A DNA stretch of 29,733 nt from a virus. Location of the stretch: positions 1 to 29,733 of the IMG/VR virus record IMGVR_UViG_3300041583_000375. The stretch is one strand, 5' to 3'. The first letter of the stretch is position 1. Each line of letters begins with the position of its first letter. Of this stretch, positions 1-29,733 are shown piece after piece. The notes under the pieces are model-generated. The model was not told the DNA's origin and did no database searches. It was given only the letters and a program-made list of their open reading frames with translations. The position numbers and the translations under genes were made by a program.

Positions 1-207
1 CAGCACCAGACCACAGCACCAGACCACAGCACCAGACCACAGCACCAGACCACAGCACCAGACCACAGCACCAGCACCAGACCACAGCACCAGACCACAG
101 CACCAGACCACAGCACCAGACCACAGCACCAGCACCAGACCACAGCACCAGACCACAGCACCAGACCACAGCACCAGCACCAGACCACAGCACCAGCACA
201 GGCACAG
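1..207. repeat. 13-bp tandem repeat array (truncated by window edge)
   Basis: The unit is cagcaccagacca. Uninterrupted runs of 5, 4, 3 and then 1 unit are separated by single cagcac hexamers, and the array decays into cagcacaggcacaggcc. Thirteen is not a multiple of three, so the array cannot hold one peptide repeat in frame. I see no gene in it. It begins before the window edge, so its full size is unknown, and collapse during assembly is possible. Confidence 0.9.
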
Positions 208-308
208 GCCACGAGGTACAGCAAAAAAGAAAAAACGGCGCACCAGGCGGCGCAAAGCCGAAAACAGCCGACAAACGGCGCATCTTGGCAGACAAACGGT
301 GAAATATA

Positions 309-361
309 GGTTGTAAGAGGGTTGTTTTAGGGTTATACTTTCCACACACCAACAAACAACC
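309..361 (+). promoter_or_regulatory. Promoter with GGTTGT operator boxes ahead of the AT-rich island
   Basis: A sigma70-like promoter is visible: TTGTAA at 311-316, a 17-bp spacer and TATACT at 334-339. GGTTGT boxes lie at 309-314, overlapping the -35, and at 320-325 in the spacer. A facing ACAACC lies at 356-361, 14 bases before the first small ORF. The layout fits a repressible promoter driving the genes up to the terminator at 2774. Confidence 0.55.
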
Positions 362-375
362 TAACGGAAAAAAGC

Positions 376-453
376 ATGATTCTCCTCCTCCTCGCGATAT
401 GCATTACGGGTTTCGCCATCGGCTCAAAGATTGCACGCTTTTTTAATGTCTGA
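376..453 (+). CDS. Small hydrophobic peptide, copy 1 (25 aa)
   Basis: An ATG ORF of 25 codons, preceded by a purine-rich stretch (cggaaaaaag). It begins MI followed by four Leu, then AICITGFAIGSKIARFFNV. It would form one short membrane-spanning helix with a basic C-terminal end (Lys, Arg). A second copy lies at 882-965, and most differences between them are synonymous, which argues that the peptide is translated and selected. No family is recognised. Similar single-helix phage peptides act as membrane toxins, inhibitors of host complexes or superinfection factors, but nothing here decides among these. Confidence 0.55.
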   Translation: MILLLLAICITGFAIGSKIARFFNV

Positions 454-482
454 CCTAACAACCTAAGCACAATTAAACTATC

Positions 483-860
483 ATGAAAAAAGCTAAATTT
501 CCACAATTCGATTCCTACGCTTGTGTAGGGGACAAAATCGAATGGACCTCTGACGGTTTCGATTTTGTTGCAACCCTTGAATCCGATACAGATTCCAATA
601 TTTCCGATTACGGATGTTATGGGCCCGTAAAAATCAAACAGTGGAAACATGACGAATGGTTTTTCGTTGGTGTAGTCGTATCGGTTTCCACAAACGGTGT
701 GCTGTTGTCAGACCACGCAGCCAGTTTGTGGGGTATCGAATGCAACTACAACAAAAAAGCTAATAAGTATCTGGCCACCGTAGCACGGGAATTACAGTCT
801 AAAGCATTGGAAACAGCCAAAACCGAAAAAGCCCACATATTGTCGGCTTTGCAGTCTTAA
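483..860 (+). CDS. Conserved phage/plasmid protein with WGIECNY motif (125 aa)
   Basis: A soluble, mildly acidic protein without signal or membrane segment. It begins with the pattern FDSYACVGDKIEW and has a central block KHDEWFFVGVVVSVS followed by ASLWGIECNY. I recognise this as an unnamed family found in phages and plasmids of alpha- and beta-proteobacteria; this is from memory and no function is known. It sits between the two copies of the hydrophobic peptide. The start at 483 is preceded by cacaattaaactatc, the same leader as the gene at 1387, not by a clear Shine-Dalgarno sequence. Base composition is far more AT-rich than the phage genes after 3263. Confidence 0.8.
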   Translation: MKKAKFPQFDSYACVGDKIEWTSDGFDFVATLESDTDSNISDYGCYGPVKIKQWKHDEWFFVGVVVSVSTNGVLLSDHAASLWGIECNYNKKANKYLATVARELQSKALETAKTEKAHILSALQS

Positions 861-881
861 CCCTTTTTAAAGAAAAAAATC

Positions 882-965
882 ATGGTCCTCCTCCTCCTCC
901 TCCTCGCGATATGCATTACGGGTTTCGCCATCGGCTCAAAGATTGCGCGTTTTTTCAACGTCTGA
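882..965 (+). CDS. Small hydrophobic peptide, copy 2 (27 aa)
   Basis: Near-copy of the ORF at 376. It starts MV, has six Leu instead of four, then the identical 19 residues AICITGFAIGSKIARFFNV. The Leu run differs by two CTC codons, which suggests replication slippage. Elsewhere the copies differ at third positions only (gca/gcg, cgc/cgt, aat/aac), apart from Ile/Val at residue 2. The duplication continues past the stop through tgacctaacaacct. An A-rich stretch (aaagaaaaaaatc) precedes the ATG. The predicted product is a single-helix membrane peptide of unknown role. Confidence 0.55.
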   Translation: MVLLLLLLAICITGFAIGSKIARFFNV

Positions 966-1000
966 CCTAACAACCTTTCCACAATAAAAGGAAAAATATC

Positions 1001-1348
1001 ATGTCCGCTTATATTTGCTCAGATCGCCAATTTGCCACTATCGCAAAATACCTTTTCACGGCGGAAAAAAGGCAACAAAGTTTCGCCGATAGTTTGAAAC
1101 GTGAGAATGTTAAGAGTGTTAACTATCGGTACCGCGAGAAAACCCGAGTAAAAAAGGTCGATTTAGCTTCAACGACCATTGAGTCTATTGCACAGTATCG
1201 CGCAGCCGATATTCTGCGCCTGCTTGCTTGTGTGGATTATCAATCGTGTGAACATCCCGATTATGACGATACGTTTTTCAATATGGCAGAACGCCTACTT
1301 ATGCCCGAAGCAAAAAAAGATCCAGGATCTACCGTCTGGTCCGTTTAA
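1001..1348 (+). CDS. Conserved hypothetical protein with DYQSCEHPD motif (115 aa)
   Basis: A soluble protein beginning MSAYICSD, with a basic, Tyr-rich middle (VNYRYREK) and a C-terminal block LACVDYQSCEHPDYDDTF. I recall this C-terminal motif from small phage and plasmid proteins often found near GP88-type and DUF6926-type genes; the function is unknown. The start at 1001 follows acaataaaaggaaaaatatc, the only gene of the island with a fair purine-rich ribosome-binding site. It is probably co-transcribed with its neighbours from the promoter at 311. Confidence 0.8.
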   Translation: MSAYICSDRQFATIAKYLFTAEKRQQSFADSLKRENVKSVNYRYREKTRVKKVDLASTTIESIAQYRAADILRLLACVDYQSCEHPDYDDTFFNMAERLLMPEAKKDPGSTVWSV

Positions 1349-1386
1349 TCCGCCCATACTTACAACCCTCTCACAATTAAACTATC

Positions 1387-1605
1387 ATGAAAACAGAAAC
1401 AGTTGTTCTCCCGGCATATTGGGCACAAGCATTGGTTAATTGCGATTTCTCCGATATAACATTGGTCGACTTACATGAGTTGACATATTGGCAGCACGCG
1501 AACCCAGAATATAAAAACTGTTTGACCTGCAGCGATACAACCGTAATAGCACGGTTTAAAGGGGTTTTAACTGAATGCCTTGAATTCTCATTCGATGTTT
1601 CTTGA
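1387..1605 (+). CDS. DUF6926-like small protein (72 aa)
   Basis: A 72-residue protein with the order LPAYWAQALVNCDFS (residues 8-22), then a CSD motif and a C-terminal segment RFKGVLTECLEFSF. This resembles the small phage family I know as DUF6926 (LP.HWA.ALINGD...CSD...F.R..G....CLEY.F); the assignment is from memory and moderate. No catalytic function is known. The 22 bases from cacaattaaac through the first codons are identical to those at the 483 gene, so the start is well supported. Confidence 0.7.
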   Translation: MKTETVVLPAYWAQALVNCDFSDITLVDLHELTYWQHANPEYKNCLTCSDTTVIARFKGVLTECLEFSFDVS

Positions 1606-1634
1606 TGCACCCCAACCCTTTAACAATTAATATC

Positions 1635-2507
1635 ATGCAAAAAAAATCATTCTCTTCGGCTGCCCTTGTGTTTTCTGCTTTGCAAGAAATGGCGGTAGTC
1701 ATTCAAACGGGAAACCGTGCGGATATATCTAATGCAATAGCGGCAGCATTGGAAAACCCATTGTTCGCATCCAAGGGTTGGCAAGCCAATTTTATTAAAC
1801 TTCAAACAGTGTTTGCAACCCGCATACCCGCATTTTCCATATTTGCAATGGGTGGAAACAGCAAGCTCCCATTTATTGCGTTTTCTACGTTACCCGGGGT
1901 TACATGCCCCGGTGCCGGAGAATGCCTATCGTTCTGTTATTCGTACTCAGCATGGCGGTACCCAGCTGCGTTTTCGCGTCAAGCGCAGAATGCTTTTCTC
2001 ATGCGCTTTAATCAGAATGCCATTAGCTCAGATTTTTGCGATATAGCAGAAAATAGGCCAGACGGGTTTGATTGTCGTCTTTATGTTGATGGCGATTTTG
2101 CTAATGTTGCCGATGTTGCGTTTTGGATGTCTGAAATAAAACGCGCACCATTGGCACGGGTTTACGGATATTCTAAGAGTTTTGCAGTTCTATTGGGTTA
2201 CGGGTTAGTTAATTCGTTCCCTTCGAATTACATGCTTAATCTGTCAAGTGGACATAATGCATCCCCAGAATTATTCGAAGCAGTAAAAACCCTGCCCATT
2301 GTGCGAGGGGAATTTAGGGCTGTTTCCATCGGCCGAAAAGTGAAATCCAATGAGCACGGTACTAAAGAGATTAACGCTGCATTGCGCGCGGCTGTTCCCG
2401 AAAAAATGTTCCCATGCCCCGGGGCTTGCGGTAGTTGCACAGGTGCTGGCCATGCATGCGGGTTACCTGCCATGCGTGGGCGCGTGATTGCTATTGCGAT
2501 CCACTAA
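1635..2507 (+). CDS. GP88-like cysteine-rich protein (290 aa)
   Basis: This resembles the phage Gene-product-88 family. An N-terminal helical part of about 65 residues is followed by FAMGGNSKLPFIAFSTLPGV, then a Cys cluster C91-x5-C97-x3-C101 next to SAWRYP. The middle has YVDGDF and ARVYGYSKS. A C-terminal cluster C261-x3-C265-x2-C268 is followed by C275. Seven clustered cysteines suggest one or two metal or Fe-S sites. The CX3CX2C spacing equals the radical-SAM signature, but it lies at the unusual C-terminal end, so I do not claim that activity. I chose the ATG at 1635 over 1602 because it follows acaattaatatc, the leader shared with other island genes. Confidence 0.75.
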   Translation: MQKKSFSSAALVFSALQEMAVVIQTGNRADISNAIAAALENPLFASKGWQANFIKLQTVFATRIPAFSIFAMGGNSKLPFIAFSTLPGVTCPGAGECLSFCYSYSAWRYPAAFSRQAQNAFLMRFNQNAISSDFCDIAENRPDGFDCRLYVDGDFANVADVAFWMSEIKRAPLARVYGYSKSFAVLLGYGLVNSFPSNYMLNLSSGHNASPELFEAVKTLPIVRGEFRAVSIGRKVKSNEHGTKEINAALRAAVPEKMFPCPGACGSCTGAGHACGLPAMRGRVIAIAIH

Positions 2508-2508
2508 T

Positions 2509-2595
2509 ATGGAATACGTCAAAGCGCTGTTAGCGGGGCTTGTGATATCGGCACCGTTTATATACGAAACCCTGCTAACCTTTATTGGAAAATAA
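2509..2595 (+). CDS. Small hydrophobic ORF (28 aa)
   Basis: An ATG ORF starting one base after the GP88-like stop codon. It begins MEYVKALLAGLVISAPFIY and ends LLTFIGK, with a hydrophobic middle that could span a membrane once. No family is recognised and no clear ribosome-binding site is seen, although re-initiation after the upstream stop is possible. It could be a chance ORF. Confidence 0.35.
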   Translation: MEYVKALLAGLVISAPFIYETLLTFIGK

Positions 2596-2596
2596 A

Positions 2597-2728
2597 ATGC
2601 GATATTTTAAAGTCTCATGGGTTGATGCGTACGGTATCGTATGTTTTTCGGATCCGATTACAACATGGGTTAACGCTGAAATGTACCGATTAGCTATCAT
2701 GGAACATGCTGTTATTTTGAAATACTAA
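2597..2728 (+). CDS. Small hypothetical protein (43 aa)
   Basis: An ATG ORF starting two bases after the previous stop codon and ending 19 bases before the terminator stem. It begins MRYFKVSWVDAYGIVCF and includes DPITTWVNAEMYRL. It is soluble, of mixed composition and not recognised. Its position as the last ORF before a strong terminator and its tight spacing support translation. Confidence 0.45.
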   Translation: MRYFKVSWVDAYGIVCFSDPITTWVNAEMYRLAIMEHAVILKY

Positions 2729-2747
2729 AAAATCTATGTTTAATTTT

Positions 2748-2774
2748 AATACCCGCAAAATGCGGGTATTTTTT
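2748..2774 (+). terminator. Rho-independent terminator of the AT-rich island
   Basis: A perfect 10-bp stem, aatacccgca / tgcgggtatt, with loop aaa is followed by TTTT. It ends the plus-strand small-gene unit, and the sequence turns GC-rich immediately after it. Confidence 0.9.
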
Positions 2775-2780
2775 GGCTTT

Positions 2781-2969
2781 GCGTGTTCTGACCCACCTGA
2801 GGGGCCGATGCGGTGCCGCGCGTGTTCTGGCCCACCTGATGGGCCGATGCGGTGCCGCGCGTGTTCTGACCCACCTGATGGGCCGATGCGGTGCCGCGCG
2901 TGTTCTGGCCCACCTGATGGGCCGATGCGGTGCCGCGCGTGTTCTGGCCCACCTGATGGGCCGATGCGG
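2781..2969. repeat. 39-bp GC-rich tandem repeat, about 4.8 copies
   Basis: Five copies start at 2781, 2820, 2859, 2898 and 2937; the last is truncated. Units begin gcgtgttctg and contain cccacctgatgggccgatg. Copies differ at few positions (gacccac/ggcccac, gagg/gatg). Most units can form a ccca...tggg hairpin. Thirty-nine is divisible by three, so long ORFs appear on both strands by default, and I do not call a protein. Confidence 0.9.
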
Positions 2970-3262
2970 AAAGCAGAAAACCCAACAAAATCAACGATCT
3001 ACGTCATTTTGTGGAAAAAATACCACATAAATCGTGTTCCGAGGACCGCCCCCCGCCGGAAAACCAGGCCAAAAACAGAAACCGAGGACCGGGCAGGCCG
3101 GGGAGCCGGGCAGAAAACCCCGAAATAGGAAAAGTCGTCCCGGTTTATTTTTTGGGGAAAACCGCCGCCAGAAAAGGCGTCCCGATTTATTTTTTGGGGA
3201 AAGCCCCTGGGCAAAGGGCAGCGTCGGCGCGGCGCGCGGAGTTTTCGGGCGTCGGCGCGGGC
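2970..3262. other. Intergenic stretch without recognised gene; 24-bp direct repeat
   Basis: No convincing gene. A 24-bp direct repeat, starting gtcccggtttatttttt at 3137-3160 and gtcccgatttatttttt at 3179-3202, has one mismatch and a period of 42. The stretch lies downstream of both the plus-strand terminator and the minus-strand gene ending at 3263, so it is a convergent gap. Overlapping ORFs here are low-complexity (Pro/Arg/Lys) and look accidental. Confidence 0.6.
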
Positions 3263-3520
3263 CTACGGGGGCGGCGCGCACATCGCGCGGTCCAAGGCGT
3301 CGGCTGCGGCCGAGTCAAGCGCGTTGCGGTCCAGCAGTGCGGCAGACAGCTGTGCCAGCGTGCTGGTGGTTTGGGTGTGGCGCAGCAGCGCCGTGCTTGA
3401 TGCCGCGAGCACCAAGCCGTCAATGCTTGGCGGCGCCAAGCGCCAAGGGCGCAGTGCGGGGCCTGGGCAATCGTTGCACAGGCCGGCGGGCCAGACGCCG
3501 TGCACGCAGGTGAACCACAT
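3263..3520 (-). CDS. Small hypothetical protein with CxxC (85 aa)
   Basis: It starts at an ATG within the TGATG overlap with the upstream membrane-protein gene, so translation is probably coupled. The N-terminus has C5, then C15-N-D-C18, which could bind a metal. The C-terminal half (VLAASSTALLRHTQTTSTLA, then LDRNALDSAAADALDRAM) looks helical. No family is recognised. A longer ORF from 3721 exists in the same frame, but its first 67 residues are a basic shadow of the upstream gene. Confidence 0.6.
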   Translation of the reverse strand: MWFTCVHGVWPAGLCNDCPGPALRPWRLAPPSIDGLVLAASSTALLRHTQTTSTLAQLSAALLDRNALDSAAADALDRAMCAPPP

Positions 3521-3837
3521 CACCGGTACGCCGGGTCGGTAGGCAGCTCCACCACCATTGGCCAGCGGTTTGCGGGTGGCGTGGCGCCGACCGCAGCGAA
3601 GCCCCACAGCACCAAGCGACGGGCGACCTCTTCCAGCGCCAGCAAGGGCAGCCGGGCAAAGGCGACGGCCAGCACCAGCGAGCCTCCCGTGGTGACGAGC
3701 AGCACGGCGGGCACGATGCACAGTGCCATGCGCAGACCGGACACGCGGCGCATGTGCAACCCTGGCGCGCTGGGCACCGGGGTTGCGGGATCCGGCACCG
3801 AGGTTTTCGGGTCGGGGGTCGGCTTCGAGATGGGCAT
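3520..3837 (-). CDS. Small membrane protein (105 aa)
   Basis: A Pro/Thr-rich N-terminal tail (residues 1-27) precedes MRRVSGLR and a hydrophobic helix at about 37-60 (ALCIVPAVLLVTTGGSLVLA). An amphipathic segment and a short C-terminal tail ending in TDPAYR follow. The basic residues before the helix suggest an inner-membrane protein with its N-terminus inside. The start at 3837 has gcgagg 8 bases upstream. It lies between the Mor-like gene and the 85-aa gene in one minus-strand unit. Phage membrane proteins of this size include holins and superinfection proteins; nothing here decides the role. Confidence 0.65.
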   Translation of the reverse strand: MPISKPTPDPKTSVPDPATPVPSAPGLHMRRVSGLRMALCIVPAVLLVTTGGSLVLAVAFARLPLLALEEVARRLVLWGFAAVGATPPANRWPMVVELPTDPAYR

Positions 3838-3856
3838 GCTTGGTCCTCGCGGTAGG

Positions 3857-4390
3857 TCAGACGGTTGGGGGCGTTTTGCCGGGGGCGTTTCCCGGGACGT
3901 TTTCCCAGGGCCTTTCCTGGGACGTTTTTCCAGGGCATTTGCGGGGACGTTTTTCCAGGGCATTTGCGGGGACGTTTTCTGCCCCTACTTTTCCTGGCGT
4001 TTGCTCGGGCAAAAGACCAGCACCGATGAGCTCACGCAGGATGCGGCTGGCGTGGCGCTCGGAGATCATCAGTCGGTCGGAGATGGCCTTCTTGCCCATC
4101 CCTGTAGCCGCAGCATCGCGGACCTTGCGGCGCAGCGCGTCAGAGTACGAATGCATCCCACCCAGCAGCACCGGCAGCCAAACGGTCTGCCCACCGAACT
4201 CAGTGATGAGGTTCGCCAGCGGGCGCTCCCCAAGCAGCTTTGAGAGGGGGTGGTTTTCCGTGGGCTTATCGGGGACGTAAAGGTTCGTACCCCCGTACCA
4301 CTGCACCAGCAGCACGGTGCGGCTCCAGCCCACCAGGGCGCAGACATCGTCCAAGGTTGTGGCAGGGCGCAGCAAGGTTGTGGATGTCAT
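3857..4390 (-). CDS. Mor-like transcription activator (177 aa)
   Basis: The centre has the Mor/C activator pattern: LANLITEFGGQTVWLP (residues 58-73), then ALRRKVRDAAATGMGKKAIS and a helix-turn-helix at about 97-120 (ISDRLMISERHASRILREL). Mor of phage Mu is a dimeric activator of middle promoters, and homologues act on late or lysogeny genes; which promoter this one serves is unknown. Residues 128-177 are a Lys/Pro-rich tail encoded by 25-bp DNA repeats, absent from typical Mor proteins. The ATG lies directly next to an operator-like palindrome (4392-4412) with no Shine-Dalgarno sequence in between, so translation may be leaderless. Confidence 0.7.
   Translation of the reverse strand: MTSTTLLRPATTLDDVCALVGWSRTVLLVQWYGGTNLYVPDKPTENHPLSKLLGERPLANLITEFGGQTVWLPVLLGGMHSYSDALRRKVRDAAATGMGKKAISDRLMISERHASRILRELIGAGLLPEQTPGKVGAENVPANALEKRPRKCPGKTSQERPWENVPGNAPGKTPPTV
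3870..3985. repeat. 25-bp tandem repeat in the 3' end of the Mor-like gene
   Basis: Core gacgttttt occurs at 3896, 3921, 3946 and 3971, exactly 25 bp apart, with a degenerate copy near 3870. Two units are identical over gacgtttttccagggcattt. The period is not a multiple of three, so successive units are read in different frames; they encode variations of Asn/Val/Pro/Lys/Arg, not a true peptide repeat. Confidence 0.85.
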
Positions 4391-4391
4391 G

Positions 4392-4412
4392 GTTGTGAGT
4401 GTAGTTCACAAC
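4392..4412. promoter_or_regulatory. Operator palindrome GTTGTGA-N7-TCACAAC
   Basis: A perfect 7-bp inverted repeat immediately upstream of the Mor-like start codon, with one more GGTTGTG at 4427-4433. The half-site is the one seen at 11463, 12075 and 20164. A protein bound here would control the Mor-like operon. Confidence 0.55.
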
Positions 4413-4788
4413 TTCGGGTTGTGCGCACTTGCCACCAGCGCACCGCCAAGGGCACCAAGGCCGGCCCACCGCGCACCGCACAAAGCCATCAGCGTAGGGC
4501 ACCGGGCCAGCATCAAGAACTCTCAGCATCAAGAATGGCCTTGACCGCCGCCTCTACCGTTTTCGGAAAATTTTCCCAGTCCACTATGAAAAACGTGAAC
4601 GGGCCTTTTTTTCCGGAATCAATCTTTAGTTCGGAAAATAAGTGATGTTGGCATCATCAACAATACACCCCCTAAAGGGGGTGGTGTATTATTGATTCTT
4701 GATTCTGCGGTATCAGGAATCAATAAAGGGTATTCTTGATGATTGTTGATTCCGGGGGTAGTTGCTGATTCTGAGGCGTTTTGAGCAC
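4413..4788. other. Intergenic region with TTGATTC motif cluster and hairpin
   Basis: No gene is seen. TTGATTC occurs at 4692-4698, 4699-4705 (a direct tandem pair) and 4746-4752; the inverse GAATCAA at 4616-4622 and 4717-4723; CTGATTC at 4765. A hairpin occupies 4662-4690 (aatacacc/ggtgtatt with inner CCCCC/GGGGG), and TGATG-N4-CATCA lies at 4643-4656. The segment from about 4560 is AT-rich. It could be a repressor-binding array or a replication origin. Confidence 0.5.
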
Positions 4789-4811
4789 AAAAAAGCCGCC
4801 TCGAGGGGCGG
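4789..4811 (-). terminator. Rho-independent terminator for the 5639-4862 operon
   Basis: Read on the minus strand: ccgcc-cctcga-ggcgg followed by cTTTTTT. It lies about 50 bases downstream of the stop codon at 4862. Confidence 0.75.
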
Positions 4812-4861
4812 ATTTCCTGGGTTGTTTTGTGGTGGTTTTTGGGCGGGGCCCGCCCTCCCCG

Positions 4862-5242
4862 TCAATACTCCGTCAACAGGATCAGCCTGCCCACACTGCT
4901 CTCGACGGTCAGCAGCATGTCCCATTTGCCCTCGGGCAGGTCGGTCCACTCGACAGCGCAGGTGTAGAGCGCCGGGTCTTCATCCCCGGTGGTGGCGGTG
5001 ATCCGGCACTTGCTGCCCTTGACCTCGACCGAGATCGTGAGCATCACGAACCCGGGCTGCCCACTGCGCAGGGCGTCCGGCAACTCAGTACCCAGAATGT
5101 CCAGCAGCCAGTAGCAGCCGCTCTCGGCCACCTCCTTCACGCCGTCGGAGTAGTGCATCCAGCGGTAGAGGGGGTTGAAGTGGAACTGGTCGGTGCCGTT
5201 GCGGCTTTGGCCAAGGGCGCGGGTGAAATCTTCGGTGTTCAT
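4862..5242 (-). CDS. DUF6876-like protein (126 aa)
   Basis: It begins MNTEDFTRALGQ and carries WMHYSDGVKEVAESGCYWLLDIL, followed by beta-rich sequence (FVMLTISVEVKGSKCRITAT). The block 'Y(S/T)DGVK..AE..G.YWLLD' matches the family I know as DUF6876, small phage and bacterial proteins of unknown function; the assignment is from memory. The start lies in an ATGA overlap with the upstream gene, so the three genes 5639-4862 are coupled. The upstream extension of this frame to 5476 is a shadow of the 60-aa gene. Confidence 0.75.
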   Translation of the reverse strand: MNTEDFTRALGQSRNGTDQFHFNPLYRWMHYSDGVKEVAESGCYWLLDILGTELPDALRSGQPGFVMLTISVEVKGSKCRITATTGDEDPALYTCAVEWTDLPEGKWDMLLTVESSVGRLILLTEY

Positions 5243-5421
5243 GGGCTGCTTTCCAAGGGGGGATCGGACGGGTGGCCCCAGGGCTGTGCGCCCTGGTAGG
5301 CGGCGTAGAAGTCGGCGGTCTCCTGCGGGGGCATCAGATCGTCGCGGGCGGTCTGGCTGGCTTCCAGGCGGTACATGCTTTGCACTGCGGCGCCGATGAA
5401 TGGGGTGTTGAAATACTTCAT
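5239..5421 (-). CDS. Hypothetical protein (60 aa)
   Basis: Middle gene of a three-gene minus operon, with ATGA overlaps at both ends (start at 5421, stop at 5239). It begins MKYFNTPFIGAAVQSMYRL, continues with a polar helical part (PPQETADFYAAYQGA) and ends Pro/Ser-rich. It is soluble and unrecognised. The precise overlaps are the main support for translation. Confidence 0.7.
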   Translation of the reverse strand: MKYFNTPFIGAAVQSMYRLEASQTARDDLMPPQETADFYAAYQGAQPWGHPSDPPLESSP

Positions 5422-5639
5422 GAGGTAGGCTGGTCCAGCAGCACCGCGTAACCGCGGGCGGGCACCCAGCAGCCACCCCAGTCGATCGCCTCCCCCGCGC
5501 GGGCCTGCACCACGGTGCGAGGCACTTCAGGCCCGCGCCATGAGATGCTTTTCACGTCACCCGGCTCGGAGTCAAAGCGCACCCCTTTCGCGGGGGTCAG
5601 CAGCAGAATTTTTACTTTGCTTTTTTGCGAGACAGTCAT
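5418..5639 (-). CDS. Hypothetical protein (73 aa)
   Basis: First gene of the minus operon, directly downstream of the promoter at 5673-5702. It begins MTVSQKSKVKILLLTPAKGV and has a beta-rich composition with WRGPEVPRTVV and DWGGCWVPARGYAVLL. No signal peptide, membrane helix or known motif is seen. A purine-rich aaagagcaac precedes the ATG. Function unknown; probably an early accessory protein. Confidence 0.7.
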   Translation of the reverse strand: MTVSQKSKVKILLLTPAKGVRFDSEPGDVKSISWRGPEVPRTVVQARAGEAIDWGGCWVPARGYAVLLDQPTS

Positions 5640-5666
5640 GTTGCTCTTTCATTTAGGTTGTTGACA

Positions 5667-5702
5667 GGTTGTATTCTACATAGAAAAACAACCTTACGAC
5701 AA
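5667..5702 (-). promoter_or_regulatory. Promoter with GGTTGT-N15-ACAACC operator
   Basis: On the minus strand: TTGTCG (5702-5697), an 18-bp spacer, TAGAAT (5678-5673). An inverted pair GGTTGT/ACAACC (5688-5693 and 5667-5672) brackets the -10. A further GGTTGT on the plus strand lies at 5656-5661. The layout closely matches the sites at 20183 and 24431. Confidence 0.6.
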
Positions 5703-5717
5703 CCGTTCGTCGGAACG

Positions 5718-5741
5718 TAAAAAAGGCACCCGAAGGTGCCT
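5718..5741 (-). terminator. Rho-independent terminator after the primase operon
   Basis: Read on the minus strand: aggcacc-ttcg-ggtgcct followed by TTTTTT. The 7-bp stem carries the stabilising TTCG tetraloop. It lies about 20 bases downstream of the stop codon at 5762. Confidence 0.9.
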
Positions 5742-5761
5742 CTTCTGGGTAGCGCTTCAGT

Positions 5762-5992
5762 CTACCGGAGGCCGGTGAGCAGCCTTGCGAAGTGCTCGGC
5801 TCGGGCCATCGACACTTCCGACACACCCAGGGCCTTGACTTCTTCGGGGATGAAGAAGGTATCGGGGCTCGCGCGGAAGTCCGTTTCCCACGCCTCAAAC
5901 GCCTGCGCAAACGCCGCCAACTGCGCAGCCCCGGCTCCGCAAGGGGTTGCGGCGCTCAGGCCGGATTTGGAATTGATCATTGGGTTCTCCAT
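5762..5992 (-). CDS. Hypothetical protein (76 aa)
   Basis: Its ATG is in a TGATG overlap with the primase-helicase stop codon. It begins MENPMINSKSGLSAATPCGAG; the rest is Ala-rich and helical (QLAAFAQAFEAWETDF, then EEVKALGVSEVSMARAEHFA). No known motif. The terminator at 5718 follows it, so it is the last gene of the regulator-primase unit and may act with the primase-helicase. Confidence 0.7.
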   Translation of the reverse strand: MENPMINSKSGLSAATPCGAGAAQLAAFAQAFEAWETDFRASPDTFFIPEEVKALGVSEVSMARAEHFARLLTGLR

Positions 5993-8220
5993 CAGTCGTC
6001 AAAAGAAACAGGCGCCGGCGGCACCCGCAGGGTGAAGAGGTTGTTGTCCTCGTCATACAGCACATCGCGTCGGGCTTCGATCAGCGCCTTGAGCGCACGG
6101 GTCACCGCCAGGTGCTGACTCTTGGCGTCCTTGGCCGCGTCCGGTGAGCTGGCCACCAAAGCCAGTGCTGCAGGCTCAAGCACCTCGCGCTTGACCGGTG
6201 TGTTGGCCCAGCCGCACAGGGTCTCCAGCGCCCGAATAACCGTCCAGCCCCACTTGCCCCCGCTCGGGTCTTTGCGTCGGCCAGGGGGCTTTTTCTGGGC
6301 CTCTTGCTGCGCGTTTTTGTGGGCCGCTTTTTGATCGGCGTCCATCTCAGGCTCGACCACGCACGATGTGATGTCGCCCTCCTCAATGTCCCAGTCCAGA
6401 TCCACGGTCGCGAGCTTGAAGATGTACTCATCGCCCTCGCCGCTGCCGTCTTTGAGCTTGCTCACCGTGGCCGAGCGAAAGGTTGGTGAGCGAATCACCT
6501 CGATCTGGCTGTCCATCGCGCCCTTCAAGCCCGACCAGCCGCGCTGCCCGCGCGCGATGTCCTTGCCACTGTGGGCCACCAGCATGACGGTCGTCTTCAG
6601 CACCGAAATCAGGGTGTTGCAGTGCTTGATCGCCTTGCCCATGTCTTCGGACGAGTTCTCGTTCGCACCTGGGGTCACCTGGGCGATCGTGTCGAGGATC
6701 AGCAGATCGATCGGCCCGATCGAGCGGATGGCCTGCACCAGCAACTTCACGTCCTCGTTTTCCAGCAGGTTGGGCTGGCCGGCGATCACGAAGAAATCCG
6801 CGTCGTCCAGGCTGACAGCGTTGTGCTTGGCCCAGGCGTTCAGGCGCAGCTTCACGCCCTGCGCGCCCTCGGCGGCCACGTAGACCACCCGGCGCCGGGC
6901 CAAGGTCTTGCCCCACCACGGCATGCCGCAGGCCATCCGCATCGCAACGTCCAACACCCAGAACGTCTTGCCGCTGCCGGACTCCCCGAACACCGAGGTA
7001 AAGCTCTTGGCCGGGATCACATTGGGCACCAGCCAGTCCATGCGCGTGAACGCACCGGCGTAGGCTGCGGCCTGAATCGGTGCGAATTTCATGGCAGCTT
7101 TCGCCTTGGGTTTTGCCGCTGTGAGGTCCGGCCCGAGGTTCTCGAAATCGTCGTCGCCCGCAACCACTTGCGCGGGGTCGATCTGCTCCGGGATGTCCAG
7201 CTCCGTGGCCTCGTACTCAGCTTCCAGCTGCTCGAAATCCTCGGCGCACAGTGCCTTGCTCACGCCGATCTCGCGCGCTTTGCAGGTCATGTGCTTCCAC
7301 AAGTACATCGCGGCCTTGTCGGCGTCCTGCCCCCGGTGGTTCAGTGCGACCTCGAGCGCGTGGTGGTTCGAGACCAACGTGCTTTGCACTTGCAAGTCGG
7401 TGAGACCGGCGCCGTACAGCGAGATCGTGGTGCTCCACAGCGTCAGGCTGCGGTCCCCCGAGGACTCACCATCGGTGAGAAAAGCCGCTGCGCGCGGAGG
7501 CAAGTCCAGCGTGTCCAACGCGGGCAGATCGTCGACATCCAGCAGCGCAGGCATGGGCGGGGCCTCACCGTTGGCGGCTTTCTGCGCGGCGCTCTGGCGG
7601 TACTGACCCGCCAGCTGCGCGATGACAGCCGCCGGTGCGGCGTTCACCTGGGCGGGGAACGCCTCAAGCACCACACCGTCGGCGTCGGAGTAGCCGACCA
7701 GGGTGCGGCCGGTCACAGTCAGGAAGCGCGGCGCGCCGCCGGAATACACCTCGATGCCCACTTGGTGGTTGACCCAATCGCCATCCGGCAACGCGCCCGA
7801 CACGAACACGCGCAGGCCACGCCCGCTCGGGCTGATTTCGGTGTAGCTGTTGAGCGCGCGCACAACGTCAAGTGCCCACTGATCGACCACTTTCGTGTCG
7901 CGATCCACAGCACCGTCGATGTCCACACCGATCACGCCGTGCACTTTGGTCATCACATAGCCGACACCGTTGGTGCCGCCCTGGCTGCCTTGGTGCGAGG
8001 CCAGAGCATCAGCGAAGCTGTACCAGCTGTCGGGGCTCGCTGTTGAGATGCCGCGCTCCGGGTTGCGTGCGTCTTTCGGCAGCTTGTCGTACTTCTCACG
8101 CGCAACATTCCACGACGCCCGCCAGGGCGCCCAGCGCTTCGCGCTTTTCAGCAAATCGGGGATGGCCACCCCGTTGTTGCAGAAGCGCTCCAGCGGCGTC
8201 TTCTTTGACGCGGCCATCAT
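5992..8220 (-). CDS. Primase-helicase: AEP-type primase domain plus RecA-like ATPase (742 aa)
   Basis: It likely starts replication by making primers and unwinding DNA. The N-terminal half has the archaeo-eukaryotic primase pattern of phage and plasmid replication proteins: GVIGVDIDGAV (acidic D100, D102) and YTEISPSGRGLRVF (126-139). The C-terminal half is a RepA/AAA_25-like hexameric helicase ATPase: Walker A GESGSGKT (412-419), Walker B LLILD (506-510), then VMLVAHSGKD and a WSGLKGAMDS segment. The start at 8220 (MM) overlaps the regulator's stop as TGATG. The same frame stays open to 8547, but that part is a shadow of the regulator gene. It is the main gene of the minus early unit. Confidence 0.88.
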   Translation of the reverse strand: MMAASKKTPLERFCNNGVAIPDLLKSAKRWAPWRASWNVAREKYDKLPKDARNPERGISTASPDSWYSFADALASHQGSQGGTNGVGYVMTKVHGVIGVDIDGAVDRDTKVVDQWALDVVRALNSYTEISPSGRGLRVFVSGALPDGDWVNHQVGIEVYSGGAPRFLTVTGRTLVGYSDADGVVLEAFPAQVNAAPAAVIAQLAGQYRQSAAQKAANGEAPPMPALLDVDDLPALDTLDLPPRAAAFLTDGESSGDRSLTLWSTTISLYGAGLTDLQVQSTLVSNHHALEVALNHRGQDADKAAMYLWKHMTCKAREIGVSKALCAEDFEQLEAEYEATELDIPEQIDPAQVVAGDDDFENLGPDLTAAKPKAKAAMKFAPIQAAAYAGAFTRMDWLVPNVIPAKSFTSVFGESGSGKTFWVLDVAMRMACGMPWWGKTLARRRVVYVAAEGAQGVKLRLNAWAKHNAVSLDDADFFVIAGQPNLLENEDVKLLVQAIRSIGPIDLLILDTIAQVTPGANENSSEDMGKAIKHCNTLISVLKTTVMLVAHSGKDIARGQRGWSGLKGAMDSQIEVIRSPTFRSATVSKLKDGSGEGDEYIFKLATVDLDWDIEEGDITSCVVEPEMDADQKAAHKNAQQEAQKKPPGRRKDPSGGKWGWTVIRALETLCGWANTPVKREVLEPAALALVASSPDAAKDAKSQHLAVTRALKALIEARRDVLYDEDNNLFTLRVPPAPVSFDD

Positions 8221-8498
8221 CACGCCGCCTGCAGCAGGGATTCGACGGACTCCAGCGCGTCCACGATGCGCGGGTTTGCGATGTGCCGGCGCGGGATGCC
8301 CAGCAGGCTCTCGATCTCGCCGGCGCGGTCCAGCGGCAGGTAGCCTCGGCGCTCCCACTTGCTGACTGCAGCTTGGGACACGCCCAGCAGTTCGCCGAGG
8401 GCGCGTTGCGAGCCAACGCGCGGGTCGCGGATGATGCCCTGGATGATCAGGCGCTGGCGAGCAAGCCGGGTGTTCAGGGTCGGGGTTTTCGCGGTCAT
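8220..8498 (-). CDS. Cro/YdaS-like HTH regulator (92 aa)
   Basis: A small DNA-binding protein with a helix-turn-helix in RALGELLGVSQAAVSKWERRG followed by DRAGEIESLLGI. This is the Cro/CI-type fold, here close to the YdaS group. It is divergent from the HTH gene at 8663 and is translated ahead of the primase-helicase in one unit, the usual place of a Cro- or CII-like early regulator. The start at 8498 has ccaagga upstream; a longer form from 8555 would begin inside the operator region and is less likely. The intergenic half-sites at 8528, 8552 and 8612 are its probable targets or those of its rival. Confidence 0.8.
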   Translation of the reverse strand: MTAKTPTLNTRLARQRLIIQGIIRDPRVGSQRALGELLGVSQAAVSKWERRGYLPLDRAGEIESLLGIPRRHIANPRIVDALESVESLLQAA

Positions 8499-8527
8499 AG
8501 CGGGTGTTCCTTGGGTTGACAACTTCT

Positions 8528-8617
8528 TCACAACCCCGAGCATACACCCGAACAACCCCGGCGAGTGGTTCTACAAATTATGTTTCACTGACAACTGAAA
8601 AGTGTTATATTGGTTGT
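8528..8617. promoter_or_regulatory. Divergent promoter/operator region
   Basis: The gap between the two regulators holds TCACAACC at 8528-8535, ACAACC at 8552-8557 and GGTTGT at 8612-8617. A plus-strand promoter candidate is TTTCAC (8583-8588), a 17-bp spacer, TATATT (8606-8611), next to the last box. The minus-strand promoter is not clear. The region fits a lysis-lysogeny switch. Confidence 0.55.
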
Positions 8618-8662
8618 TCCGACGAAACCAAAAAGCTATACGCTGGAAACCGTGGAACTTAA

Positions 8663-9424
8663 ATGGCAGACCAGACTCCCCCTGAAACCCCGCGTCGCGA
8701 AATCGCGCCGGACTTCGCCACCGCGCTGGCCCTTGACCTGGCGGCCAAGCGCATGAACGAGCGCTTGCTCGGCAAGCAGATCGGCTTGACGCAGCAGGCG
8801 ATCAACAAGTGGCGGGTGCGCGGCTTCCCGCCGCCCTACCGGCTTGAACAGCTCCGCGAGATCTTCGGCCCCGACAGCCACGTCGCCCGCATCCCGTTCG
8901 CAAGCATGTTGCAAGGCACGCCACGGCTGCGCATGGAGGCTCCGATCAACGTCCCGCAAGGCTCCAATGCTTTGAGAGTCACACGCACCGCCGACCGTTC
9001 AACATCCCTACAGACCGAGGCGCAAGCGGGAGAAGCCTGGGACCAGTTGCTGGGCTATCTGCCCGACAGCGCCCGCGAGTGCGCCCGGCGCGACCTGCTG
9101 CCCGTCGGAGCGAGCGAGGTGCCTGTGGATTTCCTGTCGGCCCGCTTGGCGCTTGAATTTCGGAAAGTGGGGGACGCCAAGGGCGTTTGCTTGAGCCGAG
9201 CGCTGCTCAAGCTGGCGGCCATCAAGCGCCAGCATCCGGGGCTTCGGGCGGTACTGTGCTTGCTGGGCGACGGCAACCTGGGCGCCGAGGCCAAAGCGCA
9301 CATCGAATTTGCCGAGTCGATCGGGGTGGAAGTGTGGGAGGTACAGCACGTCATGGAAGCTGCAGCCATGATCTCCGGCATCGAAGCGTACCCCTGGCGC
9401 GGCGGAGCAACGCCGGCCGCCTGA
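8663..9424 (+). CDS. Repressor candidate: HTH plus nuclease-like C-terminal domain (253 aa)
   Basis: An N-terminal helix-turn-helix (about 26-60) contains LLGKQIGLTQQAINKWRVRG. No S24 peptidase motifs follow. The C-terminal half (about 130-240) has VPVDFLSARLALEFRKVGD, a helical segment, AVLCLLGDGNLGAEAKAHIE and a final strand GVEVWEV. This pattern faintly recalls restriction-endonuclease-like folds without a clear D-ExK set. The gene is alone, divergent from the Cro-like gene and closed by a strong terminator, as expected for a prophage repressor that would not respond to RecA by self-cleavage. Function is inferred from position. Confidence 0.7.
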   Translation: MADQTPPETPRREIAPDFATALALDLAAKRMNERLLGKQIGLTQQAINKWRVRGFPPPYRLEQLREIFGPDSHVARIPFASMLQGTPRLRMEAPINVPQGSNALRVTRTADRSTSLQTEAQAGEAWDQLLGYLPDSARECARRDLLPVGASEVPVDFLSARLALEFRKVGDAKGVCLSRALLKLAAIKRQHPGLRAVLCLLGDGNLGAEAKAHIEFAESIGVEVWEVQHVMEAAAMISGIEAYPWRGGATPAA

Positions 9425-9450
9425 ACTCGGCGTTGCGCGACCACCCCCAG

Positions 9451-9471
9451 ACCGGCCCAGGCCGGTTTTTT
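9451..9471 (+). terminator. Rho-independent terminator after the repressor
   Basis: A perfect stem accggcc-ca-ggccggt is followed by TTTTT; a second T-run follows. It insulates the repressor gene from the early operon. Confidence 0.9.
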
Positions 9472-9562
9472 GTCTTTTTTCCCCGCTATGTGCGCTGGCG
9501 CACAGACAAAATATTTCAAACCTTTGCTTAATTTTTGTGAAGAGATGTAGCAGAACCAAAAA

Positions 9563-9604
9563 GTTGTGATACAGTTCTCACAAGCAATCAAGTTTAGGTT
9601 GTGA
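9563..9604 (+). promoter_or_regulatory. Operator cluster ahead of the early operon
   Basis: TTGTGA at 9564-9569 faces TCACAA at 9578-9583 with 8 bases between, and GGTTGTGA lies at 9597-9604. The upstream AT-rich stretch (9500-9590) could hold the promoter, but no clear -35/-10 pair is visible. A bound repressor would block the first early gene, whose GTG lies inside the last box. Confidence 0.45.
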
Positions 9605-9804
9605 GTAGGGCCAAAAAAAAGGCAAACGTGCATTTACTGAGCGACGACGAAATCTTGAGGATGGCTTACTTGAACAGGCCCCGCGATCTGTTGGTTCAAG
9701 AGCTGTGCAAACGGCTGGAATCCAAAAACGAAACCACAGAAGAACTTTATCTCGGGCGACCAATCCCGGTCACCCAAAACCCAAGGAACCCCAATGAGCA
9801 TTGA
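9601..9804 (+). CDS. Small hypothetical protein (67 aa)
   Basis: First gene of the plus early unit. It begins basic (MSRAKKKANV) and continues LLSDDEILRMAYLNRPRD and LVQELCKRLES, a small helical protein. The GTG at 9601 is used because the Lys-rich N-terminus fits what I recall of similar phage proteins; a GTG at 9628 is an alternative. Its 3' end overlaps the next gene by 11 bases. It is unrecognised, and a nucleic-acid-binding role is only a guess from the basic start. Confidence 0.6.
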   Translation: MSRAKKKANVHLLSDDEILRMAYLNRPRDLLVQELCKRLESKNETTEELYLGRPIPVTQNPRNPNEH

Positions 9805-10213
9805 AACCACCATCGAAAACCTGACCGCAGCCATCCTCGGTCTCACCGCCGCCTTGGCGGCCAGCACCACCGCTGCGCCGGCCGCCAAGGTGGAGAAGCC
9901 CGCTGTTGAAAAGGCCGAGAAGCCCGCCGAGAAGGCCAAGTCCGTTGCCGAGAAAGCAACGCCTGCGGCTGTCAAGGAAGAGCCTGTCGCCGAGAAGACC
10001 AAGCAGGTTGTGACCAAAGAAGAGCCCACAACCGAAGGCCCTTCGCGTGACACCCTGGTGGGCCTCATCAAGTCCAAAGCCACAACCCACCGCGCCGAGG
10101 TTGTGGCTATTCTGAAGAGCCTGGGTGCCGGTCGCGGCAGCGAAGTCAAGGATGCCGACCTCGCCGCAGCCTGCGAAGCGCTGGAAGCCGTCGGTGCCGC
10201 GGAGACCGCGTAA
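9794..10213 (+). CDS. Lys/Ala/Pro-rich linker protein (139 aa)
   Basis: A short helical N-terminus (ETTIENLTAAILGLTAALA) is followed by a long Ala/Glu/Lys/Pro linker with repeated EKAEKP/AEKA motifs (about 31-80). A compact C-terminal domain of about 50 residues contains TLVGLIKSKATTHRAEVVAI, then DADLAAACEALEAVG. No catalytic motif. It precedes the DUF2800 nuclease and ssDNA-binding genes and overlaps the former (TAATG), so it may serve the same recombination or replication complex. Shine-Dalgarno aagga precedes the ATG. Confidence 0.75.
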   Translation: MSIETTIENLTAAILGLTAALAASTTAAPAAKVEKPAVEKAEKPAEKAKSVAEKATPAAVKEEPVAEKTKQVVTKEEPTTEGPSRDTLVGLIKSKATTHRAEVVAILKSLGAGRGSEVKDADLAAACEALEAVGAAETA

Positions 10214-11445
10214 TGGCCTACCACGCAAGGCTGTCCCCCTCCTCGGCCTCGCGCTGGATGTCCTGCCCCGGCAGCAACATCCTGAGCGAAGGGATCAAGG
10301 ACAAGGGGTCTGAGCACGCAGCAGAAGGTACGGCCGCCCACGAATTGGGCGAGCGTATTTTGCTGGGCGCTGTTGGCGCTGATCTCGTTGGCCAGCGGGC
10401 CGAGAACGGCGCCAAGTGGACGAAGGAAATGCTCAAGGACGTGATGAAGTACGTCACCCATGTGCAAGACCTGAAGCTGTCGATGGGCGGCGCGCTGTTC
10501 ATCGAAGTCAAAGTGCCGATCGGCGCTTACACCGGTGAAGAGGGCGCCACCGGCACCAGCGATGCGGTGCTGGCCGGCGACGGCGAGATCTGCGTTGTCG
10601 ACCTGAAATTCGGCATGGGTGTGGAGGTCTCGGCCGAGCGCAACAAGCAGCTGATGCTCTACGCCCTGGGCGCGATCGAAGAGTTCGACTGGAGCCACGG
10701 CCCGTTTGAGCGGGTGCGCCTGGTGATCAGCCAGCCACGCATCAAGGACCACCCCAGCGAGTGGAGTTGCAGCGTGGAAGAGCTCAAGGCGTTTGGTGAG
10801 GAAGTCAAGGCGGCGGCACAGGTGGTGGGGGAAGCCTCCAAACACTATGCGGAAAACGCACCGGAGTGGGTCGATGCTTTTCTGGCCCCGTCCGAGGACG
10901 CTTGCCGGTGGTGCCGGGCCAAGGCCACTTGCCCCAAGCTGGCCGCCCAGGTCGACGAGCTTTTCGAGACCGTGGACCCCAAAGCCGACAACACCGTTGG
11001 TGAAATCCTGGGTGTGGCGATGGCCAAGGTCGGCCTGGTCGAAATCTGGTGCAAAGCGGTGCGCGCTCGCACTGAGAGCGAGTTGCTGGCCGGCGCCACA
11101 GTGCCGGGCTTCAAGATCGTCCAGGGCCGCAAAGGGCCGCGCCAGTGGGACGACGCCGACGACATCGAGGCGCTGCTGAAAGGCTTCAAGCTGCGCAGCG
11201 ATGTGATGTACGACTGGAAGCTGATCTCACCGACCACGGCCGAGAAGCTGGTCGAAGAAAAGCTGCTCGGGCCACGCCAGTGGAACAAGCTGCTGCCGCT
11301 GATCAAGCAGTCTGAGGGCAAGCCCTCTGTGGCGCCTGAGAGCGACAAGCGCGCGGCCCTGGAGCGCGGCGCGGTGGAAGATGAATTTGAAGTGCTGGCC
11401 CCTGCGCCAGCGGCAGTGGACTCGTCGGCGGACGACCTTCTGTAA
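10213..11445 (+). CDS. DUF2800 protein, PD-(D/E)XK Cas4-like nuclease (410 aa)
   Basis: A phage nuclease of the Cas4/AddB-like group, probably producing ssDNA ends for recombination or replication. Visible features are LSPSSASRWMSCPGS, H43-E44 in AAHELGE, D117 in GTSDAV, D130-L-K132 in VVDLKFG, and Q146-x3-Y150. C18 with C231-x2-C234-x5-C240 can form the 4Fe-4S site typical of this group. The C-terminal third carries an HRDC-like or structural region and a disordered acidic tail. Start and upstream stop share TAATG. The next gene is the ssDNA-binding protein, the usual partner. Confidence 0.88.
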   Translation: MAYHARLSPSSASRWMSCPGSNILSEGIKDKGSEHAAEGTAAHELGERILLGAVGADLVGQRAENGAKWTKEMLKDVMKYVTHVQDLKLSMGGALFIEVKVPIGAYTGEEGATGTSDAVLAGDGEICVVDLKFGMGVEVSAERNKQLMLYALGAIEEFDWSHGPFERVRLVISQPRIKDHPSEWSCSVEELKAFGEEVKAAAQVVGEASKHYAENAPEWVDAFLAPSEDACRWCRAKATCPKLAAQVDELFETVDPKADNTVGEILGVAMAKVGLVEIWCKAVRARTESELLAGATVPGFKIVQGRKGPRQWDDADDIEALLKGFKLRSDVMYDWKLISPTTAEKLVEEKLLGPRQWNKLLPLIKQSEGKPSVAPESDKRAALERGAVEDEFEVLAPAPAAVDSSADDLL

Positions 11446-11449
11446 ATTT

Positions 11450-11492
11450 TTTACGCAACTGCTCACAACCTATATACAATCACAGGTTGTGA
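11450..11492 (+). promoter_or_regulatory. Promoter with TCACAACC-N14-GGTTGTGA operator
   Basis: TTTACG (11450-11455), a 17-bp spacer and TATACA (11473-11478) form a sigma70-like promoter. A perfect 8-bp inverted repeat, TCACAACC (11463-11470) and GGTTGTGA (11485-11492), brackets the -10. Repression by a dimeric regulator is likely. It drives the ssDNA-binding gene at 11512. Confidence 0.65.
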
Positions 11493-11511
11493 ACAACAAA
11501 GGAAACTGAAA

Positions 11512-12063
11512 ATGGCAAAAATCACTCTGAAAAACGTCCGTCTCGCCTTCCCCAACCTCTTCGAGGCCAAGGCTGTCAACGCTGGCGACACTCCGCGCTT
11601 CGGCGCCAGCTTCATCGTCGGCAAGGACCACCCGCAGTTCAAGGAACTGCTGGAAGCTTGCGACGGTGTGGCCAACGACAAGTGGGGCGCCAAGGCCCCT
11701 GCGGTGCTCAAAGAGCTGAAGGCCAAGGACCGCATGGCTTTCCGTGACGGCGATGGCAAGGCCAGCTACGCAGGCTTTGAGGGCAACTGGTACGTGGCAG
11801 CAGGCAACCCGACCCGCCCCCGCGTGCTGGACCGCGACAAGACACCCCTGGTGGCCCAAGACGGCAAGCCCTACTCAGGCTGCTATGTCAATGCTGTGTT
11901 GGAAGTCTGGGCGCAGGACAACTCCTACGGCAAGCGGGTCAACGCCACCTTGATGGGCGTGCAGTTTGTGAAAGACGGCGAGGCGTTCACCGGTGGAGGC
12001 GTGGCCTCCGAGGATGACTTCGAAGAGCTGTCGGTCGAAGAAGAGGCAGACGACCTCGCGTAA
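11512..12063 (+). CDS. DUF2815 ssDNA-binding protein (183 aa)
   Basis: An OB-fold-type single-strand binding protein of the DUF2815 family. It begins ITLKNVRLAFPNLFEAKA, contains GASFIVGKDHPQF, LKAKDRMAFRDGDGK and YSGCYVNAVLEVWAQDN, and ends in an acidic tail (FEELSVEEEADDLA) like the partner-binding tails of SSB proteins. It coats ssDNA in replication and recombination. An aaagga Shine-Dalgarno precedes the ATG, and it has its own promoter-operator. Typical length for the family is about 180 aa. It follows the DUF2800 nuclease, a standard phage gene order. Confidence 0.9.
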   Translation: MAKITLKNVRLAFPNLFEAKAVNAGDTPRFGASFIVGKDHPQFKELLEACDGVANDKWGAKAPAVLKELKAKDRMAFRDGDGKASYAGFEGNWYVAAGNPTRPRVLDRDKTPLVAQDGKPYSGCYVNAVLEVWAQDNSYGKRVNATLMGVQFVKDGEAFTGGGVASEDDFEELSVEEEADDLA

Positions 12064-12074
12064 TGGGCCCCTAC

Positions 12075-12101
12075 TCACAACCGCTGGGCTTGCGGTTGTG
12101 A
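12075..12101. promoter_or_regulatory. Perfect 10-bp inverted repeat TCACAACCGC-N7-GCGGTTGTGA
   Basis: Lies between the ssDNA-binding gene and the gene at 12131. It shares the TCACAACC/GGTTGTGA half-site with other operators in the window. There is no T-run after it, so it is more likely an operator than a terminator, although an RNA hairpin is possible. Confidence 0.6.
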
Positions 12102-12130
12102 TTCACCCCCGATCTGAACTGGAAATTGAA

Positions 12131-12451
12131 ATGCCATTCGACTTTGAAACCAAGCTTCTGGGCACAAACCCGGACACTTTTCCGGGCGAGTTTTCGCTCT
12201 GGTTCCACGACAACATGCATGTCTGGAAAGCCTTCTGCGACGAGGCGTTTCGCATCCGTGCGCGCGGATTCAAGCGCTACAGCGCCCGCACCATCGTGGA
12301 GGTGCTGCGCCACCACTCGGCGGTGACCGAGGCCCCCGGCGCGATCTGGAAGATCAACAACAACCACGCGCCTTACATGGCCCGCTTGTTCGACCTGCGT
12401 TACCCCAGCTGCGCAGGCATGTGGCAATACCGCGAGGCGGTGGCGGCATGA
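12131..12451 (+). CDS. Conserved phage protein (106 aa)
   Basis: It begins MPFDFETKLLGTNPDTF and has WFHDNMHVWKAFCDEAFRI, RYSARTIVEVLRHHSAV and KINNNHAPYMARLFDLRYP. The pattern matches small phage proteins, often near DNA polymerase, whose function is unknown; this is recognition from memory without a name. Tryptophan- and histidine-rich and soluble. The start at 12131 follows the palindrome at 12075. Its stop overlaps the next start (ATGA). Confidence 0.75.
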   Translation: MPFDFETKLLGTNPDTFPGEFSLWFHDNMHVWKAFCDEAFRIRARGFKRYSARTIVEVLRHHSAVTEAPGAIWKINNNHAPYMARLFDLRYPSCAGMWQYREAVAA

Positions 12452-12663
12452 GCGCGCCCCTAAAAGAGAGGCACCCCCAACTGATGGTGCCGATGGTTTT
12501 TACCCTCGGAGTCGTCATTTACACGAACGGGGAACGCGTGCGTTTCCCCGCCGCAGAGGCGCGCGCCGCGATAATCGCCGCGCTGCCCGCCGGGACCGGG
12601 GTGGGCTCACTCACCGCCACAGAGCACGGCGTGTATTCGCCAGCCGAGGCGCTCCAGAAATGA
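12448..12663 (+). CDS. Small hypothetical protein (71 aa)
   Basis: ATGA overlaps at both ends place it between the 106-aa gene and the polymerase. It begins MSAPLKERHPQLMVPMVFT and has beta strands (FTLGVVIYTNGERVRFP), a helix (AEARAAIIAAL) and a C-terminal THGVYSPAEAL-like segment. It is soluble and unrecognised. The couplings support translation at levels like the polymerase. Confidence 0.75.
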   Translation: MSAPLKERHPQLMVPMVFTLGVVIYTNGERVRFPAAEARAAIIAALPAGTGVGSLTATEHGVYSPAEALQK

Positions 12664-13802
12664 AGCTCTGGCTCGACCTCGAAACTTACTGCGAGACACC
12701 GATCACGCACGGCACGCACCGCTACGCCGAGGACGTGGAGGTGCTGCTGTTCGCCTACGCCGTTGACGACGCGGTGCCCCAGGTGTGGGACGTGACCACC
12801 GGTGCGCCGATGCCGGCCGACTTGCGCATTGCGCTGCGCGATGCCGGCGAGGTCTGGGCGCACAACTCGGGCTTCGACCGCACCGTGCTGCGCCACGCGA
12901 TGCCCGACATCTGCCCGCCGATCGAGCGCTGGCGCGACACCATGATCCAGGCTTTCGCACACTCGCTCCCAGGCAAGCTGTCGGTGCTCTCGGAGATCCT
13001 GGGCATGACGGCCGAGGAGGCCAAGGACAAGCGCGGCAAGCAGCTGGTGATGCTGTTCTGCAAGCCCAAAGCATTCAGCCACAAGTATTTGCGCTGCGAT
13101 TTCGGCATCGCCAAGAACTACAAAAAGGCTGTGGAAGCCGCAAGGGCTGAGTGGTGCGGCCGCGCAAGCCGCCAGACCCACCCACGCGAGTGGGCCGAGT
13201 TCATCTCTTACGCCGGCAGCGACATCCTGGCCATGCGCGCGGCGCACCGCAAGATGCCGATGTGGAATTACCGAGGCTTTGAGCTCGGCCTGTGGCATCT
13301 CGACCAGCGCATCAACGACCGGGGCGTGATGACCGATGTACCCCTGGCGAAAGCGGCCATTGAGGCCGTCGACCGCGAGCAGACCCGCTTGCGCGCGCAG
13401 ATCGCAGACGCCACCGTTGGCGCGGTGGACTCGGCCACCAAGCGCCAGGCGCTGCTCGACTTTTTGCTTGAAGAGCACGGCTTCCTGCTCGACGATCTGA
13501 AGGGATCCACCATTGATCGGCAACTGGAAATCGCAGGGCTTGACCCCGCCATTCGCGAGTTGCTGCTGATCCGCCAGAAGGCCAGCACCAGCAGCACCAG
13601 CAAGTACACCGCGCTGCTCAAGGCGGTGAGCCGCGACGGTCGGCTGCGGGGCCTGCTTCAGTTCAACGGCGCGGCGCGCACCGGGCGCTGGGCGGGTCGT
13701 ATCTTTCAGCCGCAGAACATTTCTCGGGGCGTTCTCAAGGGCGAACTGCTGGACGACGCCATCGACGCGATGCTGGGCAGCTATCTGGAGTTGGTGCTGT
13801 GA
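12660..13802 (+). CDS. Family-A DNA polymerase, N-terminal fragment with 3'-5' exonuclease (380 aa)
   Basis: It carries the proofreading exonuclease: ExoI D-L-E in LWLDLETY (residues 3-10), ExoII in VWAHNSGFDR, ExoIII YxxxD in YAGSDILAM. The first part of the polymerase domain follows: LGLWHLDQRINDRGV, QKASTSSTSKYTALL and QFNGAARTGRWAGRIFQPQN. It stops at LGSYLELVL, where family members continue straight into the segment now at the start of the ORF at 14298. The homing endonuclease gene at 13799 overlaps its stop codon, so the polymerase is fractured and the palm catalytic residues are on a separate polypeptide. The two parts probably assemble as a split enzyme. Confidence 0.88.
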   Translation: MKLWLDLETYCETPITHGTHRYAEDVEVLLFAYAVDDAVPQVWDVTTGAPMPADLRIALRDAGEVWAHNSGFDRTVLRHAMPDICPPIERWRDTMIQAFAHSLPGKLSVLSEILGMTAEEAKDKRGKQLVMLFCKPKAFSHKYLRCDFGIAKNYKKAVEAARAEWCGRASRQTHPREWAEFISYAGSDILAMRAAHRKMPMWNYRGFELGLWHLDQRINDRGVMTDVPLAKAAIEAVDREQTRLRAQIADATVGAVDSATKRQALLDFLLEEHGFLLDDLKGSTIDRQLEIAGLDPAIRELLLIRQKASTSSTSKYTALLKAVSRDGRLRGLLQFNGAARTGRWAGRIFQPQNISRGVLKGELLDDAIDAMLGSYLELVL

Positions 13803-14305
13803 CCGAACTCTGGAGACCCATTCCGGGATACGAGGGGCGCTACGAGGTCAGCGATCAGGGCCGGGTCGCCTCGGTGCCCTTCATGCAGCGCTACGTTATG
13901 TGCAACGGCGTCGAGGGCTTTCGCCAGACCAAGGGGAAGCCCCTAGCCCAACAGGTCATCAACAGCGGGTACTTGATTGTCCACCTCCACCGGGACAACA
14001 AAAGAACCGCTTGCACCGTGCACCGTTTGGTGGCCAGGGCGTTCCTCGGGGAGCCCGCGCCAAGCCTAGAAGTGAATCACAAGGATCTTCACAAGGCGAA
14101 CAACCGGGTCGAGAACCTTGAGTGGGTCACGCGCACCGCCAACCACATTCATGCCGTTTACGGGGGTGTGCACACCCTGGCCGCGCGCGTGGAAGACCCC
14201 CTGACCGGCGCTAAGTACCCGTCAATGCGCGAGGCGTCCAGGCTTTGCGGGCTCGGGGAGAAGTACGTCCGCAACCACTTTATCCGGCTTGAAAATCATG
14301 TCTAA
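13799..14305 (+). CDS. NUMOD4-HNH homing endonuclease splitting the polymerase gene (168 aa)
   Basis: A NUMOD4 motif (WRPIPGYEGRYEVSDQGRV, residues 5-23) is followed by an HNH_3 domain: TVHRLVARAFLG (73-84), EVNHKDLHKANNRVENLEWV (91-110) and TANHIHA. A C-terminal helix-turn-helix-like module (SMREASRLCGLGEKYVRNHF) probably reads DNA. Such enzymes cut an uninterrupted allele and copy themselves in. The GTG start overlaps the N-fragment's stop, and its stop overlaps the C-fragment's start. There is no room for a self-splicing intron around it, so it looks like a free-standing endonuclease inserted straight into the polymerase gene. Confidence 0.88.
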   Translation: MTELWRPIPGYEGRYEVSDQGRVASVPFMQRYVMCNGVEGFRQTKGKPLAQQVINSGYLIVHLHRDNKRTACTVHRLVARAFLGEPAPSLEVNHKDLHKANNRVENLEWVTRTANHIHAVYGGVHTLAARVEDPLTGAKYPSMREASRLCGLGEKYVRNHFIRLENHV

Positions 14306-16334
14306 AACCCTATCCGACTACTCAGTCATGGACATCCTGTCCAGCACGATCCGGGGGTGCTTGCAAGCGACCCCCGGCACCAAGATGGTCGTGGCTGATC
14401 TCTCGAACATCGAGGGCCGCGCGCTGGCCTGGCTGGCGCGCGAGCAGTGGAAGCTGGACGCCTTCGCCGAGTTCGACACGATGCAGCAGACCATCGACGG
14501 CTGGGTCAGCGGTGGTGAGTGGGCGCGCCAGACGCGTGAGCGCCAGGAGACGGGCCTGCTGCTTGACCGCAAGGGCGAACCCATCCATCGGGGCCACGAC
14601 CTCTACGCGCTGGCCTACGCCAAGTCCTTCGGCGTTACGCCCGAGGCGGTGATGGAAAACAAAAAGACCGGCGACGGCTCGATGCGCCAGATCGGGAAAG
14701 TTCAGGAACTGGCCTGCTTCGGTGCCGACACCCAGGTGCTTACCTCAAACGGCCTGAAGGCCATCAACACAGTGACCTTGGAGGATCTCGTATGGGACGG
14801 AGTGATGTGGGTGCCGCACAGCGGCTTGGCGGCGCGGGGGACGCGCCAGACGCTGTCTCTCGCGGGTATCGAAGTAACTCCGGATCATTTGATCAGAACC
14901 GGGGCAACGTGGACGCAGGCGCAGCAACTCGCTACGTGCGAAAGCACCCTCTCCCAAGCCCTGGCGACCGGTTCGGCGAACTTACCGTCGTCGGTGTGGA
15001 GCGCGGGCTTTTGGGATCCTGCATGGTTGACAACATTCGGGTGGCTTGTTCCTGCGGCGCCGAGCCACATCTGGTTCGCGACTACAACCTGCGCAAAGGC
15101 AGTAGCACGCGGTGCAACGCATGCGCTAAAAAAGCTGCTGGGCACTGGCGCAAGGACTGGTACGCCTACGCAGGCATTTGCCCGGACGATGCCCACCGTC
15201 GGCGCTTGCTCAACCGCATTTCAGCGGCAATCACCCGCTGCCACAGCCCAACCGCAAAGCAGTACCCGACTTACGGCGGGCGCGGCATCCACGTCTTTGA
15301 GCCTTGGCGCAAAGACAAGCGGGGCTTCCTGGCCCACTTGCTCACCCTGGCCGGCTGGGAAGACCCAGGCAATGACATGGATCGCATCGACGTGGACAAA
15401 GGCTACGCGCCGGGCAACGTGCGTTTCGTCACCGCACATGAAAACCGGGGGAGCAACAAGCGCACCGTCAAAGGGTTGCAACAGCGGCTCTTTGACCTTG
15501 AGGCCCGTCTTCGACTTGCTGAATTGCGGGCCTCGCAACAGGTTCACGGTGATGACTTCGAAGGGTCCGCTGATCGTCCATAACTGCGGCTATGAAGGCG
15601 GCGTGGGCGCTTTCGCGACCTTTGCTTTGGTCTACGGTATCGACTTGGACGAGCTCCCCGCCATCGTCCTGCCCGCCGCCGACCCAGCCCTGGTGCGCGA
15701 TTCCCGAGGCTTTTACCGCTGGCTGATGGAGAAGAAAAAAGGCAAGAACACCTACGGCATGTTCGAAGACACGTTCGTGGCCTGCGATGTGATCAAGCGT
15801 GGCTGGCGCCTCGCACACCCTCAGACCGCATCGTGGTGGAAGCAGCTGGAGGAGGCGTTCCGCCTCGCCATCGACAACCCGGGCGACACGTTCGAGGCGC
15901 GGTCGGTGACGGTGACGCGGCCCTGCTTCAAGAGCGGCAAGCCGACGCAGTGGACCACCATCACCCTGCCCTCGGGCCGGCGCCTGTGCTACCCCGGCGC
16001 GCGCATCGAGCAGGCCGACAGTTCGATCACGTACATGGGCGCCGACCAGCGCACGCGCAAGTGGTCGCGCTTGAGCACCTACAGCGGCAAATTGGCGGAG
16101 AACGTCACCCAGGCATTCGCCCGCGATGTCCTCGCCTACAACATGCCGCTGATCGAGCAGCAGGGCTACGAGATCGTGCTGTCGGTGCACGACGAACTGC
16201 TCACCGAATCCCCCATATCTCCCGAATTCAGCAGCGACCACCTCGCCGCCTGGATGGCCAACGTGCCGCCCTGGGCCGAGGGCTTGCCGCTGGCTGCTGC
16301 CGGGTTCGAGACCCTCCGGTATAGGAAAGACTGA
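14298..16334 (+). CDS. Family-A DNA polymerase, C-terminal fragment with intein (678 aa; 388 without intein)
   Basis: It continues the polymerase from SDYSVMDILSSTIRG. Motif A is VVADLSNIEGRALAW with D34, E39 and R41. Motif B (O-helix) is RQIGKVQELA with R130 and K134, then an intein (residues 140-429), then CGYEGGVGAF. Motif C is VLSVHDELL with H631-D632-E633. Removing the intein restores GKVQELA-CGYEGG, the usual family sequence. The ATG at 14298 overlaps the HNH gene's stop; the frame is open from TTG at 14289. N- and C-fragments together total about 768 residues, normal for the family. Activity requires splicing and association with the N-fragment. Confidence 0.88.
   Translation: MSKTLSDYSVMDILSSTIRGCLQATPGTKMVVADLSNIEGRALAWLAREQWKLDAFAEFDTMQQTIDGWVSGGEWARQTRERQETGLLLDRKGEPIHRGHDLYALAYAKSFGVTPEAVMENKKTGDGSMRQIGKVQELACFGADTQVLTSNGLKAINTVTLEDLVWDGVMWVPHSGLAARGTRQTLSLAGIEVTPDHLIRTGATWTQAQQLATCESTLSQALATGSANLPSSVWSAGFWDPAWLTTFGWLVPAAPSHIWFATTTCAKAVARGATHALKKLLGTGARTGTPTQAFARTMPTVGACSTAFQRQSPAATAQPQSSTRLTAGAASTSLSLGAKTSGASWPTCSPWPAGKTQAMTWIASTWTKATRRATCVSSPHMKTGGATSAPSKGCNSGSLTLRPVFDLLNCGPRNRFTVMTSKGPLIVHNCGYEGGVGAFATFALVYGIDLDELPAIVLPAADPALVRDSRGFYRWLMEKKKGKNTYGMFEDTFVACDVIKRGWRLAHPQTASWWKQLEEAFRLAIDNPGDTFEARSVTVTRPCFKSGKPTQWTTITLPSGRRLCYPGARIEQADSSITYMGADQRTRKWSRLSTYSGKLAENVTQAFARDVLAYNMPLIEQQGYEIVLSVHDELLTESPISPEFSSDHLAAWMANVPPWAEGLPLAAAGFETLRYRKD
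14715..15584 (+). other. Intein in polymerase motif B (290 residues)
   Basis: The N-terminal splicing block begins C1-FGADTQVLTSNGLKAI, then LEDLVWDGVMWVPHSG and block B GIEVTPDHLI (TxxH), then WTQAQQLA and ALATGSANLPSS. The C-terminal block is VFDLLNCGPRNRFTV, then GPLIVHN followed by extein Cys. Cys1, the TxxH histidine, the penultimate His and the final Asn are all present, so splicing looks possible. Between the blocks (about 14985-15525) the intein frame is a Ser/Thr/Ala/Gly-rich stretch with the look of a shadow frame, because the endonuclease is encoded in another frame there. Junctions were placed by comparison with the uninterrupted family motif. Confidence 0.85.
14792..15583 (+). 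CDS. Homing endonuclease nested out of frame inside the intein (263 aa)
   Basis: It lies in the -1 frame relative to the intein. A GGAGG Shine-Dalgarno at 14780-14784, 7 bases before the ATG at 14792, supports independent translation. Residues 1-50 are overprinted on the intein's N-block. The recognised part starts GDRFGELTVVG (58-68). Cys pairs C86/C88 and C108/C111 look like a zinc site. Then come PTYGGRGIHVFEPW (159-172), MDRIDVDKGYAPGNVRFV (196-213) and ENRGSNKR, the conserved core of phage AP2/HNH-like homing endonucleases. The stop TAA overlaps the codons for the final His-Asn of the intein, so the gene is wholly inside it. Confidence 0.85.
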   Translation: MGRSDVGAAQRLGGAGDAPDAVSRGYRSNSGSFDQNRGNVDAGAATRYVRKHPLPSPGDRFGELTVVGVERGLLGSCMVDNIRVACSCGAEPHLVRDYNLRKGSSTRCNACAKKAAGHWRKDWYAYAGICPDDAHRRRLLNRISAAITRCHSPTAKQYPTYGGRGIHVFEPWRKDKRGFLAHLLTLAGWEDPGNDMDRIDVDKGYAPGNVRFVTAHENRGSNKRTVKGLQQRLFDLEARLRLAELRASQQVHGDDFEGSADRP

Positions 16335-17725
16335 TGCTGAAATTTGGATCTGTTTGCAGCGGCATAGAAGCTGCCAGCGTTGCGTGGCACCCGCTTGGTT
16401 GGACGGCCGCCTGGGTTGCGGAAATCGAGAAATTCCCCAGCGCCGTGCTCGCGCACCACTACCCCGAGGTGCCCAACCTGGGCGACATGACCGACCTGCC
16501 CGAGAGCATTGCGCTCGGCCTGGTTGAAGCCCCCGACGTGCTTTGCGGGGGAACCCCCTGCCAAGCGTTTTCTGTTGCTGGCCTGCGCCGATCGCTCGAC
16601 GACGCGCGCGGCAACCTGTCCCTTGTTTTTTGTGAGATTGCCAATGCCATCGACGCTGCCCGCCTTGACGCCGACCTCGACCCTGCCATTATTTTCTGGG
16701 AAAACGTCCCCGGCGTTCTCAGCACCAAGGACAACGCCTTCGGCTGCTTCCTTGCCGGGCTTGCCGGCGAAGATGATCCGCTCGACCCGCCAGGGGGCAA
16801 ATGGGCGTACGCAGGTGTGGTGTCTGGACCCGCGCGCACAGTCGCTTGGCGGGTGCTCGACGCCCAATATTTCGGAGTGGCCCAACGACGCCGCCGTGTG
16901 TTCGTTGTCGCAAGTGCTCGAGCAGACTTCGATCCCGTCGCGGTTCTTTTTGAGTTCGACGGCCTGCGCCGGGATACTGCGCCGAGCAGAAAAGCGGGGC
17001 AAAGCACTGCCCACAGCACTGCTCCATGCCTTACAAGCAGTGGCAGGGGCGTCTCGCGAACGGGCGACACCCGAGGACAAGACCCTGTTGTCGCTTGCCG
17101 AGTAGCCGCCTACGGGGGCGGCAACCAAGCCGGTGAGATAGAGGTGGCCACCGCGCGCAACGCTTGCGCCAGCCCGAAGGGGCGCCTGGACTTCGAGAGC
17201 GAGACGTTTTTGGTCGTGCCCGAGACCGCCCACACCCTGCGCGGCGAGGGCTTTGACGGCAGCAAAGACGGGACAGGCCGGGGCACGCCGTTGGTGCCGG
17301 TGCTGCCGTTCGACACAACGCAGATCACCCACGCCGCGAACCGCAGCAACCCAAAGGCGGGCGACCCATGCCACCCGCTTGCTGCTGGCGCCCATGCGCC
17401 TTGCGTGGCCTACACCACCAAGCTGCACAACACCACCAGCAACAACGCCGGCAAGTTGTTTGAAGAACGCACCGCCTGCCTGGACGCCAACAGCCCGCCG
17501 CCCGCGCTGCTGACCGCCACGCAAGTGCGCCGCCCCACCCCCACTGAATGCGAAAGGCTCCAGGGGTTCCCTGACGGCTACACCCAGATCGCGTGGCGCG
17601 GCAAGGCCGCGGCGGACTGCCCGGACGGCCCGCGCTACAAGGCGCTGGGCAATTCGTGGGCGGTGCCTGTCGTCAGGTGGATCGGCGATCGCATAAACTC
17701 ACAACTCTTAGACAACCTCCTATGA
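16334..17725 (+). CDS. DNA (cytosine-5) methyltransferase (463 aa)
   Basis: Transfers methyl from SAM to C5 of cytosine. Motif I is FGSVCSGIEAAS (4-15), motif IV GGTPCQAFSVAG with catalytic C76, motif VI ENV (123-125), motif VIII QRRRRVF, and motifs IX/X are LQGFPDGYTQIAW and LGNSWAVPVVRWIGDRI. The long variable region between VIII and IX, where target recognition lies, is about 270 residues. It is coupled to the polymerase stop by TGATG and overlaps the next gene by ATGA. No cognate restriction gene is adjacent, so it is probably an orphan phage methylase protecting the genome. Target sequence unknown. Confidence 0.92.
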   Translation: MLKFGSVCSGIEAASVAWHPLGWTAAWVAEIEKFPSAVLAHHYPEVPNLGDMTDLPESIALGLVEAPDVLCGGTPCQAFSVAGLRRSLDDARGNLSLVFCEIANAIDAARLDADLDPAIIFWENVPGVLSTKDNAFGCFLAGLAGEDDPLDPPGGKWAYAGVVSGPARTVAWRVLDAQYFGVAQRRRRVFVVASARADFDPVAVLFEFDGLRRDTAPSRKAGQSTAHSTAPCLTSSGRGVSRTGDTRGQDPVVACRVAAYGGGNQAGEIEVATARNACASPKGRLDFESETFLVVPETAHTLRGEGFDGSKDGTGRGTPLVPVLPFDTTQITHAANRSNPKAGDPCHPLAAGAHAPCVAYTTKLHNTTSNNAGKLFEERTACLDANSPPPALLTATQVRRPTPTECERLQGFPDGYTQIAWRGKAAADCPDGPRYKALGNSWAVPVVRWIGDRINSQLLDNLL

Positions 17726-18051
17726 CTTCCCCAAAAATACCAACCCGCGAATCGCATGTCGAGGCGTACCTGACAAGCCAAGCCCAGGCGCTCGGCGCCG
17801 AGGTGCGCAAGGTGCAGTGGATCGGCCGCAACGCCGCGCCCGACCGCGTGCTCCTGATCGACAGCAAAACCAAGATGCCACCCACGGTGTGGGTCGAGGT
17901 CAAGTCGCCAAGCAAGGGGCCAAAGTTCCCAAGCAACGCCCACGAACGCGCCCAGGGCCGCGAGCACGACCGCATGCGCGCGGCTGGCCAGCACGTCTTT
18001 GTGCTGTGGGACTACGCCGGCGTCGACATGCTGCTGGGCGGCTACCGATGA
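17722..18051 (+). CDS. VRR-NUC domain nuclease (109 aa)
   Basis: A small single-domain nuclease of the VRR-NUC (PD-(D/E)XK) family. APDRVLLID supplies D41, and VWVEVKSPSKGP supplies E59-x-K61; EREHDRM-like helix and HVFVLWDYAGVDMLLGG complete the fold. Phage stand-alone VRR-NUC proteins are structure-selective or Holliday-junction-type nucleases, commonly placed beside a SNF2-like helicase as here. The ATG lies in an ATGA overlap with the methylase stop; the extension of the frame to 17593 is a shadow. Overlaps the helicase start by ATGA. Confidence 0.88.
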   Translation: MTSPKIPTRESHVEAYLTSQAQALGAEVRKVQWIGRNAAPDRVLLIDSKTKMPPTVWVEVKSPSKGPKFPSNAHERAQGREHDRMRAAGQHVFVLWDYAGVDMLLGGYR

Positions 18052-19430
18052 CCGCAGTGCAATTCACGCCGCGCCCGTACCAAGACATGATCGTGGACCA
18101 CATCCTGACCAACCCGCGCTGCGCCATCTGGGCTGGCATGGGCATGGGCAAGACCGCCAGCACCCTGGTGGCCCTGGACACCCTGCTGCTGGCCGAGGGC
18201 GGCACCGCCTTGGTCATAGGCCCACTGCGCGTCGTGGAGACCACCTGGCCGTCCGAGATCGACAAGTGGATCCAGACCACGGGCCTGCGCTTCAGTGTGG
18301 TCACCGGCAGCGCGGCCAAGCGCGTTGCAGCCCTCTCCCAGAAAGTCGACATCCACTTCATCAACTACGAAAACCTGCAATGGCTGGTGGAGTATTGGGG
18401 TGCGCGCTGGCCGTACAAAATCATCGTCAGCGACGAGAGCACCAAGCTCAAAAACTTCCGCCTGCGCCAGGGCGGCAAGCGCTCGGCCGCGCTTGCCAAA
18501 GTCGCCCACAGCGCCAAGCATTTCATCGAGCTCACCGGCACGCCAGCGCCCAAGGGCCTGATCGACCTGTGGGGCCAGATGTGGTTCATGGACCGGGGTG
18601 CGCGCCTGGGTCGCACGTTCTCCTCGTTCAAAGACCGCTGGTTTCGCACACCACCCAACGCCTTCGGCGAGGAGGCGCTGCCCCACGCCCAGGGCGAGAT
18701 CCAGGCGCTGCTGCGCGACGTGTGCCTGACGATCGAGGCCAAGGATTGGTTCGACCTCAAGGAGCCGATCATCAACAACATCTACGTCAAGATGCCCGCG
18801 CGCGCCCGGGCCGCTTACGAGGAAATGGAGAAGCAGCTGTTCACGGAGCTCTCCAGTGGCGAGCGGCTTGAGGCGTTCACGGCGGCCGCCAAGACCATCA
18901 AGTGCTTGCAGCTGGCCAACGGCGCCGCCTATGTGGGCGACGGCAACAAAGCCTGGGAACTGGTGCACGACGAAAAGATCATGGCGGTCGAAGAGGTGAT
19001 CGAAGAGGCCGCGGGCATGCCCGTGCTGGTGGCCTACCACTTCAAGAGCGATCTGGAGCGGCTGCAGAAAGCCTTCCCGAAGGGCTTCGCGCTCAACACC
19101 ACCGCCAACATCGAGCGCGCCAAACGCGGCGAAGGCACGGTGTGGTTTGGGCACCCGGCGAGCATGGGACACGGGGTCGACGGCCTGCAGTACCACACCA
19201 ACCAGCTGGTGTTTTTCGGGCACTGGTGGGACCTCGAGCAGCGGTTGCAGATCATCGAGCGGATCGGCCCCACCCGCCAAGAGCAGGCTGGCATGGACCG
19301 CCCGATGTTTATCCACAACATCATCGCCCGCGACACCGTGGACGTAGACGTGATGGCGCGCAATGCGTCGAAAAAAGAAGTGCAGGATGTCCTGCTGGCA
19401 GCAATGAAACGAAGGAGAAAACATGTCTGA
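18048..19430 (+). CDS. SNF2-like SF2 helicase/ATPase (460 aa)
   Basis: Motif I GMGMGKT (30-36), motif II SDEST (128-132), motif III TGTPAPKG (163-170); the C-terminal lobe has HPASMGHGVDGLQYH and LEQRLQIIERIGPTRQ with the arginine finger region. This is the compact phage type of SNF2/DEAD-like helicase usually paired with VRR-NUC. Likely role: remodelling or unwinding DNA for replication or recombination. Start in an ATGA overlap with the nuclease; its 3' end overlaps the next gene by 8 bases. Confidence 0.88.
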   Translation: MTAVQFTPRPYQDMIVDHILTNPRCAIWAGMGMGKTASTLVALDTLLLAEGGTALVIGPLRVVETTWPSEIDKWIQTTGLRFSVVTGSAAKRVAALSQKVDIHFINYENLQWLVEYWGARWPYKIIVSDESTKLKNFRLRQGGKRSAALAKVAHSAKHFIELTGTPAPKGLIDLWGQMWFMDRGARLGRTFSSFKDRWFRTPPNAFGEEALPHAQGEIQALLRDVCLTIEAKDWFDLKEPIINNIYVKMPARARAAYEEMEKQLFTELSSGERLEAFTAAAKTIKCLQLANGAAYVGDGNKAWELVHDEKIMAVEEVIEEAAGMPVLVAYHFKSDLERLQKAFPKGFALNTTANIERAKRGEGTVWFGHPASMGHGVDGLQYHTNQLVFFGHWWDLEQRLQIIERIGPTRQEQAGMDRPMFIHNIIARDTVDVDVMARNASKKEVQDVLLAAMKRRRKHV

Positions 19431-20151
19431 AATGGAAAGCCGACAACGGTTTTTGGCTACGCACCGGTCTCCGGAAGCGCGTGAGCACTACCGCATAGCC
19501 CACTTGGGCCTGCACCCCGCTGAACTCGCTGCAGCGGAACAAGCCCTGCAAGAGCACATCCCGCTCGCGGAGCAGCGCCGACGCACGATCGCCAGCTTCC
19601 CAGGGTTGGCACCCGACTACCACGACGCGCTTACGTTCCACGCACTCCCGCCGGCAGCAGGCATTGGCGACATCGCGAGCACCGCCAAGGGCAGCGGCGC
19701 CCGGTACAACACAGGCAAGCCCCCGCTCGATCTGGTCCCCCTGGTGCACATCGCAGCCTTCCACCGGTCGCACCGCAGACGCGGGGACGGACAGGCCGCT
19801 GTGGAGGCGTTGGACTCGCTGGGCAGGTTTCAGAGCCAGACCGGCGAGGCGATGGCGGTGCTCCACGAACTCGGCGACGGCTGGGCCGAGTGCGCCCAGG
19901 TCTTCGAGTACGGCCGGCGCAAGTACGCTGCCTGGAACTGGGCCAAGGGGATGCCCTGGAGCGCGGTGATCAGTTCGGCGGCGCGCCACCTGCTGGCGAT
20001 GGTCGACGGCGAATTGCTGGACTCTGAGAGCGGTTTGCCGCACCGGGGCCATGTGTTCTGCAACATCGTGATGCTGCTCACCTACGAAGAGACGTTCACG
20101 TCGGGCGACGACCGCCCGTCGGAGGGTCTGCTCACCCCGGTGCAAGAATAA
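19423..20151 (+). CDS. dATP/dGTP diphosphohydrolase-like protein, DUF5664 (242 aa)
   Basis: The second half carries the DUF5664 pattern: GARYNTGKPPLDLVPL, VFEYGRRKYAAWNWAKGMPW, SAARHLLAMVDGELLD and HRGHVFCNIVMLLTY. This all-alpha MazG-like family hydrolyses dATP/dGTP in phages with modified purine pools; many members are uncharacterised. The N-terminal 85 residues are an extra helical region with no recognised motif. An aggag Shine-Dalgarno precedes the ATG. It is followed by the dUTPase, so both probably shape the dNTP pool. No PurZ homologue is visible in this window, so 2-aminoadenine DNA is not supported. Confidence 0.75.
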   Translation: MSEMESRQRFLATHRSPEAREHYRIAHLGLHPAELAAAEQALQEHIPLAEQRRRTIASFPGLAPDYHDALTFHALPPAAGIGDIASTAKGSGARYNTGKPPLDLVPLVHIAAFHRSHRRRGDGQAAVEALDSLGRFQSQTGEAMAVLHELGDGWAECAQVFEYGRRKYAAWNWAKGMPWSAVISSAARHLLAMVDGELLDSESGLPHRGHVFCNIVMLLTYEETFTSGDDRPSEGLLTPVQE

Positions 20152-20163
20152 TTGCGCTTTTTC

Positions 20164-20211
20164 TCACAACCTTTGCACACCCGGTTGTTTTTCTGGTGTA
20201 TATTTACAACC
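20164..20211 (+). promoter_or_regulatory. Promoter/operator ahead of the dut operon
   Basis: TCACAACC at 20164-20171, GGTTGT at 20183-20188, TATATT (probable -10) at 20199-20204, ACAACC at 20206-20211. The pair GGTTGT-N17-ACAACC brackets the -10 exactly as at 24431. No good -35 is seen, which may mean that activation is needed. Confidence 0.55.
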
Positions 20212-20238
20212 TAGAAGTTGTTAACCACAAGGAGTTCC

Positions 20239-20445
20239 ATGAGTCACTTCAGCCCCAAGGGGTCACCCACCCCTTGGTTCGTAGACCAGACGGTCTACCG
20301 CCCTGGCGCGCTGGATGCGCTGGCACTGCCGTCCCTGGTCTCCGGGGTCCGCACCCCCCGCAAGCGCCCGGCGTCTTCGATCAGCGCCATCCCCGCCAAC
20401 TCTTCCTTTCACCATCGCGACGACTACAGAGGCTCCAAGAAATGA
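20239..20445 (+). CDS. Small hypothetical protein (68 aa)
   Basis: First gene after the operator at 20164. A strong aaggag precedes the ATG at 20239. It begins MSHFSPKGSPTPWFVDQTVY and becomes Arg/Ser-rich (TPRKRPASS). It is basic, probably partly disordered and not recognised. ATGA overlap with the dUTPase supports translation. Confidence 0.65.
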   Translation: MSHFSPKGSPTPWFVDQTVYRPGALDALALPSLVSGVRTPRKRPASSISAIPANSSFHHRDDYRGSKK

Positions 20446-20954
20446 AAAAAGACAAGATCCCCGGACTGCCGCTCGACAGCGGCGAGTTCATCCCCGCCGC
20501 CGAACTGCCGAAGCCTCGCAGCGGCCCCGTGCTGCGCATGCGCCCCCTGCATCCCGAGGCGCGCATGCCCACCCACGCTCACCCGAGCGACGCCTGCTTC
20601 GACTTCTACTTGGCCGGCGACGTGACGATCCCCGGCGGGCGCGCCGCGATGTGCCCAACGGGCTTGCAGGTCGACGTGCCCGAGGGTTACGGGCTGTTCC
20701 TCTTTGCCCGCTCCGGCCTTGCCACTGGCCAGGGCCTGCGCCCGGCGAACTGCGTGGGCGTGATCGACCCAGGCTACCAAGGCCCGCTCACGGTGCCCAT
20801 GTTCAACGACAGCGCCCGCCCAGCGGTGCTGGCCGCAGGCACCCGCATCGCACAGGGCGCGCTGCTCGCAGTGCCCCGGGTGTCTTTCGAGCTGGCCGAA
20901 GACTTCGGGCCCAGCGCCCGGGGCACGGGTGGTTTTGGTTCAACAGGAGCCTGA
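20442..20954 (+). CDS. dut: dUTPase (170 aa)
   Basis: A trimeric-type dUTP pyrophosphatase: converts dUTP to dUMP, keeps uracil out of DNA and feeds dTMP synthesis. Motif 1 DACFDFYL (50-57), motif 2 ARSGLATGQGL (89-99), motif 3 GVIDPGYQGPLTVPM (106-120), motif 4 GTRIAQG (133-139), motif 5 RGTGGFGSTG (160-169). An N-terminal extension of about 30 residues precedes the fold. The start is in an ATGA overlap with the small gene before it. Confidence 0.93.
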   Translation: MKKDKIPGLPLDSGEFIPAAELPKPRSGPVLRMRPLHPEARMPTHAHPSDACFDFYLAGDVTIPGGRAAMCPTGLQVDVPEGYGLFLFARSGLATGQGLRPANCVGVIDPGYQGPLTVPMFNDSARPAVLAAGTRIAQGALLAVPRVSFELAEDFGPSARGTGGFGSTGA

Positions 20955-20956
20955 GC

Positions 20957-21187
20957 ATGTTTGCATTCTTCACAAAACCCACGGCGTCCCAGCTGGCGGC
21001 CGACGCCTTGCACGACGCCCAGCGCGACTTGCTCACCGCCGAAGCCTGCGCCGAGCACTACTACCACACCGTGCTGTGCTTGCGCGAGCGCATCGAGCGC
21101 CTGGAGTTGCATGTCGAACTGAGCGCAACGCCGCTGCCTGCCCCGCGCAGGGTTGATCACCTCCCCAAGCTGGCCACCCCGCTGTGA
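20957..21187 (+). CDS. Small helical phage protein (76 aa)
   Basis: Starts two bases after the dUTPase stop, with caggag upstream. It begins MFAFFTKPTASQLAADALHD and continues as one long helix (AQRDLLTAEACAEHYYHTVL, then LRERIERLELHVEL), likely a coiled coil. I recall similar small proteins in proteobacterial phages, with no function assigned. It ends in a Pro-rich tail and overlaps the next start (GTGA). Confidence 0.7.
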   Translation: MFAFFTKPTASQLAADALHDAQRDLLTAEACAEHYYHTVLCLRERIERLELHVELSATPLPAPRRVDHLPKLATPL

Positions 21188-21423
21188 GCGTCCCTTTTAC
21201 CCCCGACGGCATCCGCAAGATCGCCAGCGGCGCAGCCGCAGTCAACCCCCGGCTGATCTGGTTGCCGGTGGCGGTGTTTCCCCCACCCCGCGGACTCAAG
21301 CTTCAGTTGATCAACCGCCCTTCGGGGGTGGCCACTTACAGCATTTTCCGAGCCACCGACGGTTGGACCCACTGGCAGGGACTGCCGGTTTTTGACGACG
21401 AGCCTGATGCGCCAATACCTTGA
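21184..21423 (+). CDS. Hypothetical protein (79 aa)
   Basis: GTG start in a GTGA overlap. It begins MSVPFTPDGIRKIASGAAAV and has a beta-rich segment LIWLPVAVFPPPRGLKLQLI and a C-terminal YSIFRATDGWTHWQGLPVFD. It is soluble and unrecognised. Overlaps the following HTH gene by 17 bases. Confidence 0.65.
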   Translation: MSVPFTPDGIRKIASGAAAVNPRLIWLPVAVFPPPRGLKLQLINRPSGVATYSIFRATDGWTHWQGLPVFDDEPDAPIP

Positions 21424-21895
21424 CCCCAACGTGATCCTCGACCGCTACAAAGAGGGGAGCGAAACGATCGAGGAAGTCTGCGGGGCCTTAGGGCTGCTGC
21501 GCGTCACCGTGCAGGCCCACACCGCTCGGCTGGTGTCGGCCGGCTACCTGCAGTGCCAAACAGCACGCGGGCAGGCCCGCCGGTACTCGGTGCCGGACCC
21601 TCTGGCTGTCGTCCCGGCAAGCGCAGCGCTGCGGGCCGAGGCGATCAACCACGCGCGGCTGCCTTCAGCGCTGCGGGAGTTGCTTCGCAAGGCCGACGAC
21701 GGCCTGAGCGTCGAAGACATGGCCGAGGCCGCAGGCGTCAGGCAGGCCCGGGTGTACCCCGCGCTGCAGCGGATGGCCGACGCCTACATCGACCGGTGGG
21801 AGAAGCCCGGCCGGCAGTTCATCGCGGTCTGGGCCGTGGTGGTTCCCCCTGAGAACTGCCCCCGCCCCGACCTTATTCACAAACCTCGCACGTAA
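21407..21895 (+). CDS. Tandem winged-HTH protein (162 aa)
   Basis: Two winged-helix units: one at about 12-55 (EEVCGALGLLRVTVQAHTAR, LVSAGYLQC) and one at about 85-140 (LRKADDGLSVEDMAEAAGVR, RVYPALQRMADAYIDRW). Likely a transcription regulator of phage genes or a DNA-binding replication factor. I chose the ATG at 21407 over the TTG at 21392; no strong Shine-Dalgarno distinguishes them. A TTCACAAACC box lies just at its 3' end, so the next gene may be separately controlled. Confidence 0.7.
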   Translation: MRQYLDPNVILDRYKEGSETIEEVCGALGLLRVTVQAHTARLVSAGYLQCQTARGQARRYSVPDPLAVVPASAALRAEAINHARLPSALRELLRKADDGLSVEDMAEAAGVRQARVYPALQRMADAYIDRWEKPGRQFIAVWAVVVPPENCPRPDLIHKPRT

Positions 21896-22071
21896 TTCAA
21901 CGGGGCCTTCGCTATCCAACCTTGGCCAGCCCACCTGGGAACAAGCCTCTTATGCCGCACCAAACACAGCCCGTAATAAAGAAAAATGGCGTTTGGGTAG
22001 GGAAACACTGTGCGAGGCCGCAAGCATGTTGCAGTGAATTCGAGGAACGGGCACCTAATTCGGAATTTAAT

Positions 22072-22563
22072 ATGCCAACGACAAAGAAACCCCGCAAGAA
22101 ATACAAACCGAAGCCCAACCTGCAAGACCCGGTGGGTTACCTCATGGAGGGTTTGCAGAGTATCCGCAGCAAAGGGCCCGTCCTGCTGGGCGTGCAGCTG
22201 AAGAACAGCGCCGCAATGTCCGCCCTCCTGCGGGGTGGGGCCACGCGCGCGGACATGGACACCCTGATTGCCATGTCCAACATCTCCGAAGCGCTCCAAC
22301 GGGGCGGGTTCGGGGACGACTATTACGAGGTGACCACCCGGGGGCGCGAGGCGCTGATCTCTATCGCCGACCGCTCCGCACGGGTGGGAAAGTTCGTGCC
22401 TGCGGGCCCTGAAATAGGCGCTTTGAACGAACTGATGGAACTGCACGACGCCCAGATGAACGTGATTACGGTGACCGACCTGCAGTGCGCCCTCATATGT
22501 GTGCAGCGCGAAATAGCCAAGGGCAAAGCCCTCCGCTTGCCGGGCATGGGAGAAAACGCATGA
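22072..22563 (+). CDS. Conserved phage protein (163 aa)
   Basis: It begins with a very basic tail (MPTTKKPRKKYKPKPN) and continues helical: DPVGYLMEGLQSIRSKG, GATRADMDTLIAMSNISEAL, REALISIADRSARVG and IGALNELMELHDAQMNVITV. The start at 22072 follows an AT-rich gap; the frame stays open to 21922, but that part lies in sequence of different composition without a clear initiation site. Small phage proteins of this pattern occur in Burkholderiales phages, function unknown. The basic tail suggests nucleic-acid binding. ATGA overlap with the next gene. Confidence 0.7.
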   Translation: MPTTKKPRKKYKPKPNLQDPVGYLMEGLQSIRSKGPVLLGVQLKNSAAMSALLRGGATRADMDTLIAMSNISEALQRGGFGDDYYEVTTRGREALISIADRSARVGKFVPAGPEIGALNELMELHDAQMNVITVTDLQCALICVQREIAKGKALRLPGMGENA

Positions 22564-22736
22564 CCCTGCCTTTTGACTCCAGCCGGTGCCGCCCCGTGGT
22601 GCCAGACGACTTGTGCGAAACGTGCGTGCGTTGGGCGGATCTGCCTGGCCAGACCTGGGGTGAACGCACACCCAGCAACCCCGCAGTGGCTCAGAGCATG
22701 AGCTGCCGATTTATTCCGATTGCGAAACAACCATGA
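22560..22736 (+). CDS. Small Cys-rich protein (58 aa)
   Basis: ATGA overlaps at both ends. Cys residues are spread as C10, C20, C23 and C49 (CRPVV, DDLCETCVRW, SMSCRFIP), which could hold one zinc. No known family. It sits directly before the excisionase-like gene. Confidence 0.65.
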   Translation: MTLPFDSSRCRPVVPDDLCETCVRWADLPGQTWGERTPSNPAVAQSMSCRFIPIAKQP

Positions 22737-22957
22737 CCCTCGACGCCGTCGCCAACGAACTGCGGGAGATCCGCGAACTGCTGGCCTGCCTGGCCGACCG
22801 GCATTTGTCTCGGCAAGAGATGGCCACGCGCCTGGGCGTCTCGCTGTCAACCCTGGACCGCCGGGTCAAAGCCCGCAGCGCACCGCCACCCACCCAGGGC
22901 CGGTGGCCCCTGTCCGAGGTGCTGGCCTGGGAGCGTCAGAGGCGCGCTGCCAGCTGA
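22733..22957 (+). CDS. Excisionase/AlpA-like HTH protein (74 aa)
   Basis: A MerR-like short helix-turn-helix: LSRQEMATRLGVSLSTLDRR (25-44), a loop APPPTQGRWPLSEVLAWE, then a basic tail. This is the fold of AlpA and Xis proteins. It overlaps the 3' end of the convergent integrase gene by 22 bases, a position typical of a recombination directionality factor. Start in an ATGA overlap. Confidence 0.75.
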   Translation: MTLDAVANELREIRELLACLADRHLSRQEMATRLGVSLSTLDRRVKARSAPPPTQGRWPLSEVLAWERQRRAAS

Positions 22958-23919
22958 GACACCGACGGGTTGAAGTAGGTCATGGCCTGCTTGGGGTCGC
23001 GCCACCCCAGGATCTTGCAGAGCTCCAGCACATCCACCCGGCGCGAGCGGGCCAGCCGGGTGGCCGCCGTGTGCCGCGCATCGTGAAAGCAGAAGCCTTT
23101 CAACCCCGACCGGTCGCGGTATTTGCGGAACATGCCGTCCAGCGTCTGCGACGTGATGCCGAACACCAGGGTCTCATCCCACCCACGCATGCGCTCGACA
23201 ATCCGGCGCCCGACCGGCGACAGCGGCACCTCCCGGGGTTTGCCGCTTTTTGTCGTCAGCAGCCTGACATGATCCGTGCGCACCTGGGCCCACGTCAAGC
23301 CTGCGAGTTCCCCCGCGCGCATGCCGGTGGACAGCGCCAGCACAAAGCAGTGGGCCACGGCGTTGGACACCGCTCGAATCTCGCGGCCGTACTTGAGCGC
23401 GCGCAGCATTACCCGGATCTCCCCGAAACGGATCAGGCGCTCGCGGTGGTCCGGTTCTTGCGGCCGGCGCACGTCCTTCATCGGGTTCGACGGCACCCAC
23501 TGCCACTCGCGACGCGCGGTCTCAAGCACCGCCCCGAGCATCGTCATGTCGCGCAGCACCGAGCCTCGAGCGTTGACCGCCAGCCGCGCGTCGCGCCAGG
23601 CCACCAGCTGCGCCGTGGTGAGGTCTGAGAGCTTCTGGTCAAGGGGCAGGGCCTGGCGCTCAAATGCGCGCAGCCTGACGACTTCCTTGGCCTCCCCGCG
23701 CTTGGTCGTGCTGACCTCCGCGGCGTACTTGCGCATCGCGTCGCGCAGGGACTTCGTGGTGCCCACCAGACCCAACTTGACGGCCTGCAACTCCAAGGTT
23801 TTGCGCGCGGCCCACTCAACAGCTTCGCGTTTTGTGGGCAAAGTCTCGCCCACCCGCCGGCCGCCGACCATCACTTGGATGCGCCAAGTGCCCTCTGCCG
23901 TTTTCTTCGCTGACGCCAT
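22936..23919 (-). CDS. int: Tyrosine-recombinase integrase (327 aa)
   Basis: Site-specific recombinase for integration into and excision from the host chromosome. An N-terminal arm-binding region (WRIQVMVGGRRVGETLPTK) and SAM-like core-binding domain precede the catalytic domain: R201 in LALSTGMRAGELAGL, K224 in TTKSGKPREV, H279-x2-R282 in FHDARHTAATRLA, W306 in LGWRD at the sixth position, and Y315 in MTYFNP. The ATG at 23919 is chosen; the frame extends to 23982 without a better start. attP probably lies upstream of this start, between 23920 and 24190. Confidence 0.93.
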   Translation of the reverse strand: MASAKKTAEGTWRIQVMVGGRRVGETLPTKREAVEWAARKTLELQAVKLGLVGTTKSLRDAMRKYAAEVSTTKRGEAKEVVRLRAFERQALPLDQKLSDLTTAQLVAWRDARLAVNARGSVLRDMTMLGAVLETARREWQWVPSNPMKDVRRPQEPDHRERLIRFGEIRVMLRALKYGREIRAVSNAVAHCFVLALSTGMRAGELAGLTWAQVRTDHVRLLTTKSGKPREVPLSPVGRRIVERMRGWDETLVFGITSQTLDGMFRKYRDRSGLKGFCFHDARHTAATRLARSRRVDVLELCKILGWRDPKQAMTYFNPSVSQLAARL

Positions 23920-24197
23920 TGTGCAAACCCCGTGTAAATTCCGTGCATCTTGGTGCGCAGGACCGCGCAGTTTGCGAATCATACATCCGCACGCCCTTGC
24001 GTAAGTGCTTGATTTGATTAGCTTTGCGTCACCGTAACGTCAGGTGTACGCAGTCTGTGGTGCCTCGAGCCGGGGTCGGGAATTGAGCGCCTGGGCGGGC
24101 TGCGAGGGGTTTCCGTGCAAAATCCGGGAAGAGGAGCACTTGCGCCCTCTCGGGCCGTGTGGCATTCTCTCACGCCCACCCCTTACAGGAGACACCC
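23920..24197. other. Intergenic region upstream of integrase, candidate attP zone
   Basis: No gene is seen. It includes the short repeat cgtca-N6-cgtca at about 24028-24043 and an AT-rich part near 24006-24030. No tRNA could be folded. The attachment core cannot be read without the host sequence. Confidence 0.4.
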
Positions 24198-24400
24198 GTG
24201 AACCGCTGGACCCAAGCATCGGCACCAACGCCGAGACCCCCGAGATCGACGCGTTTCTCGCAGAGCTGGAAGCGGTGTGCGCCAAGCACGGCCTTTCGCT
24301 CGGGGTGGAAGATCCAGATGTCGCGTTCGTCGTCGAACGGCACAACGCGAGCAGCGCCGAGGCAATGCAAAGCGCCTACGACTGTACCAACTTCGGCTGA
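24198..24400 (+). CDS. Small phage protein, probably frameshifted near its start
   Basis: The conserved part, EIDAFLAELEAVCAKHGLSL followed by VEDPDVAFVVERHN, matches small early proteins of many proteobacterial phages. Its frame has no good start codon nearby. A canonical AGGAG (24187-24191) six bases before GTG (24198) is in another frame. The two frames would join by a -1 shift at a run of five C (about 24238-24242). Either a one-base insertion, a sequencing error or programmed slippage explains this. The ORF in the conserved frame extends up to GTG 24044, with no supporting signal. Confidence 0.5.
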
Positions 24401-24419
24401 TCCGCGCTTTCCGACGAAC

Positions 24420-24459
24420 GGTTGTTGGTAGGTTGTTTTATTGGTGCTAATATACAACC
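24420..24459 (+). promoter_or_regulatory. Promoter/operator with GGTTGT-N17-ACAACC
   Basis: GGTTGT at 24420-24425 and 24431-24436, TAATAT (probable -10) at 24448-24453, ACAACC at 24454-24459. Same arrangement and spacing as at 20183. It controls the small genes from 24485. Confidence 0.6.
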
Positions 24460-24484
24460 TTACAACAACCAAACGGAGCGCAAC

Positions 24485-24676
24485 ATGGACCTCATTGACC
24501 CAAACCCCTACAGCACGCAGAGCAACCGCGACTGGTGGCAGCAAGGCTTTGAAGGCAAGCCGTGCGGCTTCTTCGACTGCGTGGGTAGCTTCAACTGGTG
24601 CGCCTGGGACCGGGGCCGCCAGTATGCCGCCGATGGCGTCAACCGAAACGACCCCGCAACCAACCCCGCGGAGTGA
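24485..24676 (+). CDS. Small phage protein (63 aa)
   Basis: Strong ggag before the ATG and an operator upstream. It begins MDLIDPNPYSTQSNRDWWQQ and has GFEGKPCGFFDCVGS and NWCAWDRGRQYAADG, aromatic-rich with three Cys. The DWWxxGFxGxP pattern is common in small phage proteins of unknown function. Confidence 0.75.
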   Translation: MDLIDPNPYSTQSNRDWWQQGFEGKPCGFFDCVGSFNWCAWDRGRQYAADGVNRNDPATNPAE

Positions 24677-24679
24677 CTC

Positions 24680-24928
24680 ATGGTCAAACAAAAACGCGAT
24701 CTGCTGGCCCAGATCAAAGCCGAGGGCCTGGCGTTGGTCGGCACTTTGGGTCTCACGGGGGGCAATCACTACAAAGCCGTTCTACTGCGCGGGGACGGGG
24801 CCACCCAGAAGGCCACGTTCTCGCTGACACCCAGCGACCCGCGCACTGGCCTGCAGCAGCGCGCAACCCTCAGACGATTCGCACGCGGCTGCGTGCACAC
24901 AACCCAAACCCCAGGAGGTGTGAAATGA
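24680..24928 (+). CDS. Small phage protein (82 aa)
   Basis: Starts three bases after the previous stop. It begins MVKQKRDLLAQIKAEGLALV and has GGNHYKAVLLRGDG, SLTPSDPRTGLQQRATLRR. The order 'G.HYK......F..TPSD.R...N...R' recalls the HicA-like dsRNA-binding fold and small phage proteins; I do not claim toxin activity. ATGA overlap with the next gene. Confidence 0.7.
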   Translation: MVKQKRDLLAQIKAEGLALVGTLGLTGGNHYKAVLLRGDGATQKATFSLTPSDPRTGLQQRATLRRFARGCVHTTQTPGGVK

Positions 24929-25332
24929 ACCAACCAATTCAGTCCGGCGATCTGTGCGAGGTCGTCGGCGGCATGGGCCGCGCGAGGTCTCCCAACCTTG
25001 GGCTCACTGTCACGGTGGTGAGCACCCGGGGCGAGCACAGCCGGTTCGGCCCAGTCTGGCGGTGCGAGGGGAAGGGCGTGATGCAGATGACCGACAGCGG
25101 TGCGTACATCGCTCTGGGCTGGGCCGACTTCCCCGCGCTGTGGCTGCGCAAGCTGCCGCCCGCGGGCACCCCGGCCGAAGGGCGCATCGCAGCCGACGCC
25201 ATCCTCTTTCGCGTCTGGCCCGACGGCACCGCACTGGCGGCCGAGGAGATTGCGCCCGCCTGGATGTCGGACGACTACCTCTACGTGTTCGCGCTGGGTG
25301 AGGCCCACGCGGCCCAGATCGGTGCGGCATGA
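24925..25332 (+). CDS. Hypothetical protein (135 aa)
   Basis: An excellent Shine-Dalgarno (aggaggtg) precedes the ATG, suggesting high expression. It begins MNQPIQSGDLCEVVGGMGR, beta-rich (LGLTVTVVSTRGEH) with GPVWRCEGKGV, GWADFPALWLRKLPP and a C-terminal LYVFALGEAHA. The N-terminal part resembles small barrel (KOW/SH3-like) domains, but this is only an impression. ATGA overlap with the gene at 25329. Confidence 0.7.
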   Translation: MNQPIQSGDLCEVVGGMGRARSPNLGLTVTVVSTRGEHSRFGPVWRCEGKGVMQMTDSGAYIALGWADFPALWLRKLPPAGTPAEGRIAADAILFRVWPDGTALAAEEIAPAWMSDDYLYVFALGEAHAAQIGAA

Positions 25333-25664
25333 GGACCTTCCTGCTCCTCCAAGAAAACAACGACCCACCCCTTGGGCTTGAATGCACGCTCTTCGGGTCG
25401 GGCATCGGTGGGGTGCCGCGCGAACTGGCGCTTTACCGCAAGCCCGAGAACGGGCACTGGGCGGTGGCCGACGTGCGTTCGGGCCAGGCGCTGCTCACCC
25501 TGGTGGGTGGTGTCCACGGCCGCGCGGATGTCGTCTCAGGCTACCCGCCGGCCGAGGCGGTACGCCTTGCCCACCGGCAGCTTGACGCGCTGGTGGGGCG
25601 GATCGGGGTTGACGCGTACACCGGCGCTCTCGACAGGCTGCCCCTGATGCTGCCTTGGTTCTAG
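25329..25664 (+). CDS. Hypothetical protein (111 aa)
   Basis: Last gene of the plus strand. It begins MRTFLLLQENNDPPLG and contains SGIGGVPRELALYRKP, HWAVADVRSGQALLTLV and AVRLAHRQLDALVGRIG. It is soluble and unrecognised. Start in an ATGA overlap. Its stop codon shares bases with the stop of the convergent Rz gene. Confidence 0.65.
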   Translation: MRTFLLLQENNDPPLGLECTLFGSGIGGVPRELALYRKPENGHWAVADVRSGQALLTLVGGVHGRADVVSGYPPAEAVRLAHRQLDALVGRIGVDAYTGALDRLPLMLPWF

Positions 25665-26125
25665 CGCGTCAGCGGATCGTAGGCAGCTTGGCAGACTTCG
25701 AGGGCAGACTGTAATCGGGCGGCATCGGCACCGTACCCTGCAAGAAACGCCGCATCTGGCCTTGCCAGTCCCGCACCGGTGCATCCAGCACCAGGGGCGG
25801 CGCCTTCGGGCACACCTGAAGCACCTGCACGGGCCTCGGGGCGGTCGCGCAGGCTGTCAATAGTGCGCTGGTAGCCAGCAGCAATGCGAGTCGTTTCACG
25901 GCGCTGTCCTTCTTTCAGTTGGGCCATCTTGGCTGCCAGCTCGGTCTCGCGTATCTGGGCCTTCAGGATCTGCTCGCCCTGCGCCTCCAAAGTCGCCAGG
26001 CGCTCCTTGTCCCAGGCTGCTTGGGTAGCTTTCGTCCCGGATTGCTGCCCTTTGCTGTAGACGAACCAGGCAGACCCAGCAAGTGCTGCGGTCAGCGCTG
26101 TGAGGGCAATCAAGCGAGGCCACAT
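25661..26125 (-). CDS. Rz-like i-spanin (154 aa)
   Basis: Inner-membrane spanin subunit for disrupting the outer membrane at the end of lysis. The N-terminal helix (ALTALTAALAGSAWFVY, about 7-23) is followed by a long periplasmic helix (AWDKERLATLEAQGEQILKA, then AKMAQLKEGQRRETTRIAAG). The Rz1 gene is embedded in its 3' half in another frame. It follows the lysozyme gene; the ATG at 26125 touches the lysozyme stop. The frame stays open to 26218, but that part overlaps the lysozyme gene. Confidence 0.85.
   Translation of the reverse strand: MWPRLIALTALTAALAGSAWFVYSKGQQSGTKATQAAWDKERLATLEAQGEQILKAQIRETELAAKMAQLKEGQRRETTRIAAGYQRTIDSLRDRPEARAGASGVPEGAAPGAGCTGAGLARPDAAFLAGYGADAARLQSALEVCQAAYDPLTR
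25669..25899 (-). CDS. Rz1-like o-spanin lipoprotein (76 aa)
   Basis: Nested in the Rz gene. Signal peptide MKRLALLLATSALLTAC with lipobox L-T-A-C17, then a Pro-rich mature part (TAPRPVQVLQVCPKAPPLVL). It is an outer-membrane lipoprotein that pairs with Rz to fuse the membranes. Length and Pro content are normal for embedded Rz1 proteins. Confidence 0.85.
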   Translation of the reverse strand: MKRLALLLATSALLTACATAPRPVQVLQVCPKAPPLVLDAPVRDWQGQMRRFLQGTVPMPPDYSLPSKSAKLPTIR

Positions 26126-26844
26126 CAGGCCCACCCACCCCGGCGTTGGCCGATGCGCTCCCAGATCACGTAGCCGCACAGCACCACAACTGCAATCAGC
26201 AGCACCGGCACCAGCCATTCGCCCAGGCCCCCGGCTGTATCCTTAATGTCGCCAAGCGTGCGGGCCGTCTCACTGACCGCAGCCACGGCAGCGGTGCCAC
26301 CAGCAACAGCGGCACCACGGTTGATCGGGCTTGCTGCCATGCTCGATTCCTCATCCACTTTTTGCGGCATCGCATCTTCGGGCAGCAGGGCACCGTCACT
26401 CACCTCATCGGGTACTGGCTTGAGGTAGAGCGCGGCTTCCTCGGTGCGTCGGCGGGTCAGCCCGGCGTACACCGCGCCAGACGATTTGTTCCACAACGAG
26501 AAGGCCCTGGCAGCGGCTTGGTGATCGCCCCGGTTGTGTGCGCGCAAGGCGCTGGACCGGCGCAGACCGGCCTTGCCGATGTTGAAACACAGCAGCGTGA
26601 GTGCGTCGAACTGGTTCTGGTTCGGGCGCCGCGTGCAGGCCGCAAGCACCGCGTCTTCATATTCGGCCAGCTCCGCAACGAGGCGCACGTCGGCTTCGGC
26701 GCGGGTCATCCGGTCGCCCATCTTCACGCCACGCGTGAAACCGTAGCCGATCGTGATTCGGTCGCCAGGCACAGGGATGTAGGCCGCGCCCCGGAACCCC
26801 TCCAGGCGCTTGAGCACTTCGCGGGATTTGGTAGACAGTTTCAC
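26125..26844 (-). CDS. Endolysin (GH24 lysozyme) with C-terminal membrane segment (239 aa)
   Basis: T4-type muramidase: LKRLEGFRGAAYIPVPGDR with catalytic Glu15, then ITIGYG with T31, MTRAEADVRL, FDALTLLCFNIG and FSLWNKSSGAVYAGLTRRR. The GH24 domain ends near residue 150. The rest is unusual: a linker, an Ala/Gly-rich stretch and a strong hydrophobic helix at about 211-227 (LVPVLLIAVVVLCGYVI) followed by a basic tail. The enzyme may be membrane-anchored or carry a fused holin-like segment. GTG start in a GTGA overlap with the upstream gene. Confidence 0.85.
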   Translation of the reverse strand: MKLSTKSREVLKRLEGFRGAAYIPVPGDRITIGYGFTRGVKMGDRMTRAEADVRLVAELAEYEDAVLAACTRRPNQNQFDALTLLCFNIGKAGLRRSSALRAHNRGDHQAAARAFSLWNKSSGAVYAGLTRRRTEEAALYLKPVPDEVSDGALLPEDAMPQKVDEESSMAASPINRGAAVAGGTAAVAAVSETARTLGDIKDTAGGLGEWLVPVLLIAVVVLCGYVIWERIGQRRGGWA

Positions 26845-27077
26845 GGCTTGTCCAGCTTGCGGTCGATGAGGCTTTGGATCTTGTCCAACTTTGCGAGGAT
26901 TGAATCCGTCGCTTTGCCCATTTCTTCGCGCTTGACGTATTGGCCGGCTACCAAAACGTCGATGGCGGCCACCTTCGTTTCGAGCGATCGCACCGCGTTC
27001 CACATTGTGTTGAGCAGCCAGCCCATGATCCCCCCCAGGAGGCTGGCCACTAGGTTAAACATCTGCTGCAATTCCAT
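26841..27077 (-). CDS. Holin-like small membrane protein (78 aa)
   Basis: One N-terminal hydrophobic helix (FNLVASLLGGIMGWLLNTMW, about 7-26) and a polar C-terminal helix (RSLETKVAAIDVLVAG, then MGKATDSILAKLDKIQSLID) that may form a coiled coil. It is directly upstream of and overlapping the lysozyme gene, the usual place of a holin or holin accessory. The ATG at 27077 with ggaagcg upstream is preferred to the TTG at 27092. Holin function is inferred from position. Confidence 0.65.
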   Translation of the reverse strand: MELQQMFNLVASLLGGIMGWLLNTMWNAVRSLETKVAAIDVLVAGQYVKREEMGKATDSILAKLDKIQSLIDRKLDKP

Positions 27078-27170
27078 CAGGGTCGCTTCCAAAGTTGGGG
27101 GCGCCGCCAGCGCGGGGCTATTTCTGCATCGTAGGGCGGGCCTCGTCCAAGCGCCTGCGGGTCGCTGTCC

Positions 27171-27395
27171 TCAAACCTCGATCAGCACCGCGGCCAGGTT
27201 GGGCGCGGCGCTCTCGATCACGTCGTCTCGCACAAACACCCTGGCGCCCACCGTCGTTTGGCCCCGCACCTGAAGCAGCCCGCCCCCGGGGAGCTCTACG
27301 GTCGCCACACCCGCGCTGGCGGCGGTGACGATGCCCGATTGCAGGGGCCGGCCTGGGAGGAGGTCGAGGAATGCTTTGTAGACGTTGGTGGACAT
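27171..27395 (-). CDS. Phage protein, probably tail-associated (74 aa)
   Basis: A beta-rich protein: MSTNVYKAFLDLLPGRPLQS, GIVTAASAGVATVELPGGGL, VRGQTTVGARVFVRDDVIE. The pattern 'G.V.....G..TV.L.GGG...VRG...VG..VFVR' fits small OB-like phage baseplate or tail proteins. It follows the large tail gene. aagg precedes the ATG. About 94 bases without a gene separate it from the lysis cassette. Confidence 0.65.
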   Translation of the reverse strand: MSTNVYKAFLDLLPGRPLQSGIVTAASAGVATVELPGGGLLQVRGQTTVGARVFVRDDVIESAAPNLAAVLIEV

Positions 27396-27403
27396 GGCGG
27401 GCC

Positions 27404-29299
27404 TTATGCGGTTTCGTGGGTCTCAAGCGTGATGTCCTGGCGCATGCGAGGGCGTTGCCAGGACAGCGCGCTGCTGCGCACGATGCCCCGGCGCGTGGAC
27501 CCGCCGTCGGTGTACTGCAGGAACTTGCCCGGCATGATCAACCCGGTCTCGGGCAGCAGCGGCAGGCTCAGAGAGACGAGCGCCTGGCGCCCGGTGTCGC
27601 TGATCACGGCACGGCCTCGCTGGCGCGCGGCTTCAGGCGCGGTGATCAGCGGCTCGACGACCATCGGCGCCTCGACGCCGCCAGCGGTGCCGGTGCGCCG
27701 CACCTGGCCGAGGAAACCGCTGTCGGTCGTGCCCGAGACGTGAACTTGGTTGTAGTCGGCCTTGGACGCCCAGCGGATGCCCTCGACCAGCACCGGCGCG
27801 CTGGGCAGGATGATGTCGGGCGAAACGCTGGCCCAGTTCCAAGGCGCTTGCGGATACCTGTGCAGCACCCGCAGCGTCTTGCTGGTGGGGTGGGGTTGGA
27901 CGTAGCCACCCACCGCCGCAGCGATGGCGTTGACCGCGCTGATGTGGCTGCCCTGGTGGGACCAGACCCCGCCGGGCACGTTCCAATCCTCGATCTGCCA
28001 ATCGACCGACCAGCCGATGCCCACACCGTTGATCTGCAGTGCCTCGGTGGCCAGCTGCTGCGCGCTGCGGTCATTGGCCGCCGAGAAGTTTCGGGTCTGC
28101 GCGTAAGGCGAATCGAGCGTGGCTGCCAGCCCTCGGCCGCTGATGGACAGCACGCTTTCGCCGAATTTTCGGGTGCTGCTGATCTCTTCCACCAGCAGCC
28201 GGTAAGGCACCGAGTTGATGACGACCTCGAGCTCCGTGGGCTCGCCATGCGCGGGGGACAGCAAGCTCGCCGCCGACAGCGGCACCGTGGCGGACCAGGG
28301 GCCGGTCCAAGAGTCCACGTCAAAGCTCATCGAAAACGCGGAGGCGCGCATCGGAATGTTGCCGTCGACGCGGGTCAGGGTGATGGTGTTGACGGTCATG
28401 TAGACACTCCGAATCGGGATGATGATCTGGCCGGGCGGCGGATCGGGGTCGATCGGCCCGACGGCTCCAGCGTCGCAGCGAAAAACCAGCCCGCCATCCG
28501 CCGCAGCCAATGCCTCGAACAGCAGCGCGGTGCTGAGCAGATAACAAGGGGGCGGGGGCGGTGGGACAAAAACCGGCAGGACGCTCAGGCCCGGCGGTGG
28601 GGGCACGCCGTCTTCGAACGCTGTCTGCCATGCGCGCAGCAAGGCACTGGCCACCTGATGGCGGTCGGGCGAGCGCACCAGCGGGCGCGGGGTTGCTTGC
28701 TGCTGGCTGGTCTCACGCCTGCCGTGGGTGCGGGTGCCGTCTTGGTGTTTGAACAGCGTGTCGTCTCGCGCACCGGTGCCGTCTTTGAACAAGGCGATCA
28801 ACCCGAGTCGGGTGCGCGTGGCGTCTTGGTGCGCGAACTGGGCGCTGTCGTGCAAGCCGCTGGCGTCTTGGAATGGGCCGGTGATGTCAGGGCGGTTGGT
28901 GCGGTCGAAGCCGCTGGGCAGCAGGTGCTCGACACCAGCGGGCGTGCGCGCTGCGTCTTGCCAGCGGGCGATCCAGGCAGCGGGGCTGGGTGGGCTGTCT
29001 TGGTGGGCTTGCTCGGCGTTTTGCGATGCGTGAGCAGCGATCTGCCACGGGCCTTGCACCTGCCCAACAGTGGGGCGTGCGGCGTTGCTGAAATAGTTGA
29101 CAGCCAGCGCCACAGTCATGGTCGGCAGCGTGCCCACCAGCGACAGACTGAGGACGGGGCCCACCTCTGCCGCGAATTCGAGCGGGGGCAGCGTGCCCAC
29201 CAGGCTGACATTGATAGCCGTGCCGACAACAACTTCATCGGCCCCGAAAACCAGATCGGTGCTGCCGGTCTGAGGGCTTTTGAAAAGCAGATCGGCCAC
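27404..29299 (-). CDS. Large tail protein with internal repeats (631 aa)
   Basis: The C-terminal half is typical of tail/baseplate hub-like proteins of GC-rich siphophages: IIIPIRSVYMTVNTITLTRV, FSMSFDVDSWTGPWSATVPL, YRLLVEEISSTRKFGESVLS, then NDRSAQQLATEALQIN and a final QDITLETHETA. Before it lies a low-complexity region with a 28-residue repeat (FQDASGLHDSAQFAHQDATR and FKDGTGARDDTLFKHQDGTR) and two proline runs. The N-terminus has a duplicated VSLVGTLP motif. It probably sits at the tail tip. GTG start; three bases separate it from the upstream gene. Confidence 0.75.
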   Translation of the reverse strand: MADLLFKSPQTGSTDLVFGADEVVVGTAINVSLVGTLPPLEFAAEVGPVLSLSLVGTLPTMTVALAVNYFSNAARPTVGQVQGPWQIAAHASQNAEQAHQDSPPSPAAWIARWQDAARTPAGVEHLLPSGFDRTNRPDITGPFQDASGLHDSAQFAHQDATRTRLGLIALFKDGTGARDDTLFKHQDGTRTHGRRETSQQQATPRPLVRSPDRHQVASALLRAWQTAFEDGVPPPPGLSVLPVFVPPPPPPCYLLSTALLFEALAAADGGLVFRCDAGAVGPIDPDPPPGQIIIPIRSVYMTVNTITLTRVDGNIPMRASAFSMSFDVDSWTGPWSATVPLSAASLLSPAHGEPTELEVVINSVPYRLLVEEISSTRKFGESVLSISGRGLAATLDSPYAQTRNFSAANDRSAQQLATEALQINGVGIGWSVDWQIEDWNVPGGVWSHQGSHISAVNAIAAAVGGYVQPHPTSKTLRVLHRYPQAPWNWASVSPDIILPSAPVLVEGIRWASKADYNQVHVSGTTDSGFLGQVRRTGTAGGVEAPMVVEPLITAPEAARQRGRAVISDTGRQALVSLSLPLLPETGLIMPGKFLQYTDGGSTRRGIVRSSALSWQRPRMRQDITLETHETA

Positions 29300-29302
29300 G
29301 CG

Positions 29303-29698
29303 TTACCCCAAGATCGCACTGGCCAGCCGGGCATCGCCCCCGGCCAGCAGGCTGGCCTGCACCAGTTGCACCTCCCATGCTCCAGCGCCCTCGCCCGCGT
29401 CGCAGTCAAACGCCACCGCGCCTGCGCCGTTGATCACCCTCGCCCAGGTGCCAACACCGCTGTTCAGAATCAAGCCAACGTCTTGCGGTGTGAGCAGCAG
29501 AGTGCCGTTTGACACGCTGCCTGCTGGCTTTGTGAGCGGGATGCTGACCAGCGCGGGGTCAGCGGGTGCGTCAGCCGGTGTGGCCGGGCGTGTGCCCCCA
29601 TAAATCTGGATCGCGGCGTTGTCAGGCCCGGCGTCCAAAAACGTGAGCACAGCGTTTAAGCGGGCGTTGTTGAGTGCGGCTGTGATCGTGATCGTCAT
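29303..29698 (-). CDS. Phage structural (tail) protein (131 aa)
   Basis: MTITITAALNNARLNAVLTF is followed by beta-rich sequence with AIQIYGGTRPATPADAPADP, SIPLTKPAGSVSNGTLLL and ARVINGAGAVAFDCDAG. Proteins with the 'L.IY.G..PA' pattern occur in the tail gene block of many phages. Function unknown. ATGA overlap with the truncated gene upstream. Confidence 0.7.
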   Translation of the reverse strand: MTITITAALNNARLNAVLTFLDAGPDNAAIQIYGGTRPATPADAPADPALVSIPLTKPAGSVSNGTLLLTPQDVGLILNSGVGTWARVINGAGAVAFDCDAGEGAGAWEVQLVQASLLAGGDARLASAILG

Positions 29699-29733
29699 GG
29701 CATCAGCTCCGCTGTGAGGTTGTCGGCAATCAC
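29695..29733 (-). CDS. C-terminal end of a further tail-region gene (partial)
   Basis: The frame VIADNLTAELMP ends in a TGA that overlaps the next ATG (ATGA). The gene continues outside the window. Identity unknown. Confidence 0.55.
   Translation of the reverse strand: MIADNLTAELMP

Follow-up and report, generated by a model that had tools for sequence, protein, structure and literature searches.

A probable mobile intein in the family A DNA polymerase gene of a phage, its homing endonuclease probably overprinted in a second reading frame

The virus sequence examined here, an IMG/VR record of 29,733 bases analysed over its whole length (the window), very probably carries a mobile intein in the family A DNA polymerase gene of a phage, with a homing endonuclease that is overprinted on the intein and translated separately from an internal start. 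Moreover, we consider it likely that overprinted-endonuclease inteins form a distinct and recurrent class, in which at least three independent HNH lineages (type I, that of the window, read in -1, and types II and III, both read in +1) were captured in family A polymerase inteins, the internal start being selected within splicing-domain codons and the endonuclease dose set by translation and not by splicing.

The host gene encodes the C-terminal part of a split family A polymerase (14289-16334, + strand, as for all features given below; ORF of 681 aa) and matched the PHROG DNA polymerase families phrog_7766 (E=7e-56), phrog_10285, and phrog_17. An 870-nt insertion (14715-15584) breaks it at ELA^CGYEGG, and across this insertion the polymerase frame stays open. 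A C5-cytosine DNA methylase gene (16334-17725) follows directly. Upstream, between 12660 and 14305, the polymerase gene is itself divided, the ends overlapping, by a gene for a NUMOD4/HNH_3 homing endonuclease (13799-14305); since the continuous polymerase of a relative (L013) aligns across this split, to window positions 12666-13772, 14280-14717, and 15552-16328, the exonuclease and the polymerase portion are probably two separate proteins.

The insertion reads in the polymerase frame as an intein of 290 stop-free codons (14715-15584), recognised from motifs, alignment, and an AlphaFold2 model, from C1 at 14715 to N290 ending at 15584, with the block B motif TPDH, a terminal HN, Cys at +1, and the junctions ...QELA^C...VHN^CGYEGG. 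The first-pass annotation, made from the letters alone, gave coordinates and frames that proved correct to the base and had described both splicing blocks as complete in this frame, and so they are: the N-terminal HINT block comprises residues 1-92 (14715-14990; divergence at the intein wobble position over 14715-14894; pLDDT about 97) and the C-terminal block residues 260-290 (FDLLNCGPRNRFTV..VHN; 15492-15584; intein-wobble divergence from 15525; pLDDT 95-97). In the model these two parts fold together (pLDDT about 97), while residues of about 98-256 are disordered, and residues 76-88, including the start of ALATGS..., form a confident helix. The predicted HINT fold superimposes on the Mtu RecA intein (3ifj) with Z 15.4 and 2.2 A over 115 residues, and nearly all of its top structural matches are inteins or Hint domains. 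Furthermore, C1, T55, H58, H289, and N290 are invariant across the intein alignment, thus including the catalytic C1, the TxxH of block B, and the C-terminal HN, with C, S, or T at +1; the frame is continuous with the host gene, the insertion site is conserved, and some relatives lack the intein. A Pfam scan of the single intein sequence gave no useful match, nor did one of the nested protein give any; PHROG profiles and structure models were used in place of single-sequence Pfam scans, and in the profile searches proposed earlier for both translations PHROG returned HNH endonuclease and DNA polymerase families.

Within the intein DNA, a second gene of 263 codons is read in the -1 frame, from ATG 14792 to TAA 15581-15583, and matches phrog_374, 'HNH endonuclease', with E=1e-26, as the initial reading of an out-of-frame endonuclease had anticipated. 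Its ATG is formed from the intein codons ..GTA-TGG.. (Val-Trp), and a Shine-Dalgarno-like GGAGG (14780-14784), lying within the intein codons for L-E-D, precedes it with a spacing of 7 nt. The stop overlaps the last intein codons, TAA being formed from CAT-AAC, which encodes H289-N290. The conserved, ordered part of the protein, a zinc-binding Cys region and the HNH core (14948-15520), is delimited by HNH-wobble divergence at about 14925-15494 and by pLDDT, which is about 50 for residues 1-50 and at least 95 for most of the chain past residue 51. The first ~50 residues (14792-14947) look unfolded and little selected; nevertheless, motifs such as RSN[AS]GSF recur in them. A Foldseek search of the endonuclease model against the PDB gave no significant match; with regard to the beta-beta-alpha metal fold of HNH enzymes, the best structural match, PacI, is weak (Z 5.8, 84 aligned residues, 2.9 A). 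The D-R-I-D motif of the family is non-canonical, with the first His that would be expected apparently replaced; we assume that the nested HNH protein is catalytic.

A separate start for this protein is predicted from codon choice in the overlapping frame. An ATG in the -1 frame arises wherever an A-ending codon precedes either Trp of the conserved intein motif [LV]-W-D-G-x-x-W, and among 64 loci, which are related by descent so that counts across them are not independent, A precedes the first TGG (W1) in 44 (16.6+-3.3 expected) and the second (W2) in 47 (30.1+-3.6 expected), leaving a usable ATG in 54 against 3.2+-1.7 expected. For one of the 64 (L003), the intein end taken in these and the stop counts lay 96 nt too far. 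Shine-Dalgarno-like sequences are in excess before the W2 start (36 of 64 loci vs 14.9+-3.1 expected); before W1, the apparent start in the window, they show no excess (25 vs 26.0 expected in the same 64). A subset of the relatives has GGAGG before the same ATG, and a clear Shine-Dalgarno sequence is missing from some loci. A first null for the start codons, drawn from polymerase codon usage, was replaced, as the inteins' own usage is more A-ending and the effect was overstated. Since the excess of A-ending codons extends beyond W1 and W2, the stop statistics given below carry more weight than those on ATG. Taken together, the enrichment of start codons supports the earlier suggestion that the endonuclease could be made without splicing, from a selected start of its own.

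Programmed -1 ribosomal frameshifting within the intein, which would fuse the polymerase and intein N-terminus to the HNH protein with no separate start, is an improbable alternative. It would suit the constant -1 frame of type I and the fact that the HNH frame is open for some distance upstream of the core; however, slippery heptamers occur in only 10 of the 64 loci, scattered and at no conserved -1 site, many loci have stops in the HNH frame immediately before the start, start codons and Shine-Dalgarno sequences are enriched, and types II and III use the +1 frame.

Since the two frames are offset by one base, a silent position in one is a replacement position in the other, which allows the frame under selection to be followed along the element. 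Between related pairs, variation falls at the intein wobble position over 14715-14894 and from 15525 onwards, and at that of the endonuclease over about 14925-15494. Thus, selection switches frame sharply, from the intein at both ends to the endonuclease in the middle. Mismatch is low at every codon position over about 14925-14984 and 15495-15524, so that constraint in both frames is found at the two edges where conserved motifs had been said to overlap. The structure models agree with this map, with HINT ends and a disordered middle in the intein frame and an ordered HNH protein in the other.

Avoidance of stops gives the same picture. When synonymous codons were shuffled under a constant HNH protein, the probability of a stop-free intein frame was p=0.04 for the window by itself; the result becomes decisive over 64 loci, in which no intein-frame stop was seen within the HNH core against 219 expected; the unused third frame, as a control, had 836 against 858 expected. 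Conversely, when the intein protein was fixed and codon usage taken from the non-overlapped intein blocks, a single HNH-frame stop was seen between the second start and the core vs 141.6+-10.5 expected. Another possibility, also improbable, is that the HNH frame is a dead remnant in an element that now only splices. Such remnants do occur among the relatives, where one type III HNH gene (in L102) contains a stop although its intein frame is intact and one mini-intein (in L098) has no HNH gene at all; in type I, by contrast, the endonuclease frame is under strong purifying selection, and it is intact in the window.

The arrangement is widespread. By tblastn against annotated phages, 154 records contain the nested protein with at least 80% query coverage, most often within a gene called 'DNA polymerase'; among them are SETP3-like Salmonella phages, Escherichia Kagunavirus phages, Sodalis phage SO-1, Pseudomonas MR14, EBPR siphovirus 2, and Vibrio 97.13. 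In IMG/VR, a scan based on an alignment gave 262 relatives of the endonuclease, and in all of the closest 80 the HNH gene lies in the same -1 frame inside a long polymerase ORF; this -1 nesting was also seen in six contigs from assembled bacterial genomes. Overall, the HNH gene was in the -1 frame in 89/89 nested type I loci, the frame offset was identical in every type I locus examined, and the 86 complete inteins that could be delimited (277-323 residues each) all kept the polymerase frame open. In this context, a group I intron with an HNH ORF in place of an intein is very improbable: the record of Sodalis phage SO-1 states 'type I self-splicing intron', and HNH genes do occur elsewhere in polymerase genes with joined CDS (ICP2), but an open polymerase frame in 86 of 86 delimited elements, invariant intein catalytic residues, element ends that evolve as protein in the intein frame, and the modelled HINT fold (Z 15.4) argue against it, and no Rfam match was obtained, either for the window (gathering score, and E up to 1) or for SO-1 and other relatives (gathering score). 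That sequencing or assembly indels shifted a formerly in-frame endonuclease, of the kind that conventional inteins carry fused in frame, has a negligible probability and is already refuted by the homologues: more than 80 separate sequences, and cultured phages too, share the offset, and selection has acted on both frames over the long term.

Among the retrieved relatives no in-frame endonuclease was found at this intein site, an observation that had been named beforehand as a refutation, and the reading frame is not an indel artefact. As the layout recurs in three independent versions and in far more than a hundred sequences of phages and prophages, the nested arrangement is stable, old, and widely overlooked, and no sequencing error. 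Of the two descriptions first offered, an intermediate or a new arrangement, the former does not stand in view of the 80 of 80 closest IMG/VR relatives, the cultured phages, and at least three origins. In SETP3, a second intein lies in the helicase (L005:6343-7645) and is annotated as having a Hint domain associated with homing endonucleases (LAGLIDADG according to the Ent2 record), which indicates that fused and overprinted kinds coexist in one genome.

Type II, seen in phages of Streptococcus and Gardnerella as well as in Clostridia and Allobaculum sequences, occupies the same ELA^C site, with an HNH gene that belongs to another lineage and is read in +1; of 16 non-redundant loci, 15 have a usable ATG together with at least 5 nt of Shine-Dalgarno match, vs 1.0+-0.9 expected. 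Type III, represented by APSE-2, Caulobacter RW, and Shewanella SFCi1, lies at another polymerase site and has a third HNH gene, likewise in +1. Intein-frame stops were absent from both (203.7 expected for type II and 60.2 for type III). The 65 more distant HNH relatives of type III, which serve as a control, lack a second open frame, in keeping with a free-standing origin for that HNH gene. The overprinted HNH arrangement arose at least three times.

With regard to mobility, the intein-free polymerases of pink and UKE1 (88% and 77% nucleotide identity, respectively, to the SETP3 polymerase) represent empty sites, and an HNH gene can be 77% identical where the flanking polymerases are only 31% identical, which points to lateral movement. 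A single polymerase ORF of 1278 aa (L102:138-3971) has two inteins, each with an out-of-frame HNH gene, of which the type I copy (-1) is intact and the type III copy (+1) has one internal stop, with the intein frame intact. In the polymerase of Ruminococcus phage NatCom_29429 (L098:3501-3900), a mini-intein without HNH sits at the type II site. This pattern of decay is what a homing cycle would leave, the endonuclease being lost before the splicing domain, and it is from the distribution of the elements that homing is suggested.

We infer splicing, internal initiation, DNA cutting, and homing from sequence, and the following course would account for the element. Ribosomes in the polymerase frame would produce a precursor in which the two parts of the HINT domain (residues 1-92 and 260-290) are joined by a disordered linker of roughly 165 residues, and HINT would splice itself out to restore ELA-CGYEGG. 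Other ribosomes would initiate inside the intein, at an ATG derived from the conserved Trp codons read in -1, and yield a separate HNH endonuclease that would drive homing into intein-free polymerase genes. The amino acids of the linker would be dictated by the endonuclease, selection acting only against stops in a spacer otherwise unconstrained.

An intein and its homing endonuclease are normally treated as one fused protein; here they are split by reading frame within one piece of DNA. Separation of the frames would allow the endonuclease to be expressed, mutated, or lost without touching splicing, while the element still moves as a unit. Furthermore, these are naturally selected overlapping genes, with both frames open over about 200 codons and many homologues. 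Overprinting also explains the long annotated inteins of Salmonella phage polymerases that seemingly lack an endonuclease, and many deposited phage polymerases hide an unannotated gene.

Two arrangements are established, the intein with a fused endonuclease and the fractured intein, and the window element belongs to neither. Like the conventional large inteins (PI-SceI, PI-MtuI), the window element has a HINT domain with C1, TxxH, HN, and Cys+1, and an endonuclease coded within the intein DNA. In those inteins, however, the endonuclease is read in the intein frame and belongs to the protein that is spliced out, whereas here it is a separate out-of-frame HNH gene, as in each of the 89 type I loci with nesting, and a disordered, unconstrained linker takes up the in-frame middle. 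Fractured genes or split inteins with an endonuclease gene between the halves, reportedly described by Dassa and colleagues in 2009, resemble the element in that the endonuclease is made independently of splicing; they differ in that host gene and intein are broken into two genes, whereas the window intein is one continuous frame, with a single ORF running through it.

Partial precedents for a hidden endonuclease exist in the brucellaphage terminase, the ShiLan domain, and APSE P45/P46, and the novelty first claimed for the arrangement holds only in part. Our literature search found no paper on polymerase inteins with overprinted endonucleases as a class, and a preprint on actinobacteriophage inteins of 'non-canonical architecture' (10.1101/2025.01.02.630785) may contain a prior description. 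For brucellaphages, an out-of-frame HNH in the large terminase gene is stated in one sentence (PMC4422536); the host gene is different, frames, start, and selection are given no analysis there, and the comparison is by description only. The ShiLan domain/Pacc40 is a hidden out-of-frame HNH in phage methylases that shares with our element a stop-free host frame, mobility between phages, and a TAAC end with the stop in the other frame, but its authors find neither intein splicing motifs nor a detectable ribosome-binding site, and the domain is thought to be retained in the protein (PMC11855218). Among deposited records, the Ent2 intein is annotated as 'encoding splicing domains' only, and the annotation of SO-1 gp39 (L008:3387-4145) places an HNH in a 'type I self-splicing intron', the sequence being instead that of an intein. 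Indeed, APSE-2 P45/P46 and SO-1 gp38/gp39 have the same kind of nesting as the window, with both ORFs annotated, although as a hypothetical protein or an intron and not as an intein with a nested endonuclease.
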